DNA of 64,000 bases from positions 170,341 through 234,340 of the forward strand of contig NZ_NFIP01000003.1 of NCBI RefSeq assembly GCF_002161805.1, in the 5' to 3' direction. The DNA comes from Collinsella sp. An307. Lineage in GTDB: Bacteria > Actinomycetota > Coriobacteriia > Coriobacteriales > Coriobacteriaceae. This document shows, in pieces, positions 1 to 64,000 of this stretch; position 1 is the first letter of the stretch; the number at the start of each line of letters is the position of its first letter. The notes beneath the pieces are model-generated. The model searched no databases. It was given only the letters and a program-made list of their open reading frames with translations, and was not told where the DNA came from. The position numbers were made by a program, and so were the translations under genes.

Positions 1-864
1 CAGGGGGTCGACGCCACAGGGCGCTTTGACGAGGCCGCCGTCGAGCGCGTTGCCACGGCTTGCGCCACCTTTGTGGAGGAGGCCCGCGCGTTTGGGGCAG
101 AGGCAATATCGACGACGCTCACGAGCGCGGCGCGCGATGCTCAAAACGCCGAGGAGCTTCTCGGGCGCCTGCGCGACCTTGGCCTCATCCCTCAGATCAT
201 CCCCGGCGAGGTGGAAGCGCGCCTCACGTTTTATGGCGTTGCACACGACTTCCCGGGCGAGCGCATAGCCGTTGCGGACTCCGGCGGCGGTTCGACCGAG
301 ATCGTGGTGGGAAGCTACCTGCCGGAGCAGGGCTCGCTTGAGCTCGAGCGCGTGCAGTCGCTCGACATCGGCTGCCGCCGCGTGACCGACCGCTTCCTGC
401 CGGGTGACCCGCCCTTGGGGGCGGACATTCTTGCCGCGGGCCGTTGGGCACGCGAGCAGTTCGAGGCTTATTGGGCAACCGCCCCGCAGCGCCCTGATCG
501 CTTGGTTGCTGTGGGTGGAACCGTCACCACGCTGGTGGCGCTCACGCACGAGCTGGTGCCCTACGATGCATCCTTTGTGCACCTGCATGCGCTGACGGCG
601 CTCGAGGTGGAGCGCGCCATCGACCGCATGCGCAAGCTCCCGGCGTCGGAGATCGCTCAGCTTCCGGGTATCCAGCCCAAGCGCGCCCCTGTTATGCTGG
701 CGGGCGCGGTCGTCATCCGCGAGCTCATGCGCGCCGGCGGCTACGACGAGCTCACCGTAAGCGAGAACAGCCTGCTTGCGGGTGCGGCCTCCACTATCGG
801 CGAGGCGCTTGCCGGTGAGCGTCCCGTTGTGGGCTGGACGCCGGAGCTCTCGCACGAGCGGTAG
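1..864 (+). CDS. Ppx/GppA family exopolyphosphatase, 5' end cut by the window
   Basis: The reading frame is open from base 1, so the start lies to the left; 287 residues are visible. The glycine-rich phosphate loop GGGSTE (bases about 285-302) is the hallmark of the Ppx/GppA (exopolyphosphatase / pppGpp phosphatase) branch of the ASKHA ATPase superfamily. A later GGTVTTL stretch is the second phosphate-binding loop expected in this fold. These enzymes hydrolyse inorganic polyphosphate or pppGpp in the cytoplasm. Sequence alone does not separate the two activities. The gene ends 35 bases before tRNA-Val. Family assignment is firm; substrate is open. Confidence 0.9.
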   Translation, partial: QGVDATGRFDEAAVERVATACATFVEEARAFGAEAISTTLTSAARDAQNAEELLGRLRDLGLIPQIIPGEVEARLTFYGVAHDFPGERIAVADSGGGSTEIVVGSYLPEQGSLELERVQSLDIGCRRVTDRFLPGDPPLGADILAAGRWAREQFEAYWATAPQRPDRLVAVGGTVTTLVALTHELVPYDASFVHLHALTALEVERAIDRMRKLPASEIAQLPGIQPKRAPVMLAGAVVIRELMRAGGYDELTVSENSLLAGAASTIGEALAGERPVVGWTPELSHER

Positions 865-899
865 CGCGGCGGGCGGGTTTTCGCTATACTTCCCCCTAC

Positions 900-975
900 G
901 GGCGATTGGCGCAACGGTTAGCGCAGGTGCTTTACACGCACAAGGCTGGGGGTTCGAATCCCTCATCGCCCACCA
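900..975 (+). tRNA. tRNA-Val (anticodon TAC)
   Basis: A 76-base tRNA. The acceptor stem GGGCGAT (900-906) pairs with ATCGCCC (965-971), followed by discriminator A972 and an encoded CCA (973-975). The T-arm carries GGTTCGAATCC. The anticodon loop TTTACAC gives anticodon TAC, read as valine. The outer pair of the anticodon stem is G-A and so is mismatched; the other four pairs are good. It sits alone between the phosphatase gene and a strong terminator. Confidence 0.93.
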
Positions 976-984
976 GCAAACGAT

Positions 985-1014
985 AAGGCCCCCGACCAGC
1001 TCGGGGGCCTTTTT
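985..1014 (+). terminator. Rho-independent terminator after tRNA-Val
   Basis: AAGGCCCCCGA (985-995) pairs perfectly with TCGGGGGCCTT (1001-1011) around a five-base loop, with a T-run at 1010-1014. It ends the tRNA transcript. The opposite strand lacks a good T-run, so it is probably one-way. Confidence 0.9.
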
Positions 1015-1045
1015 GCTACCGTGCTGGCGTTGTCGTTTGCAGCCG

Positions 1046-1444
1046 CTAGAACGTGACCGTGTGCGGCTCGGCGGTAAACGACGAGAACGTGGCGGTGGCG
1101 TTCTCGAGCGCGAACACCTCGCAGTTGCCGTCATCGGCGGCGTACATACCGGCGAGCTCGGGGTGCTCGTCAAGCACTGCCTGACGTGCCTCGACGCGGT
1201 CATCGACCACCGCATCGGCCTCGATGCGCAGCCACGACCCGTCGTCGCCCATGGCGCAGATCGCCACGCGCGGATGGGCGAGCATCTGGTCCGAGACCGG
1301 CTTTACCTTGCCGGTTTGGATGTAGAGGCGCCCCTCGAACTTGGCGATGGTGCCAAAGGGGCGGACCTGCGGGTTGCCCGCGGCGTCCACCGTGGCGAGG
1401 AAATAGGTCTTGTTCTTCTTGAGGTAGGCCAGAACCTCATCCAT
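1046..1444 (-). CDS. Pyridoxamine 5'-phosphate oxidase family (FMN-binding split-barrel) protein
   Basis: A 132-residue protein opening with a helix then YFLATVDAAGNPQVRPFG, the usual first strand pattern of the small PNPOx-like split-barrel flavin proteins. These bind FMN or a related flavin and often reduce quinones, nitro compounds or F420-like substrates; real vitamin B6 oxidases are longer. The start ATG at 1444 has AAGGAG eight bases upstream. A TATAAG -10-like box lies upstream on the same strand (1479-1484). It is not co-linear enough with trmL to call an operon (100-base gap). Substrate unknown. Confidence 0.82.
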   Translation of the reverse strand: MDEVLAYLKKNKTYFLATVDAAGNPQVRPFGTIAKFEGRLYIQTGKVKPVSDQMLAHPRVAICAMGDDGSWLRIEADAVVDDRVEARQAVLDEHPELAGMYAADDGNCEVFALENATATFSSFTAEPHTVTF

Positions 1445-1544
1445 GCGCTGCTCCTTTCCGACGCGTACCAACACATCCCTTATACCCGGGATACGCGGCA
1501 GCCGTGATGAGGAGCTACGCACCGGAGAGGCTGGCCGCGTCCGG

Positions 1545-2144
1545 TTAGCCCTCGATGCCCGCAAATTCCGTCTGACGGAGCGCCTCATAAAGCACGATGG
1601 CTGCGGCGTTGGAGAGGTTGAGGGCGCTGATGCGCCAGTCGTTGGGGTCGACAAAGTTGCCGCAAATGTCCTGCTGGCGCAGCGCGGCGTGGTCGAGGTC
1701 CTCGTCGGCGGGGTGCTTCCAGCTCTCGGCATTGGCAAGCGATGCGCCGTCCGGCAGCATTGGGATGCGCTCGCAGCGCTCGGCGTACGCGGCGAGCAAC
1801 TCCTCGGAAAGACCGGCGCTCTCCTTGCCAAGCACGAGATAGTCGCCGTCACGGTAGGTGGCGTCGCTGTAGATGCGCCGCGCCTTTTTGGTAAGAAAGT
1901 GGAGCCGCTTTGCGCCAGCGGGCGTGTCGAGCCCCTCGCCGCGGAGGAACTCCTCCCACGAACCCCAAACGTGCACGTCGAGGTTCTCCCAGTAACCCAG
2001 CCCCGCACGTTTGAGCGCGCGGTCGTCGAGCGAGAAGCCCAAGGGCTCCACAAGGTGCAGACGCGTCCCGGTGACCACGCAGGTGCGCCCGATGTTGCCA
2101 GTGTTGGCGGGAATCTCGGGTTCTACGAGCACAAGGTTGAACAT
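1545..2144 (-). CDS. trmL: tRNA (cytidine(34)-2'-O)-methyltransferase TrmL
   Basis: A 199-residue SPOUT-class methyltransferase. The three knot motifs are visible: NTGNIGRTC (residues 14-22), LVLGKESAGL (103-112) and the C-terminal LSNAAAIVLYEALRQ (177-191). TrmL methylates the wobble nucleotide of tRNA-Leu isoacceptors with S-adenosylmethionine. The protein is longer than the usual 155-160 residues, with extra sequence between motifs 1 and 2. Start 2144 lies one base after the stop of the upstream dehydrogenase gene, so the two are probably co-transcribed and translationally coupled. The exact target nucleotide is by homology only. Confidence 0.9.
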   Translation of the reverse strand: MFNLVLVEPEIPANTGNIGRTCVVTGTRLHLVEPLGFSLDDRALKRAGLGYWENLDVHVWGSWEEFLRGEGLDTPAGAKRLHFLTKKARRIYSDATYRDGDYLVLGKESAGLSEELLAAYAERCERIPMLPDGASLANAESWKHPADEDLDHAALRQQDICGNFVDPNDWRISALNLSNAAAIVLYEALRQTEFAGIEG

Positions 2145-2145
2145 G

Positions 2146-3129
2146 CTAGCGTACCTCGTAGGGCGAATCCTCGCCGCGGCTAAACGCCATGAGCGCGCCC
2201 ACGCTCGAGCGCACCATGTGGCGCACGTCTTCGTTGGTGTAAAACGCCATGTGCGGCGACACGATGACGTTTGGCAGAGCGTCCAGAATCGCACGGTCTC
2301 GGTTGGGGAGCACGTCGCGTGATTTGTCGAGGTAATAGAGATTGGACTCGTGCTCGATGGTGTCGAGCGCGGCGCCTCCCAGGTGGCCCGACTCGAGCGC
2401 GTCGATAAGCGCGGCGGTATCGACGAGCAGACCGCGCGCCGCATTCACGAGCACCGCGCCCTCGCGCATGCGGGCGAGCTCGGGCGCACCGATCATATGG
2501 TGGTTCTCGGGCAGGCCCGGCGCGTGGAGGGTCACCACGTCGGAGGAGGAGAGCAGCGTGTCGAGGTCGGTGTACGTGGCGAGCCCGCGCACACCATCAC
2601 GCGGATACGGGTCGCAGGCGAGGATGCGGCAGCCAAAGCCGGTGAGCTCGCGGATCACACACGAGCCGATGGCGCCCGTGCCCACCACGCCCACGGTGCA
2701 CGACGAGAGGGCGCGGCCCAGCTTGCCAGTGAGCGAGAAGTCCTGCGCGGCCGCCTGGCGAAACACGAGCTTGGCGCGACGGAGCGCCATCAGGATGAGC
2801 ATGATGGTGTAGTCGGCGACGCCCTCAGGCGGGTACGCCGAGTGGGCGATGCGGATCCCCAGCTTGCGCGCGTGGTCGATGTCGATATGGTCAACGCCGA
2901 TGGAGCGCGTGGCGATGGCGCGGATGCCGAGCTCGTGGTAGCGGTCGAGGAGCTCGGGCGTCATGGGATTGGTGATGATGGAGAGTGCCTCGGCGCCCTC
3001 GGCCAGATGCGCGTTCTCAAGCGTGGGGTACTCCGCGGTCCAGCCAAACTCAAAGCCCGCCTCGCGCGCGAGCTCCTCCAGGTAGCCGAGCTCGTCAAAG
3101 GGGCGCAGCGCATAGGCAAAGAGTTTCAT
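2146..3129 (-). CDS. D-isomer-specific 2-hydroxyacid dehydrogenase (D-lactate dehydrogenase/VanH-like)
   Basis: A 327-residue NAD-dependent enzyme. It has the Rossmann motif GTGAIG (residues 150-155), the substrate-binding arginine in NAARG (R232), the acidic partner near E259 and the catalytic histidine in SPHMAFYT (H293). The SPH-AFYT form is typical of fermentative D-lactate dehydrogenase and VanH rather than phosphoglycerate dehydrogenase, so it most likely reduces pyruvate (or another 2-oxoacid) to the D-hydroxyacid and reoxidises NADH. It is the first gene of a two-gene unit with trmL. A GGAAGGA-type ribosome binding site precedes ATG 3129. Substrate not proven. Confidence 0.88.
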   Translation of the reverse strand: MKLFAYALRPFDELGYLEELAREAGFEFGWTAEYPTLENAHLAEGAEALSIITNPMTPELLDRYHELGIRAIATRSIGVDHIDIDHARKLGIRIAHSAYPPEGVADYTIMLILMALRRAKLVFRQAAAQDFSLTGKLGRALSSCTVGVVGTGAIGSCVIRELTGFGCRILACDPYPRDGVRGLATYTDLDTLLSSSDVVTLHAPGLPENHHMIGAPELARMREGAVLVNAARGLLVDTAALIDALESGHLGGAALDTIEHESNLYYLDKSRDVLPNRDRAILDALPNVIVSPHMAFYTNEDVRHMVRSSVGALMAFSRGEDSPYEVR

Positions 3130-3188
3130 GAGGGTCCTTCCTAAACGGTTTCGATTCGGTGGATGCAGATGGTGCGTGCGCTATCGTA

Positions 3189-3839
3189 CTACAGGGTCTC
3201 CACCCAGTGCAGGGGGTAGCGCTCCCAGTAGGCGCGATAGGTCTTAGCGTCCGGCGCGAAGTCAATCTGGTACAGGCGAAAATCGACGTCGATGTCGCGC
3301 GGCGTCCAGTGTTCGCGATAGGTGTAACGGTAGGTCATGCCGAGCCGCTGCATGACGTAGCCGCTGTGGGGGTTGAGCACGTCGTGCGTGGCGGTGACAA
3401 AGGGAAAGCCCGCTGATCGTGCAGCCTCAACGACGGCGCGCGCTGCCTCAGCAACATAGCCGCGGCGCCAGTGGGCGGGCAAGAGCCCGTAGCCAAGGTC
3501 GAGCGCGTCGTTTTGGCTGTCGATGTTCGCGTAGCCAATCGGCGCGCCCGCCAGCTCGGCGTCGCCGCCGCCCGCCGTGGCGCCGTCCTTCAGGCAGATG
3601 GCAAAGCGAAGGTCAAGCGGCGTGCCGTACTTGCCTCGCTCGCCGGCATCGGCCGCACGGTACCAACGCAGGTACTCCTTCTCAAGATGAGCGAGCGCAT
3701 CCGCCTTGCTAACCATGGGGCCCGCCGGCACAAAGCGCATCTCGTCCTCATGCGAGAAGAGCTCGTAGATAAAATCGGCGTCATCGGGTGTGAAGCGCCT
3801 TAGCACCAAGCGGTCGGTCGTGAGCGTGGGCGCGGGCAT
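3189..3839 (-). CDS. GNAT family N-acetyltransferase (RimJ/RimL-like)
   Basis: A 216-residue protein starting TDRLVLRRFTPDDAD, the classic N-terminal strand of RimJ/RimL-type acetyltransferases. The acetyl-CoA binding segment is seen in GYGLLPAHWRRGYVAEAARAVV (residues 116-137, R-x-x-G-Y/A) and the C-terminal NPHSGYVMQRLGM pattern (156-168). Such enzymes acetylate protein N-termini or small amines. ATG 3839 is chosen because AAAGGA stands eight bases ahead; the frame also runs open far upstream antisense to prfC, which is not real coding. A separate transcript from the dehydrogenase is likely (59-base gap). Substrate unknown. Confidence 0.86.
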   Translation of the reverse strand: MPAPTLTTDRLVLRRFTPDDADFIYELFSHEDEMRFVPAGPMVSKADALAHLEKEYLRWYRAADAGERGKYGTPLDLRFAICLKDGATAGGGDAELAGAPIGYANIDSQNDALDLGYGLLPAHWRRGYVAEAARAVVEAARSAGFPFVTATHDVLNPHSGYVMQRLGMTYRYTYREHWTPRDIDVDFRLYQIDFAPDAKTYRAYWERYPLHWVETL

Positions 3840-3986
3840 GCGGTGGTCCTTTCGTCTTGAAAGCGGCATGCGAGTGCGTGTCGCTGCGATTATAGCTACA
3901 ATACACCAGGCCGATGACGGGCGACGTTGCCTCGTCGGCTGTGCGCGGGCACGTCTCGCGCCTTGCAATCCAACGAAAGGGACCGC

Positions 3987-5600
3987 ATGCCTACTCTCGC
4001 GGAGAACGTCTCCTCGCGGCGCACGTTCGCCATCATCTCGCACCCGGACGCGGGCAAGACCACGCTTACCGAGAAGCTTCTGCTCTACACCGGCACCATC
4101 CAGTCCGCTGGTTCGGTCAAGGGTAAGAGCTCCGCCAAGCACGCGGTGTCCGACTGGATGGATATCGAGAAGCAGCGCGGCATCTCCGTCACCTCGTCGG
4201 TGCTGCAGTTTACCTACAAGGGCTGCTGTGTGAACATCCTCGACACGCCGGGCCACCAGGACTTTTCCGAGGACACCTATCGCACCCTTATGGCGGCCGA
4301 CGCCGCGGTCATGGTCATCGACGGCGCCAAGGGCGTCGAGGCCCAGACCGTGAAGCTCTTCAAGGTCTGCGCCCTGCGCGGCATCCCCATCTTCACCTTT
4401 GTGAACAAGCTCGACCGCGAGACACGCGATCCCTTTGACCTTATGGAAGAGATCGAGGACGTACTCGGCATCGGAACGTATCCCATGAACTGGCCCATCG
4501 GCAACGGCAGGACGTTTCGCGGCGTATTTGACCGCGCGAGCCGCCGCGTGCTCGCTTTTGAGGGCGACGGCCGTGCGAACGCCGCCAAGAAGGTGGCCGA
4601 GGTCGAGGCCGAGCTCGGCGATCCGGCGCTCGACGCGCTCATTGGCGAGGAGAACCACAAGAACCTGATGGACGACATCGAGCTGCTCGACGGCGCGGAC
4701 CACGAGTTCGACCTCGAGGCGGTGCGCACGGGCAAGCTCTCGCCGGTCTTCTTTGGCTCTGCCCTCACCAACTTTGGCGTGGAGCCGTTCTTGGCCGATT
4801 TTCTGCGCCTGGCGCCCGCGCCCGGGGCGCATACCGACGCGCTTACGGGCGAGGCCGTGGATCCCATCGCAGACGAGTTCTCGGGCTTTGTCTTTAAGAT
4901 CCAGGCGAACATGGACAAGAACCACCGCGACCGCATCGCGTTCGTGCGCATCTGCTCGGGCAAATTCGAGCGCGGCATGGACGCCTATCACGTGCAAGGC
5001 GGCCGAAAGATCAAGCTCGCCACCGGCACCGCGATGATGGCCGACGACCGCGCTATCGTGGACGAGGCGTACGCGGGAGACATCGTGGGCCTTTTTGACC
5101 CGGGCATCTTCTCCATCGGCGACACCCTCTGCGCGGGCAAGCGCCGCGTGCAGTTTGCCGGCATCCCCACGTTTGCTCCGGAGCATTTTGCGCGCGTAAG
5201 CCAGGTCGACACGCTCAAGCGCAAGCAGTTTGTGAAGGGTATGGAAGAACTCGCCCAAGAGGGTGCCATCCAGATCTTCCGCGAGCTCGGTGCCGGTATG
5301 GAGAGCGTGATCGTAGGCGTGGTGGGCGAGCTTCAGTTTGACGTGCTCGAGCAGCGCCTTAAGAGCGAGTACCACGTTGCGGTGCGACGCCAGCCGCTCG
5401 GCTACACCGATATCCGCTGGATCCAGGGGGAGTATGACGAGGATGCGGTTCGCGCGCTCAACCTCACGCGCGACACGCTGCGTGTGGAGGACATGCGCGG
5501 CGGCAAGCTCCTCCTCTTCACGAGCCCGTGGAACGTCGACTGGGCCAACGAACACAACCCGGACCTCACGCTGTCTGAGTTTGGCAACGTCACGTTCTAG
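3987..5600 (+). CDS. prfC: Peptide chain release factor 3
   Basis: A 537-residue translational GTPase. The G1 loop SHPDAGKTT (residues 18-26), G3 DTPGHQDF and G4 NKLD are intact, followed by EF-G-like domain 2 and the RF3 C-terminal domain; length matches RF3 (about 530). RF3 recycles RF1/RF2 from the ribosome after peptide release. ATG 3987 is preceded by AAAGGGA at good spacing; an in-frame extension to 3927 has no ribosome binding site. Single gene, closed by a strong hairpin terminator at 5641. Confidence 0.96.
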   Translation: MPTLAENVSSRRTFAIISHPDAGKTTLTEKLLLYTGTIQSAGSVKGKSSAKHAVSDWMDIEKQRGISVTSSVLQFTYKGCCVNILDTPGHQDFSEDTYRTLMAADAAVMVIDGAKGVEAQTVKLFKVCALRGIPIFTFVNKLDRETRDPFDLMEEIEDVLGIGTYPMNWPIGNGRTFRGVFDRASRRVLAFEGDGRANAAKKVAEVEAELGDPALDALIGEENHKNLMDDIELLDGADHEFDLEAVRTGKLSPVFFGSALTNFGVEPFLADFLRLAPAPGAHTDALTGEAVDPIADEFSGFVFKIQANMDKNHRDRIAFVRICSGKFERGMDAYHVQGGRKIKLATGTAMMADDRAIVDEAYAGDIVGLFDPGIFSIGDTLCAGKRRVQFAGIPTFAPEHFARVSQVDTLKRKQFVKGMEELAQEGAIQIFRELGAGMESVIVGVVGELQFDVLEQRLKSEYHVAVRRQPLGYTDIRWIQGEYDEDAVRALNLTRDTLRVEDMRGGKLLLFTSPWNVDWANEHNPDLTLSEFGNVTF

Positions 5601-5640
5601 CCTGGCGCTCGCGCAACACGGCGCTGCCCCCAGAGCAGAT

Positions 5641-5689
5641 AAGGTAAGCCACAGTGAACTTATAGGTTTACTGTGGCTTACTTCTTTTG
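5641..5689 (+). terminator. Strong intrinsic terminator after prfC
   Basis: GTAAGCCACAGT (5644-5655) and ACTGTGGCTTAC (5670-5681) are perfect complements. The stem extends inward through GAAC/GTTT to about 16 bp with a six-base loop and is followed by TTCTTTT. Unusually AT-containing for this genome and unusually long. Confidence 0.85.
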
Positions 5690-5710
5690 GTGGGCCGTTC
5701 CCTCTGACTC

Positions 5711-5729
5711 ATATGTTACGTTCACCTAA
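5711..5729. promoter_or_regulatory. DtxR/IdeR-type iron box candidate upstream of the ABC operon
   Basis: On the minus strand the 19-mer reads TTAGGTGAACGTAACATAT. It matches the known DtxR/IdeR consensus (TTAGGTTAGGCTAACCTAA) at 13 of 19 positions, with both half-sites recognisable. It lies 53 bases before the ABC gene start, where an iron-dependent repressor would act. A GC hairpin (5741-5758) follows in the leader. The match was made by eye and is suggestive only. Confidence 0.45.
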
Positions 5730-5781
5730 CTTGTGAGCATCCCCGGTACGCGCCGGGGTCAGCGGGAGGAGACGCTGTAGG

Positions 5782-7521
5782 ATGGTCAACGGCCGTCTGG
5801 TAAAGATGGGGCGCGAGTCCATGCGCTATGTGGCCGCGCAGGTGGCGCTGCAATGGGTGGCGCTCGTGGCCAACATCGCCCTGGTCGCAGGTGTGGCGCT
5901 GATGGTGGGCGCCCTGCTCAAGGGCCGTATCACAGCTGCGTTTGCGTTGCCGTCGGTCGTGGGCGCCGCGAGCTGCCTTGCCGTGCGCTTTGCAGCCACG
6001 CGCGCCGCGGCGAATATGGGGTATCTCGCCTCACGCGGTGTTAAGGAGACGCTGCGCCGCGCGCTCTACCACAAGATGCTCCGCCTGGGACCCGCCTATG
6101 CGCAGCAGGTTCCCACATCCGAGGTCGTGCAAGTGGCGGGCGAGGGCGTCGAGCAGATCGAGACGTACTTTGGCCTCTACCTGCCGCAGCTCTTCTATGC
6201 GCTCTTGGCGCCTATCACACTCTTTGCCTGCATCGCGCCCATCTCCCTCCCCGTTGCGGCGGGCCTCATCGCGTGCGTGCCGCTTATCCCCATCGCTATC
6301 GCGGCAGTGCAGACCATCGCCAAGCGCCTGCTCGCATCGTATTGGGAGCAGTACGCCGAGCTCGGCGACAGCTTCCTCGAGAACCTCCAGGGCCTCACGA
6401 CCCTCAAGGTCTTTGAGGCGGATGAGGCCAAAGCGCGCCAGATGGACGAGGAGGCCGAGACCTTCCGTCGCGTGACCATGCGCGTGCTCACGATGCAGCT
6501 GAACTCGATCATCATCATGGACCTCGTCGCCTACGGTGGGGCGGCGCTCGGCATCTTTCTGGCGGTGAACGAGCTCGCTGCGGGGCGCATCGACCTTCCC
6601 GCGGCGTTTGCGATCGTCGTGCTGTCAAGCGAGTTCTTCATTCCCATGCGGACGCTCGGCAGTTATTTCCATACGGCCATGAACGGCTCGGCTGCGGCGG
6701 ACCGCATCTTCAAGATTCTCGACGCCCCGGAGCCCCGCGTGGGCGAGCGCGACCTCGACGCCGCGCAGGCGCGCGCCGCTATCGGCCGTATTGCGATTGA
6801 GGGCCTTTCGTTTTCCTACGTGCCCGAGCGCGAGGTACTGCACGACGTGACGCTTGCCGTGGAGCCCGGGTCGCTCGTGGGCATCACCGGCGCCTCGGGC
6901 TCGGGCAAGTCGACGCTCGCCGCGCTCGTGGCGGGCCGGCTCGAGGGGTACTCGGGCTCGGTTTCCGTGGGCGGCGCCGAGGTGCGCGATATCGCGCCGG
7001 AAAGCCTCGCGCGCCACTTGGTGGTGGTGCCCACGCGCGGACATCTGTTTGCGGGGACGCTTCGCGAGAACCTCCTTATGGGCGATGCGCATGCAAGCGA
7101 TGCGCGCCTATGGGACGTCCTTGCGCAGGCGCGCATCGACGGCTTTGTGCGTGAGGCGGGCGGGCTCGATATGCAGATTGCCGAGGGTGCGCAGAACCTC
7201 TCCGGCGGGCAGCGCCAGCGCCTCTCGATTGCTCGCGCGCTGCTCACGCGTGCGGAGATTCTCATCTTCGACGAGGCGAGCTCCAACATCGATGCCGATT
7301 CCGAGGCGGCCATCGCAAGCCTCATCCGCGACATCGCGGGCACGCGCACCGTCGTGGTGGTGAGCCACCGGCTCGCGAATCTCGAGCGTGCCGACACTAT
7401 CTGCGTCCTCGACCACGGGCGCCTTGTCGAGCAGGGGAGCCACGAGCGGCTGCTCGCGGCGGGCGGTGCCTACGCAAAACTCTGGCGCGCCCAGCACGAC
7501 CTCGAGAGGAGCCTCTCATGA
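5782..7521 (+). CDS. ABC exporter half-transporter, permease fused to ATPase (CydD/IrtA-like), subunit 1
   Basis: A 579-residue protein: about five or six membrane segments in residues 1-310, then an ATPase with Walker A GASGSGKST (about 370), signature LSGGQRQRLS, Walker B ILIFDEAS and switch VVSHRL. Fused permease-ATPase half-transporters of this type work as heterodimers, here with the next gene. Known relatives export thiols (CydDC) or import siderophores/heme (IrtAB, YbtPQ). ATG 5782 has a GGGAGGAG element upstream. The operon continues without a break into the partner (ATGA overlap), DUF454 and YgbA genes. The iron-box-like dyad favours a role in iron or heme traffic, but this is inference. 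Confidence 0.85.
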   Translation: MVNGRLVKMGRESMRYVAAQVALQWVALVANIALVAGVALMVGALLKGRITAAFALPSVVGAASCLAVRFAATRAAANMGYLASRGVKETLRRALYHKMLRLGPAYAQQVPTSEVVQVAGEGVEQIETYFGLYLPQLFYALLAPITLFACIAPISLPVAAGLIACVPLIPIAIAAVQTIAKRLLASYWEQYAELGDSFLENLQGLTTLKVFEADEAKARQMDEEAETFRRVTMRVLTMQLNSIIIMDLVAYGGAALGIFLAVNELAAGRIDLPAAFAIVVLSSEFFIPMRTLGSYFHTAMNGSAAADRIFKILDAPEPRVGERDLDAAQARAAIGRIAIEGLSFSYVPEREVLHDVTLAVEPGSLVGITGASGSGKSTLAALVAGRLEGYSGSVSVGGAEVRDIAPESLARHLVVVPTRGHLFAGTLRENLLMGDAHASDARLWDVLAQARIDGFVREAGGLDMQIAEGAQNLSGGQRQRLSIARALLTRAEILIFDEASSNIDADSEAAIASLIRDIAGTRTVVVVSHRLANLERADTICVLDHGRLVEQGSHERLLAAGGAYAKLWRAQHDLERSLS

Positions 7522-9167
7522 GCAGACTCACGATCATGCGGCGCCTCATCGGGCTAGTGGGCCCGCTTTGGGCCGTTATGGCCTTCGCTATCCTGGCGGG
7601 TATCGCCGGGCACCTCGCCGCCATCGCGGTGCCCACGGTGGGCCTTGCCGCCGCGCTCTCAGCGGCGGGGTTCGACTTCATGCCCGCCTACGGAACGCTC
7701 TTTGCGGTCCTTGCCGCCTGCGCCGTCGCACGCGGTGTGCTGCACTATCTGGAGCAGACAGCAAACCATTACATCGCCTTCAAACTGCTCGCCCGCATCC
7801 GGCATCTGGTGTTCGCGGCGCTCCGCCGCCTCGCGCCCGCCAAGCTTGCGGGGCGCGGCCGCGGCGACCTCATCTCGGTCATCACGGGCGACATCGAGCT
7901 CCTCGAGGTGTTCTACGCGCACACCATCTCGCCCGTTGCCATTGCGCTTGGGGTGAGCGCGGTCGTGGTGGCGGCGGAGTTTGCGCTGCATCCGCTGTTT
8001 GCTGCGCTTGCTGCAGCGGCATTTGCCGCGGTGGGCGTGGCGGTGCCCGTCATCGCCAACGCTGCATCGGGCACAAGCGGCAAGCGCTTCCGTGACGAGC
8101 TGGGCGCGCTCGACACCTATCTTCTCGATAGCCTGCGCGGTCTTGGCGAGGCCATGCAGTACGGTGTGGCGCGCGCACGGGGCGAGGAGTTCTTCCGCCG
8201 TTCCGCCGCCTTGGCCGAGCGCGAGGCGGAGCTCAAGGACCGCGCTGGCACCAACCAGGCGGCCATGTCCGTTGTGGTTTGGGTCTTCGACCTCGCCATC
8301 GCTATCGTAGGCCTTCACCTGTTCTACTTCGGCCACATCACGCTTGCGCACATGCTGCTCGGGACCGTACTGCTCATGAGCTCGTTTGGCCCGGTGCTTG
8401 CGCTTGCGAGCCTCGGCACCGGCCTTCAGCAGACGTTTGCGGCGGGCGAGCGCGTGCTCGGCATCCTCGACGAGAAGCCCGCCGTTGCCGAGGTCGCTGC
8501 GGGCGAGGAGCCGGCGGGTGCCGAGGTGCGCGTGGAGGGCGTGACGTTTTCCTACGGCGGCGACCCCGTGCTCGACGATATCTCGCTTGACGTGCCCGAG
8601 GGCTCTATCGTGGGCCTTGCGGGCAAGAGCGGTTCGGGCAAGTCCACGCTGCTCTCGCTCATCATGCGCTTTTGGGATGTTGACCGCGGGCGTATCGAGG
8701 TGGGCGCGGCCGATGTGCGCCGGGCATCGACCCATGGCCTTCGCCGAACGCAGAGCCTCGTCACGCAGGACACGCATCTCTTTAACGAGAGCCTTGCCAA
8801 CAACATCCGCATCGGCAGGCCGGATGCGACCGATGAGGAGGTCGAGGCGGCTGCCCGCGCCGCCCGTATCCACGACGTGATTGCAGGGCTTCCGGACGGT
8901 TACGCCACGCGCGCGGGCGAGTTGGGGGATGTGCTCTCCGCCGGCGAGAAGCAGCGCATCGGGCTTGCGCGAGCGTTTCTGCGCGACGCTCCGCTCATGC
9001 TGCTTGACGAGCCGACCTCCAATCTCGACAGCCTGAACGAGGCGGCGATCCTCCGTGCGCTGGAAGATGCCCGTGCGGGCAGAACCGTCGTCATCGTGAG
9101 CCATCGTCCGAGTACGCTTGCCATTGCCGACCGCGTCGTCTCGCTTGCAGACGGACGCCTGAGCTAG
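7518..9167 (+). CDS. ABC exporter half-transporter, permease fused to ATPase (CydC/IrtB-like), subunit 2
   Basis: A 549-residue partner of the preceding gene, overlapping it by four bases (ATGA), so translation is coupled. The membrane domain (residues 1-300) is followed by an ATPase with Walker A GKSGSGKST (about 368), Walker B PLMLLDEPTSNLD and IVSHRPST. The signature motif is LSAGEKQR, differing from LSGGQ in the third residue onward; in heterodimeric exporters one site is often degenerate in this way. No CydC-specific feature proves glutathione/cysteine export, and no cydAB oxidase genes are nearby. Confidence 0.85.
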   Translation: MSRLTIMRRLIGLVGPLWAVMAFAILAGIAGHLAAIAVPTVGLAAALSAAGFDFMPAYGTLFAVLAACAVARGVLHYLEQTANHYIAFKLLARIRHLVFAALRRLAPAKLAGRGRGDLISVITGDIELLEVFYAHTISPVAIALGVSAVVVAAEFALHPLFAALAAAAFAAVGVAVPVIANAASGTSGKRFRDELGALDTYLLDSLRGLGEAMQYGVARARGEEFFRRSAALAEREAELKDRAGTNQAAMSVVVWVFDLAIAIVGLHLFYFGHITLAHMLLGTVLLMSSFGPVLALASLGTGLQQTFAAGERVLGILDEKPAVAEVAAGEEPAGAEVRVEGVTFSYGGDPVLDDISLDVPEGSIVGLAGKSGSGKSTLLSLIMRFWDVDRGRIEVGAADVRRASTHGLRRTQSLVTQDTHLFNESLANNIRIGRPDATDEEVEAAARAARIHDVIAGLPDGYATRAGELGDVLSAGEKQRIGLARAFLRDAPLMLLDEPTSNLDSLNEAAILRALEDARAGRTVVIVSHRPSTLAIADRVVSLADGRLS

Positions 9168-9190
9168 CGCCCCGAAAGAAAGGAAGCAAC

Positions 9191-9604
9191 ATGAAGCGCG
9201 CTCTGCACCGCACCCTTATCGAGAAGGTCCTCTTTGTATGCGCCTGGTTTGTACTCGCTCTCGGCGCGATCGGTGTGGTCGTGCCCATCTTGCCCACGAC
9301 GCCGCTCGTCCTTCTCGCCTCGGCGCTCTTTGCCAAGAGCAGTCCGCGGTTTGATGCCTGGCTGCGCACCACGCGTCTATACAAGAGCTACGTGGTGCCC
9401 TTCCGCGAGACGGGAGGCATGACGGCGCGCAAGAAGGTTACGATGTTCGCTGTGACGGCGGCGACCTGCGCCGTGAGCTTCATGCTCGTTGACTTTGTGC
9501 CGGCGCGGGCGATTCTGGTGGTTGTGGTGTGCGGTATGGGCATCGCGCTCATGACGCGCATCAGGACCATCACGCCGGAGGAGGAGGCGCGTCTCGGCGC
9601 GTAG
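9191..9604 (+). CDS. DUF454 (YbaN family) small membrane protein
   Basis: 137 residues with three or four hydrophobic segments. The diagnostic N-terminal block is LGAIGVVVPILPTTPLVLLASALFA with PILPTTP at its heart. The YbaN/DUF454 family is widespread, its function is not established, and it is often found beside heme or iron genes. ATG 9191 follows AAAGGAAG. It lies 23 bases after the second ABC gene and is surely in the same transcript. Its retention between an exporter pair and a YgbA gene suggests a shared iron/heme role. Confidence 0.87.
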   Translation: MKRALHRTLIEKVLFVCAWFVLALGAIGVVVPILPTTPLVLLASALFAKSSPRFDAWLRTTRLYKSYVVPFRETGGMTARKKVTMFAVTAATCAVSFMLVDFVPARAILVVVVCGMGIALMTRIRTITPEEEARLGA

Positions 9605-9720
9605 CGCGCAGGTCCGCGTAGCCCACGGGCCGGCGTAGCGCGCATGCCCGCTTGGCGGGCGCCTCGCGGCCGTCCGCACCTCGCGACCGCGTTTACCTTG
9701 TGAACCGATAGGGGAGATGT

Positions 9721-10074
9721 ATGCCCAAGACACCCGACACGCCCGCCGTCGCCCGGCGCCGCGCACGAGAGAAGCGCGTTGTCTCGCAGATGATTGCGTT
9801 GTACTGCCGCGGCCATCATGGTGCATCCGAGCGGACCGAGCGCGCGCTCTGCGGCGAGGCCGTGTGCCCGGCGTGTGCCGAGCTCGATGCGCTCGCCGCC
9901 CGCCGCACGGAGCTTTGCCCCCATATGGCGACCAAGACCTCGTGCAACAAGTGCGCCAGACACTGCTATCCACCTCAGCAGCGCGATCAAATCCGCGCGG
10001 TGATGCGCTACGCGGGCCCGCGCATGCTGTTGCACCACCCTGTGGCGGCGGTGCGTCATCTGTTAGGTAAGTAA
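9721..10074 (+). CDS. YgbA family (nitrous oxide-stimulated promoter family) cysteine-rich protein
   Basis: A 117-residue protein with the YgbA family layout: MIALYCRGHH (residues 24-33), CPACAELDALA (49-59), CPHMATKTSCNKCARHCY (66-83) and the closing MRYAGPRMLLHHPVAAVRHLL. Eight cysteines (29, 44, 49, 52, 66, 75, 78, 82) suggest metal or Fe-S binding. In enteric bacteria ygbA is controlled by the NO sensor NsrR and has been linked to growth under iron limitation and nitrosative stress. Here it is the last gene of the ABC/DUF454 group, 116 bases after DUF454. ATG 9721 is chosen over an out-of-frame ATG at 9717; GGGGAG precedes it. Confidence 0.9.
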   Translation: MPKTPDTPAVARRRAREKRVVSQMIALYCRGHHGASERTERALCGEAVCPACAELDALAARRTELCPHMATKTSCNKCARHCYPPQQRDQIRAVMRYAGPRMLLHHPVAAVRHLLGK

Positions 10075-10083
10075 CGGCGCTTC

Positions 10084-10232
10084 GGGTGCATCCGTCACGC
10101 CCCGTGTGCAAAGTGCACACCCCGTGTGCATCCTGCACGCTTTAGAGCCTTTTAAGCGTTACGGATGCACACAGGGTGTGCAGAATGCACATAGGGCGTG
10201 CGGGATGCACACGCACCGTGCCAATTGCACGC
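10084..10232. repeat. Array of TGTGCA-type dyads: three tandem 20-base units facing three inverted units
   Basis: Three units of about 20 bases of the form GTGTGCANNNTGCACRCCCC run from 10084 to 10142. After an 11-base spacer the same pattern returns inverted from 10154 to 10212. Aligned by hand, the 59-base arms agree at 47 of 59 positions. A further half-copy reaches 10232. Each unit is itself a palindrome. The array fills the gap between ygbA and the convergent usp gene and can fold into one long hairpin, with ACGCTT/AAGCGT closing the central loop. It resembles a BIME/REP-like element or a multi-site operator; no coding is evident. Confidence 0.85.
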
Positions 10233-10240
10233 AGCAAATG

Positions 10241-10714
10241 CTACTTGACGGTCATCACAGGTACGTTCACCGAGCGGAGGACGCCAAAGCTCACGCTGCC
10301 GATCATGCCGGAGAGGCGGCCCAAGCCGCGCCTGCCCATAACAACAAGGTCGATGTCGTGATTCTCCACGTAGTCGGCAATGCCCTCAACCGCCGAGGAG
10401 GCAACGATCGCGTTCGTCACAACCTTGCACTTGGCGCCGTCGAGCGCGTCGTCAATCACGCCCGTCATGTCATCGCGCGTGCGCTGCAGAAGCGCGCCCA
10501 GCAGGTTGTCGTAGTCTACCTGCGACGCAACGGAGAACGGGTCCTCGGAGGAGCTGGAGCCAAAGAGCGGGTCGGGCAGCGCCCCCACCGAGACGGCCGT
10601 CACCACATGCACCTCCGCCTCGGGGTCGTCGCCCACCATGCCAAAGGCCACATGCAGGGCGCTTTTGGCGTGATCGGACTCGTCATAGGGGACCAGCACT
10701 TTCTTGAATAGCAT
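10241..10714 (-). CDS. Universal stress protein (UspA family)
   Basis: A 157-residue single-domain Usp. It starts FKKVLVPYDESDHAKSAL, has the aspartate of the first strand, and ends with the ATP-binding pattern GRRGLGRLSG followed by SVSFGVL (G-2X-G-9X-G/S) and VPVMTVK. ATP-binding Usps act as cytoplasmic stress and energy sensors. ATG 10714 is preceded by GGGAGGG. Its 3' end directly abuts the dyad array, which may act as its terminator. Confidence 0.92.
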   Translation of the reverse strand: MLFKKVLVPYDESDHAKSALHVAFGMVGDDPEAEVHVVTAVSVGALPDPLFGSSSSEDPFSVASQVDYDNLLGALLQRTRDDMTGVIDDALDGAKCKVVTNAIVASSAVEGIADYVENHDIDLVVMGRRGLGRLSGMIGSVSFGVLRSVNVPVMTVK

Positions 10715-10873
10715 CGTCACCCTCCCATCGTCGCCGCGGACGATACTCGCTTCCGTTATACCCCGCGTGCGCACAAGACGGTTTTGCGATGGCGCCGCGC
10801 CGCCGAACGTGCCGTCGGGCGCCGCGACCGGTATGATAGGGACGGTTATGCAAACGCCGGCTGCGGAGGAACC

Positions 10874-11785
10874 ATGCCACACGTGTTTCTGTCCGATCTC
10901 ACCCCCCACGAGCTGCAGGAGCGCTACGGGCGCGTGCGCTACGTCTTCACCGACCTCGACGGCACCATGATGGGCCCGGGGTCCTGCGTGCTCAAGAACG
11001 CGGCGGGCGAGCCCTCGCTCGAGTTCGTCACGGCTCTCGTCGATCTAGCGCGCGCCGGTATCGAGGTCATCCCGTGCTCGGGGCGCAACCGCTCCATGCT
11101 TCACGAGGATACGCGCGTGCTCGGCCTCAACAGCTACATCGGCGAGATGGGCGGCCTCATCATGCTCGATCGTGAGCACAACGAGTGGGAGTACTTCACG
11201 GCCGATATGCCCTATGACCCCACCGACGGCCGCACCCCGCACGAGGTTATCGAGGCGGCGGGCGTGTGCGACGAGTTTGTGGGCCGTTGGCCGGGCATGC
11301 TCGAGTACCACAACGACATGTCGACCGGCTACAAGTACCGCGAGGTCACGGTTGGCTTCCGCGGCGAGGTTGATGACGAGGTAGCGCAGGCCATCCTCGA
11401 CGAGTCCGGCCTTCCCCTCGACTGGGCGTGCAACGGTTTTCTGAACTACATCTCCGCCCCCACCACCCTTAAGCTTCCCGAGGGCGTGCGCGGGCGCGCC
11501 TTCAACATCCAGCCGCGCGGGCTCGAGAAGGGCCGTGCCATCCGCCGCTTCTGCGAGCGCCGCGACATCGATCCGGCGGAGACCCTCTCCATCGGCGACG
11601 CCGAGTCCGACTTCCTCATGGCGGACGCGACCGCGCAGTTCATCCTGGTGGAAAACGGCCTCAAGGACCCGGGCGCGGAGCTGTTCCTCGCCGGGCACGA
11701 CAACGCCTGCATCGCGCGCGGCCGCACCATCGACGCTTGGTCGGGCGCTATGCGCATGGTGCTCGAAGCCGTCCGCAACGCATAA
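10874..11785 (+). CDS. HAD superfamily hydrolase (Cof/type IIB-like)
   Basis: A 303-residue phosphatase. The nucleophile motif is FTDLDGTM (D27, D29), motif II is in IPCSGRNRS, and the metal-binding loop is GDAESDFLMA near residue 235. A large C2-type cap lies between motifs II and III, placing it with sugar-phosphate or mannosyl-phosphoglycerate phosphatase-like HAD-IIB enzymes. ATG 10874 follows GGAGGA; the upstream in-frame extension to 10784 has no ribosome binding site. It ends 11 bases before murI, so the two are likely one operon. Substrate unknown. Confidence 0.85.
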   Translation: MPHVFLSDLTPHELQERYGRVRYVFTDLDGTMMGPGSCVLKNAAGEPSLEFVTALVDLARAGIEVIPCSGRNRSMLHEDTRVLGLNSYIGEMGGLIMLDREHNEWEYFTADMPYDPTDGRTPHEVIEAAGVCDEFVGRWPGMLEYHNDMSTGYKYREVTVGFRGEVDDEVAQAILDESGLPLDWACNGFLNYISAPTTLKLPEGVRGRAFNIQPRGLEKGRAIRRFCERRDIDPAETLSIGDAESDFLMADATAQFILVENGLKDPGAELFLAGHDNACIARGRTIDAWSGAMRMVLEAVRNA

Positions 11786-11796
11786 GGGAGGCGGCT

Positions 11797-12810
11797 ATGG
11801 GCGAGGTGAGCGACTGCACGGTTAAGGCGACTGCAAACGGTATGGCTGAGGTGGCCGAGGGCTGCGTCGCGTCGGCGATCGCGGGTCACGCGGCCGAGGC
11901 GATCGCGGCGGCCATTCCGGCCTATGAGGGCGACGAGCGGCCCATCGGCATCTTTGACTCAGGCCTCGGCGGCCTTACCGTGGCGCGTGCCATCTCGCAG
12001 GCGCTGCCGCACGAGTCCATCTGCTACATCGGCGATACCGAGCGCTGCCCCTACGGTGTGCGCTCCGAGGCCGAGGTGCGCTCGTTTGTCTTGCAGGTGG
12101 GCAGCTGGCTCACGCGCCAGAACGTCAAGATGATCATCATCGCCTGCAACACCGCCACGGCGGCGGCGCTGCAGCTTGCCCAGCAGACCTTTGACGTGCC
12201 CGTCATCGGCGTGATTGTGCCCGGTGCGCGCGCTGCCATTCACAGTACGCGCTCGCGCAAGGTGGGCGTGCTCGCCACCGAGCTCACCATCCGCTCGGGC
12301 GCCTACGCGCGCGCCATTCAGGATTTTGACGCGGGCGTGGACGTGTTCGGTTGCGCGGCGCCTGAGTTTGTTGAGCTGGTGGAGCACGAGCTTGCCGACG
12401 GTGTGCGCGACGGCACCCGCTGGCTTGGCGGCGTGGACGTGTTCGACACCCCTGCGATCCGCGCGATCGTGGCAGAGCGCGTCGCGCCCCTGCGCGACCG
12501 CGGGGTCGATACCGTGGTACTCGGTTGCACGCATTTCCCGCTGCTCGTAGGTCCCATCCGCGCTGCGCTTGGCGAGGGGGTGCGGGTGGTGTCCTCCGCA
12601 GAGGAGATCACGCGCGAACTCGCCGAGATGCTCATGCGCCGCGAGGAGCTCGCCGCTTCGGAGGTGCCGGTGCGGCATCGCTTTGCCACAACCTCGGCGG
12701 ACACGGCGTCGTTCGCTACGGCGGGCGGGTTTATTTTTGGCCAACCGCTTGGCGAGGTCGAGCACGTGGCACCCGTGGTGCTCGAGCGCTCGGCGGCCTC
12801 TTTGCTGTAG
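11797..12810 (+). CDS. murI: Glutamate racemase
   Basis: A cofactor-independent racemase making D-glutamate for peptidoglycan. The catalytic cysteines are in ACNTA (C117) and GCTHFP (C244), and IGIFDSGLGGLTV (residues 50-62) is the substrate-binding start of the fold. At 337 residues it carries about 48 extra N-terminal residues, rich in alanine, ahead of the normal start of the domain. ATG 11797 has a near-perfect AAGGGAGG, so the extension appears genuine; an internal Met16 is a possible alternative. It follows the HAD gene by 11 bases. Confidence 0.94.
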   Translation: MGEVSDCTVKATANGMAEVAEGCVASAIAGHAAEAIAAAIPAYEGDERPIGIFDSGLGGLTVARAISQALPHESICYIGDTERCPYGVRSEAEVRSFVLQVGSWLTRQNVKMIIIACNTATAAALQLAQQTFDVPVIGVIVPGARAAIHSTRSRKVGVLATELTIRSGAYARAIQDFDAGVDVFGCAAPEFVELVEHELADGVRDGTRWLGGVDVFDTPAIRAIVAERVAPLRDRGVDTVVLGCTHFPLLVGPIRAALGEGVRVVSSAEEITRELAEMLMRREELAASEVPVRHRFATTSADTASFATAGGFIFGQPLGEVEHVAPVVLERSAASLL

Positions 12811-12978
12811 CGCTGCGCCGCCCGACGTATTCGGAAAACCTTCGAAGTACGTGGACTTAATTTCGCTGGCTACATAGTCAGCCTGTATCGATGAGTCTTA
12901 TCAGGGCGTTTACCACTCACGCTAAGCTGCTAGACCGCTGAGCCGAATAGGCCCACTTACTTCGTTTTGTTTTGTGCG

Positions 12979-13656
12979 TCAAACGAGCTCGAGGTAGTCC
13001 TCGCCCGCGCCGCAGACCGGGCATGCGGGCGGCTCGCCCTCGGGCACGTCAAAGACGGCGCCGCACATGAGGCAGCGGTAGGTGCGCGTCGCAGGTGCAG
13101 CGGCACCGGCCGGGTCTGTGGCCGCGTCCGCGACCGCTGCTGCATCGTTCTCGGGGATGAGCTTGAGCAGGCGCTCGGCGGCGGCAGCTACGGGAAAGTC
13201 GTCCGAGGGAGGCGCCGCCACGAGCGCGCGCAACAGGTCGTGGGCGTTTTTGCTCTGCGGCAGCATGTAGCCGCTCTCGCGTAGAAGGTCCTCGGCAACA
13301 AGACGCGTGGCCCGGGCGAAGGCGGCGCCGAGCCTGCCTGCCCCCTCATCTTCGGCGGAGGCGGCAAGCGCGCGGGCGAGTTCTTCGGTGCGCGCCTTTT
13401 CGCGTGCCATGGCGAGCGCGGGCGCAAGCACCGTCTCGCTCTTCATCTGCTGAGGCGGGTAGGAGAGGGGCACCAGCGAGATCGCGCCGCTTGGGCAGGC
13501 GGCCGCGCACTCGCCGCAGCCGATGCACTTCTCGGGGTCGATGATGCTGTTCTCGGTATCGCTTGCGCCGGTGGGGCACACGTAGAGGCAGAGGCAGTCC
13601 TTGGTGCAAAGGCGCAGGTTTCTTACGGCAATGTGGGTCTTCTCGGTTGCCATCAT
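12979..13656 (-). CDS. Ferredoxin-rubredoxin fusion protein
   Basis: 225 residues. An N-terminal dicluster ferredoxin-like part has C17/C21/C23/C27 (spacing C-x3-C-x-C-x3-CP, unusual) and a regular C44/C47/C50/C54 set ([12 protein letters not shown]). A helical linker (about 65-190) leads to a C-terminal rubredoxin-like knuckle pair C195/C198 and C212/C215 (YRCLMCG, CPVCG). It is a soluble electron carrier. The start ATG overlaps the stop of the upstream rubredoxin gene (ATGA), with GGGAGGG ahead, so the two are made together and probably exchange electrons in peroxide or oxygen detoxification. Confidence 0.85.
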
Positions 13657-14384
13657 GCGGCCCTCCCGCGGATCTCGTCAAACTTCCAATCGGGCACCTT
13701 GCAGACGGGGCAGAGCGCGGGCGGGCGCTCGCCCACAAACGTAAAGCCGCATACCGAGCAGACCCAGATGCGAGCGCCATCGAGCATCGCGGGTCCCTCG
13801 CGCCGGTACCGCTCGGCAAGCGAGGCGAGGGTCCGCGTCACCTTCTCGCCCCACGTGCAGATACGGAGCGTCCCGCGGTCGGTCGCGCCCTCGGCAGCGG
13901 AGCGGAGCGCCGGATAGCCGGTGTCGAGGTCGCGCTGGAAGTGGTCGGCAAGTTCGCTGATGGCTCGGGCGTCATCGGTGCCCGGCTCGGCCGCCGCGCG
14001 CGCGGTAAAGTACGTCGCGAGCTCGCCAAAGAGCGCGGACTCCTCGGCGAGGTACTGCTTCTCGCAGCCGCGAGCGAGGTTAGAGCAGATAGCAGCGAGC
14101 ACACCGGCGGGAAGCTCAGTGAGATCGTGGTCGAGGGGCGTGTCCGCAGACGCGGCGGCGGCCATCGCAGGACCAGACGACGCGTCAGCAGGCGAGGTCA
14201 CGGCCGACGATGCGCCTGCGGCCGTCGCGCCGGCGTCCGTGGAGGCTGCCGCACGCTCGGGCTCGAAGGCGCTCTTGGCAGCGCCGCAGAGGGGGCAGGT
14301 CCACGTTTCGGGAAGCTCCGCGAAAGGCGTTTCCTCCACCTCCTCGTCGTAGACGTATCCGCAGATGGAGCAAACGTAGCGCAT
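13653..14384 (-). CDS. Double rubredoxin protein with helical middle domain (rubrerythrin-like)
   Basis: 243 residues. An N-terminal rubredoxin ([12 protein letters not shown]5/C8, and CPLCG, C30/C33) and a second knuckle pair at the C-terminus (WVCSVCGF, C209/C212, and CPVC, C225/C228) enclose a helical domain. An Ala/Ser-rich linker spans residues 44-80. The middle domain (about 88-200) is helical with several Glu/His, but I do not see the paired E-x-x-H of a true rubrerythrin di-iron site. ATG 14384 follows GGAGGGAGG. It is the first gene of the pair with the ferredoxin-rubredoxin. A TATAGT -10-like box is at 14436-14441 on this strand. Confidence 0.8.
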
Positions 14385-14652
14385 GCGGCCTCCCTCCGCC
14401 GTGGCGCCCGGCGGATTATGCGCGCCGAGCGCAAAACTATACCTTGATTGCACCGGGCAGAGTAACGACCTGTCAAGTGCGAACCCGGCAACGGTTGCCC
14501 CGGCGTTCCCAACGGTTTTTTCTGCGCCTGCCGAGCACAGGTACCGTATGCAGGTAGAATGGTGCGCACCGCAAACGGCGCGCGTCCCGGGCGTCGCAGG
14601 CCGAGGTGTACGGAACGCGCGGCGCACAGAGACCGGAGAAGGGGAGGAGCGT

Positions 14653-15453
14653 ATGGCCATCTGGATTACCGGAGACATTCACGGCGGTATCGACATCGCC
14701 AAGCTCTCGTACCGCCGCTGGCCGGAGGGGCGCCTCCTCACGCGTGAGGACTTTGTTATCGTCGCGGGTGACTTTGGGATGCCGTGGAGCGGTTCCAACG
14801 ACGAGCTCTACTGGCTGGACTGGTTGAACAATCGCCCCTGGACCACGCTCTACGTCGACGGCAACCACGAATGTTACCCCTATCTCGAGGATCTTCCCGT
14901 GACTGAGCGCTGGGGCGGCAAGGTCCAGGTCTACCCTGAGTATCCCAACATCATCCGCCTCATGCGCGGGCAGGTTTTCGATCTGCCCAACGTTTCCCGC
15001 GGCGCCGTCAACGAGGGCGACGAGCCGCCGGCTTCGCCCGCCAACCCCGCGCCTTCCACGCGGCGCATCTTCACCATGGGTGGCGCCGATAGTCACGACA
15101 AGGAGTGGCGCACGCCCGGCTTGAGCTGGTTTCCCGAGGAGCTCCCCTCGTGGGACGAGTACGCAGAAGCCGAGCGCAACCTCGCGGCTGCCGATTGGCA
15201 GGTGGACCTCGCCATCTCGCATTGTTGCGCTACGCGGTGGCTGCCCGCGGTGCTGCCCGCCGACTCCCTCGCCGAAGGCATTACGACCGACGCCCTTACA
15301 ACGTGGTTCGACGACATCGAGGACCGCCTCTCCTTCCGCATGTGGCTCTTTGGCCACTACCACACCGACGTTATGCCGGACACGCGCCACCGCGCGCTCT
15401 ACCGGGATATCGTCTCGGTGAACGAGTTGTTGGCGGAGAGCGGGCGCGCATGA
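14653..15453 (+). CDS. Calcineurin-like metallophosphoesterase
   Basis: A 266-residue enzyme with all family blocks: GDIHG at the start (residues 7-11), GDFG, GNHE and the C-terminal GHYH. These bind two divalent metals and cleave phosphomonoesters or diesters; the substrate cannot be told. ATG 14653 is preceded by GGGGAGGAG. It overlaps the next gene by four bases (ATGA) and so forms an operon with the methyltransferase. The 268 bases between this gene and the divergent redox operon hold the promoters for both. Confidence 0.9.
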
Positions 15454-16070
15454 CGCGGGATGAGCTCTTTCAGGCAGACATGGCCCGCGACATCGCGCTC
15501 GCAGGCAGGCCCCTTGCCGCCCCGCACGCGACGCGCTTTGCCGAGGAAGGCGCTCACGACCCCACGCCTACGCCGTATTTTGTGCTGGACGAGCTGCTGG
15601 CTCCTCTCCATCTGGGCGAGGGTGACCACCTGCTCGACGTGGGTTGCGGGTGCGGCCGCGTGCTCGCCTACGCGGCACAGCGCTTCCCGGCGGCGCTCGC
15701 GACCGGCGTCGAGCTCGATCCTGAGCTCGCCCGCATCGCGCAGGCGTGGACGGAACCACGCCCCAACCTCGCGGTCCGGCAGGCAAGCGTGCTCGATTTG
15801 GACCTTACGCCCTACACCCACATCTACCTCTTCAATCCCTTCGACACAGCGGTGCTCACCCGTTTTCTCGACAAGCTTGCGCGCGAGGCCCGGCGCCCCG
15901 TCACGCTCGTCCATATGTCCGACAACGGCGAGACCTATTCCTACCTCGGCCGTGCTGGCTTCTCGCTCATACTCGAGGGGAGTATCCAGAGCTATTGCAC
16001 GGCAGAAGGAGCGGCGGTCGAGGTCTTCGGCTGCCCGCAGCACTGGTCCCGCTGGCGCTTCACACCCTGA
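15450..16070 (+). CDS. Class I SAM-dependent methyltransferase-like protein
   Basis: 206 residues. The S-adenosylmethionine loop is LLDVGCGCGRVLAYAA with the acidic partner ELD shortly after (GVELDPELARIA). The following YLFNPFD takes the place of motif IV. The rest matches small methyltransferases acting on unknown substrates. ATG 15450 overlaps the metallophosphoesterase stop; GCGGAGAG lies upstream. The methyl acceptor is unknown. Confidence 0.83.
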   Translation: MTRDELFQADMARDIALAGRPLAAPHATRFAEEGAHDPTPTPYFVLDELLAPLHLGEGDHLLDVGCGCGRVLAYAAQRFPAALATGVELDPELARIAQAWTEPRPNLAVRQASVLDLDLTPYTHIYLFNPFDTAVLTRFLDKLAREARRPVTLVHMSDNGETYSYLGRAGFSLILEGSIQSYCTAEGAAVEVFGCPQHWSRWRFTP

Positions 16071-16247
16071 TACGGGTATCATGCAGCTCGAAGCGGACGA
16101 CAGCCGAGCTGCGGGTGGTGGCATACCGCCCGCCCATTGCCGCCCGTGGCGTCTGCTTGCTGCCGTCAGCGGCGCAGGCCGACGTTCTCGCCGTTTGCAA
16201 CAGCGTCCCTATCGTCGTTCCGCTCGATTCTTCTACAAGGAGCTCTC

Positions 16248-16853
16248 ATGTCCCAGCTCTACCTCGTCCGCCACGGTCAGACCCTTTTCAACGCACTCCG
16301 CCGCAAGCAGGGTTGGTGCGACTCGCCCCTCACCGAGGTGGGTATCAAGCAGGCCCACCTCGCTGGCAAAGTGCTGCGCGAGCGCAGCATCACCTTCGAC
16401 CACTTCTACTCCTCTCCCGCCGAGCGCGCCTGCGACACGCTCGAGATTGTGCTCGATGAGCTCGGCTTGGCGGGCACGCCGTACGAGCGCGTAAAGGGTT
16501 TGAAGGAGCAGAACTTCGGTGTCTTCGAGGGGCTCACCGAGGATACCAACCCGCCGCGCGGCACGCTCGGTTTTTATGCGCAGTTTGGCGGCGAGTCCGA
16601 GGAGGAGGCCGCCGCGCGCATGGCGGCGTGCATGGCCGAGCTTATGGCTCGTGAGGGGCACGAGCGCGTGCTTGCCGCGGTCCACGGCGGCGTGCTCTGG
16701 TTCACGCTGCTCGCGGCTGGCAAGGAGCACCTCGCGCGCCTCGACAACCCGCAGCCCATCCCTAATGCGGCGATTCTGGTGTGCGATTGGGACGGCGAGC
16801 ATCTCACGCCCGTCGAGCTCATCGATCCGGCCGAGGGGCAGGGTGTCTGCTAG
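16248..16853 (+). CDS. Histidine phosphatase family protein (phosphoglycerate mutase-like)
   Basis: 201 residues. The phosphohistidine motif LVRHGQT (R8, H9) starts the protein, FYSSPAERACDT carries the second arginine, and the late histidine is in AVHGG. Lack of the long insertions of dPGM suggests a broad-specificity phosphatase (CobC/PhoE-like) rather than glycolytic mutase. ATG 16248 follows AAGGAG. The 177-base gap upstream shows no clear promoter, so it may be read from the methyltransferase transcript. Confidence 0.9.
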   Translation: MSQLYLVRHGQTLFNALRRKQGWCDSPLTEVGIKQAHLAGKVLRERSITFDHFYSSPAERACDTLEIVLDELGLAGTPYERVKGLKEQNFGVFEGLTEDTNPPRGTLGFYAQFGGESEEEAAARMAACMAELMAREGHERVLAAVHGGVLWFTLLAAGKEHLARLDNPQPIPNAAILVCDWDGEHLTPVELIDPAEGQGVC

Positions 16854-16891
16854 TCTGTGCCTCGGCTGCCATTGAAATCTATAGGCAGCGG

Positions 16892-17010
16892 TTGACTGGC
16901 GATGCGGACTACGAGGTATACTGAAGATGCCAGCGGGCCCGTGATCTAAAGGTAGCTACGGGCGGCGCGGTGTGGTTAAGGCGCCTGTTCCAGCAGGCGC
17001 CTTCTTGCTA
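16892..17010 (+). ncRNA. Candidate small RNA: promoter-terminator unit of about 80 bases
   Basis: TTGACT (16892-16897) and TATACT (16917-16922), spaced by 19 bases, make a recognisable though slightly long promoter. About 50 bases on, AAGGCGCCTG (16978-16987) pairs perfectly with CAGGCGCCTT (16994-17003) around TTCCAG, followed by CTTGCT. No start codon with a ribosome binding site lies between. An independent short transcript of unknown role is the simplest reading. Alternatively the hairpin is a terminator for the convergent lipoprotein gene. Confidence 0.4.
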
Positions 17011-17026
17011 CTCAGGTGATATTGGG

Positions 17027-17722
17027 CTAACTGACGTTTGTCCACCAAGTGAACTCGCATCCATCTGCGGAGTTGAATTGCAGATAACCGTTGTATACCT
17101 GCAAATACCCTGTCACCGAGAGCCAGCAGTTAGGAATCTGATCAACGTCGGTAAGCATGGGCGAGAATGCGCTCCAGTCCCCCTCGGTCCAGATGACGAG
17201 CTGGACGCTGTCTGTTGCGGGGTATGCGCTTCCGATATTAACGAAGACGGGCTTGCCAGCGGAATCGCTTGAGTGGGTTACACCTACGACGGGGCCGGCG
17301 ACTGTGCACCAGGTACCGGCTTTTGCCCACGCGTTGTACCACCGATCGCTTTCGGGAATGGAGAGAAGGTCCGGGGATGTGGTCGGCCAGCGCGGGTCGT
17401 CATACGTTGGCAAAGCGCGGTGAGCTCCGCCCCCTGAATGAGGGCTGGAATTGCTTTCAGATCTATTCCACTCGGTGTTTGGTGAAGAGGTGTCAACCTC
17501 GTTACTCTCCACTAGGTTGTCAGGATCGCCGTCGTATTCTTTTCCGCATTTCTCGCAGATGTAGGTGTCATCGCGAAGAGCATGGAGGTAAACGTGAAGA
17601 TGCCCGTCGTTTTCTTCGTAGTCATAGGAGACGGGCTCACTGTTATGGATAAACGAGCATCCGCAAAGCAGTAACGGATTGAGTGCGAGGAGGATGAAGG
17701 CGATGCAGGCAAAGCGTCTCAT
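17027..17722 (-). CDS. Secreted lipoprotein of unknown function, C-terminal OB-like domain
   Basis: 231 residues. The N-terminus is a lipoprotein signal: two arginines, a hydrophobic run, then LCGC as lipobox (cysteine 22). A C-x2-C pair (ICEKC, residues 56-60) and a Ser/Asn-rich linker (75-100) follow. Residues about 125-230 (from WAKAGTWCTVAG to the end) look like an OB-fold: a central VTGYLQVYNGYLQF strand pair as in nucleic-acid-type OB domains. The base composition is clearly lower in GC than its neighbours, hinting at recent acquisition. ATG 17722 follows AAAGGGG. I do not recognise a named family. Confidence 0.7.
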   Translation of the reverse strand: MRRFACIAFILLALNPLLLCGCSFIHNSEPVSYDYEENDGHLHVYLHALRDDTYICEKCGKEYDGDPDNLVESNEVDTSSPNTEWNRSESNSSPHSGGGAHRALPTYDDPRWPTTSPDLLSIPESDRWYNAWAKAGTWCTVAGPVVGVTHSSDSAGKPVFVNIGSAYPATDSVQLVIWTEGDWSAFSPMLTDVDQIPNCWLSVTGYLQVYNGYLQFNSADGCEFTWWTNVS

Positions 17723-17786
17723 GGCAGCCCCTTTGCTCGGTATACTGCTGTAGCTTGAGTATACTGCCACCTCGCTTTGGCACGGG

Positions 17787-19184
17787 CTATGCGTTTGAGG
17801 AATCGGCTTCGATTTTTGGCTCGTCCTCTTCCGGATACATCTTCTTCCTCCTGATGAAGTAGGCGCCACCCAGATAGGCCGTCATAAGGACCCAGGTCAC
17901 CGGCTCGGTGGCGCAGGTACCAATGTAGCCCCAGACGGGGATGAGGAAGCTTGCGGCGAGGAACTTCATGGCGAGCTCCACGCAGCTGGATATCACGGGT
18001 GCCGCCTTGTAGCCCATGGACTGCATGGCGGTGCGCAGGCACAAAAGAACGCCCAGCACGGCAAAGAATGGCAGGCTGAAGTGGATGGCGAGCGTGCCGC
18101 CCTCGATGATGCCCGCGCTTTGCGTGCCGGTGATGAGGCGGACCATAAACTCGCCCACGGCAAAGCCGAGCGCGCAGGCTATGAGGCCCCAGATAATCTC
18201 GAGCACAAGGGCGATGCGCAGCCCTTGGCGGATACGGTCGTAGCGACGCGCGCCCCAGTTTTGCGAGACAAAGGTCGAGGCGGCGGCCGCAAGCGTGCCC
18301 GAGGGCGTCATGAACGCCTCGATGATCTTGCGGGCGGCGGCGTAGGCGGCGATGAGCGTCTCGCCGAGCGCGTTGTTGGCGCGCTGGAAGATGAGCGTGC
18401 CCACGTTGACCACGCAGAGCATGAGCGCCATGGCAAAGCCCGAGCTCAGAAGCTCCGGCCAGAGCTTCTGCGAGGCGCGCCAGTCGCCGCGTTCGGGCAG
18501 GATCGCCTGGTACTTGCGCAGCAGCGTACCGCCGCAGAGCACCGCCGAGAGCGCCTGGGCAAGGACGGTGCCAAGCGCCGTTCCCACCACGCCAAGGCCG
18601 AGTACGATGATAAAGAAGAGGTCGAGGGCGATGTTCACGAGGCTCGACACCACAAGCACGTAGAGCGGCGTGCGGCTGTTGCCCACCGCGCGCAGAATGC
18701 TCGAGAACATGTTGTAGCCCACCGTGGTGAAGAGCCCCAAGCTCAAGATGAGCATGTAGGCAAAGGACTGCTCAAAGATGCCCTCGGGGATGTTCATGAA
18801 GTGGAGCATCGGCGTGAGGAAGATGACCGAGAGCGTTGTGGCGATCACCACGAGTGCTCCGTTTAGGATGAGCATGCCGGCGATGGAGCGGCGCAGACGC
18901 TTCTCGTTATGCGAGCCAAACGCCTGGGTGACGGGGATGGCAAAGCCGTTGTTCATGCTGATGACAAGGCTCATGAGCAGGTTATAGAGGGCAGACACCG
19001 CGCCCACGGCAGAGATGGCGTCGTCGCCGACGAAGTAACCCATCTCCATGGTGTCGATCATGGTGTACACCTGCTGGAAGAGGTTGCCGATGAGCATGGG
19101 CATGGCAAAGGCGATGAGCAGCTTTAAGGGATCGCCGACGGTCATGTCTTGCATGCGCGCGGATGCTTTCTTGGCGGTCTTCAT
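17787..19184 (-). CDS. MATE family multidrug/sodium antiporter
   Basis: 465 residues with about twelve membrane segments in two repeats. The MATE family entry LLIAFAMPMLIGNLFQQVYTMIDTM (residues 22-46) is typical of the DinF/VmrA-type branch, and the mid-protein repeat GALAAAASTFVSQNWGARRYDRI is its second-half counterpart. These proteins export cationic drugs or metabolites using Na+ or H+. ATG 19184 has only a weak AGGAT upstream; Met14 is a possible alternative. The acidic tail is cytoplasmic. Specificity unknown. Confidence 0.9.
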   Translation of the reverse strand: MKTAKKASARMQDMTVGDPLKLLIAFAMPMLIGNLFQQVYTMIDTMEMGYFVGDDAISAVGAVSALYNLLMSLVISMNNGFAIPVTQAFGSHNEKRLRRSIAGMLILNGALVVIATTLSVIFLTPMLHFMNIPEGIFEQSFAYMLILSLGLFTTVGYNMFSSILRAVGNSRTPLYVLVVSSLVNIALDLFFIIVLGLGVVGTALGTVLAQALSAVLCGGTLLRKYQAILPERGDWRASQKLWPELLSSGFAMALMLCVVNVGTLIFQRANNALGETLIAAYAAARKIIEAFMTPSGTLAAAASTFVSQNWGARRYDRIRQGLRIALVLEIIWGLIACALGFAVGEFMVRLITGTQSAGIIEGGTLAIHFSLPFFAVLGVLLCLRTAMQSMGYKAAPVISSCVELAMKFLAASFLIPVWGYIGTCATEPVTWVLMTAYLGGAYFIRRKKMYPEEDEPKIEADSSNA

Positions 19185-19635
19185 GGGCGAGATCCTATCT
19201 AGCGATGCTCGAGGTGTTTGCCGGCGGGGAGGGTGCCCTCCGAGCCCTCTTGACGCCTCGAGTGGGTGATATGTGAACTGGGATGGACGGCTCGGTGTCT
19301 GCGTTGCACCTGCCCCGCGCATCCGTGTCGCCCCGACTGTTATACCGCAAACACCGCTTCGGTGGGGCGTTAAACGAAAAGCTGGTGCAGCAGCACCGTT
19401 GGCGCAAAAACCCGTCCCATGAGTTTATAAGTGCTTTTTTTTTCAGGTATTTTATAGGTGAGATACTGGAGCCAGGAGAGGAGTTCGTCCGCAGCCAATA
19501 CGTTCCGTTTCGCTTTTGCCTTGCGCTCATGAAACGCTCGTCGCTCACACTCGACATAGGACTTAACCGTATGGCTGCTGCTCAAGATAGCTTTTACCTT
19601 ATGAGTTGTCTCATATCCCCGTCTGCTTCGGTTTT
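19185..19635. other. Gene-poor, AT-richer stretch at the left edge of the accessory region
   Basis: No frame here has a convincing start, ribosome binding site or recognisable protein. A T9 run (after 19433) and a drop in GC mark the change from core to accessory DNA. A short minus-strand frame (19370-19672) rich in Lys/Arg runs into the nuclease gene but has no homology that I recognise. The left boundary of the mobile segment probably lies here. Confidence 0.5.
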
Positions 19636-20574
19636 TTATTCGAGCAGATAGCGCGTTCTCAAAGTTGAGCACGTCGCATCGTCAAGCTCCAGCATCGAGA
19701 TGAGGTCTGAGACCGGGGTATAGACGATAGTAAATGCGAAGCCCGGCGTTTCGAATAGCGGGGCGAGCGTCTCGCTCGCTGCCTCGACGAAGTGCTGAGC
19801 GCCCCGGTGCTCCTCGGCAAGCGCGTCTTCATAATGGTTGCGTGAGAGGGGAGAGAGCTGCCTCAGGGCGCTCTCGCCCATTTCATGCACCACGTTCACC
19901 AGATCAACGCGGCGTTGTGTGGGCCATCTGCCCTCGGCGCACGAGTTGTAGAGCGCAAGCGCGTGCTTGAACATCTGTGCAGCGTCGTAGCGTGCGAGAA
20001 GCGGCAGGCCGTTCTGATCGAAGAGCGTGTCAGCGAGGTTGAGAAACGCATTTGCGGTGCGCTCGTCGCGATACGTCTCTCGTTTGCGGTATGCGCTCTT
20101 AAGTACGCCCGGTTTGCCGAGAAGCCATTCGAGCATCTTCATTTCACAGGCGATGACGTGGTCCTTATTGACGAGCATGGCATCAAGGTTGGCGGGGAGG
20201 CCACTGGCACGCGTGGGGAGTTGCACCTCGTAGGAAACCTCGTAGCTCTCCCGTGAGTTGCTCCAGAGAACGTTTACAGGTCCATTGCCGAGCAGGTTGA
20301 ACGTCATTGCCGAGGAAGATCGCAGGGCGCGCATCTTGTCGTCCAACTCGGATCCGCTGCCACGGCGGTACTCCTCAATGTGGCGGACGTCCATGGAGCG
20401 GATGAGATTGTCCTCAAGTCGCGCCACGTAAAACTGACGTGCCGAGAAGGAAGATCCGATGTCGTGGACCTCAAAGTCATCCCTCTCGCTGGCGGCAAGG
20501 TACCCTGACTTCAGCAGCGAAAGAATCTCATATGAGAAGGTATCCAACGCTTGCCTTTCGTTCTCGCGTGTCAT
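19636..20574 (-). CDS. Putative PD-(D/E)xK nuclease (PGN_0703-like), defence cassette gene 2
   Basis: 312 residues. Residues 85-150 carry a nuclease-like core: SSSAMTFNLLGNG, then YEVSYEVQLP, then NLDAMLVNKDHVIACEMKMLEW with D131 and E144-x-K146 as the catalytic pattern. This order resembles the PGN_0703 family of putative restriction endonucleases; the assignment is from memory of the pattern. The gene lies 24 bases after the DUF262 gene and is read with it. GC is visibly lower than in the core genome. No clear ribosome binding site stands before ATG 20574, so translation may depend on the upstream gene. It probably cuts foreign DNA together with, or regulated by, its partner. Confidence 0.6.
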   Translation of the reverse strand: MTRENERQALDTFSYEILSLLKSGYLAASERDDFEVHDIGSSFSARQFYVARLEDNLIRSMDVRHIEEYRRGSGSELDDKMRALRSSSAMTFNLLGNGPVNVLWSNSRESYEVSYEVQLPTRASGLPANLDAMLVNKDHVIACEMKMLEWLLGKPGVLKSAYRKRETYRDERTANAFLNLADTLFDQNGLPLLARYDAAQMFKHALALYNSCAEGRWPTQRRVDLVNVVHEMGESALRQLSPLSRNHYEDALAEEHRGAQHFVEAASETLAPLFETPGFAFTIVYTPVSDLISMLELDDATCSTLRTRYLLE

Positions 20575-20598
20575 AGGACGGCAGATGCGCTAACGAGC

Positions 20599-23562
20599 CT
20601 AAACGTCCCCAACGTAGCGGATAGGATTCTGGCCGTGGCTCAATTCGCTGGCAAAGCGGCCCTTGTAGCGATTGCGTATTTCATCGCTAGCGATCTTGCC
20701 CACAAACAAGTAGCGGCCGTCTTCCGGTAGAAGACCGTCGCCCTGCTCTTTGGCCTCCTCGGCGTTGAGCCATTTATCTACGCGATAAACCTCAACAACG
20801 CGCCCGTTGCAAACGCCTAGCGCAAGATGGATGGCGCTAACTCGGTTAGGGGAAACCTTCCAGCAGCATCGTATGCGGTCGTAAAGCTCGGATTCGGACA
20901 TACTAGAGGGGTCGACACCAGTTATCTTGATCAGGACAGCCGGCTCGTCAAAATCAGTCTCGCAAAGCTGCTGCTCATGGTTAGACACTGCTGAATCGTC
21001 TTTCTGGTATGTACCGGTATCACCGTTGGTGCCTGCGCCCCCTGAATTATCGTTCGATGTGGTGCGAAGCATGTCGGCTACGACGTGCAGCCTCAGCATA
21101 GCGGCGACAAGCCACTCGTAGAGCGCATCCCAATGCTCCGAAGCGAGGTCGGCTTTAAGTTCGATTAGCAGTTCTCGTGAGGCGCTGCTCGGCGACCGCC
21201 ACTCGACGGTGCCGTCGATGCCGTGAAGCTTTGCCTCAACTTCATTTCGGCGTGCTTGAAGGCTCTTGTAAAGCGTGATGCTGGTAAACCAAATGCCTGC
21301 GCCGACCCATCCGTCTCTTGGGGCAAAATACGCTGTCGCATGGGCGTCGCGCATGCCCAGTCCAAATGTGGCGTACCACTCGTTGTTCTCAACCCTATTG
21401 GAGGGATCGCTATACGCGATGACAAAATCCTGCCGCTCTGCACAATAGTCGTAGAAACCGCTCCAGAATGCCGCTTTGAGGCTGGGGCCCTCAACATGCT
21501 TAAGATACTCGGAGCGCTTGTCAGAGAGCAGCGGACCGTCTTCTCCTATGTGCCAGTACTTCCATCCGTTGATTGAAACCTGCGCGCCTGTCACAAGCTC
21601 CTTTGCGTGTGTTGCCGCACGGGAGGGGCTTGTGAAGACCTCTCCGTTGGCAAGACGGATACCGTAGTCTTCGGAGATTTCGGCTTCAAGGAGTGTTCCC
21701 GTCTCATGGGCAAAGAGCTTGGTTCCTGGAGCGATGTGCGTCATGGCGCAAACCGTCCGGAACGTCACAGCTCGCATGGCAGCTTGGGGCTTCTTCTTAC
21801 TAGGTTTGTAACGTGCGAGGACGGTAGAATCGAGCTTGGGGCACGGCCAGACCTCGAGCGCGCGCTTCGCCAACTGCTCGGCGCGGTTGCGAATGGTCGC
21901 CTCATTCCAAACGTTGGTGTGATGTAGTGCTTGGGAAAGCATCAGATAGTCTTTATTAAAGCCGCCTTTGAGGTGCGCCTTCTTTACCTCAAACGGAGCA
22001 TCGGAGAGTTCAGGGTTGTAGGCTGTGAGTGTGAGGTTGCCGAGCGTGTTGATGAGCTCGTCATAGACGCGCTCGCAGTCATCGCCGAGCATTGTGCGCC
22101 ACGCAGGGCTGTTGAGCGCATTTTGCGGCATGATGTGTTCGATGGAAAAGTTGCCACCAGAGAAATCCAGCGGGTCCTTCGTGTGGTAACTGTTTTCCAA
22201 GGTGGTGAGAAGATAGAACCTTCGCTTGAATGCGTAGCAGTCGCGTGTTTTGAGCGCTCGCTCAAATTCGGCATCATCCGGCATCCTTCGTGCGGTGCCT
22301 TCTTCGCCCAGAAGAATTGCCTCAAATGCCTCACGGATGTTGCCGCCGTCATCGCGCACGGTTGCAAGACGGGCGATAACAGAAGAGAAGAACTTGTTCA
22401 GACTATTGGTCGCCGCATCGCACACGGTACGCCGGAAGAGATAGCTCTCCGTTGTTCTCAATATGGAGATAAAATCGTCACGCGAGAGAGCCTTGTCATG
22501 GTAGGCCTCGAAAAGTGACATGAGCAAGGGGTTGACTACCGAGACGTCGAGCACCTGGATCCGCACAAACAGGGTGCGGAGTGCCTTGTCCTCACAGGCG
22601 CCGGCGGTGATGCACGCGTAGTGTCCGGCGTAGCGACGGATGTCCTTGAGCAGGATAGCCATCTGGCCCGGCTTGTCGTAGCCGTTATCCGCAACGTGGC
22701 GTTTGAATAGGCGGTACACATCACGTGTGGCGATAGTGGACGGGGCATTGATGACCGTCAGCCAGTTGCGGAGGAACTCATCGAAGACCTCGTCGTAGCT
22801 GTCAGCGCCAAGCGTTTCTTCAATCTTGCGCCAATAGTTGGCATAGAGCTTTTCCTGTTCGTCCATGGGAAGGCCCATGAGTACGAAATTGCGCACCAGG
22901 TCCGCGGTGGAAAGGTCCTTGCCGGTGGAGTTCATCGACTCAAAAATGAGCTGAGGGTTGTCCTGCCCCTGCTTGAGCCCAATCGCCACAATCTCAAGTC
23001 GCTGGATGCCATCCCAGATCACGTTGGGATCATCGATTTTGCTCAGCCAGGTGCGGAAGAGCTCAAGGTTGTTGATGATGCGATGGGATCCTTCAAGTAT
23101 TTCGACATTAGGGTCCTCAAGATGGTCGAGAACCGACCGCAGGGTCTGTTCATCGCCTTGCGAGAGGGAGAGCCGGTAATGGTCGTCGCCCTTCTTGTAC
23201 TTCAGGATGAGATAACCGCTATCAATAATCTCGTCGTACGAGACATGCGTGAGCCTCTCGGGGCGTGTTTTGGCATATTCTGCCAAGGCCACGATGAGCA
23301 GACTGAGTGTGGTGATGCGCTGCTGGCCGTCAATGACGAGGAGCTTATTTACCCCGGATATGCTGAATTCATCACCCAGCACCATAACTACGGAGCCGGT
23401 GAAATGCGTGCCGGTTTGACGACGGCCGATGGCGACGATGTCGTCCCAGAGCTGCCGGCACTGCTCCTCGTCCCAGGAGTAAGGACGCTGGTAGACAGGA
23501 ATGACCATTCGCTGGTTAGCAGAGGTGAGCAAGCTGACGATTGATTGCGGCGCAGCATTCAT
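20599..23562 (-). CDS. DUF262 / DUF1524 HNH nuclease with RAMA-like and DUF4268 domains (GmrSD-like), defence cassette gene 1
   Basis: 987 residues. The N-terminal DUF262 has IPVYQRPYSW (21-30) and the NTP-handling DGQQR (78-82). A DUF1524 HNH nuclease has IEHIMPQ (474-480) and NTLGNLTL (505-512). Residues about 610-672 (GTKLFAHETGTLLEAEI to NGWKYW) look like a RAMA domain, and about 695-832 like DUF4268. A linker (833-872) leads to a C-terminal domain (873-987) ending in RYLFVGKIA and RYKGRF. DUF262 plus DUF1524 is the make-up of GmrSD-type IV restriction enzymes, which destroy glucosylated or otherwise modified phage DNA. ATG 23562 has GGAG upstream. GC is about half over sampled stretches, against two thirds in the core. 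Confidence 0.85.
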   Translation of the reverse strand: MNAAPQSIVSLLTSANQRMVIPVYQRPYSWDEEQCRQLWDDIVAIGRRQTGTHFTGSVVMVLGDEFSISGVNKLLVIDGQQRITTLSLLIVALAEYAKTRPERLTHVSYDEIIDSGYLILKYKKGDDHYRLSLSQGDEQTLRSVLDHLEDPNVEILEGSHRIINNLELFRTWLSKIDDPNVIWDGIQRLEIVAIGLKQGQDNPQLIFESMNSTGKDLSTADLVRNFVLMGLPMDEQEKLYANYWRKIEETLGADSYDEVFDEFLRNWLTVINAPSTIATRDVYRLFKRHVADNGYDKPGQMAILLKDIRRYAGHYACITAGACEDKALRTLFVRIQVLDVSVVNPLLMSLFEAYHDKALSRDDFISILRTTESYLFRRTVCDAATNSLNKFFSSVIARLATVRDDGGNIREAFEAILLGEEGTARRMPDDAEFERALKTRDCYAFKRRFYLLTTLENSYHTKDPLDFSGGNFSIEHIMPQNALNSPAWRTMLGDDCERVYDELINTLGNLTLTAYNPELSDAPFEVKKAHLKGGFNKDYLMLSQALHHTNVWNEATIRNRAEQLAKRALEVWPCPKLDSTVLARYKPSKKKPQAAMRAVTFRTVCAMTHIAPGTKLFAHETGTLLEAEISEDYGIRLANGEVFTSPSRAATHAKELVTGAQVSINGWKYWHIGEDGPLLSDKRSEYLKHVEGPSLKAAFWSGFYDYCAERQDFVIAYSDPSNRVENNEWYATFGLGMRDAHATAYFAPRDGWVGAGIWFTSITLYKSLQARRNEVEAKLHGIDGTVEWRSPSSASRELLIELKADLASEHWDALYEWLVAAMLRLHVVADMLRTTSNDNSGGAGTNGDTGTYQKDDSAVSNHEQQLCETDFDEPAVLIKITGVDPSSMSESELYDRIRCCWKVSPNRVSAIHLALGVCNGRVVEVYRVDKWLNAEEAKEQGDGLLPEDGRYLFVGKIASDEIRNRYKGRFASELSHGQNPIRYVGDV

Positions 23563-23683
23563 GGCGGACTCCGAACGACAAAGTGAGGAATGAAATCATT
23601 CTACTCGATGGCGCGGACTTTTCTTTTAGCTGTAGGCTAGGCGCTGACGCCATCCGGCTTCCATCGCGACTATTCGGTAGATT

Positions 23684-23935
23684 GCGACGGTCGCGGTCGT
23701 AGTTGAACGCCTTGGTCTCGAACTCGTAGGTGATCGACCCCGTCTTGTAGCCCACGTTGCGCGTGCAGTCGCCGAGGCCCGTCACCTCGATCTTGGGGAC
23801 CATGATCTCCTTGGCGTTGCGCCCCGCGCGCGCCATGCGGCGGGGGCTGTTCAGGCACGTCGAGCACGCGGCCCTCTTGTAGACCTCGTCCAGGACGGCC
23901 GTGTAGTTCTTGGTGTACGCGATGCTGTTTGCCAT
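23684..23935 (-). pseudogene. Truncated phage major capsid protein, N-terminus only
   Basis: About 84 codons remain: MANSIAYTKNYTAVLDEVYKRAA, CLNSPRRMARAGRNAKEIMVPK, then GYKTGSITYEFETKAFNYDRDR. This is the N-terminal arm of a siphophage capsid family in which about 300 residues are expected. After DRDR (near base 23684) the frame runs into unrelated, lower-GC sequence that leads to the defence gene promoter. The junction therefore marks where the cassette replaced the rest of the head and tail genes. It follows the scaffold gene by three bases in normal phage order. Confidence 0.72.
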
Positions 23936-23938
23936 CTG

Positions 23939-24475
23939 CTACTCCTCGCTCTCGGGAAGGCCGGCGATCTTGCGCCAGCGGCTCATCTGCGTGGACGCGT
24001 CGGCCCCGGCGGCGCCCGCGCTCGGGAGGCCCGTCGCGCCGGTCGGCGCCGGGGCAGCGGGTGCCGAGAAGAGCCAGGGCTCCGCGGCCTTGAGCTTCTC
24101 GACGTCGTTGTCGTGGTCGGGCAGGAGCGCGCGGGCGGCCTTGACGTTGCGCGCGCCCGCGAGCTGCAGCTCGAAGCCGACGCGCTCCTCGTCGCCCTTT
24201 CGGCGCAGCTCGTCCATCTTCTTGCGCAGGGCCTCCGCGCCCTCGGCGGTCTTGGCCACCTCCGCGATCTCGCCCTCGAGCTCCGCGATGCGCGCGTCGC
24301 GCTCCGCGAGCGCTGCCTCGTAGTCCTCGCGCGCCTGGGCGGCCGCGTCGCCGTCCGCGCCGATTGCGCCCTGGAGCCCCGCCGTCACCGCCGCCTGCGC
24401 CGCCTGGTCGACCTGCGCCTGCGGCTCACCCGCGACCTGCGCCTGCGCGGCCGCGCCATCGTTCCCGTCACCCAT
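23939..24475 (-). CDS. Phage scaffolding protein (DUF4355-like)
   Basis: 178 residues, acidic and Ala/Gln-rich at the start, then a long coiled coil (about 50-112: ALAERDARIAELEGEIAEV, KKMDELRRKGDEERVGFEL). It continues into ARNVKAARALLPDHDNDVEKLKAAEPWLF and a short basic end SRWRKIAGLP. This is the layout of siphophage scaffold proteins that guide capsid assembly, and its place just before a capsid gene agrees. ATG 24475 follows a hairpin whose 3' arm contains the likely ribosome binding site. Without a full capsid gene it cannot serve assembly. Confidence 0.75.
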   Translation of the reverse strand: MGDGNDGAAAQAQVAGEPQAQVDQAAQAAVTAGLQGAIGADGDAAAQAREDYEAALAERDARIAELEGEIAEVAKTAEGAEALRKKMDELRRKGDEERVGFELQLAGARNVKAARALLPDHDNDVEKLKAAEPWLFSAPAAPAPTGATGLPSAGAAGADASTQMSRWRKIAGLPESEE

Positions 24476-24478
24476 AGA

Positions 24479-24508
24479 AAAGCCCGCCTTTCTCTCCGGG
24501 CGGGCAGA
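24479..24508 (-). terminator. Hairpin with T-run just before the scaffold start
   Basis: Read on the minus strand, GCCCGCC pairs with GGCGGGC and is followed by TTTTCT and then the scaffold ATG. It may end transcription from upstream phage genes or hide the scaffold ribosome binding site; either would tune head-protein ratios. It marks retained phage sequence at the edge of the inserted regulator-adhesin cargo. Confidence 0.6.
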
Positions 24509-24580
24509 GAAACAGCCCGCACCCATCAGATGGGCACAGGCTACGGCGGCGTCACAAAGCCGCCACCGCGCACCGAAGTG

Positions 24581-24594
24581 TTCGCGTACGCGAA
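24581..24594. promoter_or_regulatory. Perfect 14-base palindrome in the regulator promoter
   Basis: TTCGCGTACGCGAA is self-complementary and lies 11 bases before a TAAGAT -10-like box (24606-24611) and about 50 bases before the regulator start. It would overlap the -35 region, as expected for an autoregulatory operator of the HTH protein encoded next. Confidence 0.5.
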
Positions 24595-24644
24595 TCCGTT
24601 TCGGGTAAGATGGGAGGAGGGGAAACCGAGGGGACGGAGGGGCC

Positions 24645-25859
24645 ATGGGCTGGATGACGGCGGCGGAGGCCGCGAGGGAGTGGGGCGTCACGCCCCGGCG
24701 CGTGCAGATCCTCTGCGCGGAGGGGCGCGTCACGGGCGCCGAGCGCTTCGGCCGCGCCTGGCGCATCCCCGAGGGCGCGCCCAAGCCGGCCGACCCGCGC
24801 CGCGCGGGCGCGCCGGCCACGCCAACGTCCGCGGCGGGCGCCGAAGACGCCGCCCGCGCGCCCCTGTCCCTCGGCGCCCTCATGCCGCTCATGGCGACGC
24901 CGTTCGCCCCGGGGCGGGCGGAGGAGGCTGCCGCGTCCCTCCCCGAGGGGGCGCCGCGCGACATCGCCCGGGCCGAGCTCGCCTACTTCGCCGGCCGCGC
25001 CGAGGACGCCGCGGCGGCCGCAGAGCCCTACCTCGGCCACGGTGACCCGGGCGCCCGCCTGTCCGCCTGCCTGATCTGCGCCTACGCCAACCTGTCGCTC
25101 GGCCGCATCGACGCCGCGCGGCGGTCGCTCGAGGCGGCGCGCGGCGCCCTCTCCGGCGCGCCCGCCGACCCGCGCCTCGCCGCCGCCGGGGTCTTCGTCG
25201 CGCACGCGGCGAGCGTGCTGCTGCACCTGCCCGCGCCGGAGGCCGCGCAACCGGCATCCGACCCGCTTCCCCTCCTGCCGCCCGGCCTCAGGCTCTTCGC
25301 CTGCTACGTGCGCGCGCACCGCCTCTACCTCGAGGGCTCCTACGAGCTGGCGTACGGGATGACGATCGGCGCCCTCGCCATGGCGGACGAGACCTACCCC
25401 ATACCGGCGATCTACCTGCACCTCGCCTCCGTCATGAGCCTCATGGCGCTCCGCCGCACCGACGAGGCGCGCCAGCACGTGCTCGCGGCGTGGGAGCTCG
25501 CCCGCCCGGACGGCCTCATCGAGCCCTTCGGCGAGCACCACGGGCTCCTCGGCGGCATGCTCGAGGCGGCAATCAAGCCCGCCTGGCCGGAGGACTTCCG
25601 CCGCATCATCGACATAACCTACCGCTTCTCCGCCGGATGGCGGCGCGTCCACAACCCCGCCACGGGCGACGACGTCGCCGACAACCTCACCACCACGGAG
25701 TTCGCGGCGTGCATGCTCGCGGCCCGCGACTGGACCAACGCCCAGATCGCGGAGCACCTGGGCGTCTCCGTGAACACGGTGAAGAGCTGCCTCTCCGCGT
25801 CCATGCGAAAGCTCGGCGTCTCGAGCAGGAGGGACCTCGCTCGCTTCATGCTCGCATGA
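24645..25859 (+). CDS. LuxR-type transcriptional regulator with N-terminal excisionase/MerR-like HTH
   Basis: 404 residues. The N-terminus (MTAAEAAREWGVTPRRVQILCAEGRV, then AWRIPEGAPKP) is an excisionase-like helix-turn-helix. The middle (about 75-330) is helical and TPR-like. The C-terminus is a LuxR HTH (TNAQIAEHLGVSVNTVKSCLSASMRKLGVSSRRDLARFML). Two DNA-binding ends in one regulator are unusual; similar architectures occur in Coriobacteriia. No sensor domain is recognisable, so the signal is unknown. GGAGGGG precedes ATG 24645. It is read against the phage genes and toward the adhesin 182 bases downstream, which it probably controls. Confidence 0.85.
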   Translation: MGWMTAAEAAREWGVTPRRVQILCAEGRVTGAERFGRAWRIPEGAPKPADPRRAGAPATPTSAAGAEDAARAPLSLGALMPLMATPFAPGRAEEAAASLPEGAPRDIARAELAYFAGRAEDAAAAAEPYLGHGDPGARLSACLICAYANLSLGRIDAARRSLEAARGALSGAPADPRLAAAGVFVAHAASVLLHLPAPEAAQPASDPLPLLPPGLRLFACYVRAHRLYLEGSYELAYGMTIGALAMADETYPIPAIYLHLASVMSLMALRRTDEARQHVLAAWELARPDGLIEPFGEHHGLLGGMLEAAIKPAWPEDFRRIIDITYRFSAGWRRVHNPATGDDVADNLTTTEFAACMLAARDWTNAQIAEHLGVSVNTVKSCLSASMRKLGVSSRRDLARFMLA

Positions 25860-25916
25860 GCCCACCACCCGTTTCTGCCCCTCGGCTGGGTGATGCGCTC
25901 CCGGCCGCGTGTTGGG

Positions 25917-25935
25917 ATAATGAAATCGCGATTAT
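25917..25935. promoter_or_regulatory. AT-rich dyad upstream of the adhesin gene
   Basis: ATAAT (25917-25921) mirrors ATTAT (25931-25935) around the palindrome AATCGCGATT. It is an AT island in DNA of more than 70% GC, about 105 bases before the adhesin start. It is a candidate operator or promoter for control by the neighbouring LuxR-type protein. Confidence 0.4.
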
Positions 25936-26041
25936 TCCGGCGTCGCTTCCGGTGGGCACGGCGTCCGCCGTGGCGCGGATGGCGGCACGCGGGCCCGCCG
26001 CCGGCGATGCGGCCCGATGCGCCGAGAGGGGAGCACGCGAT

Positions 26042-28186
26042 ATGACACCGAACGTCAGACGAAACGAGCAACTGGAAGTGGGCGGCGCACGGAGTCGGAA
26101 TCGGCTTGTCGCCGCGGCGCTGTCCCTGAGTCTGCTGCTCACGGCGCTCGTGGTCGCCGCCCTCGCGCTCCCCGCCACGGCGCTGGCGGCGGGAGAGCAC
26201 GACAGTCACAGCAACGGCTGGACGGAGTTGACGGCGGACACCACCACCCTATCCGGCGGCAGCTACTACCTGTTCGGCGATGTAGAGTACACCGGCACTG
26301 AGTCCATCACCGTCAGCGGTGAGGTGATCCTCTGCCTCAACGGCCAGAAGCTGGATCTGAAGGGGCAGCACATTTCCGTGGGCAGCGGCGCAAGTCTTAC
26401 CCTGTTCGACTGCTCCACCGGCGGTGTTCTCACCGGCGGTTCTGGCAGCAAAGGCGGCGGGGTGTATGTGGGCGGCGGCGGCACCTTTACAATGACCGGC
26501 GGCAGCATTGCCGGCAACACCGCCGAAAGCGGCGGCGGGGTGTATGTGGACGAAGGCGGCACCTTCACTATGGAAGACGGCAGCATCAACAACAACCAGG
26601 TCACCTCAGGTGGAGGTGGAGGGGTGATGGTTAACAAAGGCTCATTCACTCTATCCGGCGGCTCCATCACCGGCAACGCCACTAGCGACGCAACTTACGG
26701 TTACGGCGGCGGGGTGTGTCTATACGGCACCTTTTATCTGTCCGGTGATTCCATCATTCAAAACAATACGAAGGCTGGTGCCACCGACAACCTGTATTTA
26801 GGATGGAATACTATCAAAATCACCGGATCTCTGGGCGAAAACGCGCGCATTGGCGTGACCGCAGAAGGTGTCCCCCGCAGTTTCATCAGTGGGTGGAGCG
26901 ACTATATGGCGGGCGAAAACCCGGCGGACTACTTCTCCTCCGACGGTGACGCCTGGGACATTGGTCTGAACGCCGACGGGGATGTGGTGCTGGGCAGCCT
27001 GTGTACCATCATCACCCAGCCCGCAGATAAATCTGTGATCGAGGGCAAAACCGCCACCTTTACCGTGAACGCCACCGGCAGCGAGCCGTTGTCCTATCAG
27101 TGGCAGCAAAGCATCGATAACGGAAATAACTGGACAAATATTGCCAGCGCAAACGCAGCCGAATATACCACAGGGGAAACCACAATGGACATGAGCGGCA
27201 ACCAGTACCGTTGTGTTGTGACCGGAGACGGCGGCGCTGTCATAAGCGACCCCGCGACCCTCACAGTCGCGCACGCCCACAAACCTGCCAGCGATTGGTC
27301 GAGCGACGCGGACGGACACTGGCACGAGTGCGCGGCCTGCGGCGACAGGCTTGACTACGCCGGGCATATGCGCACCGTCCAGAACGAAAAGAAGGCCACC
27401 TGCACCGATGAGGGCTACACCGGCGACACGGTCTGCTCCGTCTGCGGCTACGTGATCGCAAAGGGCGAGACGATCCCCGCTGCCGGCCACGCATGGGGCG
27501 CCTGGGCCGCGACCGAGCCCGCCACGTGCACCGAGGACGGCCTCGAGGCACGCACCTGCGCCGCGTGCGGGAGGACGCAGACCCGGACCGTGCCTGCGTC
27601 CGGCCACAGCTTCACGAGCTACGCGTCCAACCATGACGCCACCTGCACCGAGGACGGCACCGAGACCGCGACCTGCGACAACGGCTGCGGCGCCACCCAC
27701 ACGCGCCCCGACGAGGGCTCGGCGCTCGGCCACGCCTGGGGCGAGCCCGCGTGGCGCTGGTCCGACGACGGCGAGGAGTTCGTCGCCTCGTTCGCCTGTG
27801 CTCGCGACGCCTCCCACACGCTCGAGCTGACGGCCAAGCCCACCGCGACGGTCGCCTCCGAGCCCATCTGCACCGAGCCCGGCACCACGCGCTACTACGC
27901 CGAGGTCGAGCTCGACGGCGTCACTTACGCCGCAGAGGCCACCGCGGCCGACATCCCCGCGCTCGACCACAGGTTCGAGGACGGCGTCTGCACCGTCTGC
28001 GGCGCTAAGGACGAGGGCTACGTCGCGCCCCAGCGGCCCGACCCGAGGCCGGAGCCGGAGCCGGTCGAGACCGACCCCGAGCTTCCCGCCACGGGCGACG
28101 CGACCGCCGCCGGCCTCCTCGGGGCGCTCGCATGCGCGGGTGCCGCCCTGGCGACCGGCGCTGCGCTGCGCAGGCGGAGCCGCTAG
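26042..28186 (+). CDS. LPxTG cell-wall-anchored surface protein with beta-helix and Ig-like domains
   Basis: 714 residues. A signal peptide (about 20-50, ending ATALAA) is followed by a right-handed beta-helix built of repeats such as GGGVYV and TFTMTGGSIAGNTA (about 80-230). Next is an Ig-like domain (about 325-405, PADKSVIEGKTATFTV to DPATLTV). Cysteine-paired modules follow (CAAC, CSVC, CAAC, CTVC, about 425-665). The end is a sorting signal: LPATG, hydrophobic span, RRRSR tail. Sortase would link it to peptidoglycan, so adhesion to host glycans or mucin is likely. The start ATG follows GAGGGGAG. The middle part is far lower in GC than both ends. Confidence 0.85.
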   Translation: MTPNVRRNEQLEVGGARSRNRLVAAALSLSLLLTALVVAALALPATALAAGEHDSHSNGWTELTADTTTLSGGSYYLFGDVEYTGTESITVSGEVILCLNGQKLDLKGQHISVGSGASLTLFDCSTGGVLTGGSGSKGGGVYVGGGGTFTMTGGSIAGNTAESGGGVYVDEGGTFTMEDGSINNNQVTSGGGGGVMVNKGSFTLSGGSITGNATSDATYGYGGGVCLYGTFYLSGDSIIQNNTKAGATDNLYLGWNTIKITGSLGENARIGVTAEGVPRSFISGWSDYMAGENPADYFSSDGDAWDIGLNADGDVVLGSLCTIITQPADKSVIEGKTATFTVNATGSEPLSYQWQQSIDNGNNWTNIASANAAEYTTGETTMDMSGNQYRCVVTGDGGAVISDPATLTVAHAHKPASDWSSDADGHWHECAACGDRLDYAGHMRTVQNEKKATCTDEGYTGDTVCSVCGYVIAKGETIPAAGHAWGAWAATEPATCTEDGLEARTCAACGRTQTRTVPASGHSFTSYASNHDATCTEDGTETATCDNGCGATHTRPDEGSALGHAWGEPAWRWSDDGEEFVASFACARDASHTLELTAKPTATVASEPICTEPGTTRYYAEVELDGVTYAAEATAADIPALDHRFEDGVCTVCGAKDEGYVAPQRPDPRPEPEPVETDPELPATGDATAAGLLGALACAGAALATGAALRRRSR

Positions 28187-28211
28187 GCGGCGAGAGGGAA
28201 CCGACCGCGCG

Positions 28212-28243
28212 AGGGGCGCCCCGGCATCGAGCCGGGCGCCCCT
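28212..28243 (+). terminator. GC-rich hairpin after the adhesin gene
   Basis: AGGGGCG and CCCGGC on the left pair with GCCGGG and CGCCCCT on the right around ATCGA with one bulged base. No T-run follows, as is common for terminator hairpins in GC-rich actinobacteria. Confidence 0.55.
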
Positions 28244-28995
28244 CCCCATGCTGGGCGTCCGCCCGCGCGGGGCCACGCTCAAGCCCGCGGCACACGACGA
28301 AGGGGCCACACCCCGCCCGCCGCTCCGGCTGTGTATTGCGCCGCGGCTCGGGTCAGCCGGCTCCGCCTGCGTGTCGCTCCCGGCTCAGGTCAGCCGGCTG
28401 CGCCGTCTGCCCTTCGCGGCGGTCGCACACTCCGGCTACGCCGTCTGCCCCTCGCGGCGCTGCGCATACACAGCCTACGCTCTGGGCGGGGCCTGACGGG
28501 AGTCGGCCTTTGCGCAGGGCGGGTCGGTCCCTCGCTGCGGCGCGCACTCCGCTACGGCAGCTGGGCTGCTGCTCCGTCGTGCCCGTCCACGGGCGGTGGC
28601 GGGGTGTGGCGTCCGCTCGCGACCCCCACGGCGGGCGCCCAAGAGCGCCTCGGGGCTCCAGGGGCGACGCGTGCGCCCGCGTAGCCGACACGCGCCCGGC
28701 GCCGCCCGCAGCCCTCACGAGGGAGCTCGCCGCCCGGACGGGCACCGCCGCCACCGGCCGCTGCCAACCAGGGGCTGAGCGCGCCGTGACCGCCGCCGCT
28801 GCGTCGCGCGCACGGGGCGTACGCGCCGCCGTCGTGCGCGCGGGAGCCAGCCTCACGGCCGCGCCCCGCTCCGGTCGCGTCTTCGCCGCCGGCTCGGGCC
28901 AGCCCGCTGCGCGGTCTGCCCTCGCCAGGGGGCTCAGCCGCTTCCCTCCGCTCCCGCGCGGCCTGCAGCGGGTCTCACGGGCGCGCACGCCGTCG
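28244..28995. other. 750 bases without a convincing gene; degenerate 37-38-base tandem repeats
   Basis: Very GC-rich, with open frames on both strands of random composition and no recognisable protein. At 28345-28367 and 28382-28404 the same 23-base segment recurs (21 of 23 identical, period 37). The following block GGCTRCGCCGTCTGCCC repeats at 28396 and 28434 (period 38), and a looser copy of GGCTCGGGYCAGCC is at 28891. In an intact phage a minor head gene would be read here leftward after the portal gene; it is absent or decayed. Confidence 0.6.
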
Positions 28996-30531
28996 TCACG
29001 CCCGCCCGGCGGCGCGCGCCTCCGCGCCGTCGGCCCCGGCGCTGCCAGATCCGGCTCGCCCGCACCCGGCGTTGCCGGTGCCCGACCGGGCGGCGCCCCT
29101 GCGGGCAGCTGCCTCGTCCTCGCCGTACCACTTGGCGCGGTACTCCCACGGCTCCAGGAGCCCCGCGGCCACCTCGTCCATGTCCTGGCGCTTCTCCGCC
29201 GTCGTGTCCGTGATGATGCTGTCGTCGAACGTCACGCGCACGAGCCCCTCGTCGGGCAGCTCAACCCCGAGCCTTCGCTCCGCCGCGAGCAGCGCGCGGC
29301 AGATGCCGACGATCGCGCCCTCGAGCGCGTGCTCGTGGCGGCGTATGTTCCTCATGAGCGCCGAGTTGTCCGCCGACACCTCTGTGGCAGTCTTCACGTA
29401 CCCGACGTTCTCCAGGTCGAAGTAGTTGATGCCGAAGCCGCAGAGGTCGCCGAGCGTCTGCAGCGCGACCCTGAACGCCCGAGCCTGCGCCTCGGTGCGC
29501 AGCGTCGGCGCGAACTCGTGGATCGTGTCCTCCGTACTCATGACCTTGCGGAACACGGTGCAGTCAGCCTTGCCGAACGGGATGGAGACGCGCCCGCCCT
29601 TGCCGTCGCGCTCCGTATCGAACATCACGTCCGAGAGGAACACGCGCATCTTCCCGTTGTCGATCTCTGACATCATGGCGTCATAGCAGAGGTCGACCGC
29701 CTGGATGGCGTCCACCGCATCCGCAAACACCGACTGCCCGTAGGGGCTCATGTCCACCCGCGTGTTGTCGACGGCGGGCTTCACAATCGAGAAGGTCGGC
29801 CACACCGACCCCGTGTCGTACACCGGGCACACGCCCTCCGGCTCGACCCTGTTGCCGTCCCGGTCGAAGCACGCCGTGACGATCCTATACGTGCCCTTGC
29901 TTGCATCGTCAGTTAGGCGAGAAGAACCCGCCGCCGCAGCCCCTCCAAGAGATTCGCCAGGCGAGAAGAACGCCCCGCCCGTACCCTTCAGATGAAGCTG
30001 CACCTGGTCGACCGCGCGCCCGCGCCAGAACGCCCGCGTCACGAACGCGCACTCGGTCACGCCCTCCTCGTCCCACGTGAGCGGCACGACCATCCGCGCG
30101 TCGTAGCGCCTCACGCGAACCTCTCGTGACCCCGCATCGACCCACAAGGCCCACGCGCCCGTCCCCAGGCCGAACGCCCTCACCACGCACTCCTGCGCCG
30201 AGGCGAGGAAGCCGGTGCGAGCCATCCACGCCGCGAGCCAGTCCGTGCACGCCTGCTCGGAGCACGCCACCTGCGTCCGGTCGTTCAGCAGCAGCGACCC
30301 CCACTCCCGGCACACCCGCATGGCGGGATGAATGGACCGACGGTGCACCTCGTACACCCGCCCCACGCCGTCCGTGTCCCTATAGTCGTAGAAGTCCCCG
30401 AGCGCCCGCATCCACCGGTCCCACGCCCGGATGTGCGGCTCCATGTCCTCCAGCGGCAGCGTAAACCCCAAGGATCGCAGCCACTCCCTCACATGCTCCG
30501 GCACCCAGTAATCGCGATCCAGACCCTCCAC
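28996..30531 (-). CDS. Phage portal protein (SPP1 Gp6-like)
   Basis: 511 residues. The layout fits SPP1-type portals: an N-terminal clip-entry region, RSIHPAMRVCREWGSLLLND, a basin of beta strands and the conserved middle FADAVDAIQAVDLCYDAMMSEIDNGKMRVFLSDVMF. Then come the long helix after FGINYFDLENVGYVKTATEVSADNSALMRNIRRHEHAL and the IITDTTAEKRQDMDEVAAGLLEPWEYR end, with an Ala/Gly-rich tail. The portal ring is the DNA gate of the phage head. The start is taken as GTG 30531 because GGGAGG lies six bases before it; the frame extends to a TTG at 30558. The terminase expected upstream is missing. Confidence 0.85.
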   Translation of the reverse strand: MEGLDRDYWVPEHVREWLRSLGFTLPLEDMEPHIRAWDRWMRALGDFYDYRDTDGVGRVYEVHRRSIHPAMRVCREWGSLLLNDRTQVACSEQACTDWLAAWMARTGFLASAQECVVRAFGLGTGAWALWVDAGSREVRVRRYDARMVVPLTWDEEGVTECAFVTRAFWRGRAVDQVQLHLKGTGGAFFSPGESLGGAAAAGSSRLTDDASKGTYRIVTACFDRDGNRVEPEGVCPVYDTGSVWPTFSIVKPAVDNTRVDMSPYGQSVFADAVDAIQAVDLCYDAMMSEIDNGKMRVFLSDVMFDTERDGKGGRVSIPFGKADCTVFRKVMSTEDTIHEFAPTLRTEAQARAFRVALQTLGDLCGFGINYFDLENVGYVKTATEVSADNSALMRNIRRHEHALEGAIVGICRALLAAERRLGVELPDEGLVRVTFDDSIITDTTAEKRQDMDEVAAGLLEPWEYRAKWYGEDEAAARRGAARSGTGNAGCGRAGSGSAGADGAEARAAGRA

Positions 30532-31308
30532 GGCGCACCTCCCGAACGGTTCCGTCAATCGCCGCTCAGGTTAAGCGCCCGTCGCAAACTGCCGCTGCCC
30601 ATGCCGCTCATCCCATACGCGCCACAGGCATCCATGCACGCGCGCGATGGCACCGTTATGCTGCTATCCCTGTTTCTGCTATATGAGCTGTCGAAGGTGT
30701 TCCTGCTTATGCGGTCTGCATAAGCAGGCGGCTCGCGCCAAGGTCGCTCGCTCCTCCGCGCAGCCCGAAGGTCTGCGCTCCGCATCGCGCCGCCAAAGTC
30801 GGCGCTCTTGTTCCGCAAGCCAGCGCACTCCGCCGCACACGGGCGCTACCCACAGGAAAGCCCACGGCGCGGCTCCATGCGCCGTCTTGCTCCAAGCTCC
30901 GGCAGCCCGCAAGCGGTCTGCCTCCGCAGCTACGGGTGCCAGCGTTCCGCTGTCACCCTCCGCACCGCTCCGTGCCCGCTTCGCGGTCACTGCGCGGGCT
31001 CCGCAAGCCCCTACGGGTCTTGCTCCGCAGGGGGTGAGAAGAACGAGAAGAACGAGAAGAACGTCCATCCATGCACGCCAGCCAGCGATTATGCACATTC
31101 GTCCGAGAAGATGTTGATAACCTCCCAGCGCTTCGCGCGAAGCGTCGCCGCGTGTTCCAAAGCGTTTCATGCCGAGAAGAACGCCCGGAAGCCATGATGT
31201 GGAAAACCCCGCATGCGCGCCCCGTATAATGAGCGCACGGGACGGCGCGCTGCCCTCTACCACTGGAGGTTTCCGGCGTCGTCCCGCGTTCCACCGATAG
31301 GGGGCGCC
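30532..31308. other. 777 bases without a convincing gene; GC-rich inverted and tandem motifs
   Basis: No frame carries a credible protein on either strand. A perfect three-fold tandem of GAGAAGAAC stands at 31036-31062, with a single copy at 31174-31182. Between 30740 and 31030 the motif CTCCGC recurs in alternating orientations (GCTCCGCAAGCCCC, CTACGGGTCTTGCTCCGC). In a complete prophage the terminase large subunit would be encoded here on the minus strand. It may be decayed DNA or hold a structured RNA. Confidence 0.5.
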
Positions 31309-31719
31309 ATGAAACACGAATGCCGCATCACCGTCCTAGAGACCAAATGCTTCGCCGAGTACCAGGAGAGGTACCTCGCCGACCCGCACTCCGGCCCCTG
31401 CTCGTTCTTCAAGCCGGGCGACACGTTCCTGCTCAGGCGCACGCCCCAGCAAGACGACTTCTACCACCTCATGAACGGCAAGTTCTGCGGCGAGGCGTGG
31501 GACGCGGTCAGCCGCTACGTCTACACGGCGCTCCAGGGCGGATCCATCATGAAGCGCTGGACCAACGACGACCGCGTGATGATCGCCTGCTGCAATGACG
31601 GCGCCCGCCCCGTCATCTTCAAGATCGAGCGCATCGACGTCCCCGAGACCGACGAGGAGCGGGAGTGGCTCGAGCGGCAGGGCTTCACGAACACCGCCGA
31701 AGACGCCTACACCGGGTAG
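31309..31719 (+). CDS. TIGR04076 family protein
   Basis: 136 residues matching the TIGR04076 pattern: opening CRITVLETKC, then GPCSFFKPGDTFLL, FCGEAWDAVSRYVYTALQGGSIMKRW, and the signature IACCNDGARPVIFKIERID. The family is small, soluble and of unknown function, common in anaerobes. Paired cysteines in IACCNDG may bind a metal. ATG 31309 has GATAGGGGG upstream. It is read opposite to the phage portal gene and its 3' end overlaps a possible terminase fragment, so it may be cargo. Confidence 0.8.
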   Translation: MKHECRITVLETKCFAEYQERYLADPHSGPCSFFKPGDTFLLRRTPQQDDFYHLMNGKFCGEAWDAVSRYVYTALQGGSIMKRWTNDDRVMIACCNDGARPVIFKIERIDVPETDEEREWLERQGFTNTAEDAYTG

Positions 31720-31850
31720 CGCTCCGCCCGCTCCGGGTCGATGCAGATCTCACTCAGACCCGCCAGCCGCTCGTGCAGCCACCGCTGCACCTTGCTCTTC
31801 CTCGCAGGTTGCGCCTGGGATCTCGCTTCACCCCGCCACGACAACCCAGC
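31707..31850 (-). pseudogene. Possible C-terminal fragment of a phage terminase large subunit
   Basis: The minus-strand frame here reads SKVQRWLHERLAGLSEICIDPERA and then a stop. The IDPERA ending of a helix-strand unit resembles the C-terminal nuclease part of PBSX-type terminases (motif of the form I-x-I-D-P-E-R). It lies upstream of the portal gene in phage order. No longer homologous frame extends it, so it would be a relic. Low confidence. Confidence 0.25.
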
Positions 31851-32574
31851 AATGATTTCTCGTCTGCGCCGCCGAGCGGATCGTGGTGGGCAGCGTCCGC
31901 TTGAACGCCGCATCCTCTACCATCTTTTGCATTAGTTCCGGACGCCTCGCTATGAGTGTCGCGCTCGTGGGGCCGATAGAGCCTCTCGGGATGGAACGTC
32001 CGAGCGCGTGATAAAAGGAAGGAGAGGGCCCAGGCACCGGTGCACTGAAATCCCGGTAGGAATCCCTCTCCTCGCGCGAGGCGGTACCCCCGTCGTTTTC
32101 GTTGGGGCGTGCCTCGCGATTTGCGGGCACACGCGCCGACTTTTCCTCATCGGAACGCTGCCCGTCCGGGCGTGGGCCCCGGCTCCTCACCCAGGTACTG
32201 CCCCATAAAACCATTCTAATCCCTTCGTTTTGTCGCCGCTTGAAGACCTCTCTTTCCTGTGTCGGCGGTTGCTCTCAACTGTTGAGAGCTGCGGCGAGAA
32301 CGGTCGAGCTGTCATGCACGACTACCGCGATGACGTCTTTGTGTGCCAACGCTCCTGCATCGATTCCGAGCTCGAACACCGCAGAAACGACCCTTACGTT
32401 GGTTTCTTCGTTCACATCTGGTTTGCGCGGTACCGCTGCCTTTGCCGTCGAGGATTATTCTGATCAGAATTATTCTGTTTGGAATAATCCTAGCTGGACG
32501 TCGCGAGGCTCGCTGGCGAATTTGTCCGCGGTGGGTCGGGTACCATGGACGTAGGTAAATCGGAAGGGGCGCCC
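31851..32574. other. Gene-poor right edge of the accessory region, with two operator-like dyads
   Basis: GC is lower than in the flanking core. A minus-strand frame (31828-32214) encodes a 128-residue, charged, low-complexity product that I do not recognise. A perfect odd palindrome GCTCTCAAC-T-GTTGAGAGC is at 32271-32289. A three-part AT-rich dyad lies at 32452-32490: GGATTATTC, GAATTATTC and GAATAATCC separated by TGATCA and TGTTTG. Between them a short minus-strand frame is open (next entry). Confidence 0.5.
32275..32415 (-). CDS. Possible 46-residue small protein (GTG start)
   Basis: From GTG 32415 the minus strand reads VNEETNVRVVSAVFELGIDAG and then ALAHKDVIAVVVHDSSTVLAAALNS before TGA. 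The pattern of hydrophobic strand, helix and strand with GC3-rich codons looks more like protein than chance. No ribosome binding site is clear, and it could be the end of a decayed gene. The AT-rich dyad 32452-32490 lies just upstream and a palindrome overlaps its stop. Unrecognised. Confidence 0.25.
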   Translation of the reverse strand: MNEETNVRVVSAVFELGIDAGALAHKDVIAVVVHDSSTVLAAALNS

Positions 32575-33282
32575 ATGACCGCTGACAACACCGTTGAGTT
32601 TTTGGACCTGTACAACCGGCTCGAGCGGCTCATCCGCGAGCGGTACAACCTCTCGCGCGACGGAGGCGCCATCGCGTGGCTGCTCAGTCGCGACAAGGCA
32701 CCCCGGGCGCTTCGCGACGAGCTCGACTACTGCCGTGAGGTGCGGAACTTCCTCCAGCATAACGAGCGTATCGACGGATCCTACGCCGTCATCCCCAGCG
32801 ACGCCATGCTCGACGCGCTCCGCTCTACGCTCGAGCGCTTTGAGGACATGGGCGCGGCGGAGGACGTCTGCACCCGGCGCGAGAAGATCCGCGTCGCCAC
32901 TATGGACGAGCCCCTGCGCCCGGTACTGCGCGACATGGCCGAGCACGGCTACGCGCACGTGCCCATCTTGGCCGACGGGCGCGTGGTGGGCGTGTTGAGC
33001 GAGAGCACCGTGCTTTCGTATCTGGTGGACGATATGGCGCTCGAGATTCCCGAGACGGCGACGCTCAAACAGCTCGAGCGGCTGCTCTCCCTTGACGCGC
33101 ACGAGCCGGGGCGCTTTGCCTTTGTGGCGCGCCGCGAGCCCGCCGACGAGGTGGCGGAGCTTTTCCAGGCGTCGCTCAGGCAGGCAAACCGCCTTGTCAT
33201 GGTATTTGTGACCGAACACGGCAGGCCCGACGAGCGGCTTCTCGGCATCATTACCGCTTGGGACCTCGCCAAATTCTTCTAA
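32575..33282 (+). CDS. CBS-domain protein with N-terminal helical domain
   Basis: 235 residues. The first 85 are helical (FLDLYNRLERLIRERYNLSRDGG, then YCREVRNFLQH), as in uncharacterised proteins fused to CBS pairs. Residues about 100-235 form two CBS motifs (HVPILADGRVVGVLSESTVLSYL; LLGIITAWDLAKF), which usually bind adenine nucleotides. It probably senses energy charge or a nucleotide. ATG 32575 is preferred over ATG 32545 because GGAAGGGG precedes it. First core-like gene right of the accessory region. Confidence 0.82.
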   Translation: MTADNTVEFLDLYNRLERLIRERYNLSRDGGAIAWLLSRDKAPRALRDELDYCREVRNFLQHNERIDGSYAVIPSDAMLDALRSTLERFEDMGAAEDVCTRREKIRVATMDEPLRPVLRDMAEHGYAHVPILADGRVVGVLSESTVLSYLVDDMALEIPETATLKQLERLLSLDAHEPGRFAFVARREPADEVAELFQASLRQANRLVMVFVTEHGRPDERLLGIITAWDLAKFF

Positions 33283-33291
33283 GCGGAGGCG

Positions 33292-33714
33292 TTAGATAAC
33301 GATGCCTGAGCAGTGGTCTATCTCGTGCTGGATAATTTCTGCGGTGTAGCCGCTGAAGCGCTCGGTGCGCTCGCGCCAGCTCTCGTCCTGATACCGCACG
33401 GTGATGCGGCGGTAGCGCGTGGTGGGGCGGGTGCCCGCGAGCGAGAGGCAACCCTCCTCGGTCTCAAACGGCTCCGCCTGCGCGATGAGCTCGGGGTTGT
33501 ACATGAGGCGGGCGGGGGAGGTTGCAGTGCCGCTCTCGGCAAACACGATGATGCGTTTGAGGATGCCGATCATGTTCGCGGCCATGCCAACGCACTCCGC
33601 CCGGTGTGCGGCAAAGGTGTCCAGAAGGTCTTGCGCGTGCGGCTCGTCGCCGGGTGCGGCGTCCACTGAGGGACGCGCGAGGATGATGCGCGAGGTCATG
33701 ATGGGGCGGATCAT
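33292..33714 (-). CDS. Peptide deformylase-like protein with altered motif 1
   Basis: 140 residues. Motif 2 EGCLSL (residues 87-92) and motif 3 QHEIDHCSG (129-137) hold the metal-binding cysteine and histidines with the catalytic glutamate. Motif 1, usually G-x-G-x-A-A-x-Q, is VGMAANMIG (42-50), with methionine in place of the glutamine that stabilises the intermediate. Deformylases remove the N-formyl group from new proteins. Small variants like this one may be a second deformylase or have another amidase role. ATG 33714 follows AAGGAG. Convergent with the CBS gene (9 bases apart). Confidence 0.82.
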   Translation of the reverse strand: MIRPIMTSRIILARPSVDAAPGDEPHAQDLLDTFAAHRAECVGMAANMIGILKRIIVFAESGTATSPARLMYNPELIAQAEPFETEEGCLSLAGTRPTTRYRRITVRYQDESWRERTERFSGYTAEIIQHEIDHCSGIVI

Positions 33715-33902
33715 GCTTGGCTCCTTACGGTTGGCCGCCCGCAAGCGTTGCACCTGCGGACGCCGGGTTTTGGTTGGCGTGGCGTCTGCTGAGGGACGCC
33801 GTCCAATGCGGACGGATGCCCGGGCTCGTTTCTATAATGATGCCATTACGGGCGGCGCGGCAGCGCGCGCTCGGAAGGTCCATTGCGGTACGGGAGGTCG
33901 AT

Positions 33903-34691
33903 ATGGCAGCGATGCTTAGGGATTGCATCCTAGGGCAGGCGGTGGCCGATGCCCTCGGCGTGCCGTACGAGTTCCGTGCGCGCGGCACCTTTGCCTGCAC
34001 GGATATGGTGGGCTTTGGCTCACATCACCAGCCGGCGGGGATGTGGAGCGACGACACCTCCATGGCGCTCTGCATCTGCGATAGCTTCCGGGAACTCGGC
34101 CGCATCGATACCGAGGACATTCGGCATCGCTTTGTGCGGTGGTACCGCGAGGGCGCCTACACCGTTGACGGGCTCTTTGACATCGGCGGGGCGTGCGCCC
34201 GCGCCCTTGACCAGGGGTATGGTTGCGCGGGGGAGTGGGATAACGGCAACGGGTCGCTCATGCGCACGGTGCCCCTCGCCTTCACGGATGCGACCGACGA
34301 TGAGGTGCGCGCGGTCTCGGCAATCACGCACGCGCACCCAACCTCTACGGAGCTCTGCGTGGCACTCGTGCGCATCGCGCGGAAGCTTGTGCGCGGCACG
34401 GCCCCGTGCGATGCGGTTTCGGACGCCGCCGCGCTGGCGGCGCGCCCGCAGGCGGAGATTCGCTCGGGCGGTTTTGTGCGCGACACCTACGAGGCGGCGC
34501 TCTGGTGTTTGCTTACGACCTCGACCTATAAGGACTGCGTGCTCGCCGCGGTGAACTTGGGCGACGACACCGATACCACCGCGGCCGTGGCAGGCGCGCT
34601 TGCGGGCATCGTTTACGGCGCCGATGCGATTCCTGTGCGGTGGCTCGCTGCGCTGCGCGGGCGCGACGTCATCGAGGCGTGCCTCTTCTGA
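33903..34691 (+). CDS. ADP-ribosylglycohydrolase family protein
   Basis: 262 residues, all-helical, with the family metal sites: GMWSDDTSM (D50, D51, T52) and NLGDDTDTTAAVAGALAG (about 219-236). ADP-ribosylglycohydrolases (DraG/ARH3-like) remove ADP-ribose from proteins or nucleic acids, or cleave related ADP-ribosyl compounds, with two Mg2+/Mn2+ ions. No dinitrogenase or toxin gene is nearby to hint at the target. ATG 33903 has GGGAGG upstream. It is 85 bases from the following nitroreductase. Confidence 0.9.
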   Translation: MAAMLRDCILGQAVADALGVPYEFRARGTFACTDMVGFGSHHQPAGMWSDDTSMALCICDSFRELGRIDTEDIRHRFVRWYREGAYTVDGLFDIGGACARALDQGYGCAGEWDNGNGSLMRTVPLAFTDATDDEVRAVSAITHAHPTSTELCVALVRIARKLVRGTAPCDAVSDAAALAARPQAEIRSGGFVRDTYEAALWCLLTTSTYKDCVLAAVNLGDDTDTTAAVAGALAGIVYGADAIPVRWLAALRGRDVIEACLF

Positions 34692-34776
34692 TACGAGTCG
34701 CTACCCGTGCGGCTCAAGAGGCTCTTCTGGGTATGAAACGAAGGAATACGTTTCTGTTATGCGAAAGGAGCCTCCC

Positions 34777-35295
34777 ATGAATGACATCATCAAGTCACTC
34801 GAAGAGCGCAGGAGCGTGCGTGCCTACGAGGACAAGCCCGTCCCGCGTGAGCTTATCGAGCAGGTTATCGAGGCCGGTCTCTGGGCGCCGAGCGGCATGG
34901 GCCGTCAGTCTCCCATCATCGTTGCGGTGACCGACCGGGCGCTCCGCGACCGTCTCTCGGCAGCCAACGCCGCCGTCATGGGCGGCGACGGCGATCCGTT
35001 CTACGGCGCCCCTGTTGTGCTCGTGGTGCTCGCCCCGCGCGACGTGCCCACCTACGTCTACGACGGTTCGCTTGTGATGAGTAACCTCATGAACGCGGCA
35101 CACACGCTCGGTCTTGCCAGCTGCTGGATCCACCGCGCCAAGGAGGTCTTTGACCAGCCGGAGTTCAAGCAGCTGCTCGCCGACCTCGGCGTCGAGGGCG
35201 ACTACGAGGGCATTGGCAACTGCATCCTCGGCTGGCCGGCGCAGGACCCCGAGCCTAAGCCGCGCCGCGAGCGCCGCGTGTTCTGGGCGGAATAG
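34777..35295 (+). CDS. Nitroreductase family FMN protein
   Basis: 172 residues. SLEERRSVRAYEDKPVPRELIEQVIEAGLWAPSG is the standard FMN phosphate-binding start, and GLASCWIHRAKEVF with the late GIGNCILGWPAQDPEPKPR is the second flavin segment. These homodimers reduce nitroaromatics, quinones or enones with NAD(P)H. ATG 34777 follows AAAGGAG; an in-frame ATG at 34759 is a weaker option. A hairpin at 35438 may end the transcript. Confidence 0.9.
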   Translation: MNDIIKSLEERRSVRAYEDKPVPRELIEQVIEAGLWAPSGMGRQSPIIVAVTDRALRDRLSAANAAVMGGDGDPFYGAPVVLVVLAPRDVPTYVYDGSLVMSNLMNAAHTLGLASCWIHRAKEVFDQPEFKQLLADLGVEGDYEGIGNCILGWPAQDPEPKPRRERRVFWAE

Positions 35296-35361
35296 GACGG
35301 CACCTTGCCGAGCGGCGTCTTTTGACGCGGCTTTGTGCCTTCGTTGAGGTCGCACGGGGAG

Positions 35362-35521
35362 CTCAAGTCGTTTATGAGCGTAAAGTGCCGGCTCTTACCA
35401 TAAGGCGCAATCGACAAAGCGTTTCTTCCTAAAGAAAGGGCAGGTGGAAGCTTTTGTTCAAATGAGCTTCTACCTGCCCTTCATCATGCAGTTCGCCCGT
35501 TACGCTCATAAGCGACTTGAG
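35362..35521. repeat. MITE-like element: 22-base inverted ends around a 15-bp hairpin
   Basis: The 22 bases at 35362-35383 match the reverse complement of 35500-35521 at 21 positions. Within the 160-base unit a second inverted repeat (35438-35452 with 35465-35479; GGGCAGGT and GAAGCT arms) makes a 15-bp stem. On the minus strand the inner stem is followed by TTTCTTT, so it can act as terminator of the copper operon while serving the nitroreductase on the plus strand. No gene is inside. Confidence 0.6.
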
Positions 35522-35557
35522 GGTGCGGAAGCGCCGGTGCGTGCACTCCCGGAGACG

Positions 35558-35830
35558 TTACTTCGCAAGCTTGTCGATGACGCGTTCCACTTCGGCGAGC
35601 TTCTCGGCCTTCTCCTCGGGCGTGCCCGACGCGAGCGCGCCGGCGACGCAGTGCTCGAGGTGCGCCTTGAGCACGTCGGCGTTGATGCGCGCGAGGATCG
35701 ACTGGGTGGCCATGAGCTGGGTCGAGATGTCGATGCAGTAGCGGTCGGCCTCGACCATGCGGATGATGCCGTCGATCTGCCCGCGCGCGGTGCGCAGCAA
35801 GCGAAGGGTCTTATCGGTATCGGCCTGCAT
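35558..35830 (-). CDS. csoR: CsoR-family copper-sensing repressor
   Basis: 90 residues, all-helical. The Cu(I) ligands C32, H57 and C61 have exactly the CsoR spacing (x-C, then H-x3-C 25 residues on). The helix start LRTARGQIDGIIRMVE is typical of the DUF156/CsoR family. Apo-CsoR represses copper export genes; Cu(I) binding releases it. It is the last gene of the leftward copA-copZ-csoR unit, two bases after copZ. Its likely operator is at 38598-38624 ahead of copA. Confidence 0.92.
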   Translation of the reverse strand: MQADTDKTLRLLRTARGQIDGIIRMVEADRYCIDISTQLMATQSILARINADVLKAHLEHCVAGALASGTPEEKAEKLAEVERVIDKLAK

Positions 35831-35832
35831 GG

Positions 35833-36054
35833 TTAGGCGGCTGCGATGGAGACGACCTTAAAGGCGTCGCCGGCGGCAGTGACGGCGGCCTCGAGCGCCT
35901 CGGGGCTAACGTCGCCCTCGCACTCGACGGTGACCGTGTTGGTCTCGTGGTCTGCGTCGGCGTCGGTCACGCCTGCGACCTTCATGAGCTCGGTCTCGAC
36001 GGCGGCGTCGCAGTGACCGCAGTGCAGGCCCTCGGTCTTGATGGTGTAGTTCAT
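35833..36054 (-). CDS. copZ: Heavy-metal-associated domain copper chaperone
   Basis: 73 residues, one HMA domain with the metal loop LHCGHCDAAVE (C12, C15) in a ferredoxin-like fold. CopZ-type proteins carry Cu(I) to the export ATPase and to CsoR. ATG 36054 follows AAAGGA; a longer in-frame start at 36111 lacks a site. It lies between the copper ATPase and csoR in one operon. Confidence 0.92.
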   Translation of the reverse strand: MNYTIKTEGLHCGHCDAAVETELMKVAGVTDADADHETNTVTVECEGDVSPEALEAAVTAAGDAFKVVSIAAA

Positions 36055-36167
36055 GGTCGGTCCTTTCTGTTGAGGACGGCGGTGCCGTCCGGTGTACCTA
36101 TTGGTTGGCAACGCGGGGAGACGCGCGGTGGTGATTCGCTGCGCGACGGTCGCCCGCGGCCGGCGCC

Positions 36168-38525
36168 CTAGCCCTGCGTGCCCGCGATGCGGCCGGTCAC
36201 TTTTGGCCTAAATCCCCTCAGGCGCAGGGCGTTGGTGCAGACGCATACGCTCGAGAGGCTCATGGCCGCAGCGCCAAACATGGGCGAGAGCTGCCATCCC
36301 AGGATGGGGAAGAACACGCCCGCCGCGAGCGGGATGCCGCAGGCGTTGTAGAAGAGCGCCCAGAAGAGGTCCTGTTTGATGTTGCGGATGACGGCGCGCG
36401 AGAGCTCGATGGCGCGCGCCACGTCGAGCAGGTCGCTTTTCATAAGGACTACGTCGGCGCCTTCCTTGGCGATGTCGGCGCCGGTCCCAATGGCAATGCC
36501 CACGTCGGCGCGGGCGAGCGCAGGGGAGTCGTTGATGCCGTCGCCCACCATGGCAACGACGGCGCCTGCGTCCTCGAGCTCGCGCACGTGGCGCTCCTTG
36601 TCGGCGGGCATCACGTCGGCGATTACGCGGGTGAGGCCCACGCGCCCGGCGATGGCTTGCGCGGTCTGGGCGTTGTCGCCCGTGAGCATGATGGTGTCGA
36701 TGCCAAGTTCGCCGAGCGCCTGAATGGCCGCGGCGCTCGTGGGCTTCACTTGGTCGGCGACGGCGATGGTGCCGGCGAGGGTACCGTTGCGCGCAAAGAA
36801 GAGCGGCGTCTTGCCGTCGCGGGCGAGCTCAGCACGCAGGTCTTCGTCAACCTCGATCCCCAGCTCCGCCATGAGGGCTGCGTTGCCGGCGGCGACGGCG
36901 CTCTCGCCCTCGCGGGCCGTCACGCCGCGCCCCGGAACGGCGGCAAAGTCGTCCACCACGCGTGCGACGATGCCCATCTCCTCCGCGCGCGCCATGATGG
37001 CCTCGGCAAGCGGGTGCTCGCTTTTGCGTTCGAGCGCGGCGGCGAGCTTCATGAGGGCCTTCTCGCTCATGGCGGGCGTGCCGTCGGCGCGGCGCGCGGG
37101 GATGACGTCGGTCACCACGGGACGCCCCTCTGTCACGGTGCCCGTCTTGTCGAGCACCACCACGCTCACCTTCTGCAGGGTCTCAAGGGCCTCGGCGCTC
37201 TTAAAGAGCACGCCCATCTCGGCGCCCTTGCCGGTGCCCACCATAATGGCCACGGGCGTGGCGAGCCCGAGCGCGCACGGGCAGCTGATCACCACCACCG
37301 CCACGGCGGCGGTGAGGGCCTCGTTGACGTTGCCCGTCACGATCATCCACGCGATAAACGTGACGACGGAGATGCCGAGCACCACCGGCACAAAGACGCC
37401 GGCGACCTTGTCGGCAATGCGTGCGATGGGCGCCTTGGTGGCGTTTGCGTCCTCCACGAGCTGGACGATCTTGGCGAGGGCCGTGTCGCTGCCCACACGC
37501 GTGGCGCGGAAGGTGAACGAGCCCGTGCGGTTGACCGTGGCGGCGTTGACGGTGTCGCCGGGGTGCTTCTCCACGGGAATCGATTCGCCGGTGAGCGCGC
37601 TCTCGTCGACGGCGGAGCTTCCCTCGAGCACAATGCCGTCCACAGGAATCGACTCGCCGGGGCGCACGAGCACCGTCGCACCGAGCGGGATAGTCTCGAC
37701 AGCGACCTCGGACTCGCTGCCGTCCTCGGCAACGATCGTGGCGCGCTTGGGCGCAAGGTCGATGAGCTTCTCGAGCGCGCCGCCCGTCTTGGACTTGCTG
37801 CGGGTCTCGAGGTACTTGCCCACGGTGACGAGCGTGAGGATGGTGCCCGCGCTCTCGATGTAGAGGTTGTCCATGCAGATCATGTGCGCTGCCTCAACGC
37901 CTGCGGGGGTGCCCGCGGCAAGCGCGTCCGCCATGAGGAACATCGCGTAGAGCGACCAGGCGGCGCTCGCCGCCGAGCCGATGGCTATGAGCGCGTCCAT
38001 GGTGGGAGCGCGGTGCCAGAGCGACTTGAAGCCGTTCTCAAAGTAGGCGCGGTTGACGTACATGATGGGAAGCGCCAGCGCAAGCTCGGTCAGGGCGAGC
38101 GTCATGGCATGGGCGGGGTCGGTAAAGACGGCGAGCACCGGCCAGCCGAGCATGTGACCCATGCCGATGTAGAAAAGGGGCGCCCAGAAGATGAGCGACG
38201 TGATGAGGCGCCGCTTCATGGCGCGTGCGGTCGCCTCGAGCTTCTTGGTGGGGGATTCGAGCTTGGCGGCGCGTGCCTGCGTGCTCGCGGTGCCGGACGC
38301 GGCGGCAGGACCCCCTTGGGGGGATGCCGAGTAGCCCGCGCGGTCAACGGCGCTCACGATGTCCTCGTCTGAAAGCGCGTTCTCGTCAAAGTCGACCGTC
38401 ATCGAGCCCGAGAGCAGATTCACCGCAACGCTCTGGACGCCGTCGAGCTTCTCGACCGCCTTCTCCACATGGGCTTGGCACGCCGCGCAGGTCATGCCGC
38501 TCACATCGAAGCATTCGTGTGCCAT
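36168..38525 (-). CDS. copA: Copper-exporting P-type ATPase
   Basis: 785 residues. One N-terminal HMA domain (GMTCAAC, C13/C16), eight membrane segments with the CPC ion site ([13 protein letters not shown]), the phosphorylation motif DKTGT, TGES in the actuator and [16 protein letters not shown] in the hinge. These make it a P1B-1 Cu(I) exporter. ATG 38525 has a perfect AAGGAGG; the frame's further extension has none. First gene of copA-copZ-csoR, controlled by the G-rich operator upstream. Confidence 0.95.
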
Positions 38526-38597
38526 GAGTTGCCTCCTTGGGCTAAGCGTCGCACCGTGGTCTTGCCGGGCGGTGCGACGGGATTGTTCCTGCCCATC

Positions 38598-38624
38598 ATA
38601 TACCCCCGGGGGGTGGGGTGTATA
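38598..38624 (-). promoter_or_regulatory. CsoR operator in the copA promoter
   Basis: An interrupted G/C-tract with AT flanks: ATATACCCCCGGGGGGT followed by GGGGTGTATA. CsoR-family repressors recognise exactly such dyads (TAC-C-tract-G-tract-GTA). It lies 73 bases before the copA start, over the presumed promoter. Together with csoR in the same operon it predicts copper-induced self-limiting expression. Confidence 0.75.
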
Positions 38625-38711
38625 AGACAATTTTGAGAGAAACGCTCAGAACGCGCGAAAAGACGCGCTATATCTGCGCTGCCCATGCGTCTGCGCCCAT
38701 AGCTTCTTCTG

Positions 38712-38737
38712 GCAATGTGCACTATTTTGCACATTGC
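38712..38737. promoter_or_regulatory. Inverted repeat GCAATGTGCA / TGCACATTGC between copA and the helicase gene
   Basis: Two perfect 10-base arms around CTATTT. It is either an operator or a hairpin in the long leader of the helicase gene. The half-site TGTGCA/TGCACA is the same as that of the dyad array at 10.1 kb. Confidence 0.5.
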
Positions 38738-39045
38738 TCATTCTTCAATGGCTTCAATGGCGCGAATCGCCCTCGCCGCCCACGCGCTCTGGCGCGCACG
38801 GGGGTCAGCGCCCCCGCATCGTGCGCATGATGGGGTTTGCGTGCGCGCCGGCGGCTTCCTCCCACGGGCGCCGACGGGACCCCTATACTTACCGCGGCGG
38901 TTTTCTGCTCCCGCGCTTCTGCTCCAGCTGGCCTTGGCGCCCGCTTCGCGCGATATCGCCGATACGAACACTTTTCTTGAGGCATGTGCCGTGCGGCCGT
39001 GTATGCGATCGCGTGCTCGTCATGCTTGGAACGGATATCAAATCT

Positions 39046-40944
39046 ATGACTGAAACCCAGAAGAACGACCAGGTCGAGACTGCCGCTCGCTTTGAGGACC
39101 TCGGCCTCTCGTCCACCGTGCTCGCCGCTGTGCGCGACCTCGGCTACACCGCACCCACGCCCGTTCAGGCGGCGGCCATCCCCGAGGTGCTCGCTGGGCG
39201 CGACCTGCTCGCTGCGGCCCAGACGGGCACCGGCAAGACGGCGGCCTTCCTGCTGCCCGCCCTCGACCGTTTGGACCACGTGCTGCCCGAGGGTGACGCC
39301 GGCTCCTCGCGGCGCTCCCGCAACCGCGCGCGCAGAGACGCCGCCGGCCGCGGGCCCTTCATGCTCATCATCACCCCCACGCGCGAGCTTGCCCAGCAGA
39401 TCGACGAGGTGGCGACCAAGATTGCCCGCCGCACGCGCCACACGGCGGTGACCGTGGTGGGAGGCCTTTCCTACAACCCGCAGATCAGCGCGCTCAAGCG
39501 CGGCTGCGACGTGCTCGTCGCCACGCCGGGGCGTCTTGTGGACCTTATCGACCAGGGCGCGGCGGACCTCTCCGAGGTGCGCGTGCTTGTGCTCGACGAG
39601 GCGGACCGTATGCTCGACATGGGCTTTTTGCCCGCAGTTCGCAAGATCGTGGACCACACGCCCGCTGAGCGCCAGACGCTTCTGTTCTCGGCCACGCTCG
39701 ACGAGGCCGCGGTGGGCTCCATCACCGATCTGGTGCGCGACCCCGCGCGCGTGGAGATTGCGCCGGCGACCTCCACGGCAGACACCGTCGACCAGTTTGT
39801 GCTGCCCGTGTCCCTCGAGGCCAAAAACGCGCTTCTTGCCGAGGTCCTCAAGCGCGAGGGCGCATCCCGTGTCATCGTCTTCACGCGTACCAAGCACCGC
39901 GCCGACGCGTGCTGCCGGCGCCTCAACCGCGCGGGCATCAAGGCGCAGCCCATCCACGGCAACCGCAGCCAGGCGCAGCGTGAGCGCGCCCTCGAGGCGT
40001 TCCGCACGGGCACGTGCGACGTGCTTGTGGCAACCGACGTGCTCGCCCGCGGCATCGACATCACCGACGTGCGCTACGTGGTGAACTTTGACGTGCCCGA
40101 GGAGCCGACCGACTACATCCATCGCATCGGCCGTACGGGCCGCGCCGGCGAGCTCGGCTGGGCGCTCACCTTTGTGACCGAGAACGATGTGGACGAGTTC
40201 TTTGCCATTGAGGCCCTTATGGGCAAGACGGCGGCAATCTTTGACGCGCACGGCCTTGTGGTGGGTGAGAAGCCGCCTGCGGTCGACCCCGGCCGCGTGC
40301 CGGAGGTGCGTCCCGCCAAGAAGAAGACCAAGCGCGGCAAGTCGACCTCCAAGCGCAAGAAGAGCAAGACCGCTGCTTCGTCTGCCGGTCGCACCCGCGA
40401 GCGCACGGTTGCTGCTCCGTCAGCCGATCGCGAGGGTGCGAGTGCCGGTGCCGTATCGCCTGCGGGTCGCGCCAAGACCGGCTCGGGCGCGGCGCCGCGC
40501 CCGGCGCGCCCCAAGCGCGCGGGCAAGACGCGTGTGCGCGAGGAGGTGCGCACCACTTCGCGCGAGGAGGCTGCCCCTGTGGTGAGCGGTGGCGACCACG
40601 CCAACTGGTCGCGCCACGACCGCCGGGTGGAGAGCCACCGTAGCGAGGGCAACCGCAAGCCCGAGGGTCGTCGCGCGGAGCGTCGCGCCAGGCCGGAGAA
40701 CCGCCACGCCGAGGGCAACCGCAAGCCGGAGAGCCGCCGCGCTGCGGAGCGCCGCGCTGGCAGCGAGGTGGCACACGATTGGCGCAACGCCGACCAGGTC
40801 TCTGAGCGCCGCTCCCGCACCCGCACCGGCCGTGCCGGCGGCCGCGACAACCGCGGCAGCCATGGGCGTCCCGCCAAGAGCGTGGGCGTGCCGCACGGCG
40901 GCGCCACGGGGCGTCGTCCCGGTGACCGCGGCGGGCGCCGATAG
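39046..40944 (+). CDS. DEAD-box ATP-dependent RNA helicase with basic C-terminal tail
   Basis: 632 residues. It has the Q-motif (FEDLGLSSTVL, TPVQAAAI), motif I AQTGTGKT (58-65), PTRELAQQ, VATPGRL, DEAD near 184, SATLD and HRIGRTGRAG. It then carries about 230 residues rich in Arg/Lys/Gly/Ser with short repeats (EGNRKPEGRRAERRARPEN, EGNRKPESRRAAERRAG). DEAD-box proteins unwind RNA in ribosome assembly or decay; the tail would bind RNA. The start is uncertain: ATG 39046 or ATG 39022, neither with a strong site. The 520-base gap upstream contains the copA operator and a long possible leader. Confidence 0.9.
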   Translation: MTETQKNDQVETAARFEDLGLSSTVLAAVRDLGYTAPTPVQAAAIPEVLAGRDLLAAAQTGTGKTAAFLLPALDRLDHVLPEGDAGSSRRSRNRARRDAAGRGPFMLIITPTRELAQQIDEVATKIARRTRHTAVTVVGGLSYNPQISALKRGCDVLVATPGRLVDLIDQGAADLSEVRVLVLDEADRMLDMGFLPAVRKIVDHTPAERQTLLFSATLDEAAVGSITDLVRDPARVEIAPATSTADTVDQFVLPVSLEAKNALLAEVLKREGASRVIVFTRTKHRADACCRRLNRAGIKAQPIHGNRSQAQRERALEAFRTGTCDVLVATDVLARGIDITDVRYVVNFDVPEEPTDYIHRIGRTGRAGELGWALTFVTENDVDEFFAIEALMGKTAAIFDAHGLVVGEKPPAVDPGRVPEVRPAKKKTKRGKSTSKRKKSKTAASSAGRTRERTVAAPSADREGASAGAVSPAGRAKTGSGAAPRPARPKRAGKTRVREEVRTTSREEAAPVVSGGDHANWSRHDRRVESHRSEGNRKPEGRRAERRARPENRHAEGNRKPESRRAAERRAGSEVAHDWRNADQVSERRSRTRTGRAGGRDNRGSHGRPAKSVGVPHGGATGRRPGDRGGRR

Positions 40945-41002
40945 CCGTCGCAGACAACGCATAGCGCCGCCCCCTCAAGGCGGTGCAGCAATCCGAGGTT
41001 TC

Positions 41003-41036
41003 GCCCGGGGCCAAGCGGCTCCGGGCTTTTCCTTTT
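41003..41036 (+). terminator. Intrinsic terminator after the helicase gene
   Basis: GCCCGGGGCC (41003-41012) pairs with GGCTCCGGGC (41017-41026, one G-T) around AAGC, followed by TTTTCCTTTT. Confidence 0.85.
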
Positions 41037-41080
41037 CGAGTTGCTCGCCTCGCCGATATCTGGTACGCTATCTCGCGGGG

Positions 41081-41108
41081 TATAACTTAGTAAAACCAAG
41101 TAATACCA
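41081..41108 (+). promoter_or_regulatory. Promoter -10 with direct-repeat operator before the antitoxin gene
   Basis: TATAAC (41081-41086, preceded by GGGG) is a good -10. Immediately downstream AGTAAAACCA (41089-41098) and AGTAATACCA (41099-41108) are direct repeats, nine of ten identical, spaced one helical turn. That is typical of ribbon-helix-helix autorepressors such as the protein encoded next. Confidence 0.55.
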
Positions 41109-41211
41109 TCGCAACAAAACGCAGCACGGACCGGCGCGCAAATCAGGAAAAAGTAGTGCAACAGGCACGCCGGCCCAGAAACGCAGCAACGCCACAGCAC
41201 GAGGGACCGCC

Positions 41212-41448
41212 ATGGCAGAACACATGACCCCGGTCGTCGCGAAGGTGCTGCCTCAAGAAAAGGCAGCCTTCGCGGCGGCAACCCAGCGCGTGGGCACCAC
41301 GCCCTCCAATGCCATACGCATGTTCATCGCCGCGTTTAACCGGTGCGGGACCTTCCCCTTCGATATCTCTCCCACAGGCGCCTTTGGCGCGGCTTGCTTT
41401 GAGGACGATGCCGCGCAGGACGCCGCGTGCCGTATCCAAGAAGCGTGA
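41212..41448 (+). CDS. RelB/DinJ-family ribbon-helix-helix antitoxin-like protein, no toxin partner
   Basis: 78 residues. The ribbon-helix-helix core VVAKVLPQEKAAFAAATQRVGTTPSNAIRMFIAAFNRCGTFPFDIS fits RelB/DinJ: the second-helix TPSNAIRMFI and the closing GTFPFDI. Such antitoxins bind their own promoter and neutralise a YafQ/RelE RNase. No toxin frame follows: the next gene, five bases on, is a membrane protease. Either the toxin was lost and the protein kept as a regulator, or the pairing is unusual. The ATG lies 11 bases after GAGGGA. Confidence 0.75.
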   Translation: MAEHMTPVVAKVLPQEKAAFAAATQRVGTTPSNAIRMFIAAFNRCGTFPFDISPTGAFGAACFEDDAAQDAACRIQEA

Positions 41449-41453
41449 GCGGG

Positions 41454-42593
41454 ATGCGCCCGCGCCTTCGCCATGCTGCAAAACCACCCGTTCCTGGGGG
41501 AGCGGACGCGCCGCGCCTCTCGGTAATCACCCGCGCCTACCGCGGCTTTCCGTGGCTGTTGGCCTGCTGCGGCGCGGTGGCGGTCTATCTGCTAGCGAGC
41601 GGTGCCATCTACCTGGCGGTGGCACAGCTTGCGCTCGATGTGTGTCGGTCACTCGGTGTCAATCTGCGGGACGAGGGCTTTCTCACCACGCTTGACCTCT
41701 CGCTGCAATTCGTTTCGCAGGTGGGGTGCGCGGCGGTGTTTGCGCTTTGGTGGAAGATCCTTTCGCCCCGCTCCCTCTCGTTTGCGCGTCGGGGCTACCT
41801 GCGTCGCGACGGCGCCTCCGTCCTGCGGCGCGTCTGCGGCCTTGTGCTCATCGGCGTGAGCGTTCAGATGATCGTCTCCCTCGCGCTGACGCTTCTTGTC
41901 TCGCTCATCCCGCACATCATCGAGGAGTACTCGCAGATGATGGAGGCGACGGGCACAAACGACCTCGACGTGCTCTCGGTGCTTGTGGTGGGTGTGGGCG
42001 CGCCGCTTCTGGAGGAGACGATGTGTCGCGGCGTGCTGCTGGAGTTTGCGCTGCGTGCGGTCTGCCCCGAGTGGCGCCCGTGCTGGCGGCGCGGCGTGGC
42101 GCGCGAAGACCGCTGGCGGGCGCGCTCGGTCGCGGTGCCGCCTGTGCGCTTTTGGGTCGCCAACGTGATTCAGGCGGCGCTCTTTGGCCTTCTGCACATC
42201 AACATCGTGCAGGTGAGCTACGCGTTTGTCATAGGGCTCGCCCTGGGCGCGGTCTTTTGGCGGACGGGCCGCTTGCGGTATAACATCGCCCTGCATGCGG
42301 TGGTAAACATGGCGTCCTTTGCGGTCGACCCTCTGTGGGTCGTGCTTATGGCGTTTGGCACCATGGGTGCGTTCATCGTGCTCGGTGCCCTCTGCGCGGG
42401 CGGGGCGTCGCTCTACCGCGCAGGCACGGTGGCCTTTGCAGGGGCCCTTCCCGCGGCGGGCGCTACCGACGCCGGCGCCTCCTCTGCATCAGCGACAAAC
42501 TCCGGCGCCGCCCCCGCGGCAGGCTCCGGCGCGCGCTCGGCATCTAGCGCTGGCACTGCCTGCCCCTCGACGCGCGGCGATACGCTACCATAG
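41454..42593 (+). CDS. CPBP family intramembrane glutamic endopeptidase (Abi/CAAX-protease type)
   Basis: 379 residues with about eight membrane helices. The active-site motifs are GVGAPLLEETMCRG (E187-E188, then R) and FGLLHINIVQ (His), with a third HAVVNMASF near 285. CPBP (Abi) proteases cleave prenylated or membrane peptides and often give bacteriocin self-immunity. A Pro/Ala/Ser-rich tail (about 330-379) is unusual. The start is set at ATG 41454, five bases after the antitoxin-like gene; a GTG at 41427 is possible. Likely one operon with that gene and possibly with the ThrE gene (49-base gap). Confidence 0.88.
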   Translation: MRPRLRHAAKPPVPGGADAPRLSVITRAYRGFPWLLACCGAVAVYLLASGAIYLAVAQLALDVCRSLGVNLRDEGFLTTLDLSLQFVSQVGCAAVFALWWKILSPRSLSFARRGYLRRDGASVLRRVCGLVLIGVSVQMIVSLALTLLVSLIPHIIEEYSQMMEATGTNDLDVLSVLVVGVGAPLLEETMCRGVLLEFALRAVCPEWRPCWRRGVAREDRWRARSVAVPPVRFWVANVIQAALFGLLHINIVQVSYAFVIGLALGAVFWRTGRLRYNIALHAVVNMASFAVDPLWVVLMAFGTMGAFIVLGALCAGGASLYRAGTVAFAGALPAAGATDAGASSASATNSGAAPAAGSGARSASSAGTACPSTRGDTLP

Positions 42594-42642
42594 GGTCACA
42601 GTGCCGCGCAGGGCGCGCGGCGTGCGAGCGCGAGGAGGGCTC

Positions 42643-44046
42643 ATGGCGGGCAACGAGGAACACCTTTCGGCGGGCGATGCGCTCGCCCAGACGCTTCGCA
42701 CCTTTAAGGCCCATCGGGCGCGCCATACGCACGTATCCCATCAGAACCACATGCCCGTGCCCTGGCACGAGGTGCTCGACGATCACGACGTCCTCGCCCC
42801 TGAGGCCGGCATTGCCGACAAGTCGTCTCTCATCTGCCGCCTTGGCCTCTTGAAGCTCTCCGGCGGGTCGGGCGCGTGGCGCGTGCGCGAGGCCATGAAC
42901 GCCGTGGCCGAGGTGCTCGGCGTCACGCTCACCACCGATGTGAGCCTTACCTCTATCGAGTGCACCTGCTTTGACGAGACCGGCTCCTTCTCGGAGGTGG
43001 CCTCGCTCACCACCACGGGTGTCAACACCGAGCGCATCTGGCTCACCGAGCGGCTTGTGCGCGACCTCACCCGACGCGGCGCCGAGCTCACGGTGGGGGA
43101 GTGGCACGCCCTTATGGACGAGATCGAGCACCGCCGCGGCAACTACGCTCCCTGGAAGGTCGCGCTCGCCTCTGCGGCCGCGTGCTGTGCCTTCGTGTTT
43201 CTGCTTGGCGGCGGTCCCATCGAGATGGGCTGCGCTTTCATCGGCGCGGGCCTTGGCATGCTGACGCGCCGCCTTATGGTCGACCGCAACCTTACGCACT
43301 TTGCCTGCATCGGCGTGGGCGTGACGGTGGCGTGCCTCGCCTACCTGGGGTCGCTCTGGCTGCTCTCGCTCGTGCTGCCAGGGGCGATGGACCACGACGC
43401 CGGCTACATTGGCGCCATGCTTTTTGTCATCCCCGGGTTCCCGCTCATCACGAGCGGCCTTGACCTCGCTAAGCTCGACATTCGCTCGGGTGTGGAACGC
43501 CTGGTCTACGCGTGCACGGTGATTATCGTGGCGACGCTCGTGGCCTGGCTCGTGGCGTCGGTGGTGCAGCTGCGCCCCGACGACTTTGCGCCCCTGGGCC
43601 TCACGCCGGCGGTGCTGCTATGCCTGCGCCTTGTGGCGAGCTTTGTGGGCGTGCTCGGGTTCTCGGTGCTGTTCAACTCGCCGCCGCGCATGGCCGTGGC
43701 GGCAGGCATTGTGGGTGCGGTGGCAAACACGTTGCGCCTCACGCTGGTGGACGCCGTCGCCATGCCGCCGGAGGCCGCCGCCTTTGCGGGCGCCATCGCG
43801 GCGGGCCTGCTCGCCACCATCGCGAGCGCGCGCTGCGGCTTCCCGCGCATCTCTATCACGGTGCCCTCCATCGTCATCATGGTGCCGGGTCTGTATCTCT
43901 ACCGCGCTGTCTACTACATGGGAACGTTCGAGACCATCTCGGCGCTCAACTGGATTGTGCGCGCCGTCATGATCATGCTCTTTTTGCCCATGGGTTTGGC
44001 CGTGGCGCGCATGCTGACCGATAGCGAGTGGCGCCACTGCAGCTGA
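42643..44046 (+). CDS. Threonine/serine exporter ThrE family protein
   Basis: 467 residues. An N-terminal cytosolic domain (about 50-175) holds the ThrE/DUF1212 pattern (LLKLSGGSGAWRVREAMNAVAEVLGV), then ten hydrophobic segments in two blocks (DUF1212 and DUF3815 joined in one chain). ThrE exports threonine and serine with the proton gradient. ATG 42643 follows GAGGAGG. It has about 50 extra residues at the N-terminus. Substrate by family only. Confidence 0.88.
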   Translation: MAGNEEHLSAGDALAQTLRTFKAHRARHTHVSHQNHMPVPWHEVLDDHDVLAPEAGIADKSSLICRLGLLKLSGGSGAWRVREAMNAVAEVLGVTLTTDVSLTSIECTCFDETGSFSEVASLTTTGVNTERIWLTERLVRDLTRRGAELTVGEWHALMDEIEHRRGNYAPWKVALASAAACCAFVFLLGGGPIEMGCAFIGAGLGMLTRRLMVDRNLTHFACIGVGVTVACLAYLGSLWLLSLVLPGAMDHDAGYIGAMLFVIPGFPLITSGLDLAKLDIRSGVERLVYACTVIIVATLVAWLVASVVQLRPDDFAPLGLTPAVLLCLRLVASFVGVLGFSVLFNSPPRMAVAAGIVGAVANTLRLTLVDAVAMPPEAAAFAGAIAAGLLATIASARCGFPRISITVPSIVIMVPGLYLYRAVYYMGTFETISALNWIVRAVMIMLFLPMGLAVARMLTDSEWRHCS

Positions 44047-44223
44047 TGGCGTAGTGCGGGCTCAGCACGCGTGCGGCGCGTGGCGTCTCGCGCGGCGGGG
44101 TGCGGTTTGGACGAGCGTGCGCGGCGGAACTTTTTAGAAATAGCATCCTTGCGTTTTCAATATAGCGGGCGAGGGGTCGTTTTCGTGCTAAGGGCGCGCT
44201 GGCTGGGTATATCCTCAACAACG

Positions 44224-44240
44224 GGCGGCATCATGCCGCC
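44224..44240 (+). promoter_or_regulatory. Leader hairpin before the alcohol dehydrogenase gene
   Basis: GGCGGCA (44224-44230) and TGCCGCC (44234-44240) form a tight stem 31 bases before the start codon, just outside the ribosome binding site AAGGAGG. It may stabilise the mRNA 5' end of this apparently highly expressed gene. An AT-rich promoter region precedes it (about 44130-44165). Confidence 0.4.
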
Positions 44241-44270
44241 ACAAGTCCTATTCAGAGCCAAGGAGGCCCC

Positions 44271-45431
44271 ATGTCCAATCGAATCGTTCTCAATACCATC
44301 TCCTACCATGGCGCCGGCGCCATCAAGGAGATCCCCGGTGAGATCGAGCGTCGCGGCTACACCAAGGTGTTCGTCTGCTCCGACCCCGATCTGGTGAAGT
44401 TTGGCGTCACCGCCAAGGTCACCGGCCTGCTCGACGAGGCCGGCATTGCGTGGGAGCTTTACTCCGAGATTAAGCCCAACCCCACCATCCAGAACGTGCA
44501 GGACGGCGTGAAGGCGTTTGCCGCGTCCGGTGCCGACTGCATCGTCACCGTGGGCGGCGGCTCCGCGATGGACACCGCCAAGGCCATCGGCGTCATCGTT
44601 GAGAATCCCGAGTTTGCCGATGTTCGCTCGCTCGAGGGCGTTGCTCCCACCAAGAAGCACGCCGTCTTCACCATCGCCGTGCCCACCACCGCCGGCACCG
44701 CCGCTGAGGTCACCATCAACTACGTCATCACCGACGTGGAGAAGGTCCGCAAGTTCGTGTGCGTCGACACCAACGACGCCCCCGAGGTCGCCGTCGTCGA
44801 CCCCGAGATGATGGCCACCATGCCCGCCGGCCTCACTGCCTCCACCGGCATGGACGCGCTCACCCACGCCATCGAGGGCTACACCACCAAGGCCGCGTGG
44901 GAGCTCACCGACATGTTCCACCTGAAGGCCATCGAGCTCATCGCCAAGAACCTGCGCGACGCCGTGGCCGAGGCCAAGAGCGGCGTTCCCGGCTCCGGCC
45001 GCGAGGGCATGGCCCTTGCGCAGTACATTGCCGGCATGGGTTTCTCTAACGTGGGCCTCGGCATCGACCACGCCATGGCGCACACGCTCTCCGCGCACTA
45101 CGACACGCCGCACGGCGTTGCCTGCGCGATGCTCCTGCCCATCGCCATGGAGTTCAACAAGCCCGTTGTGGCCGAGCGCCTGGCCGACGTCGCCGTTGCC
45201 ATGGGTGTGGACACCGCCGGTATGACGACCGACGAGGCCGCCGACGCTGCCATCGCCGCGGTGCGCCAGCTCTCCGAGGACGTGAACATCCCCAAGGTCT
45301 GCGAGGCCATCAAGGCCGACGAGCTCGACCAGATTGCCGACGACGCCCTCGCCGACGCCTGCTACCCGGGTAACCCCCGCGAGGCGGATCACGACACCGT
45401 GGTGGAGCTCTTTAAGCAGATCATGGCGTAA
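44271..45431 (+). CDS. fucO: Iron-containing alcohol dehydrogenase, lactaldehyde reductase (FucO-like)
   Basis: 386 residues, closely resembling E. coli FucO over its whole length: NNPEFADVRSLEG-type block (NPEFADVRSLEGV), TIAVPTTAGTAAEVTINYVITD, GMDALTHAIEGY (iron ligands D and H near 195-199), AQYIAGMGFSNVGLGIDHAMAH and HYDTPHGVA (further histidine ligands). The enzyme interconverts lactaldehyde and 1,2-propanediol with NADH, serving fucose/rhamnose fermentation or general aldehyde reduction. Strongly biased codons and a perfect AAGGAGG suggest high expression. A monocistronic unit closed by a terminator. No fucose genes are nearby. Confidence 0.92.
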   Translation: MSNRIVLNTISYHGAGAIKEIPGEIERRGYTKVFVCSDPDLVKFGVTAKVTGLLDEAGIAWELYSEIKPNPTIQNVQDGVKAFAASGADCIVTVGGGSAMDTAKAIGVIVENPEFADVRSLEGVAPTKKHAVFTIAVPTTAGTAAEVTINYVITDVEKVRKFVCVDTNDAPEVAVVDPEMMATMPAGLTASTGMDALTHAIEGYTTKAAWELTDMFHLKAIELIAKNLRDAVAEAKSGVPGSGREGMALAQYIAGMGFSNVGLGIDHAMAHTLSAHYDTPHGVACAMLLPIAMEFNKPVVAERLADVAVAMGVDTAGMTTDEAADAAIAAVRQLSEDVNIPKVCEAIKADELDQIADDALADACYPGNPREADHDTVVELFKQIMA

Positions 45432-45478
45432 AGTCAGCGACATCTGGTAGCGGGTGCGCACGCTAGGCGCGCCCGAAC

Positions 45479-45517
45479 GAGGCCGGTTCCGCTCAGCGCG
45501 GGGCCGGCCTCCTCTTT
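45479..45517 (+). terminator. Strong intrinsic terminator after the FucO-like gene
   Basis: GAGGCCGGTTCCGC (45479-45492) pairs with GCGGGGCCGGCCTC (45498-45511) over 14 bp with two G-T pairs, loop TCAGC, then CTCTTT. Confidence 0.88.
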
Positions 45518-45570
45518 ATGGCGGGTCTATTTGACCACAGGCCCCATCGTCAATGTTGGCGTGAGCCAAT

Positions 45571-46731
45571 TTAGAGCGCGCGGCACACCGAGCCGCCGCC
45601 GATCACGGTATCGCCCCGGTAGGCCACGACGGCCTGGCCGGGCGCGATGCCCTTTTGGGGGAGGGCAAAGTCGAGACACATGGCGCCCGCATCGGGGCCC
45701 GCTGTCACGCGGCTGAGGCGACACGCCTGGTCCGGTTGGCGGTAGCGAATCTTAGCAGTCAGCGGCACGCCCGCCTCGCCTGCAGCGGCAAGCTCCGCCT
45801 CGCGGGCAGGCGCCCCACCCGTCCAAGTCCAGTCCTCGGTGATGAGGGCGCTGGCGAGAAGGTCCTCCTCGTACCCGAGCGTGACGGTGTTGGCGACGGC
45901 GTCGATGGCGGTCACGTAGAGCGGGCGGTCCGCGGCGATGCCGATGCCCTTGCGCTGGCCTACGGTGTAGCGGATGGCGCCGCTGTGGCGCCCGAGTGTG
46001 CGTCCGTCCTGGGCGAGCACGTCGCCTTCGGGCAGCGTGTGCTCGCGCCAGCGCTCGATAAACGAGGCAAAGTCGTTATCCGCCACAAAGCAGATGCCCT
46101 GGCTATCGCGGCGCTCGGCGGAGGCAAAACCCTGCTCACGCGCGATGCGGCGCACGTCTCCCTCCTTGGTGAGGTCGCCGAGCGGAAAGATCACGTGCGC
46201 GAGGGCGTCGTCGCTAAGGCCGTACAAAAAGTAGCTCTGGTCCTTGGTGAGGTCGCGTGCCTTGGCAAGCGCGTGCGCGCCGTCTGCCGTATGCACGACG
46301 CGCGCGTAGTGGCCGGTTGCAAGGTGCGTGCAGCCGAGCTCGCGCGCCGCGTCGAGGAGTGCTCCAAACTTGATGCGGCGGTTGCAGATGCAACAGGGGT
46401 TGGGCGTGACGCCGCGCTCGTAAGCGCAAACAAAGGGCTCGATCACGTCGCGCGCAAACGCTTCGCGGCGGTCGAGCACGTAAAAGGGCATGCCGAGCCG
46501 CTCTGCCACAGCGCGGGCGGAGGCGGTGTCGTCCGGCTCGTTGCCGGGGCCGCTGCCCTCGGCTTTCGCGCCGGCGCCGGCACCCGCGTCGCGCGTACCG
46601 TCGTGCAGGCGCATGATGGCGCCGACGCAGTCATAGCCCTGCTCCTTAAGTAGCCAGGCGGTAACGCTCGAGTCAACGCCGCCGCTCATGGCGACAAGGA
46701 CGCGCGGTTTTGCAGAAGACGCGCTCGTCAT
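45571..46731 (-). CDS. mnmA: tRNA-specific 2-thiouridylase MnmA
   Basis: 386 residues. It has the PP-loop SGGVDSS (16-22), the first catalytic cysteine in NPCCICNRRIKF (C113/C114), the second in GICFV (C214), TGHYARV and the C-terminal beta-barrel. MnmA puts sulfur on uridine 34 of tRNA-Lys/Glu/Gln. A Gly/Ala-rich insertion (49-62) is not usual. It follows the cysteine synthase gene by 9 bases on the same strand. Cysteine is the ultimate sulfur donor, so the pairing makes metabolic sense. Confidence 0.96.
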   Translation of the reverse strand: MTSASSAKPRVLVAMSGGVDSSVTAWLLKEQGYDCVGAIMRLHDGTRDAGAGAGAKAEGSGPGNEPDDTASARAVAERLGMPFYVLDRREAFARDVIEPFVCAYERGVTPNPCCICNRRIKFGALLDAARELGCTHLATGHYARVVHTADGAHALAKARDLTKDQSYFLYGLSDDALAHVIFPLGDLTKEGDVRRIAREQGFASAERRDSQGICFVADNDFASFIERWREHTLPEGDVLAQDGRTLGRHSGAIRYTVGQRKGIGIAADRPLYVTAIDAVANTVTLGYEEDLLASALITEDWTWTGGAPAREAELAAAGEAGVPLTAKIRYRQPDQACRLSRVTAGPDAGAMCLDFALPQKGIAPGQAVVAYRGDTVIGGGSVCRAL

Positions 46732-46740
46732 GGCCGGCCG

Positions 46741-47673
46741 TTACGCAAAGAGCTCGGTCGACAGATAGCGCTCGCCGGTGTCCACGAGCACAACCACGAT
46801 GGTCTTGCCCGCCATCTCGGGGCGGCGCGCCACCTCGAGCGCGGCCCAGAGCGCCGCACCGGAGGAGATACCGGCGAGGATGCCCTCGGTGCGCCCGAGC
46901 GTGCGCCCGGTTGCAAAGGCGTCCTCGGCGGCAACGGGGATGACTTCGTCGTACACCGAGGTGTCGAGCGCCTCGGGCACAAAGCCCGCGCCGATGCCCT
47001 GGATCTTGTGCGGGCCGGCGGTGCCGCCCTCGAGCACGGGCGAGGTGTCGGGCTCGACGGCAATAACGCGCACGTCGGAGTTCTGTTCCTTCAGATAGCG
47101 GCCCACGCCCGTGATGGTGCCGCCCGTGCCCACGCCAGCCACGAGGACGTCGACCGTGCCCTCCGTGTCGGCCCAGATCTCGGGGCCGGTGGTGGCATAG
47201 TGCGCGGCCGGGTTCGCAGGGTTCTCAAACTGCCCGGCGATGATGCTCTTGGGCGTTGTCTCGGCGAGCTCCTCGGCGCGGCGGATGGCGCCCGCCATGC
47301 CCTCGGCACCCGGGGTGAGCACAAGCTCGGCGCCGTAGGCGCGCATAAGGCGTCGGCGTTCCTCGCTCATGGTCTCAGGCATGACAATCACGGCGCGGTA
47401 GCCGCGGACGGCGGCGATCATGGAGAGGCCGACGCCGGTGTTTCCCGAGGTGGGCTCGATGATGGTGTAGCCCTCGTGCGGGCGCAGGCGCCCGTCGCGC
47501 TCGGCTGCCTCGATCATCGAAAGTGCAATACGGTCCTTGGCAGAGCCGCCAGGGTTTTTGGATTCGAGTTTAGCGAGCACGCGGCTCCTAAGCCCGAGTT
47601 CGGCCTCAAGATGGGTGAGCTCGATAAGGGGGGTCTTGCCGATAAGCTGGTCGATGGAGGTGTAGATAGCCAT
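46741..47673 (-). CDS. cysK: Cysteine synthase A
   Basis: 310 residues, PLP-dependent. It has the Schiff-base lysine in NPGGSAKDR (K46), the phosphate-binding [10 protein letters not shown] and [10 protein letters not shown], and [11 protein letters not shown] near the end. It joins O-acetylserine and sulfide to cysteine. ATG 47673 follows AGGAG. Upstream of mnmA in the same orientation, probably one transcript. No serine acetyltransferase gene is seen in the window. Confidence 0.94.
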
Positions 47674-47742
47674 GGTTGCTCCTAATCTGGGGTATGGGTT
47701 GCCGGCGCGCGCCGGCGGGTGTTTGCGGACCGTGCCCGCCTG

Positions 47743-48105
47743 CTAGTCGCTTGTGATGAAGCCCAGCAGCGAACACATGATGCTCACGATGATCGCGCCC
47801 ACAAAGGCCGAGCCAAAGCCCATGATGGCGATGCCGGCTCCAAAGAGGTTGAGCGAAAGCCAGCCGGCGATGGAGAGCATGAAGCTGTTCACCACAAGCT
47901 GGAAGATGCCGAGGGTGACGATGGTGAGCGGGATTGAAAGCAGGCTCAGAATCGGCTTGATAGTGCCGTTCACGATGCCGAGGAAGAGCCCCGCGATGGC
48001 GTAGGCCACCCACGGGTCCGCCCCAAAGGGCGCGATGCCGGGGACAATGGCCGCGGCGACGGCGATGGCGATCGAGTTGACGAGCCAGTTGAGCAGAAAA
48101 CGCAT
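47743..48105 (-). CDS. Phage holin family IV / YvlD-like membrane protein
   Basis: 120 residues, four hydrophobic segments. The pattern FLLNWLVNSIAIAVAAAIVPGI, then LFLGIVNGTIKPILSLLSIPLTIVTLGIFQLVVNSFML is typical of the PF04020 family, annotated both as phage holin superfamily IV and as YvlD. In chromosomes it is usually a stress-related membrane protein and not a lysis protein. GAGAGG precedes ATG 48105. It lies 69 bases upstream of cysK in the same direction, and is divergent from apbE. Confidence 0.88.
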   Translation of the reverse strand: MRFLLNWLVNSIAIAVAAAIVPGIAPFGADPWVAYAIAGLFLGIVNGTIKPILSLLSIPLTIVTLGIFQLVVNSFMLSIAGWLSLNLFGAGIAIMGFGSAFVGAIIVSIMCSLLGFITSD

Positions 48106-48276
48106 AGGTGCCTCTCTTGTGCGGGGCGCGCGGGTACGTGCCTCTGAGCTAAGATGGTCGTGCACCGGGGTGCGGCGGCGTAGCCTGCCGGTCCCTCGGC
48201 GCGCAACTGCCTCTGAGTATGCCCCAAACCGCGCTTCAGCGGCGCGAGAGGCCCGTTTGGTGGGGAAGGTGTGAAT

Positions 48277-49383
48277 ATGGCTGCTAGCAAGTCTCATATT
48301 TCGGATGCCGAGGGAACCGCTCGCGTCTCGTCGTCCGCGCGACTCTCCGACGCCGAGATGGGCGCCCGCATGGCGGAGCTCTTCATCTTCAACACCGATG
48401 TGCGCCTCTTTGCCTATCCCACAGGCGGCGCCTCTGCGGCAGATCCAGTGGTGCGAGAGGTGCTCGATGCCGCGCTTACGGCCGCGTGCGAGCGCTGCCG
48501 CTTCTTCGAGTGCACGCTCTCGCGCACGCGTCCCGACTCCGATATCTCCCGCGCCCACGCCGCCTCTCCCGCGCCCGTGCCCGTCGCGCCCGAGACGGCC
48601 GAGCTCACCCGCCTCGCCCTTGCGTACGGCGCGCGGAGCGAGGGGCACTTCGACATCACCATGGGCACGGTGACGTCGCTTTGGAACTTCCATACCGGCG
48701 AGATCCCCTCGCGGCTTGCCCTTGCGCGCGCCCTCGAGCACGTGGGGGCGGAGGGGCGTATCGAGGTGGGTGAGACCACGGCGGCAGACGGCAGTGCGAC
48801 GCCCACGCTTGCCATTACCGACCCTGCGACCATACTCGACCTCGGCGGCATCGCCAAAGGCTATATCGCCGATGACCTCGCCCGCATCATGCGTGAGCAC
48901 GGTGTGGAGCGCTTTGTCTTGAACCTCGGCGGCAACGTGCTCGTGGCGGGCGGCCGCCCGGGGGATACGTCCGCGCGTCCGCCTCGCACGGCGGGGGAGC
49001 CCTGGCGCATTGGCATCGTGAATCCCTTTGACCCGGCGCACCACCGGGCACTGGTGAGCGTGCGCGACGGCTCGGTTGTCACGAGCGGGCTTTTCGAGCG
49101 GTCGTTCACGCGCGGCGGTGTCACTTACCACCACATTCTCGACCCCCAAACCGGCATGCCCGCCCAAAGCGACGTGGCGAGCGCCACGATCGTGGCCGAG
49201 CGCTCGCTCGACTGCGACGGCTGGTCCACAACGGCCCTCATGATGGGCGCCGAGCACGCCCGTGCCTTCATCGAGGAGCTGCCGGGCGTCGAGGCCGTTA
49301 TCATCGACGACTGCGACCGCGTGACGTGGACCTCGGGTCTTGCTGAGAGCCTCTCGCTCATCCCCACGCTGCCGCGGTTGTAG
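48277..49383 (+). CDS. apbE: FAD:protein FMN transferase ApbE family
   Basis: 368 residues. It has the FAD/Mg binding block ILDLGGIAKGYIADDLA (about 190-206), FVLNLGGNV and the late TSGLFERSF, HHILDPQTGMPA segments. ApbE attaches FMN to Thr/Ser of NqrB/RnfG-type proteins. Bacterial ApbE is usually a lipoprotein; here no signal peptide is seen, so it may act in the cytoplasm, for instance on soluble flavin proteins. ATG 48277 is preferred over GTG 48271 because GGGGAAGG then has correct spacing. The target is unknown; no Rnf or Nqr gene is in the window. Confidence 0.9.
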   Translation: MAASKSHISDAEGTARVSSSARLSDAEMGARMAELFIFNTDVRLFAYPTGGASAADPVVREVLDAALTAACERCRFFECTLSRTRPDSDISRAHAASPAPVPVAPETAELTRLALAYGARSEGHFDITMGTVTSLWNFHTGEIPSRLALARALEHVGAEGRIEVGETTAADGSATPTLAITDPATILDLGGIAKGYIADDLARIMREHGVERFVLNLGGNVLVAGGRPGDTSARPPRTAGEPWRIGIVNPFDPAHHRALVSVRDGSVVTSGLFERSFTRGGVTYHHILDPQTGMPAQSDVASATIVAERSLDCDGWSTTALMMGAEHARAFIEELPGVEAVIIDDCDRVTWTSGLAESLSLIPTLPRL

Positions 49384-49438
49384 GCTCGCCCTCGTATATT
49401 TCTGTGTATTCAATAGTCTTTATGCAGCGCGCACTTTA

Positions 49439-49462
49439 GCGTAGTGGTGTGCTACACTACGC
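49439..49462. promoter_or_regulatory. Operator-like inverted repeat upstream of the TrpR-like gene
   Basis: GCGTAGTG (49439-49446) and CACTACGC (49455-49462) are perfect arms around GTGTGCTA. TrpR-family proteins bind dyads with an ACTA-type half-site (known TrpR operators contain ACTAGT), which the arms contain. The position about 100 bases before the gene fits autoregulation. Confidence 0.5.
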
Positions 49463-49562
49463 ACGTGCTGTCCGCCGTAGACTCGCGTGCGCCCGCGTTG
49501 GCGCTGGGCGACCGATGGGGCAGACACGGTATATGGTCACTTCGAGCGGAATCGGTGGTTCG

Positions 49563-49862
49563 ATGGATATCGAGAAGATGTATCAGAGGCAGGATGTGCG
49601 CCAGCTCGTGCACGCGCTGACGCTTCTCGAGGGCGAGGCGGATGTCGAGGCCTTCCTCGCCGACCTCTGCACCCCGCGCGAGATTTGCGATTTTGCGCAG
49701 CGCCTCCAGGTCGCCCGTCTGCTCGACGAGGGCGAGCCCTATGTGGAGGTCCAGACCCAGACCGGCGCCTCGTCCACCACGGTAAGCCGCGTTTCCAAGG
49801 CGCTCAACGGCGTGCATGGCGGTTACCGCAAGATGCTCATCAAGCTCGAGGACGGCGCGTAA
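49563..49862 (+). CDS. TrpR/YerC family transcriptional repressor
   Basis: 99 residues, all-helical. LVHALTLLEGEADVEAFLADLCTPREICDFAQRLQVARLL is the dimer core. YVEVQTQTGASSTTVSRVSKALN is the helix-turn-helix of the Trp repressor superfamily, YerC/YecD subgroup. The ligand is unknown; tryptophan is not proven and no trp genes are adjacent. ATG 49563 gives the usual family length of about 100 residues; an in-frame ATG at 49533 is possible. Confidence 0.88.
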   Translation: MDIEKMYQRQDVRQLVHALTLLEGEADVEAFLADLCTPREICDFAQRLQVARLLDEGEPYVEVQTQTGASSTTVSRVSKALNGVHGGYRKMLIKLEDGA

Positions 49863-49990
49863 GGCGTCGCGTCGTTTTACCGTTGCAGCCACTGCGCTGT
49901 TTCATCTTTGCGCAAGAGCGCGCGTATGCCGGCGGCTGGCCTATTATGATGAGGTCCGCCGCCGTTTTTGTCCGTTTTTGGAGGAGCCCC

Positions 49991-50506
49991 ATGCCCGATA
50001 CCGTCCAGTTCAAGCCTGTTACCACCGACGCCGAGCTCGAGGAGCTCGCCGCGCTCGCCGAGAAGATCTGGATGGGCTACTGGCCGCAGTTTTTGGGCGA
50101 GGAGCAGACGCGCTACATGGTCGATATGTTTCATTCGATCGAGGCCATGCGCCGCGACATGGCCGAGCACGGCTACGAGTACTGGTTCATCGTGGATGGC
50201 GAGGGTCGGGTCCTTGGGTACACGGGCGGCCACGACGAGCCCGAGACCGGGCGCTACTACATCTCCAAGGTGTATCTGCTGCCCGAGGCGCGCGGTCACC
50301 ACGTGGCGAGCCGCACCTTTGACTTTTTTGACGCGCTCTGCCGCGAGCGCGGCTGGCATGCCATGTATCTCAACGTCAACAAGGGCAACGAGCTGGGGCT
50401 TCGTGCCTACCAGGGCAACGGTTTTGCGGTAATCGAGTCGGTGGTGAACGATATCGGCCACGGCTTTGTGATGGACGATTACGTGATGGAGCGTACAATC
50501 GGCTAG
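49991..50506 (+). CDS. GNAT family N-acetyltransferase
   Basis: 171 residues. The acetyl-CoA loop is VYLLPEARGHHVASRTFDF (R/Q-x-x-G-x-A/V form), preceded by GYTGGHDEP, and followed by YLNVNKGNELGLRAYQGNGF (motif B). Small-molecule or peptide amine acetylation is likely. ATG 49991 has GGAGGAG seven bases upstream. 128 bases after the repressor, possibly separate. Confidence 0.88.
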   Translation: MPDTVQFKPVTTDAELEELAALAEKIWMGYWPQFLGEEQTRYMVDMFHSIEAMRRDMAEHGYEYWFIVDGEGRVLGYTGGHDEPETGRYYISKVYLLPEARGHHVASRTFDFFDALCRERGWHAMYLNVNKGNELGLRAYQGNGFAVIESVVNDIGHGFVMDDYVMERTIG

Positions 50507-50584
50507 ACGCGCCCGTTTCTTGTCCGCACGCGACGCTAGGATACTATCTATCTAGTTGGTACGGTTCGCTCGGACGGAGGACGC

Positions 50585-53500
50585 ATGCCCGCAAGCATCT
50601 CGATAGCGCATCGCGCGCCCGCCCCCTCGCCGGAGGAGGTTGCGCGCATCGCCGCCGCGGTGGAGCGGCATGGTCGCGCCACGCTGCTCGTGCCCGATTT
50701 TGCCGAGCGCGACGTCTGCCGCCGCACCCTTGCCGATGCGGGGCTCGGCCTTGCCGTGGCAGTGGAGACGCCGGCGTCTTGGCTCGCGGCGCTCTGGGAG
50801 CTCTGGGGCGACGGGCGCCAGATGGTGGATGCTGCCGCGCGGAAGCTCCTGCTTGCCGAGGTGCTCTGTCGCCATGCGGAGCGTGCGCCGGGGGAGGGCG
50901 GCCTGCGCGAGAGCGCGGGCACGGTCGATATGCTCGCCCGCGCGGCGCGAGGCTACCTGCCCTATGCGCTCGCGGCAGATACCGCCGGGTCACTCACCGC
51001 TTCCGAGCGGGAGGTGCTGGGTGCTCTTCGCCGCTATGCCGACCTTCTGGCCGAACACGGCCTTGTCGAGCCGGCAACGGCCGCAGTACTGCTCGCGCGG
51101 CGCTTCCGCGACCGGGGGGTGCCCGCAAGCGAGCGTTTTGTTGCCCTGCGCGGCACGGCCGAGCTTCCCGTGTACTTGATTGACCTTCTGACGCCCATCG
51201 CCGCCTCCGGCGAGGTGACGTTTGCTCTCGAGGCCGAGGCGCACGACCTTGCGCTCGACATCGAGCGCGCCCTGCGTGCCCGCGGCGTGCTCGTCGCCCG
51301 GGCAGGGGCGCCAGAGCCTGCCGCCCTGGTGGAGGCGGGCGCTCCTGCCGATGTGTACGAGGTCGCCGGGCCCACCGCGCGCGGGGCCGCCTACGTCGCA
51401 CTTTTGGACGAGCTCCTGAACAAGGGTGAGCGCTCGTCTGCTGACGGCGGCGCCCACGCTGCGGGGGCAGTGGTGGTGGACCCGCGCCCCGTGAGCGCCT
51501 TCCGCATCCTCGCGCCGCGTCTTGTCGCGCGCGGTGCGGCTGTGCGCGCTGAGGGCTCGTCCGCGTTTGCCGAGACCCGCGCGGGTGAGATGCTCTTTGT
51601 GCTCGCCGACCTCATCAAGCGCTTGGAGGGCGAGGAGCCGAGCGCCTGGTGGCCCGCGCCCGAGCTCCCCGACTGGATGCGCTCTCCCTTCTCTGGGCTG
51701 GGACCTGCGGCGGCGCGCTCGGCGCGCGCTTTCGACGCGCACCTGCGCAAGACCCGCAAGCTCGATGCTGCGGCACTTCTGGCGGAGCTCGACCGCCTGC
51801 AGAGCCGCGAGCAGCAGCGCGAGCGCGAGCGGGCAGACGAGGCGGGCGTCTCTGCGCGCCCCGTGGTCATGAAGCCGGTGATAGACGCCCTGTGTGAGGC
51901 ACGCTACGGTCGCGCGCTCACGCTCATGCGCGATGCCGCGGCGGCGGCATCTCCCGCCTCCTTTGGTGCTGATGGCCTGGCTGCCCAGCAGACGGAGCTC
52001 GCCGCGCTCGACGCCGCGCTCGCACTGACCGAGCGCGCCCGGGAGCTGGGTCTCTCCGCGGAGCGCGCGTTCACCGTCCTGCCGAGCCTGCGCGTTCGTC
52101 TGGCTTGGGCGGCGTCTCCTGCCGCCCCGGATGCCTCCGCTCCGCTCGTCGAGATCGTCTCGCTGAGTACCGCCGCCGCGCGCACGTCGGGCAGCGCCTC
52201 TGCGGTACTCCTTACCGACGCGGACGCCACCTCCTATCCGCTCTCGCACCGCACTACGGTGGATGAGCTCCTCGCCCAAAAGCTCGGCGTCGCACCTCTT
52301 GCGGCGTCTCCGGCGGTGCGCCAGCGCGTGACGTTCCGCCGGGCGCTCGCGCTCGGGGCGCGCTCCGCCGTGGCTTTTGTCGCGCACGATGCGCATGGCG
52401 AGGAGGTATATCCCGCGCTTGCGGTGAGCGAGCTCAAGGCGCGTCGCGCGGCGGCCGGCCTTGCCGAGGTGTCCGCCGCAGCGCAGGTGCCAACAGAGAG
52501 CGCGCTTTTTTCCAACCTCGACCCGGCGGGAGGCGCGGGCGCACACATCGATACCGAGCCCCGTCTTCCCGAGCACGCGCTCGCGCCCGAGCTCGAGCAC
52601 CTGCTGTTGCTGCCCGAGCGCGCGGTGGGCGGCGAGGCACGTCCGCGCACGCTTTCCGCCTCGCAGATCGAGAACTACCTCGCCTGCCCGTATCGCTGGT
52701 TTGTCACGAACCGTGTCTCGACCCGTCGTCTTGACGTGGGGTTCGGTCCTATCGAGATGGGAAACTTCGTCCACGATGTGATGCAGCGTTTCCACGAGCG
52801 GCTGCGTGAGGCGGGGCTCGGCCGCGTGACTCCCGAGAACCTCGCCGCGTCGCTCGCCGAGATGGACAGCGCCTTTGACGAGATGCGCGCCGACCACGCT
52901 CGGGGCAAGTACACGCATGGCAAGTACGACCGCTCGCGCGGCGGCCGCCCGCAGACCATCAAGGTTCCCCTTGTGGCGACCGACGAGATCGAGCGCGGGC
53001 AGATCGAGGCCATACGGCAAAAACTCCGCGAGGTCGTCCGTTACGAGAGCGACATGCTCTCTATCTTCATCCCGGAGCTGCTCGAGTACTCCTTTGACAA
53101 GGAGGGCGTCATCTACGCGGGCCGGCCGCTCGGCGGGCGCATCGACCGCATCGATACCGCGCCGGATGCCGGCTCGGGCGAGCGCTTCGTGGTTATCGAC
53201 TACAAGAACCGCGCCGCTCTTGGCGAGTTCACCTGCCCGGACCCCACCATGGCGCGGGACGAGGGGGAGGTGCTCGACCCCGCGTGGCTCCCGGGGCGCG
53301 ACGAGGACCGCTCGCCCAAGGTGCAGACGCTCATCTACGCAACGGCCTACGCGCGTCTCACGGGCGGCTCCCCACAGGGCGCGGTCTACTTTGGTACGCG
53401 CGGGCCCGTCGTCAAGGGCGCGGTCGCCGCGGCGCTGACCGAGAGCGAGCCGCCCGCCTTCCCGCATGACGCGGTTTCGGGCTACCCGGGCGTGAAGCCC

Positions 53501-53677
53501 CGCGGCAGCCGGAGCGCCAAGCACGACGGTACGCTTGACTTTAGCCACCTGCTTACCCTGGTAGAGCATGCTGTCGAGCTCGAGCTCGACGCGCTTGAGC
53601 AGGGGCGTATCGCGCCCGAGCCCGCGCGTGACGCGTGCACCCACTGTCCGGTAGCTATGTGCCCGAGGAGGCGCTAA
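50585..53677 (+). CDS. addB: AddB-like subunit of an AddAB-type helicase-nuclease
   Basis: 1030 residues. The C-terminal PD-(D/E)xK nuclease has CPYRWF near 700 with the first Fe-S cysteine, VVIDYKNR near 870 (D, K), and the terminal CTHCPVAMC (about 1017) with three more cysteines: the four-cysteine Fe-S clamp of AddB. The N-terminal helicase-like half has no visible Walker A. AddAB resects double-strand breaks and degrades linear DNA for RecA repair. ATG 50585 has GGAGG. It ends one base before addA starts. Confidence 0.85.
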   Translation: MPASISIAHRAPAPSPEEVARIAAAVERHGRATLLVPDFAERDVCRRTLADAGLGLAVAVETPASWLAALWELWGDGRQMVDAAARKLLLAEVLCRHAERAPGEGGLRESAGTVDMLARAARGYLPYALAADTAGSLTASEREVLGALRRYADLLAEHGLVEPATAAVLLARRFRDRGVPASERFVALRGTAELPVYLIDLLTPIAASGEVTFALEAEAHDLALDIERALRARGVLVARAGAPEPAALVEAGAPADVYEVAGPTARGAAYVALLDELLNKGERSSADGGAHAAGAVVVDPRPVSAFRILAPRLVARGAAVRAEGSSAFAETRAGEMLFVLADLIKRLEGEEPSAWWPAPELPDWMRSPFSGLGPAAARSARAFDAHLRKTRKLDAAALLAELDRLQSREQQRERERADEAGVSARPVVMKPVIDALCEARYGRALTLMRDAAAAASPASFGADGLAAQQTELAALDAALALTERARELGLSAERAFTVLPSLRVRLAWAASPAAPDASAPLVEIVSLSTAAARTSGSASAVLLTDADATSYPLSHRTTVDELLAQKLGVAPLAASPAVRQRVTFRRALALGARSAVAFVAHDAHGEEVYPALAVSELKARRAAAGLAEVSAAAQVPTESALFSNLDPAGGAGAHIDTEPRLPEHALAPELEHLLLLPERAVGGEARPRTLSASQIENYLACPYRWFVTNRVSTRRLDVGFGPIEMGNFVHDVMQRFHERLREAGLGRVTPENLAASLAEMDSAFDEMRADHARGKYTHGKYDRSRGGRPQTIKVPLVATDEIERGQIEAIRQKLREVVRYESDMLSIFIPELLEYSFDKEGVIYAGRPLGGRIDRIDTAPDAGSGERFVVIDYKNRAALGEFTCPDPTMARDEGEVLDPAWLPGRDEDRSPKVQTLIYATAYARLTGGSPQGAVYFGTRGPVVKGAVAAALTESEPPAFPHDAVSGYPGVKPRGSRSAKHDGTLDFSHLLTLVEHAVELELDALEQGRIAPEPARDACTHCPVAMCPRRR

Positions 53678-53678
53678 C

Positions 53679-56600
53679 ATGCCCCGTCTCGATCGAAAGC
53701 AGGAGCGTATCGTACGCACGCTCGAGGGCCCGCTTTTTGTCTCGGCGGGTGCCGGCTCGGGCAAGACCTTCACGCTCACCCAGCGCGTGCTCTGGGCGCT
53801 CACGCCGGGGTCCAAACCGCGTGAGCAGTGGGCGGACCCCAACGTGCCGGAGGCGTTTCTCGACAGCATCGATCAGGTGCTTGCCATCACGTTCACCGAC
53901 AAGGCGGCCTCCGAGCTTAAGGAGCGCATCCGTGCGGCCCTTATTGCCGAGGGGCTCGATGCGCAGGCGGAGCGGGTCGACGGTTCGTGGATCTCGACCA
54001 TCCACGGGATGTGCGCGCGCATCATCCGCGCCCATGCGCTCGATCTGGGTGTGGACCCTGCCTTTGCGGTGGCCGACTACGCGGATGACCTCAAGCGTCT
54101 TGCCGCCGAGCACGTGATCCGCCGCCTTGCCGAGCGTGCAACGCTGCAGGATGCGGGCGAGGACGCGCCGGGTGCGGGGGCCTTCGACGAACTCGTCGAT
54201 GCGTTTCAGATCGAGAGCGCCGCTGCCGGCTCACACGACCTCGACAGCCTCCTCAAGATCGTGGTCGCCATCATGGGCAAGGTCTCGTCCTCTACATCCG
54301 GCCTCGAGGCGTTTTGCCAGGTGGAGCCCCGTCCGGCATACCGGCGCCTCACGGAGGCCTACCGCGAGATTGCCGAGGCGCCGTCTTACGCCAACAACGC
54401 TGCCGCCCGTGTGGCCGCAGAGGCGCTCGATGCTTGGGCGGCTTCGCCGCGCACCCTTGCGGATTTGCGTGCGTGCTTTGCCGCGTGCGACAAGCTCAAC
54501 CTGCGTGCCCGCGGCATGGGCAAGGACGAGAAGGACGCCGTGGCGGAGGTGCGCGCCGCGCGGGGTGCCTTCTTTGCCGACGCCTACCTTGCCGCGCGCA
54601 AGGATGCCCTCGACGAGCTCATCCCGCTCGCCCGCGAGGTCGAGCGCGAGTACACCGCGCTCAAGCGCGAGCGCGCGGTCCTCGATAACGATGACCTCCT
54701 GACGCTCGCCTACGACGCCCTCAAGAACAACCCTGCGGTGCGCGAGGAGTTTGCTGGCCGCTTCAAGATGGTCATGGTCGACGAGTTCCAGGACACCGCT
54801 CAGCAGCAGGTGGAGCTCGTGCGCCTGCTCTGCAGCCCCGACGGGCGCGAGCTCTGCACGGTGGGCGACGCCCAGCAGTCCATCTACCGCTTCCGTGGGG
54901 CGGACGTGTCGGTCTTTCGCACCAAAAAAGACGAGGTTGAGGCCCAGGGTGGCACGGTCGCCGACCTCGACGTCAACTTCCGTAGCCATGCGGCCATCTT
55001 GAGCTTTGCAGACGCGCTCTTTGAGGGCGGCGCGGCAAATCCGCTCGGCCGCGACTTCTTGCATCTCGATTCGTGCGGTGAGGACGTGCGCGCCCGTGCC
55101 CGCAAGCTACAAAACCCTAAGACCTCGCGCCGCCAGGCGGTGCTCGTGGCAGGCGGCACGTCCGAGGAGCGTGCGCGTGCCCGGGCGGCCGCCATCGCGG
55201 CGCGCTTCTGCCGTCTGCGCGACGAGGAGGGCTTCACCCCCGGCGACATGGTCATCATCATGTCCGCTCTTTCCAAGGCGGACATCTACGCCGAGGCGGT
55301 CCGCGCGGCGGGCATGCCCTGCGTGGTGTCGGGCGGCACGTCGGTCTTTCGTCGCGCGCCCGAGGTCTCGGCCATAGGGGCGCTCCTCAACTTCCTCGCC
55401 AACCCCGACGACGGCGAGGGCGCCATCACGCCGCTTCTCACCTCGCCGATGTTTGGGCTCGGCGCGACGGAGCTTCTGGCGCTCGCCACGCGCGTCGATG
55501 CGGAGGCGGGTATTACCGACAGCCGAAGCGTCACTGCAGACGTCCTGCTCACGGGCGAGATTCTGCCCGAGTTTGGCGAGCTGCCGCTGCTTGTGCGCGC
55601 CCGCGAGGTGCTCGCCCACGCGCTCGCCCGCGTGGGACGCGACCGTATCTCCGCCATTGCGCGCGACGCGGTGAGCGAGTCGGGCTGGCTTTGGCGCCTC
55701 GAGCGGGGCGGCGCGCAGGAGCACGCTGTCGCTGCGAACGTGCTACGCGCCCTCGCCATCGTGGAGGAGGCCGAGGGCGGTCGCGCACTCGGCGCCCGCT
55801 TGGTGGCGCGCGCCTTTGCTGACCACGTCGAGCACGCTAAGGAGTCACCGGCGATGCTCACAGGAGACGACGGCGACGCCGTTCGCATCATGACCATCCA
55901 CGCGTCAAAGGGCCTCGAGTTTCCTGTCGTGGCCGTCACCGAGTGCGACGGCATCCGCGCCGGGCGCGACCGCTTTCAGATGCTCGATGCAGATGGCACG
56001 ACCTGGTGGACCGCGCGGCCCAACCGGTTCGAGCCTGCCTCCGACAAGGAGCTTCTGGGCGATGTGCCCGCGCTCGACGAGGACGTGCTCGCGGCAAACG
56101 CGCTGCCCGGCACTGCCACGGAGGCGTTTGCCTACATGCGCCGGCGCAACAGCGACCTCGATTACGAGGAGGCCGCGCGCAAGCTTTACGTCGCGCTCAC
56201 GCGCGCCCGCGAGGTGGCGATCCTCGTGCTCGGTGCGGGGAGTGCGAGCGAGCTTATGACGGGGCACGCCACTTCGCTGGTGGGCGAGGTACTCGCGCGC
56301 ATCCTGCCTGCCGACCTCGAGCTCGGCGGCGTTCCAGACCTGGGGTGCGATCGGCTGGCGTTTGAGGACGCACATGCGGGCGACTACCAGTTGGTACTCC
56401 TGGACGACCTCGACTTCCCCTATTACCCCTCCAAGGGCAAGAAGGGGCCGCAGGCGCATTTTGCCAGCGAGGATTACCCGCTTGCCGCGGCGGATCTGAC
56501 CGAGGAGGCGGGCGTTGCCGACGTGACGGCCCCGCGCGACTTTGCCCTCGTCCGTCCGGCTGCGGTGGAGGTCTCCATCACCCCGGCCACGCGTCCTGCC

Positions 56601-57293
56601 CGTGCAAGCTACAGCTACACTTCGCTTGCCGCCGAGCTGCATGCCGAGGCGGAGGACCGTGCGAGCGCGCCGGCTCCGGCAGACGAGTCGGGGGAGATTT
56701 CTGCTCCTGCCGCAACGGAGGACGAGCAGCCCAGCGGCGCGCCGGCGACACCAGCATCTGCGGCGGACGGGGACCCGACCGCGCTAGGATCCGCCTTCCA
56801 TGCACTCGCACAGTGGTTGGTAGAGACGGGGGAGGATACCGTTCCCGCTCCTCGTGCCGATGCGCAGTGTCGCTACTGGAAGGTTACCGAGCGCCAGCGC
56901 GAACGGCTCGATGCGGCACTTCGCCGTTGGGAGCACTCTGCGGTGCGTGCCGAGGTGCGCGCTTGGGCGTGTCTGCGTGCGGAGGTGCCGTTCTTCTCGC
57001 AGGGGATGGATGAGCTCGCCGAGCGCTTTGGAGCGTATGCGGAGGGCGCGATCGACCTTCTGGCGACCGATCCGGCGCGACCGGGTGAGGCGCTCGTCAT
57101 CGACTACAAGACGGGCGGCAGCGCAAGCGAGACGCCCGAGGCGCTCCACGAGAAGCATCACCTGCAGGCCGATGTGTACGCCGACGTGCTCCACAAGGCA
57201 GGCTACGGCCGCGTGACGCTCAAGTTCGTACGCGTCGAGATCGACGACCCCGAGCACCCCGGCGAGCCCCAAGTGGTCACCTACGAGCGGTAA
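53679..57293 (+). CDS. addA: AddA-like UvrD-family helicase with RecB-type nuclease
   Basis: 1204 residues. It has Walker A SAGAGSGKT (22-30), the TFTDKAASELKERI motif Ia, DEFQDT near 367 (motif II), VDVNFRSH-type motif IV (LDVNFRSH), TIHASKGLEFPVV (motif V) and a C-terminal nuclease VIDYKTGGS near 1139. AddA supplies the 3'-5' motor and one strand cut of the AddAB complex. GAGGAGG lies ahead of ATG 53679. A Pro/Ala-rich segment (about 995-1035) links the helicase and nuclease. Transcription stops at or beyond the palindromic element 57303. Confidence 0.92.
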   Translation: MPRLDRKQERIVRTLEGPLFVSAGAGSGKTFTLTQRVLWALTPGSKPREQWADPNVPEAFLDSIDQVLAITFTDKAASELKERIRAALIAEGLDAQAERVDGSWISTIHGMCARIIRAHALDLGVDPAFAVADYADDLKRLAAEHVIRRLAERATLQDAGEDAPGAGAFDELVDAFQIESAAAGSHDLDSLLKIVVAIMGKVSSSTSGLEAFCQVEPRPAYRRLTEAYREIAEAPSYANNAAARVAAEALDAWAASPRTLADLRACFAACDKLNLRARGMGKDEKDAVAEVRAARGAFFADAYLAARKDALDELIPLAREVEREYTALKRERAVLDNDDLLTLAYDALKNNPAVREEFAGRFKMVMVDEFQDTAQQQVELVRLLCSPDGRELCTVGDAQQSIYRFRGADVSVFRTKKDEVEAQGGTVADLDVNFRSHAAILSFADALFEGGAANPLGRDFLHLDSCGEDVRARARKLQNPKTSRRQAVLVAGGTSEERARARAAAIAARFCRLRDEEGFTPGDMVIIMSALSKADIYAEAVRAAGMPCVVSGGTSVFRRAPEVSAIGALLNFLANPDDGEGAITPLLTSPMFGLGATELLALATRVDAEAGITDSRSVTADVLLTGEILPEFGELPLLVRAREVLAHALARVGRDRISAIARDAVSESGWLWRLERGGAQEHAVAANVLRALAIVEEAEGGRALGARLVARAFADHVEHAKESPAMLTGDDGDAVRIMTIHASKGLEFPVVAVTECDGIRAGRDRFQMLDADGTTWWTARPNRFEPASDKELLGDVPALDEDVLAANALPGTATEAFAYMRRRNSDLDYEEAARKLYVALTRAREVAILVLGAGSASELMTGHATSLVGEVLARILPADLELGGVPDLGCDRLAFEDAHAGDYQLVLLDDLDFPYYPSKGKKGPQAHFASEDYPLAAADLTEEAGVADVTAPRDFALVRPAAVEVSITPATRPARASYSYTSLAAELHAEAEDRASAPAPADESGEISAPAATEDEQPSGAPATPASAADGDPTALGSAFHALAQWLVETGEDTVPAPRADAQCRYWKVTERQRERLDAALRRWEHSAVRAEVRAWACLRAEVPFFSQGMDELAERFGAYAEGAIDLLATDPARPGEALVIDYKTGGSASETPEALHEKHHLQADVYADVLHKAGYGRVTLKFVRVEIDDPEHPGEPQVVTYER

Positions 57294-57302
57294 TTGCCCT
57301 GG

Positions 57303-57419
57303 CCGTGGGGAGACGCCCCTTCGCTCCGCGCAAGTTCCGCACGAGCCGGAGGCGCCTGCGGCGCCTCCGAGCGAGCCAGGACTGCTCGAAGCGCAGAGCG
57401 AAGGGGCGTCTCCCCACGG
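57303..57419. repeat. Palindromic repeat element, copy 1 (24-bp outer arms, 10-bp inner hairpin)
   Basis: The 24 bases at 57303-57326 are the exact reverse complement of 57396-57419. Inside, CGGAGGCGCC (57347-57356) pairs with GGCGCCTCCG (57360-57369). The 60-base core (57332-57391) recurs at 59764-59823 in the opposite orientation with 53 identities. It lies between addA and pckA and can act as a terminator-like structure, though no T-run follows. Two short plus-strand frames through it encode no known protein. Confidence 0.8.
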
Positions 57420-57531
57420 GCCCATCGCTACCGTTCGCCGAAGGTCTTCCGTTTGCGGTGAATTGCACTCCGTCCATTCGGCCATACTGAAAAAGATGGT
57501 GCATATTGGCCCTCTATCCCAAGGAGTGTAT

Positions 57532-59136
57532 ATGACCGAGCCCATGATTGAATCCATCCTGATCAACCTCGGTATCGAGGTCGACCAAGACCGCGTGCAC
57601 GTCGACTGGAGCCCCGCTAAGCTCATCGAGCACGCCATCTCCCACCACGAGGCCTACCTCACCTCCACCGGTTCCCTTTCGGTCTCCACGGGCGCCTTCA
57701 CCGGCCGCAGCCCCGAGTACCGCTACCTCGTCGACGCCGGCGAGGCCGATAAGAACATCAACTGGAACAGCAAGCAGAACAAGCCCATCGACGAGGCCAC
57801 CTACAAGCGCGTCCGCAAGAACGTTGCGCGCTACATGTCCCAGCGTCGCCACCTTTTCGTCGTGCGCGGCTACGCCGGTGCGGACCGCAAGTACGCCCGC
57901 AAGGTCATGGTCGTCGCCGAGCGCGCCCATCAGGCGCTCTTCATCCGCCAGATGCTCGTGCGCCCCACCGAGGAGGAGCTCGAGAACTTCGGCCGCCCCG
58001 ACATCACCGTCTACGCCGCGCCGACCTACGTCTGCGCCACCGACCGTGACGGCCTCGCGCCTGCGGCGGTCATCCTCGACATGAACCACAAGAAGATCGT
58101 CGTCGCCGGTACCGGCTACTGCGGCGAGATCAAGAAGGCCGTCTTCACGATGATGAACTACATCCTGCCCATCGAGGACGGGGTGCTGCCGATGCACTGC
58201 TCGGCCAACGTCGACCCCAAGACCGGCAAGACGGCCATCCTCTTTGGCCTTTCCGGCACGGGCAAGACCACGCTCTCGGCCGACCCCGAGCGCCTGCTCA
58301 TCGGCGACGACGAGCACGGCTGGAGCCCGCGCGGCATCTTCAACATCGAGGGTGGCTGCTACGCCAAGACCATCGACCTCACGCGCGAGCGCGAGCCCGA
58401 CATCTTTGACGCCATCACCTTTGGCTCGGTGTCCGAGAACGTCAAGCTCGACCGTAAGAGCCGCGCGCCCATCTACTCCGACAGCTCCATCACCGAGAAC
58501 GGCCGCGCCGCCTATCCGATCGAGCACATCGAGCGCGTCGTCGAGTCCGGCGTGGGCGAGAGCCCGAGCGTGGTGCTCTTCCTTACCGCCGACGCCTACG
58601 GCGTCCTGCCCCCGATCTCCAAGCTCTCCCGCGAGGAGGCCATGTTCCACTTCCTCACCGGCTACACTGCCAAGGTCGCCGGCACCGAGGTGGGCATCGT
58701 GGAGCCCACGCCTACGTTCTCCGCGCTCTTTGGCGAGCCCTTCATGCCGCTCGACCACATGGTCTACGCCTACCTGCTGGGCGAGAAGATTGTGCGCCAC
58801 AACACCCGCGTCTACCTGGTGAACACCGGCTGGACCGGCGGTCCTTACGGTGTGGGCCACCGCATCGCTCTCTCGCACACCCGCGCCCTCGTGCGCGCCG
58901 CCATGGACGGCTCGATCGACGACGCCGGCTATCGCCGCGACGAGATCTTTGGTGTGGATGTGCCGCGCGAGTGCCTCGGCGTTCCCACGACGCTGCTCGA
59001 CCCGCGCCAGACCTGGGCGGATCCGGAGGCCTACGACAAGGCTGCCAAGAAGCTCGCCGACATGTTCGACGAGAACTTCCACAAGCGCTATCCGGGCGTT
59101 TCCCTCGAGGACCTCGCCCGTCCGCGTGCGGAGTAG
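57532..59136 (+). CDS. pckA: Phosphoenolpyruvate carboxykinase (ATP)
   Basis: 534 residues. The kinase loop is GLSGTGKTTLS (239-249), with the metal site and second phosphate site nearby (LLIGDDEHGW). The substrate-binding STGAFTGRSP (about 64-73) and YVCATDRDG-type block precede it. The ATP-dependent enzyme interconverts oxaloacetate and PEP; in gut anaerobes it often runs toward CO2 fixation and ATP formation. AAGGAG precedes ATG 57532. Codon bias is strong, so expression is probably high. A single gene following the palindromic element. Confidence 0.96.
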   Translation: MTEPMIESILINLGIEVDQDRVHVDWSPAKLIEHAISHHEAYLTSTGSLSVSTGAFTGRSPEYRYLVDAGEADKNINWNSKQNKPIDEATYKRVRKNVARYMSQRRHLFVVRGYAGADRKYARKVMVVAERAHQALFIRQMLVRPTEEELENFGRPDITVYAAPTYVCATDRDGLAPAAVILDMNHKKIVVAGTGYCGEIKKAVFTMMNYILPIEDGVLPMHCSANVDPKTGKTAILFGLSGTGKTTLSADPERLLIGDDEHGWSPRGIFNIEGGCYAKTIDLTREREPDIFDAITFGSVSENVKLDRKSRAPIYSDSSITENGRAAYPIEHIERVVESGVGESPSVVLFLTADAYGVLPPISKLSREEAMFHFLTGYTAKVAGTEVGIVEPTPTFSALFGEPFMPLDHMVYAYLLGEKIVRHNTRVYLVNTGWTGGPYGVGHRIALSHTRALVRAAMDGSIDDAGYRRDEIFGVDVPRECLGVPTTLLDPRQTWADPEAYDKAAKKLADMFDENFHKRYPGVSLEDLARPRAE

Positions 59137-59235
59137 TACCTCACCCATCTAGTCTGAACAGAGACGAGCGGAGGTCCTGCGGGGCCTCCGCTGCATTTTC
59201 TGACCGCAATGTAGCGATTCCGAAAGCAGGGGACC

Positions 59236-59721
59236 ATGGACATCACGCGTGAGATGGACATCACGCCCGAGCAGTTCTTCAACGAGATCGAGCGCACCGT
59301 TATGGATGATGCTGCGCGTGCGACGGGTACGCGGCCCACGCGCCGCAAGCTCAACGGCCTTAAGTACCGCAAGCTCTCCCGCCAGGGCGGTAAGGGCGGC
59401 ACCGAGATCACGGTCAAGATCTTGAAGTACCGCTACCCGGAGGTCTACGAGGTCCGTTTCACCTACAGCACGGGCACCAACACCGTGCGCTACCACGTCG
59501 TTCCGCGCGGCGAGGGCGGCCTTACGCTTACCTACTCCGAGAAGTTCGTCGATCCCAACCCCAGAAGCGGCCTTTTTGCTGACTGGTGGCTCAAGCACTA
59601 CGAGAAGAAGGCGGCCCGCCGGGCCAACCGCACACTCGACGCCATCGAGCGCGACGCCAAGCGGGGCGGCGGCGCCCACGGTTCCAACCCGCTGCTCGAC
59701 GCAATCGAGAACGAGGACTAG
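59236..59721 (+). CDS. DUF3284 domain protein
   Basis: 161 residues, matching the small DUF3284 pattern: EMDITPEQFFNEIERTVMDDA, RKLNGLKYRKLSRQG, TEITVKILKY and LTLTYSEKF, then a C-terminal basic helix WWLKHYEKKAARRANRTLDAIE. A START/polyketide-cyclase-like fold is plausible. Function unknown; members are often near sugar transport genes in Gram-positives. AGGGGA precedes ATG 59236, 99 bases after pckA, so co-transcription is possible. Confidence 0.8.
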   Translation: MDITREMDITPEQFFNEIERTVMDDAARATGTRPTRRKLNGLKYRKLSRQGGKGGTEITVKILKYRYPEVYEVRFTYSTGTNTVRYHVVPRGEGGLTLTYSEKFVDPNPRSGLFADWWLKHYEKKAARRANRTLDAIERDAKRGGGAHGSNPLLDAIENED

Positions 59722-59747
59722 CGCAGACACGACAAAGAGGCCGAGTC

Positions 59748-59840
59748 GGGCGGAGGTTCCCGGCTTCGGGCAGTCCTGACTCGCACGAAGGCGCCGCTGG
59801 CGCCTTCGGCTCGTGCGGAACTCGCCGGAAACCTCCGCCC
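59748..59840. repeat. Palindromic repeat element, copy 2 (inverted relative to copy 1)
   Basis: The outer arms 59748-59764 and 59824-59840 match at 16 of 17 positions, and their sequence is unrelated to the arms of copy 1. The inner hairpin CGAAGGCGCC (59786-59795) / GGCGCCTTCG (59799-59808) differs from copy 1 by a compensated base pair. The core 59764-59823 is 53/60 identical to copy 1. A third fragment, GACTGCTCGAAGCG, stands at 59881. The 329-base gap to dnaE shows nothing else. Confidence 0.8.
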
Positions 59841-60050
59841 GCCCTGTTGAACGGCCTCCGCGTATCAACTGATAAAGAGGGACTGCTCGAAGCGGGGAGG
59901 GTCCGATCGGTTTCGAGAGCGCGGGGTGCGGCATCGAACACGGTGTGAGGGCTTCGGGCGGCACGGTCGCTGTCCGGGCGCTGCGGTAGAATCTTTTGGC
60001 AAGCGAAACCAGAGACGATACGACAGCACATCAGATGAGGAGACGCTCCT

Positions 60051-63000
60051 GTGGCCTTCGTTCACCTGCATAACCATTCCGAATACTCCATGCTCGACGG
60101 CGCTACGCGCGTGGGCGACATGGTCAAGCGCGCCGTGGAGCTCGGCATGCCTGCCGTGGCGCTCACCGACCACGGCTACATGTACGGCATTCCCGAGCTC
60201 GGCCTTGCCTGCGACGCCGTGAACAACGCAGCGCCCGATTTTCGCCAGTGGAAGCACGATAAGGCGACGTTTGCCACCGAGGGTTTTGGCGAGGCGCCCG
60301 AGGACGAGAAGGCGCGTGCCCAGTGGGAGCGCGACTGCGCGGTGTGGCAAGAGACCGGCTCGCTCGACTCGGCCAAGCCCAAGCCCGTCATCAAGCCCAT
60401 CTTCGGTTGCGAGGTCTACTTCACGCCGGACGAAACCCTGGCGCGCGACCACAAGCCCGAGCTCTACCACATGATCCTCATCGCCCGCAACCACACCGGT
60501 TACGTCAACCTCATGCAGATCGTGTCCGAGGCTGCGGTCCAAGGCTTCTACTACAAGCCGCGTGTCACCCTCGACAACCTGCGTCGCCACCGCGAGGGTA
60601 TCATCGCCACCTCGGCGTGCATCGCCGGCATCATCCCCAAGTGCATTGACCGCGGCGAGGACGAGAACGCCCTCATGTGGGCAACTACCTTCCGCGACAC
60701 CTTTGAGCCCGGCAACTTCTACATCGAGATTCAGGACCACGGCATCTCGACCGACGCCGGCCTTACCGATGAGCAGCTCGACCGCCGTCTAATCGACATC
60801 GCCAACCAGATTGGCGTGAAGGTCATCGCCACCAACGACTTCCACTACCTCACGCGCGACGATGCGCCGGTGCAGGACATCATGATGTGCATTGGCATGA
60901 ACTCCAAGGTTGACGACCCCAACCGCATGCGCATGCAGGGCAGCGAGTTCTACATGAAGACCGAGGATGAGATGCGCGCCCTCTTTCCGTACTGCCCGGA
61001 GGCCTGCGACAACACGGTTGAGATTGCCGATAAGTGCGACGTGCAGCTCGAGTGGGGTCAGATCATCCTGCCCCGTTACCCGTTGCTCGACCCCGGTGAG
61101 ACGCATGAGAGCCAGTTCCGTCGCGAGTGCGAGGCCGGTCTTGCCAAGCGCTACGGCGAGGGCTGGGAGACGCAGGTTATCAACGGCGTCTCGATCAAGG
61201 AGCGCTTTGAGTTTGAGTACAAGGTCATCTGCGACAAGGGCTTTGCGGCGTACTTCCTGATCGTGGCCGAGTACGTGCGCTGGGCCAAGCAAAACGGCAT
61301 CGGCGTCGGCCCCGGCCGTGGATCGGCGGCGGGCGCCCTCGTTGCCTACGCCATGGACATCACCACCTTCGACCCGCTCTCAAACGGCCTCATGTTCGAG
61401 CGATTCCTCTCGCCCGAGCGTATGGAGATGCCCGATATCGATATGGACTTCGACGATGAGCGTCGCCTGGAGGTGGTGGAGCACGTCCGCCAGCTCTACG
61501 GCTCCGAGAAGGTCACGCACGTCATCACCTACTCGACCATCAAGGCCAAGCAGGCTATCAACGACGCGGCGCGCGTGCTCGACTACCCCGTGTACATGGG
61601 CCAGCGCCTCTCGAAGATGATCTCGAGCGACCCCAAGGTCAAGCTCCGTCAGGTGCTCGAGCAGGTGCCGGGGCATGAGGAGAACTACAACCCCGATTTT
61701 GCCGACGCCTACCGCTCCGACGACGACGCGCGCCGCATCATCGACGCGGCCCTTTCCATCGAGGGCCTCACCCGCGGCGAGGGCGTGCACGCCTGCGCCG
61801 TTCTCATCTGCCGCGACCCGGTGAACGAGCACGTCCCCACCAAGCTCGACACCAAGGGCGGCGTGGAGATTACCCAGTACGAAGGCCACACGGTCGCGGA
61901 CATGGGCCTCTTGAAGATGGACTTCCTGGGCCTGCGCACGCTCACGGTTATCTCTAAGGCCAAGGCCAACATCAAGGCAAACTACGGGATCGATATCGAC
62001 GTGGACGCCATTCCTTTCGACGACCCCGAGATCTTCAAGCTTATGCAGACCGGCCACACCGCGGGCGTCTTCCAGATCGAGTCCGCCGGCATGACGGCAA
62101 CGATCAAGAACATGAAGCCCACCGAGTACAAGCACGTGGTCGCTCTGATCGCCCTCTACCGCCCCGGCCCTCTGGGCGCCGGCATGGTCACGAGCTACAT
62201 CAACCGTATGAACGGCAAGGAGCCCGCCGTCTCCTACGACCCGCGTCTGGACGATATCCTGGGCGAGACCTACGGCACCATGGTCTACCAGGAGCAGGTT
62301 ATGAACATCTCGGTCGAGATGTGCGGCTTCTCCAAGGGCGAGTCGGACAGCCGTATCCGCAAGCCCGTGGCCAAAAAGAAGATCAAGATGCTCACCGAGC
62401 AGGTCTTCACTTGGGAGGACGGTCACGAGGAGACCATCTACGACCACTGGATGAACGGTGCGGAGCGCAACGACTACAAGCGCGAGACCGCCCAGCGCAT
62501 CTGGGACGACGTTCTCGAGTTCGCCTCCTACGCCTTCAACAAGTCGCACTCGGCCGGCTACGCCATTCTCGTCATGCAGACCGCCTGGCTGAAGGCGCAC
62601 TACCCCAACGAGTTCATGGCGGCCGTGCTCACGTCCTACACGGGCAAGACCGACAAGATCGTGCACTACGTTTCCGCCTGCCGCCACGACGGCATCCAGG
62701 TGCTGCCGCCTGACGTCAACGAGTCGGGCCGCGAGTTCACCGCGGTCAAAGAGGGCATCCGCTTTGGTCTTGCGGGCATCCGCGGCGTGGGTGAGGGCGT
62801 GGCCGACGCCATCATCGCCGAGCGCGAACACGGCGGCACCTTCAAGAACCTGCACGACTTCGTGGACCGCGTGGACTCGAGCCAGGCCAACCGCCGCGTG
62901 ATCGAGGCGCTCATCAAGGCAGGCGCCTTCGACTCGTCGGGCTACACGCGCCGCCAGCTCATGAGCTTCGTCGACAAGGCCAACCCTGAGAACATCGTCG

Positions 63001-63839
63001 ACGCCGCCACGCGCCGTCAGAAGGAGCAGGCCTCGGGCCAGGTTTCGTTCTTCGACATGTTCGGCGACGTCGAGGGGTCGGGCTTTGAGGTCTCCATTCC
63101 CGAGCCGGACGGCCAGGAGTGGGATCGCCACACCAAGCTCTCCGCAGAGCGCGAGGTGCTCGGCATCTACGTCTCCGACCACCCGCTGCGCCCCTTTGAG
63201 TACGCGCTCGGCAAGGCGCGCGAGTACACCCTCGCCCAGATCGATACGGGCTTTGAGGTCGCGGCCCCCGGTGGCGGCACCGTTAACAAGGCCATCCCCG
63301 AGGGCAAGCCGTACTGGTTCGCCGGCATGGTCGCCGAGGTCTCCAAGCGCGTCACCAAGAAGGGCGACCCCATGGCGATCGTGCGTCTGGAGGACATGGA
63401 GGGCGAGGCCACCATCGTCATGTTCCCCAAGGTCTACAAGGAGTGCGAGAGCTACCTCTACGGCGAGACCGACCCCGAGACGGGTGCCGTCCTCTCCGAT
63501 GCGTTCATCCGCGTGCGCGGCAAGCTCGAGCGGAGCGACCGCGGCGACCAGATTATCGCGCAGGAGGTGTTGCCGCTCGAGCTCAATGAAGAGGCCAACC
63601 GCCCCAAGGTGTTTGAGGTGATGGTGCCGAGCTCGCGCTTTAGCCAGGGCAACATGGCGCGTCTGGCGGCGCTTTTTGCCACCAACCCGGGCGGCGACCG
63701 CGTGGAGCTCTTCATCGAGCAGCGCGACGGCCAGCACATGCGCGCCGAAATCCCCGCACGCGTGAACGCCCGTTCCATCCCGCTTATCGCCGAGGCGAAG
63801 GCAATCGTCGGCAACGCCGGCCGCGTGACGGTGGTATAG
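60051..63839 (+). CDS. dnaE: DNA polymerase III alpha subunit
   Basis: 1262 residues. An N-terminal PHP domain (FVHLHNHSEYSMLDGA; ALTDHGYMYG) leads to the polymerase with the catalytic aspartates in PDIDMDFDDERR (about 460-472). Next come GVGPGRGSAAGALVAYAM, the helix-hairpin-helix region (FGLAGIRGVGEGVADAI) and an OB-fold near 1060-1130. It is the replicative polymerase of the DnaE1 class; the length is slightly above the usual 1150-1180. Start is GTG 60051 with GATGAGGAG upstream. The next gene begins 64 bases downstream. Confidence 0.96.
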   Translation: MAFVHLHNHSEYSMLDGATRVGDMVKRAVELGMPAVALTDHGYMYGIPELGLACDAVNNAAPDFRQWKHDKATFATEGFGEAPEDEKARAQWERDCAVWQETGSLDSAKPKPVIKPIFGCEVYFTPDETLARDHKPELYHMILIARNHTGYVNLMQIVSEAAVQGFYYKPRVTLDNLRRHREGIIATSACIAGIIPKCIDRGEDENALMWATTFRDTFEPGNFYIEIQDHGISTDAGLTDEQLDRRLIDIANQIGVKVIATNDFHYLTRDDAPVQDIMMCIGMNSKVDDPNRMRMQGSEFYMKTEDEMRALFPYCPEACDNTVEIADKCDVQLEWGQIILPRYPLLDPGETHESQFRRECEAGLAKRYGEGWETQVINGVSIKERFEFEYKVICDKGFAAYFLIVAEYVRWAKQNGIGVGPGRGSAAGALVAYAMDITTFDPLSNGLMFERFLSPERMEMPDIDMDFDDERRLEVVEHVRQLYGSEKVTHVITYSTIKAKQAINDAARVLDYPVYMGQRLSKMISSDPKVKLRQVLEQVPGHEENYNPDFADAYRSDDDARRIIDAALSIEGLTRGEGVHACAVLICRDPVNEHVPTKLDTKGGVEITQYEGHTVADMGLLKMDFLGLRTLTVISKAKANIKANYGIDIDVDAIPFDDPEIFKLMQTGHTAGVFQIESAGMTATIKNMKPTEYKHVVALIALYRPGPLGAGMVTSYINRMNGKEPAVSYDPRLDDILGETYGTMVYQEQVMNISVEMCGFSKGESDSRIRKPVAKKKIKMLTEQVFTWEDGHEETIYDHWMNGAERNDYKRETAQRIWDDVLEFASYAFNKSHSAGYAILVMQTAWLKAHYPNEFMAAVLTSYTGKTDKIVHYVSACRHDGIQVLPPDVNESGREFTAVKEGIRFGLAGIRGVGEGVADAIIAEREHGGTFKNLHDFVDRVDSSQANRRVIEALIKAGAFDSSGYTRRQLMSFVDKANPENIVDAATRRQKEQASGQVSFFDMFGDVEGSGFEVSIPEPDGQEWDRHTKLSAEREVLGIYVSDHPLRPFEYALGKAREYTLAQIDTGFEVAAPGGGTVNKAIPEGKPYWFAGMVAEVSKRVTKKGDPMAIVRLEDMEGEATIVMFPKVYKECESYLYGETDPETGAVLSDAFIRVRGKLERSDRGDQIIAQEVLPLELNEEANRPKVFEVMVPSSRFSQGNMARLAALFATNPGGDRVELFIEQRDGQHMRAEIPARVNARSIPLIAEAKAIVGNAGRVTVV

Positions 63840-63903
63840 GCGCAGCGCTTGCCGGCGCTCGACCCTGCGGAACCTGTCCTGTCGTAGCGAGAAAGGATGC
63901 CCT

Positions 63904-64000
63904 ATGGCTTGCGAGGAGTTCTACATCGACGTCGACGGCAAGCGCGTGCATGCCAAGCTCGACCGCTCTGAGGATACGGAGCGCGGCCCGCTCGCTATCG
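63904..64000 (+). CDS. Start of a probable alpha/beta hydrolase, cut by the window end
   Basis: Only 32 codons are visible, reading ACEEFYIDVDGKRVHAKLDR and ERGPLAI. This is the usual first strand pair of serine alpha/beta hydrolases of the acyl-esterase/peptidase type (FxxxDGKxxxAxL), but the catalytic residues lie outside. ATG 63904 follows GAAAGGA. Confidence 0.5.
   Translation, partial: MACEEFYIDVDGKRVHAKLDRSEDTERGPLAI

Follow-up and report, generated by a model that had tools for sequence, protein, structure and literature searches.

A predicted single-chain GmrSD-type restriction enzyme with RAMA and CMoRE-type reader domains behind a phage remnant in Collinsella

Two neighbouring genes behind a broken phage head gene

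The window (the 64,000-nucleotide stretch of the genome of Collinsella sp. An307 that was analysed) contains two adjacent genes on the (-) strand, which we call P1 (20599..23562, 987 aa) and P2 (19636..20574, 312 aa). Both are genuine ORFs and not chance ones, and their lengths, strand and 24-base gap are as an earlier, sequence-only reading of the window had stated. P1 is a predicted modification-dependent nuclease composed of (i) a GmrSD_N domain (DUF262, a ParB/Srx-like NTPase; residues 11-227, 22882..23532) with DGQQR at 78-82, (ii) a GmrSD_C domain (DUF1524, an HNH nuclease; residues 427-566, 21865..22284) with EHIMPQ at 475-480 and LGNLTL at 507-512, (iii) a RAMA domain, a putative modified-base reader (residues 585-690, 21493..21810), with NGWKYW at 665-670, (iv) a DUF4268 domain (residues 695-828, 21079..21480), for which we know of no function, and (v) a CMoRE-type cytosine-modification sensing domain (residues 865-985, 20608..20970) that is without a Pfam match. 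The first four score above the Pfam cut-offs (GmrSD_N, PF03235, 123 bits; GmrSD_C, PF07510, 86; RAMA, 60; DUF4268, 30) and the motifs are conserved among homologues, which bears out the domains and motifs named in the sequence-only reading. P1 thus has the features of the GmrSD family, i.e. a DUF262 domain with DGQQR and a DUF1524 domain with the HNH motifs (E/D)HxxPQ and (G/A)NL, and its best 25 PADLOC matches are to DUF262-type models (Orf5, HEC-06, mREase_IV, SspE). As for RAMA, its role as a modified-base reader is disputed, and the 6mA preference of the RAMA protein MPND was not confirmable (PMC11037411).

Directly upstream of P1, on the same strand, lies a truncated gene for a phage major head protein, of which ~81 native codons are left (23516..23935), preceded by a scaffold-like phage ORF (23942..24484; phrog_31118, of unknown function). 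Between the latter and the phage portal gene sit two further ORFs (window 24645-28186), one resembling a LuxR-type regulator and the other, a large one, resembling a surface protein, so that the prophage remnant looks rearranged.

A predicted cytosine-modification sensor at the C-terminus of P1

The sequence-only reading had noticed a C-terminal domain in P1 and left it unnamed, and residues 863-987 match nothing in Pfam or NCBIfam; the domain is indeed there, and it can now be given a name. When P1 was compared by phmmer with PDB sequences, two GIY-YIG domain proteins, 9u75 and 9u7u, were found (E 7e-7 and 3e-5), aligned over the C-terminal domain only. Both entries represent CMoRE (PD-T4-3), which is a type IV enzyme with a C-terminal domain that binds 5hm-dCTP (PMC12923530). 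A sensor profile built from 14 relatives matched the CMoRE entries at E 4.5e-13, Foldseek retrieved the same entries (E 6.9e-10, TM 0.70) with an AF2 model of the sensor (pLDDT 82), and VIA-align superposed this model on CMoRE with a Z of 13.6 and an rmsd of 2.2 A over 111 aligned residues at 30% identity, the next-best rows (YTH/ASCH readers, Z ~5) being far below. By profile comparison and modelled structure, the C-terminal domain of P1 is therefore homologous to the domain with which CMoRE/PD-T4-3 senses 5hmC and 5ghmC. In CMoRE, the contact reported for 5hmC is made by the main-chain O of Y127 (PMC12923530), whose counterpart in P1 lies at the beginning of the sensor model, where confidence is low. 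A GIYxY-YIG motif is present in every CMoRE system found by the authors of that study (PMC12923530). Since P1 is without a GIY-YIG nuclease domain according to Pfam, and its nuclease is that of GmrSD, it shares the CMoRE sensor and is not filed as a CMoRE system.

P1 as a probable type IV-like restriction enzyme with two readers

We are fairly confident that P1 by itself makes up the functional unit, as a predicted single-polypeptide, type IV-like and modification-dependent restriction enzyme with two reader modules, and that P2 is a separate gene. Sensing and cutting on one chain, as the sequence-only reading had proposed, agrees with what Pfam and the sensor homology suggest, namely a GmrSD-type nuclease fused to predicted modification-reader domains. 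The RAMA and CMoRE-type domains would recognise modified bases in incoming phage DNA, the target of the latter probably being hypermodified cytosine, the DUF262 domain would bind and hydrolyse NTP, leading to activation, and the HNH domain would then cut the DNA. The host genome has three methylase-type matches (two to PF02384, one to PF00145) and none to PF01555. Because the cell would be in danger of damaging itself if P1 responded to any 6mA or 5mC, hypermodified cytosine would fit better as its target than either of these marks in general.

The similarity of P1 to SspE, which is one of its nearest DUF262 relatives of solved structure (6jiv, E 3e-10) and senses modification before it nicks DNA (PMC10952713), brings up another scenario, in which P1, as an NTPase/nickase switched on by its sensor, would kill the infected cell or arrest it (abortive defence) rather than cut phage DNA selectively. 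We consider this unlikely, as SspE reads host phosphorothioate marks whereas P1 bears a CMoRE-type sensor, and modified phage DNA is cut directly by both CMoRE and GmrSD.

P2, probably a neighbour rather than a partner

P2 encodes a PD-(D/E)xK nuclease-like protein, which is probably an unlinked neighbour of P1. It matches Pfam REase-ARP (PF22558) above the cut-off (34 bits), a family on which no paper was found in the literature, and contains the motifs NLDAML at 129-134 (D131) and CEMK at 143-146 (E144, K146). In nine aligned homologues, E116, D131, E144, K146, E149 and Q200 are invariant. Comparison of its predicted model (pLDDT 92) by VIA gives mostly PD-(D/E)xK nucleases (FokI, N.BspD6I, XisH, McrC, EcoT38I, Can2) with Z values of at most 7.2, Foldseek with the same model gives nothing below 0.001, neither single-sequence nor profile searches of PDB sequences give a significant match, and PADLOC has no match for P2. 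At Z values this low, a PD-(D/E)xK fold is likely rather than proven; the sequence-only reading had called P2 a PD-(D/E)xK nuclease. The family is rare (10/398 genomes of the class), and a scan of genome contigs for P2 relatives gave a single locus.

That P1 and P2 make up one two-gene system, the other part of the sequence-only reading, is not supported by the comparison with other genomes: in those sampled, the two are never neighbours elsewhere, since the other P1 orthologues of full length, five in number, have no P2 downstream and no P1-like gene lies beside any other P2 homologue with an examined neighbourhood. On this neighbourhood evidence, a conserved P1-P2 pair was dropped. In the window, P2 lies in a variable region beside a MATE transporter gene. 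In G007, a genome of the same genus as the window, a P2 fragment adjoins this MATE gene too, but with another gene upstream of it, so that P2 was probably present at this site independently of P1. Just upstream of this P2 remnant is an ORF (L041:7447-9216) in which HNH-like and DGQHK-like segments can be seen by eye.

A two-gene defence, in which P1 would sense and cut modified DNA with P2 as a cooperating second nuclease, nevertheless has arguments in its favour: the two genes are on the same strand with a short gap, the PD-(D/E)xK signature is intact in P2, and one P2 homologue (L102, in G181) has a DUF262-like ORF, of a different type and recognised by eye, two genes away. It is quite improbable, however, in view of the neighbourhoods just described, of P2 homologues that can adjoin housekeeping genes (coaBC-nfo-like genes in G103, for example) and of the fact that no obvious Shine-Dalgarno sequence is seen ahead of P2. 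P2 is best read as a separate PD-(D/E)xK nuclease-like gene, a hotspot neighbour that is downstream of P1 by chance, although a recent or rare partnership may exist, P2 homologues being few. The region beside the conserved MATE gene is variable in several genomes of the genus (window 17787-19322; L041, L058, L059), some of which have remnants of a phage scaffold gene there while others have different genes.

Conservation and spread of P1

The complete P1 architecture is found in five more genomes (G078, G086, G340, G296 and G389), with intact motifs and ~70% identity, and these genomes with full-length orthologues are all of one genus, in a different family from that of the window. The window protein resembles the five orthologues most in the nuclease part (82-84% identity), and less in RAMA/DUF4268 (52-59%) and the sensor (55-59%). 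In an alignment of nine P1-type proteins, DGQQR (9/9), EHIMP, GNLT.TAYN and NGW.[YF]W are conserved, so that the RAMA and HNH residues on whose conservation the sequence-only reading had staked its proposal are kept in homologues. In closer P1 pairs, the nuclease parts have a dN/dS of 0.04-0.14, against 0.14-0.17 for the sensor and 0.13-0.42 for RAMA; some comparisons with the window are saturated and give no value. P1 is under purifying selection, hence a real gene, and these values indicate that every part is constrained, with the readers changing faster. Synonymous divergence between G078 and G086 is much higher in the sensor (pS 0.50) than in RAMA/DUF4268 (0.12-0.18), which suggests that the sensor segment has recombined.

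The head gene is broken at ~codon 81-94 just ahead of P1 in two bacterial families (window 23516-24484; L043, L046, L124, L128, L042). In G086, G034 and G340, the position of the junction differs by no more than a few codons; G078 retains a short remnant and G389 a related one. This broken-head-gene junction may be how P1 travels. A site-specific insertion hotspot in the head gene was considered and rejected, as most other truncated head genes break elsewhere. Because of these other breaks, and because the 3' half of the head gene was not found behind P1 in the loci examined, a single ancestral head-gene/P1 junction that then spread is the more likely, and simplest, account. P1 loci share a GGAG-like site and, upstream, a TAGAAT-like element whether or not they have the phage remnant, and the same short element ahead of P1 is retained in the orthologues that have none (G113, G296). 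That P1 might be a decaying passenger of a defective prophage, its function lost, could be argued from its place right behind a truncated head gene and from several relatives that are truncated or split, but is very hard to reconcile with a full-length ORF in which every motif is intact, with low dN/dS among orthologues and with these upstream elements kept whether or not the phage remnant is there.

The sensor outside P1

In plasmids and phages, most of the sensor carriers examined are LEM-3-like GIY-YIG proteins, among them one encoded by Serratia phage Moabite (L153:2614-3378), and three Coriobacteriia genomes have the sensor inside a 387-aa frame that is GIY-YIG-like by reading alone. Other arrangements exist. 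In an Arcobacter HNH endonuclease (L155:3965-4708), the sensor is N-terminal, ahead of the HNH domain; a 629-aa Pimelobacter protein (L157:3641-5530) has two tandem N-terminal sensors followed by a weak, below cut-off match to PDDEXK_4; and on pSYSA of Synechocystis PCC 6803 a GmrSD gene is followed, after 47 bases, by a stand-alone sensor gene of 129 aa. The product of this GmrSD gene is only 20% identical to P1, so the association between sensor and GmrSD may have arisen twice. Among relatives of P1 itself, the sensor comes after in-frame stop codons that end the P1 body in G251 and G316, and in G113 it is a separate ORF past two ORFs that resemble an MNT nucleotidyltransferase and a HEPN protein by eye (L044:9753-10937).

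With its occurrence on a plain HNH nuclease, on a possible PD-(D/E)xK protein and as a stand-alone gene behind GmrSD, the CMoRE-type sensor looks like a portable reader. A more ambitious proposal, to which we give an even chance, is that it would read hypermodified phage bases quite generally, as a portable module used on four or more types of nuclease (GIY-YIG, GmrSD/HNH, plain HNH and PD-(D/E)xK) or as a separate subunit, and that P1 would be a two-reader enzyme whose RAMA and CMoRE-type readers together make its selection of phage DNA broader or more precise.

This has several implications. The CMoRE sensor was presented in January 2026 as a distinct fold for which sequence and structure searches by its authors gave no homologue (PMC12923530), and it is now found on other nuclease types, which makes it a searchable module for overlooked modification-dependent restriction enzymes. 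The sensor homology also allows a prediction, open to testing, of the substrate of a GmrSD subfamily that is otherwise uncharacterised, while the weak structural similarity to YTH/ASCH readers provides a testable placement for the CMoRE fold.

Comparison with known systems

No description of the P1 architecture (GmrSD, RAMA and CMoRE-type sensor) was seen in the papers found. Like GmrSD, BrxU and Eco94GmrSD, P1 has a DUF262 domain with DGQQR and a DUF1524 HNH domain on one chain, and it differs from them by the added RAMA and CMoRE-type sensor; DUF262-DUF1524 proteins carrying DUF4268 have been noted previously (PMC4619093). SspE shares the DUF262 and DUF1524 architecture and works with SspABCD phosphorothioation, whereas P1 has extra reader domains, and neither Ssp nor Dnd genes were noticed next to it. 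RAMA-fusion endonucleases (RAMA-Mrr-NTPase, GIY-YIG-RAMA) join RAMA to a nuclease as P1 does, but their nuclease folds are others and a CMoRE-type sensor is not mentioned for them (PMC11037411). P2, for its part, belongs with REase-ARP by a match that is above the cut-off at 34 bits only and in which the PD-(D/E)xK residues are invariant. Finally, CMoRE (PD-T4-3, PMC12923530) has a C-terminal modification-sensing domain homologous to that of P1 (Z 13.6, 30% identity), but is a GIY-YIG cutter of ~260 aa, whereas P1 couples this sensor to an HNH/GmrSD body together with RAMA and DUF4268.

Follow-up and report, generated by a model that had tools for sequence, protein, structure and literature searches.

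The interval between positions 19381 and 32452 of the window (the whole 64,000-nucleotide stretch of DNA that was analysed) is, with a probability of roughly 70%, a chromosomal defence hotspot holding a mosaic, in which a leftover prophage scaffold gene and the start of a capsid gene lie beside exchanged defence cargo. On this reading, a hotspot between a MATE efflux gene and a pair formed by a 245-aa gene and a peptide-deformylase-like gene would have been filled from two sources. The first would be a prophage family of the Coriobacteriia, represented by its 5' head module (portal, cargo slot, scaffold and 81 capsid codons), and the second a GmrSD-type gene with a solo restriction-endonuclease-like gene, which would replace everything 3' of capsid codon 81. 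Deletions or exchanges would drop the capsid, tail and lysis genes while sparing the cargo side, and further defence genes would join at the break. A preliminary description of this DNA had proposed that phage genes were replaced by anti-phage genes, and that a defence hotspot was thereby built from a prophage; this replacement reading is partly supported. All that should follow capsid codon 81 is indeed lost and a restriction gene stands in its place, but the data do not bear out a local, single event that created the hotspot. The features of the interval and its flanks are as follows.

17787-19322, minus strand: MATE efflux gene that forms the left chromosomal flank (Pfam MatE, E 2.5e-41).
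19381-32452, no strand: the hotspot or variable interval, with conserved flanks on either side (limits of flank homology in relatives).
19636-20574, minus strand: P0004, a solo restriction-endonuclease-like gene of the REase-ARP family, 312 aa (PF22558, E 2.9e-8).
20599-23562, minus strand: P0003, a putative GmrSD-type modification-dependent restriction gene, 987 aa, with RAMA and DUF4268 domains (Pfam).
23618-23691, no strand: spacer of 74 bp that matches neither the capsid nor the GmrSD leader (DNA comparison).
23692-23935, minus strand: first 81 codons of a prophage major capsid gene (PHROG 422; DNA match to intact relatives).
23939-24475, minus strand: head scaffold gene, its start at 24475 read by eye (PHROG 31118, E 5.4e-44; weak match to Phage_scaffold, E 3e-6).
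24645-25859, plus strand: HTH_17/LuxR regulator, cargo between portal and scaffold (GerE and HTH_17 matches).
26039-28186, plus strand: surface protein with an Ig-like domain and an LPATG sorting motif, cargo, start approximate (translation by eye; weak Ig_3/I-set matches).
28996-30558, minus strand: prophage portal gene (PHROG 533, E 3.1e-81).
32545-33282, plus strand: 245-aa gene, right chromosomal flank (97-98% identical in G001, G002, G005 and G007).
33292-33753, minus strand: peptide-deformylase-like gene (named by eye), right flank (flank comparison with relatives).

The portal, the scaffold and the first 81 capsid codons stand in phage order and in the same orientation, on the minus strand, and the portal is 93% identical to that of one intact relative. 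The first 84 residues of the open reading frame at 23935-23516 (minus strand) match positions 1-82 of the 297-position profile PHROG 422, major head protein (E 7.9e-20). The fragment, with its start at 23935, is therefore real, as the preliminary description had held; its end was placed near 23684, after about 84 codons, and alignment with intact relatives, as had been suggested there, fixes the junction base at 23692, that is, after 81 codons. Similarity to related GmrSD genes sets in with their leader at 23617, which leaves 74 bp in between that match neither side in the compared loci; no second copy of this spacer is present in the window's own genome, where searching returned only 20-bp chance matches. 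GC content falls across the junction from 0.68-0.77 to about 0.56, again as first described, and no convincing repeat joins the region at 19.2-19.6 kb with that at 23.6-23.7 kb. Elsewhere in the same genome (G000:C3) there is a complete 338-aa capsid, 78% identical to the fragment and preceded by the same scaffold gene. At the window site itself there is no complete temperate phage, but only portal, scaffold and 81 capsid codons: a search found no match to terminase, Dit or Tal in the interval, and no integrase was recognised among its gene calls. Near the right edge lies a small recurrent cargo gene (31213-31719, 168 aa), a relative of which precedes the scaffold in G311.

The limits of the interval are set by the chromosome. 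In all four relatives that possess both flanks (G001, G002, G005 and G007, of the same genus), right-hand homology starts exactly at 32453, while left-hand homology ends at 19380 in G002 and G005, at 19557 in G007 and at 18260, within the MATE gene, in G001; the DNA of the left flank is conserved at 90-94% in G002, G005 and G007. Between these flanks the contents differ in all four genomes and are mostly of defence type, as is characteristic of a chromosomal hotspot. The interval of G002 holds MzaB-like and Avs2-like genes and a scaffold in decay, to which the first few codons of the capsid are attached. In G005 a type III RM system and an AbiD-like gene are accompanied by 75 bp from the 5' region of the scaffold. 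G007 has a Ppl-like gene and a cytosine methyltransferase, together with a P0004 relic (aa 127-177, at the same flank), and G001 a PDC-M49A gene with a distant GmrSD. A further genome, G006, lacks both the MATE gene and the interval. Two of the four relatives thus retain scraps of the scaffold region only and the other two show no phage structural DNA in a DNA comparison of the interval. A prophage origin of the hotspot, as first proposed, is therefore not required.

The phage pieces derive from a family whose intact members can be compared directly. In ten elements each covered by 40 kb of sequence, the gene order, partial or full, is integrase, terminase, portal, cargo, scaffold, capsid, small connectors, Dit, Tal, fibre, holin and amidase, where no single gene family was called in all ten and holin and amidase were assigned by eye. 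Among the named public loci whose capsid is intact, the distance from capsid start to Dit start is 2.08-2.36 kb wherever Dit was detected and no insertion had displaced it. With two reference proteins as queries, no tape measure was matched in any of 81 layouts. Members of this family of the Coriobacteriia (L046-L049, L050-L129, L197-L216) thus keep capsid and Dit at a nearly constant distance and have no recognisable gene for a tail tube or tape measure, although terminase, Dit, Tal, fibre and lysis genes are present. In four of the ten elements (G058, G129, G137 and G235), a GMP-synthase-like gene is situated 8.8-11 kb beyond the capsid on its 3' side, which suggests a common integration site, one that is not the site of the window's remnant. 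Capsids of the family also occur in Bifidobacterium pullorum (L116) and in a contig filed under Bacteroidales (L115), the latter perhaps a binning error.

Where the portal is seen, between 2.4 and over 9 kb separate its end from the scaffold on the 5' side of the latter, and this slot between conserved phage genes carries variable defence cargo in intact elements, as expected of a prophage-borne hotspot. Among the 82 proteins scanned of the 202 cargo open reading frames listed from intact elements, PADLOC matches comprised type III restriction enzymes (up to five members per model), IetA (three), IetS (two), Ppl (three) and several type II methyltransferases (two each), and Pfam matches comprised ResIII (eight), AAA_21 (five), McrBC, GmrSD_N and Abi_C (two each). 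A glycosidase, an epimerase and a transposase were found in the same set, so the slot holds much defence, though other genes too. The window's own portal-scaffold cargo is the regulator and the surface protein, with no defence gene. Phages of this family already bear defence genes between portal and scaffold, which argues against replacement as the origin of the hotspot. An intact phage in which a naturally short capsid gene is followed by a DUF262 pair would have offered another explanation of the junction; no such case was found, since all 32 viral contigs carry a near full-length capsid and none has a GmrSD behind it.

The association of capsid remnant and GmrSD is not confined to the window. 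A GmrSD gene or fragment adjoins a capsid remnant, or lies within 7.3 kb of one, at 11 loci, ten of them in other genomes. A full or 3'-shortened GmrSD follows directly behind the capsid start in the window, G084, G338, G034 and G387, and in G076 it follows just as directly behind what is left of the capsid, a relic of roughly twelve codons, while whole GmrSD genes or fragments lie 2.4-7.3 kb behind the capsid start in G235, G141, G311, G250 and G260. Close GmrSD relatives also stand in islands without a capsid (G111 and G294). The surroundings of the G084 fragment (L105 1-20243) form a dense defence island, with IetA, GmrSD, DUF1016-like and Abi_2-like genes and, named by eye, cytosine methyltransferase-like and McrC-like genes.

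In three of these genomes (G338, G034 and G084) the capsid/GmrSD junction is identical to the base, at about capsid codon 86, and their GmrSD genes are 91.5-92.1% identical in DNA. The capsid start of G338, however, is only 81% identical to those of G034 and G084 and 97% identical to that of the intact phage L055, and it falls in another supported clade than theirs in the capsid-start tree. The same junction with unequal capsid alleles implies that the capsid-start block was exchanged while the GmrSD beside it stayed in place; a twofold origin of the junction is less likely. Since alleles were swapped next to a shared junction, the block may act as a recombination anchor. We tentatively suggest, as a possibility that we would not favour over its denial, that the scaffold and capsid-start block of about 0.8 kb serves as a homology anchor by which defence cargo may move between the prophage family and chromosomal islands, where incoming phages would recombine such that the allele is replaced and the neighbouring defence gene stays.

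The history of the window itself is not fixed by these three loci, as its break (codon 81) and spacer differ from theirs. In a recent local event, as first proposed, a complete prophage would have resided here and, in this lineage only, a GmrSD cassette would have taken the place of its capsid-to-lysis genes. The capsid start, which has an open frame and shares 96% of its DNA with L050, a copy from an intact prophage, would agree with this, as would the junction base and spacer, which are unique to the window among the compared loci. Yet neither a terminase nor an integrase of the family was recognised in the interval, the scaffold scraps and the P0004 relic at the same flank in relatives indicate that the pieces are old at this site, and the DNA of the window's GmrSD shows 72-80% identity with the nine others in the comparison. 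Together with the recurrence of capsid/GmrSD junctions in other genomes, this renders a single local replacement unlikely, and we retain the reading of a chromosomal hotspot filled by a mosaic.

The direction of loss is asymmetric across the class. A profile of the capsid N-terminus (positions 1-131) matches 82 of 396 Coriobacteriia genomes, and one of capsid residues 132-338 matches 57 of the same 396. A hand tally in these genomes gave 30 N-terminal-only fragments ending by profile position 114 against two without the N-terminal part (G288 and G018), or four if G323 and G335 are added; the tally leaves out G004:C11 (split by an insertion sequence), G024:C6 (at a contig end) and pieces lacking both ends, and counts G387, G260 and G290 as N-terminal although each lies in two frames. 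Loss of the 3' side is therefore the rule. The cargo just 5' of the scaffold is probably what is kept, perhaps under selection, and as deletions spare that side, scaffold and capsid start would be left as residue. Of the 17 truncated loci with identified next genes (among 32 laid out), 13 have a gene of defence type no farther than 3.1 kb from the break on its 3' side, a proportion that has no genome-wide control rate beside it and for which genes were partly picked by eye. In a tree of 231 nt from 22 truncated and 50 intact copies, 18 label changes were counted (mean of shuffled labels, 19.2), at least eight of them forced by supported branches; with truncated copies so scattered among intact ones, truncation or block exchange must have occurred repeatedly.

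Site-specific insertion of a mobile element or recombinase at about capsid codon 81-86 would also produce recurrent junctions, and the junction base common to G338, G034 and G084 is in keeping with it. So is an insertion sequence, bounded by terminal inverted repeats of 13 bp and a target duplication of 7 bp, that splits the capsid of G004 at codon 81-82, where the window's copy also breaks (G004:C11 and G004:C18; L041 end and L194 end). The breaks, however, are spread from codon about 7 (G002) to codon 211, and those inspected show neither a shared end motif nor a recombinase gene, which makes this explanation very improbable; a single break site was rejected on the same spread. Nor is the capsid the unique breaking place: the scaffold profile matches 99 of the 396 genomes, and further remnants break inside the scaffold. 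Three other capsid fragments (G132, G251 and G276; L043, L184 and L186) are broken near codon 56-62, with a different GmrSD/DUF262 gene behind the break in G132 and G276 and an ADP-ribosylglycohydrolase-like gene, named by eye, in all three.

Could the fragment have been retained for a purpose of its own? The scaffold with the capsid N-arm/E-loop fragment might be kept as an anti-phage protein that poisons the assembly of incoming capsids; open frames do persist in many copies, and over 81 codons those of G338 and G311 are identical in amino acids and nearly so to intact ones. Against this, frameshifts or early stops occur within the retained part in G387, G260, G290 and G220, and constraint is relaxed: pooled pN/pS of the N-terminus is 0.27 in 21 truncated copies versus 0.146 in 47 intact ones, the former value being inflated by several truncated copies that have no close intact relative. 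These sets represent 21 of 32 truncated copies, the others being interrupted in frame, broken early or lacking their start, and the 47 distinct sequences among 48 intact copies. The window's capsid start differs from its nearest intact relative by six synonymous and two nonsynonymous changes, and its Y57C falls in a column that is invariant in 16 aligned full-length capsids. A poisoning role is thus barely credible, while the sequences fit passive remnants, many of them recent. The window's fragment shows no sign of a long-kept function and presumably does nothing by itself.

The restriction gene at the break, P0003, is assignable by its domains: Pfam reports GmrSD_N (DUF262; E 1.7e-35), GmrSD_C (E 2.5e-24), RAMA (E 2e-16) and DUF4268 (E 5e-7), the first two at 123 and 86 bits where the curated cut-offs are 33.2 and 23, and the PADLOC models Orf5 (E 5e-149) and HEC-06 also match. 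Like known GmrSD type IV restriction enzymes it bears GmrSD_N and GmrSD_C on one chain, and it differs from them by the added RAMA and DUF4268 domains. Judged from its sequence, it probably cuts modified phage DNA. Relatives at E 1e-80 are present in 76 of the 396 Coriobacteriia genomes, and none was seen in viral contigs in a search by six short peptide patterns only. P0003 and P0004 had been taken for a DUF262 pair, but a conserved two-gene system was rejected, as their relatives do not stay together: those of P0004 occur in four other of 197 genomes, none with a GmrSD beside it in the short loci examined, and P0004 is absent from the loci laid out around GmrSD relatives.

Rousset et al. put forward the view that defence systems on mobile elements may be the source from which defence islands of bacteria grow. 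The strains compared here can be arranged as a series of intermediate states, from intact phages with cargo, through phages cut 3' of the cargo and islands with only a capsid start, to islands with scaffold scraps. The capsid start can serve as a search anchor when defence genes are sought in this little-studied class of gut bacteria, and if the block is truly a recombination anchor, the exchange route becomes testable. A literature search, in which subscription journals were thinly covered, returned no paper on the window element or on capsid fragments at defence junctions. So far as that search shows, three things are new: where the slot lies, the repeated occurrence of capsid-start remnants at the edge of defence islands, and the exchange of alleles at a common junction. 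Prophage defence hotspots and chromosomal defence hotspots are already known as kinds.

Prophage defence hotspots were described in 2022 as a small, high-turnover locus between two conserved phage genes, with diverse anti-phage systems (PMC9122126); the likeness to the present family lies in this variable defence locus between conserved phage genes. That hotspot is situated next to cos, between gpA and portal, whereas the slot here lies between portal and scaffold, extends over 2.4 to over 9 kb and belongs to Coriobacteriia, and there is here a second place for cargo, 3' of the broken capsid gene. In E. coli, elements that carry defence genes integrate at chromosomal hotspots (Hochhauser et al. 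2023, PMC10121019), which share with our interval the fixed core-gene flanks and variable defence content, prophages being the commonest carriers. Unlike the E. coli hotspots, the interval here holds part of a prophage only, with no recognised integrase. Among characterised phages, Eggerthella phage PMBT5 and Ruminococcus phage RG-TP1 have a related capsid after the scaffold and accessory genes between minor head protein and scaffold; they differ in having full tails with a tape measure and no large defence cargo in their records. Tape-measure genes were reported in six of ten clades of Eggerthella lenta prophages (PMC8778435), so elements without a recognised tape measure, such as those of the family described here, are not unheard of in Coriobacteriia.
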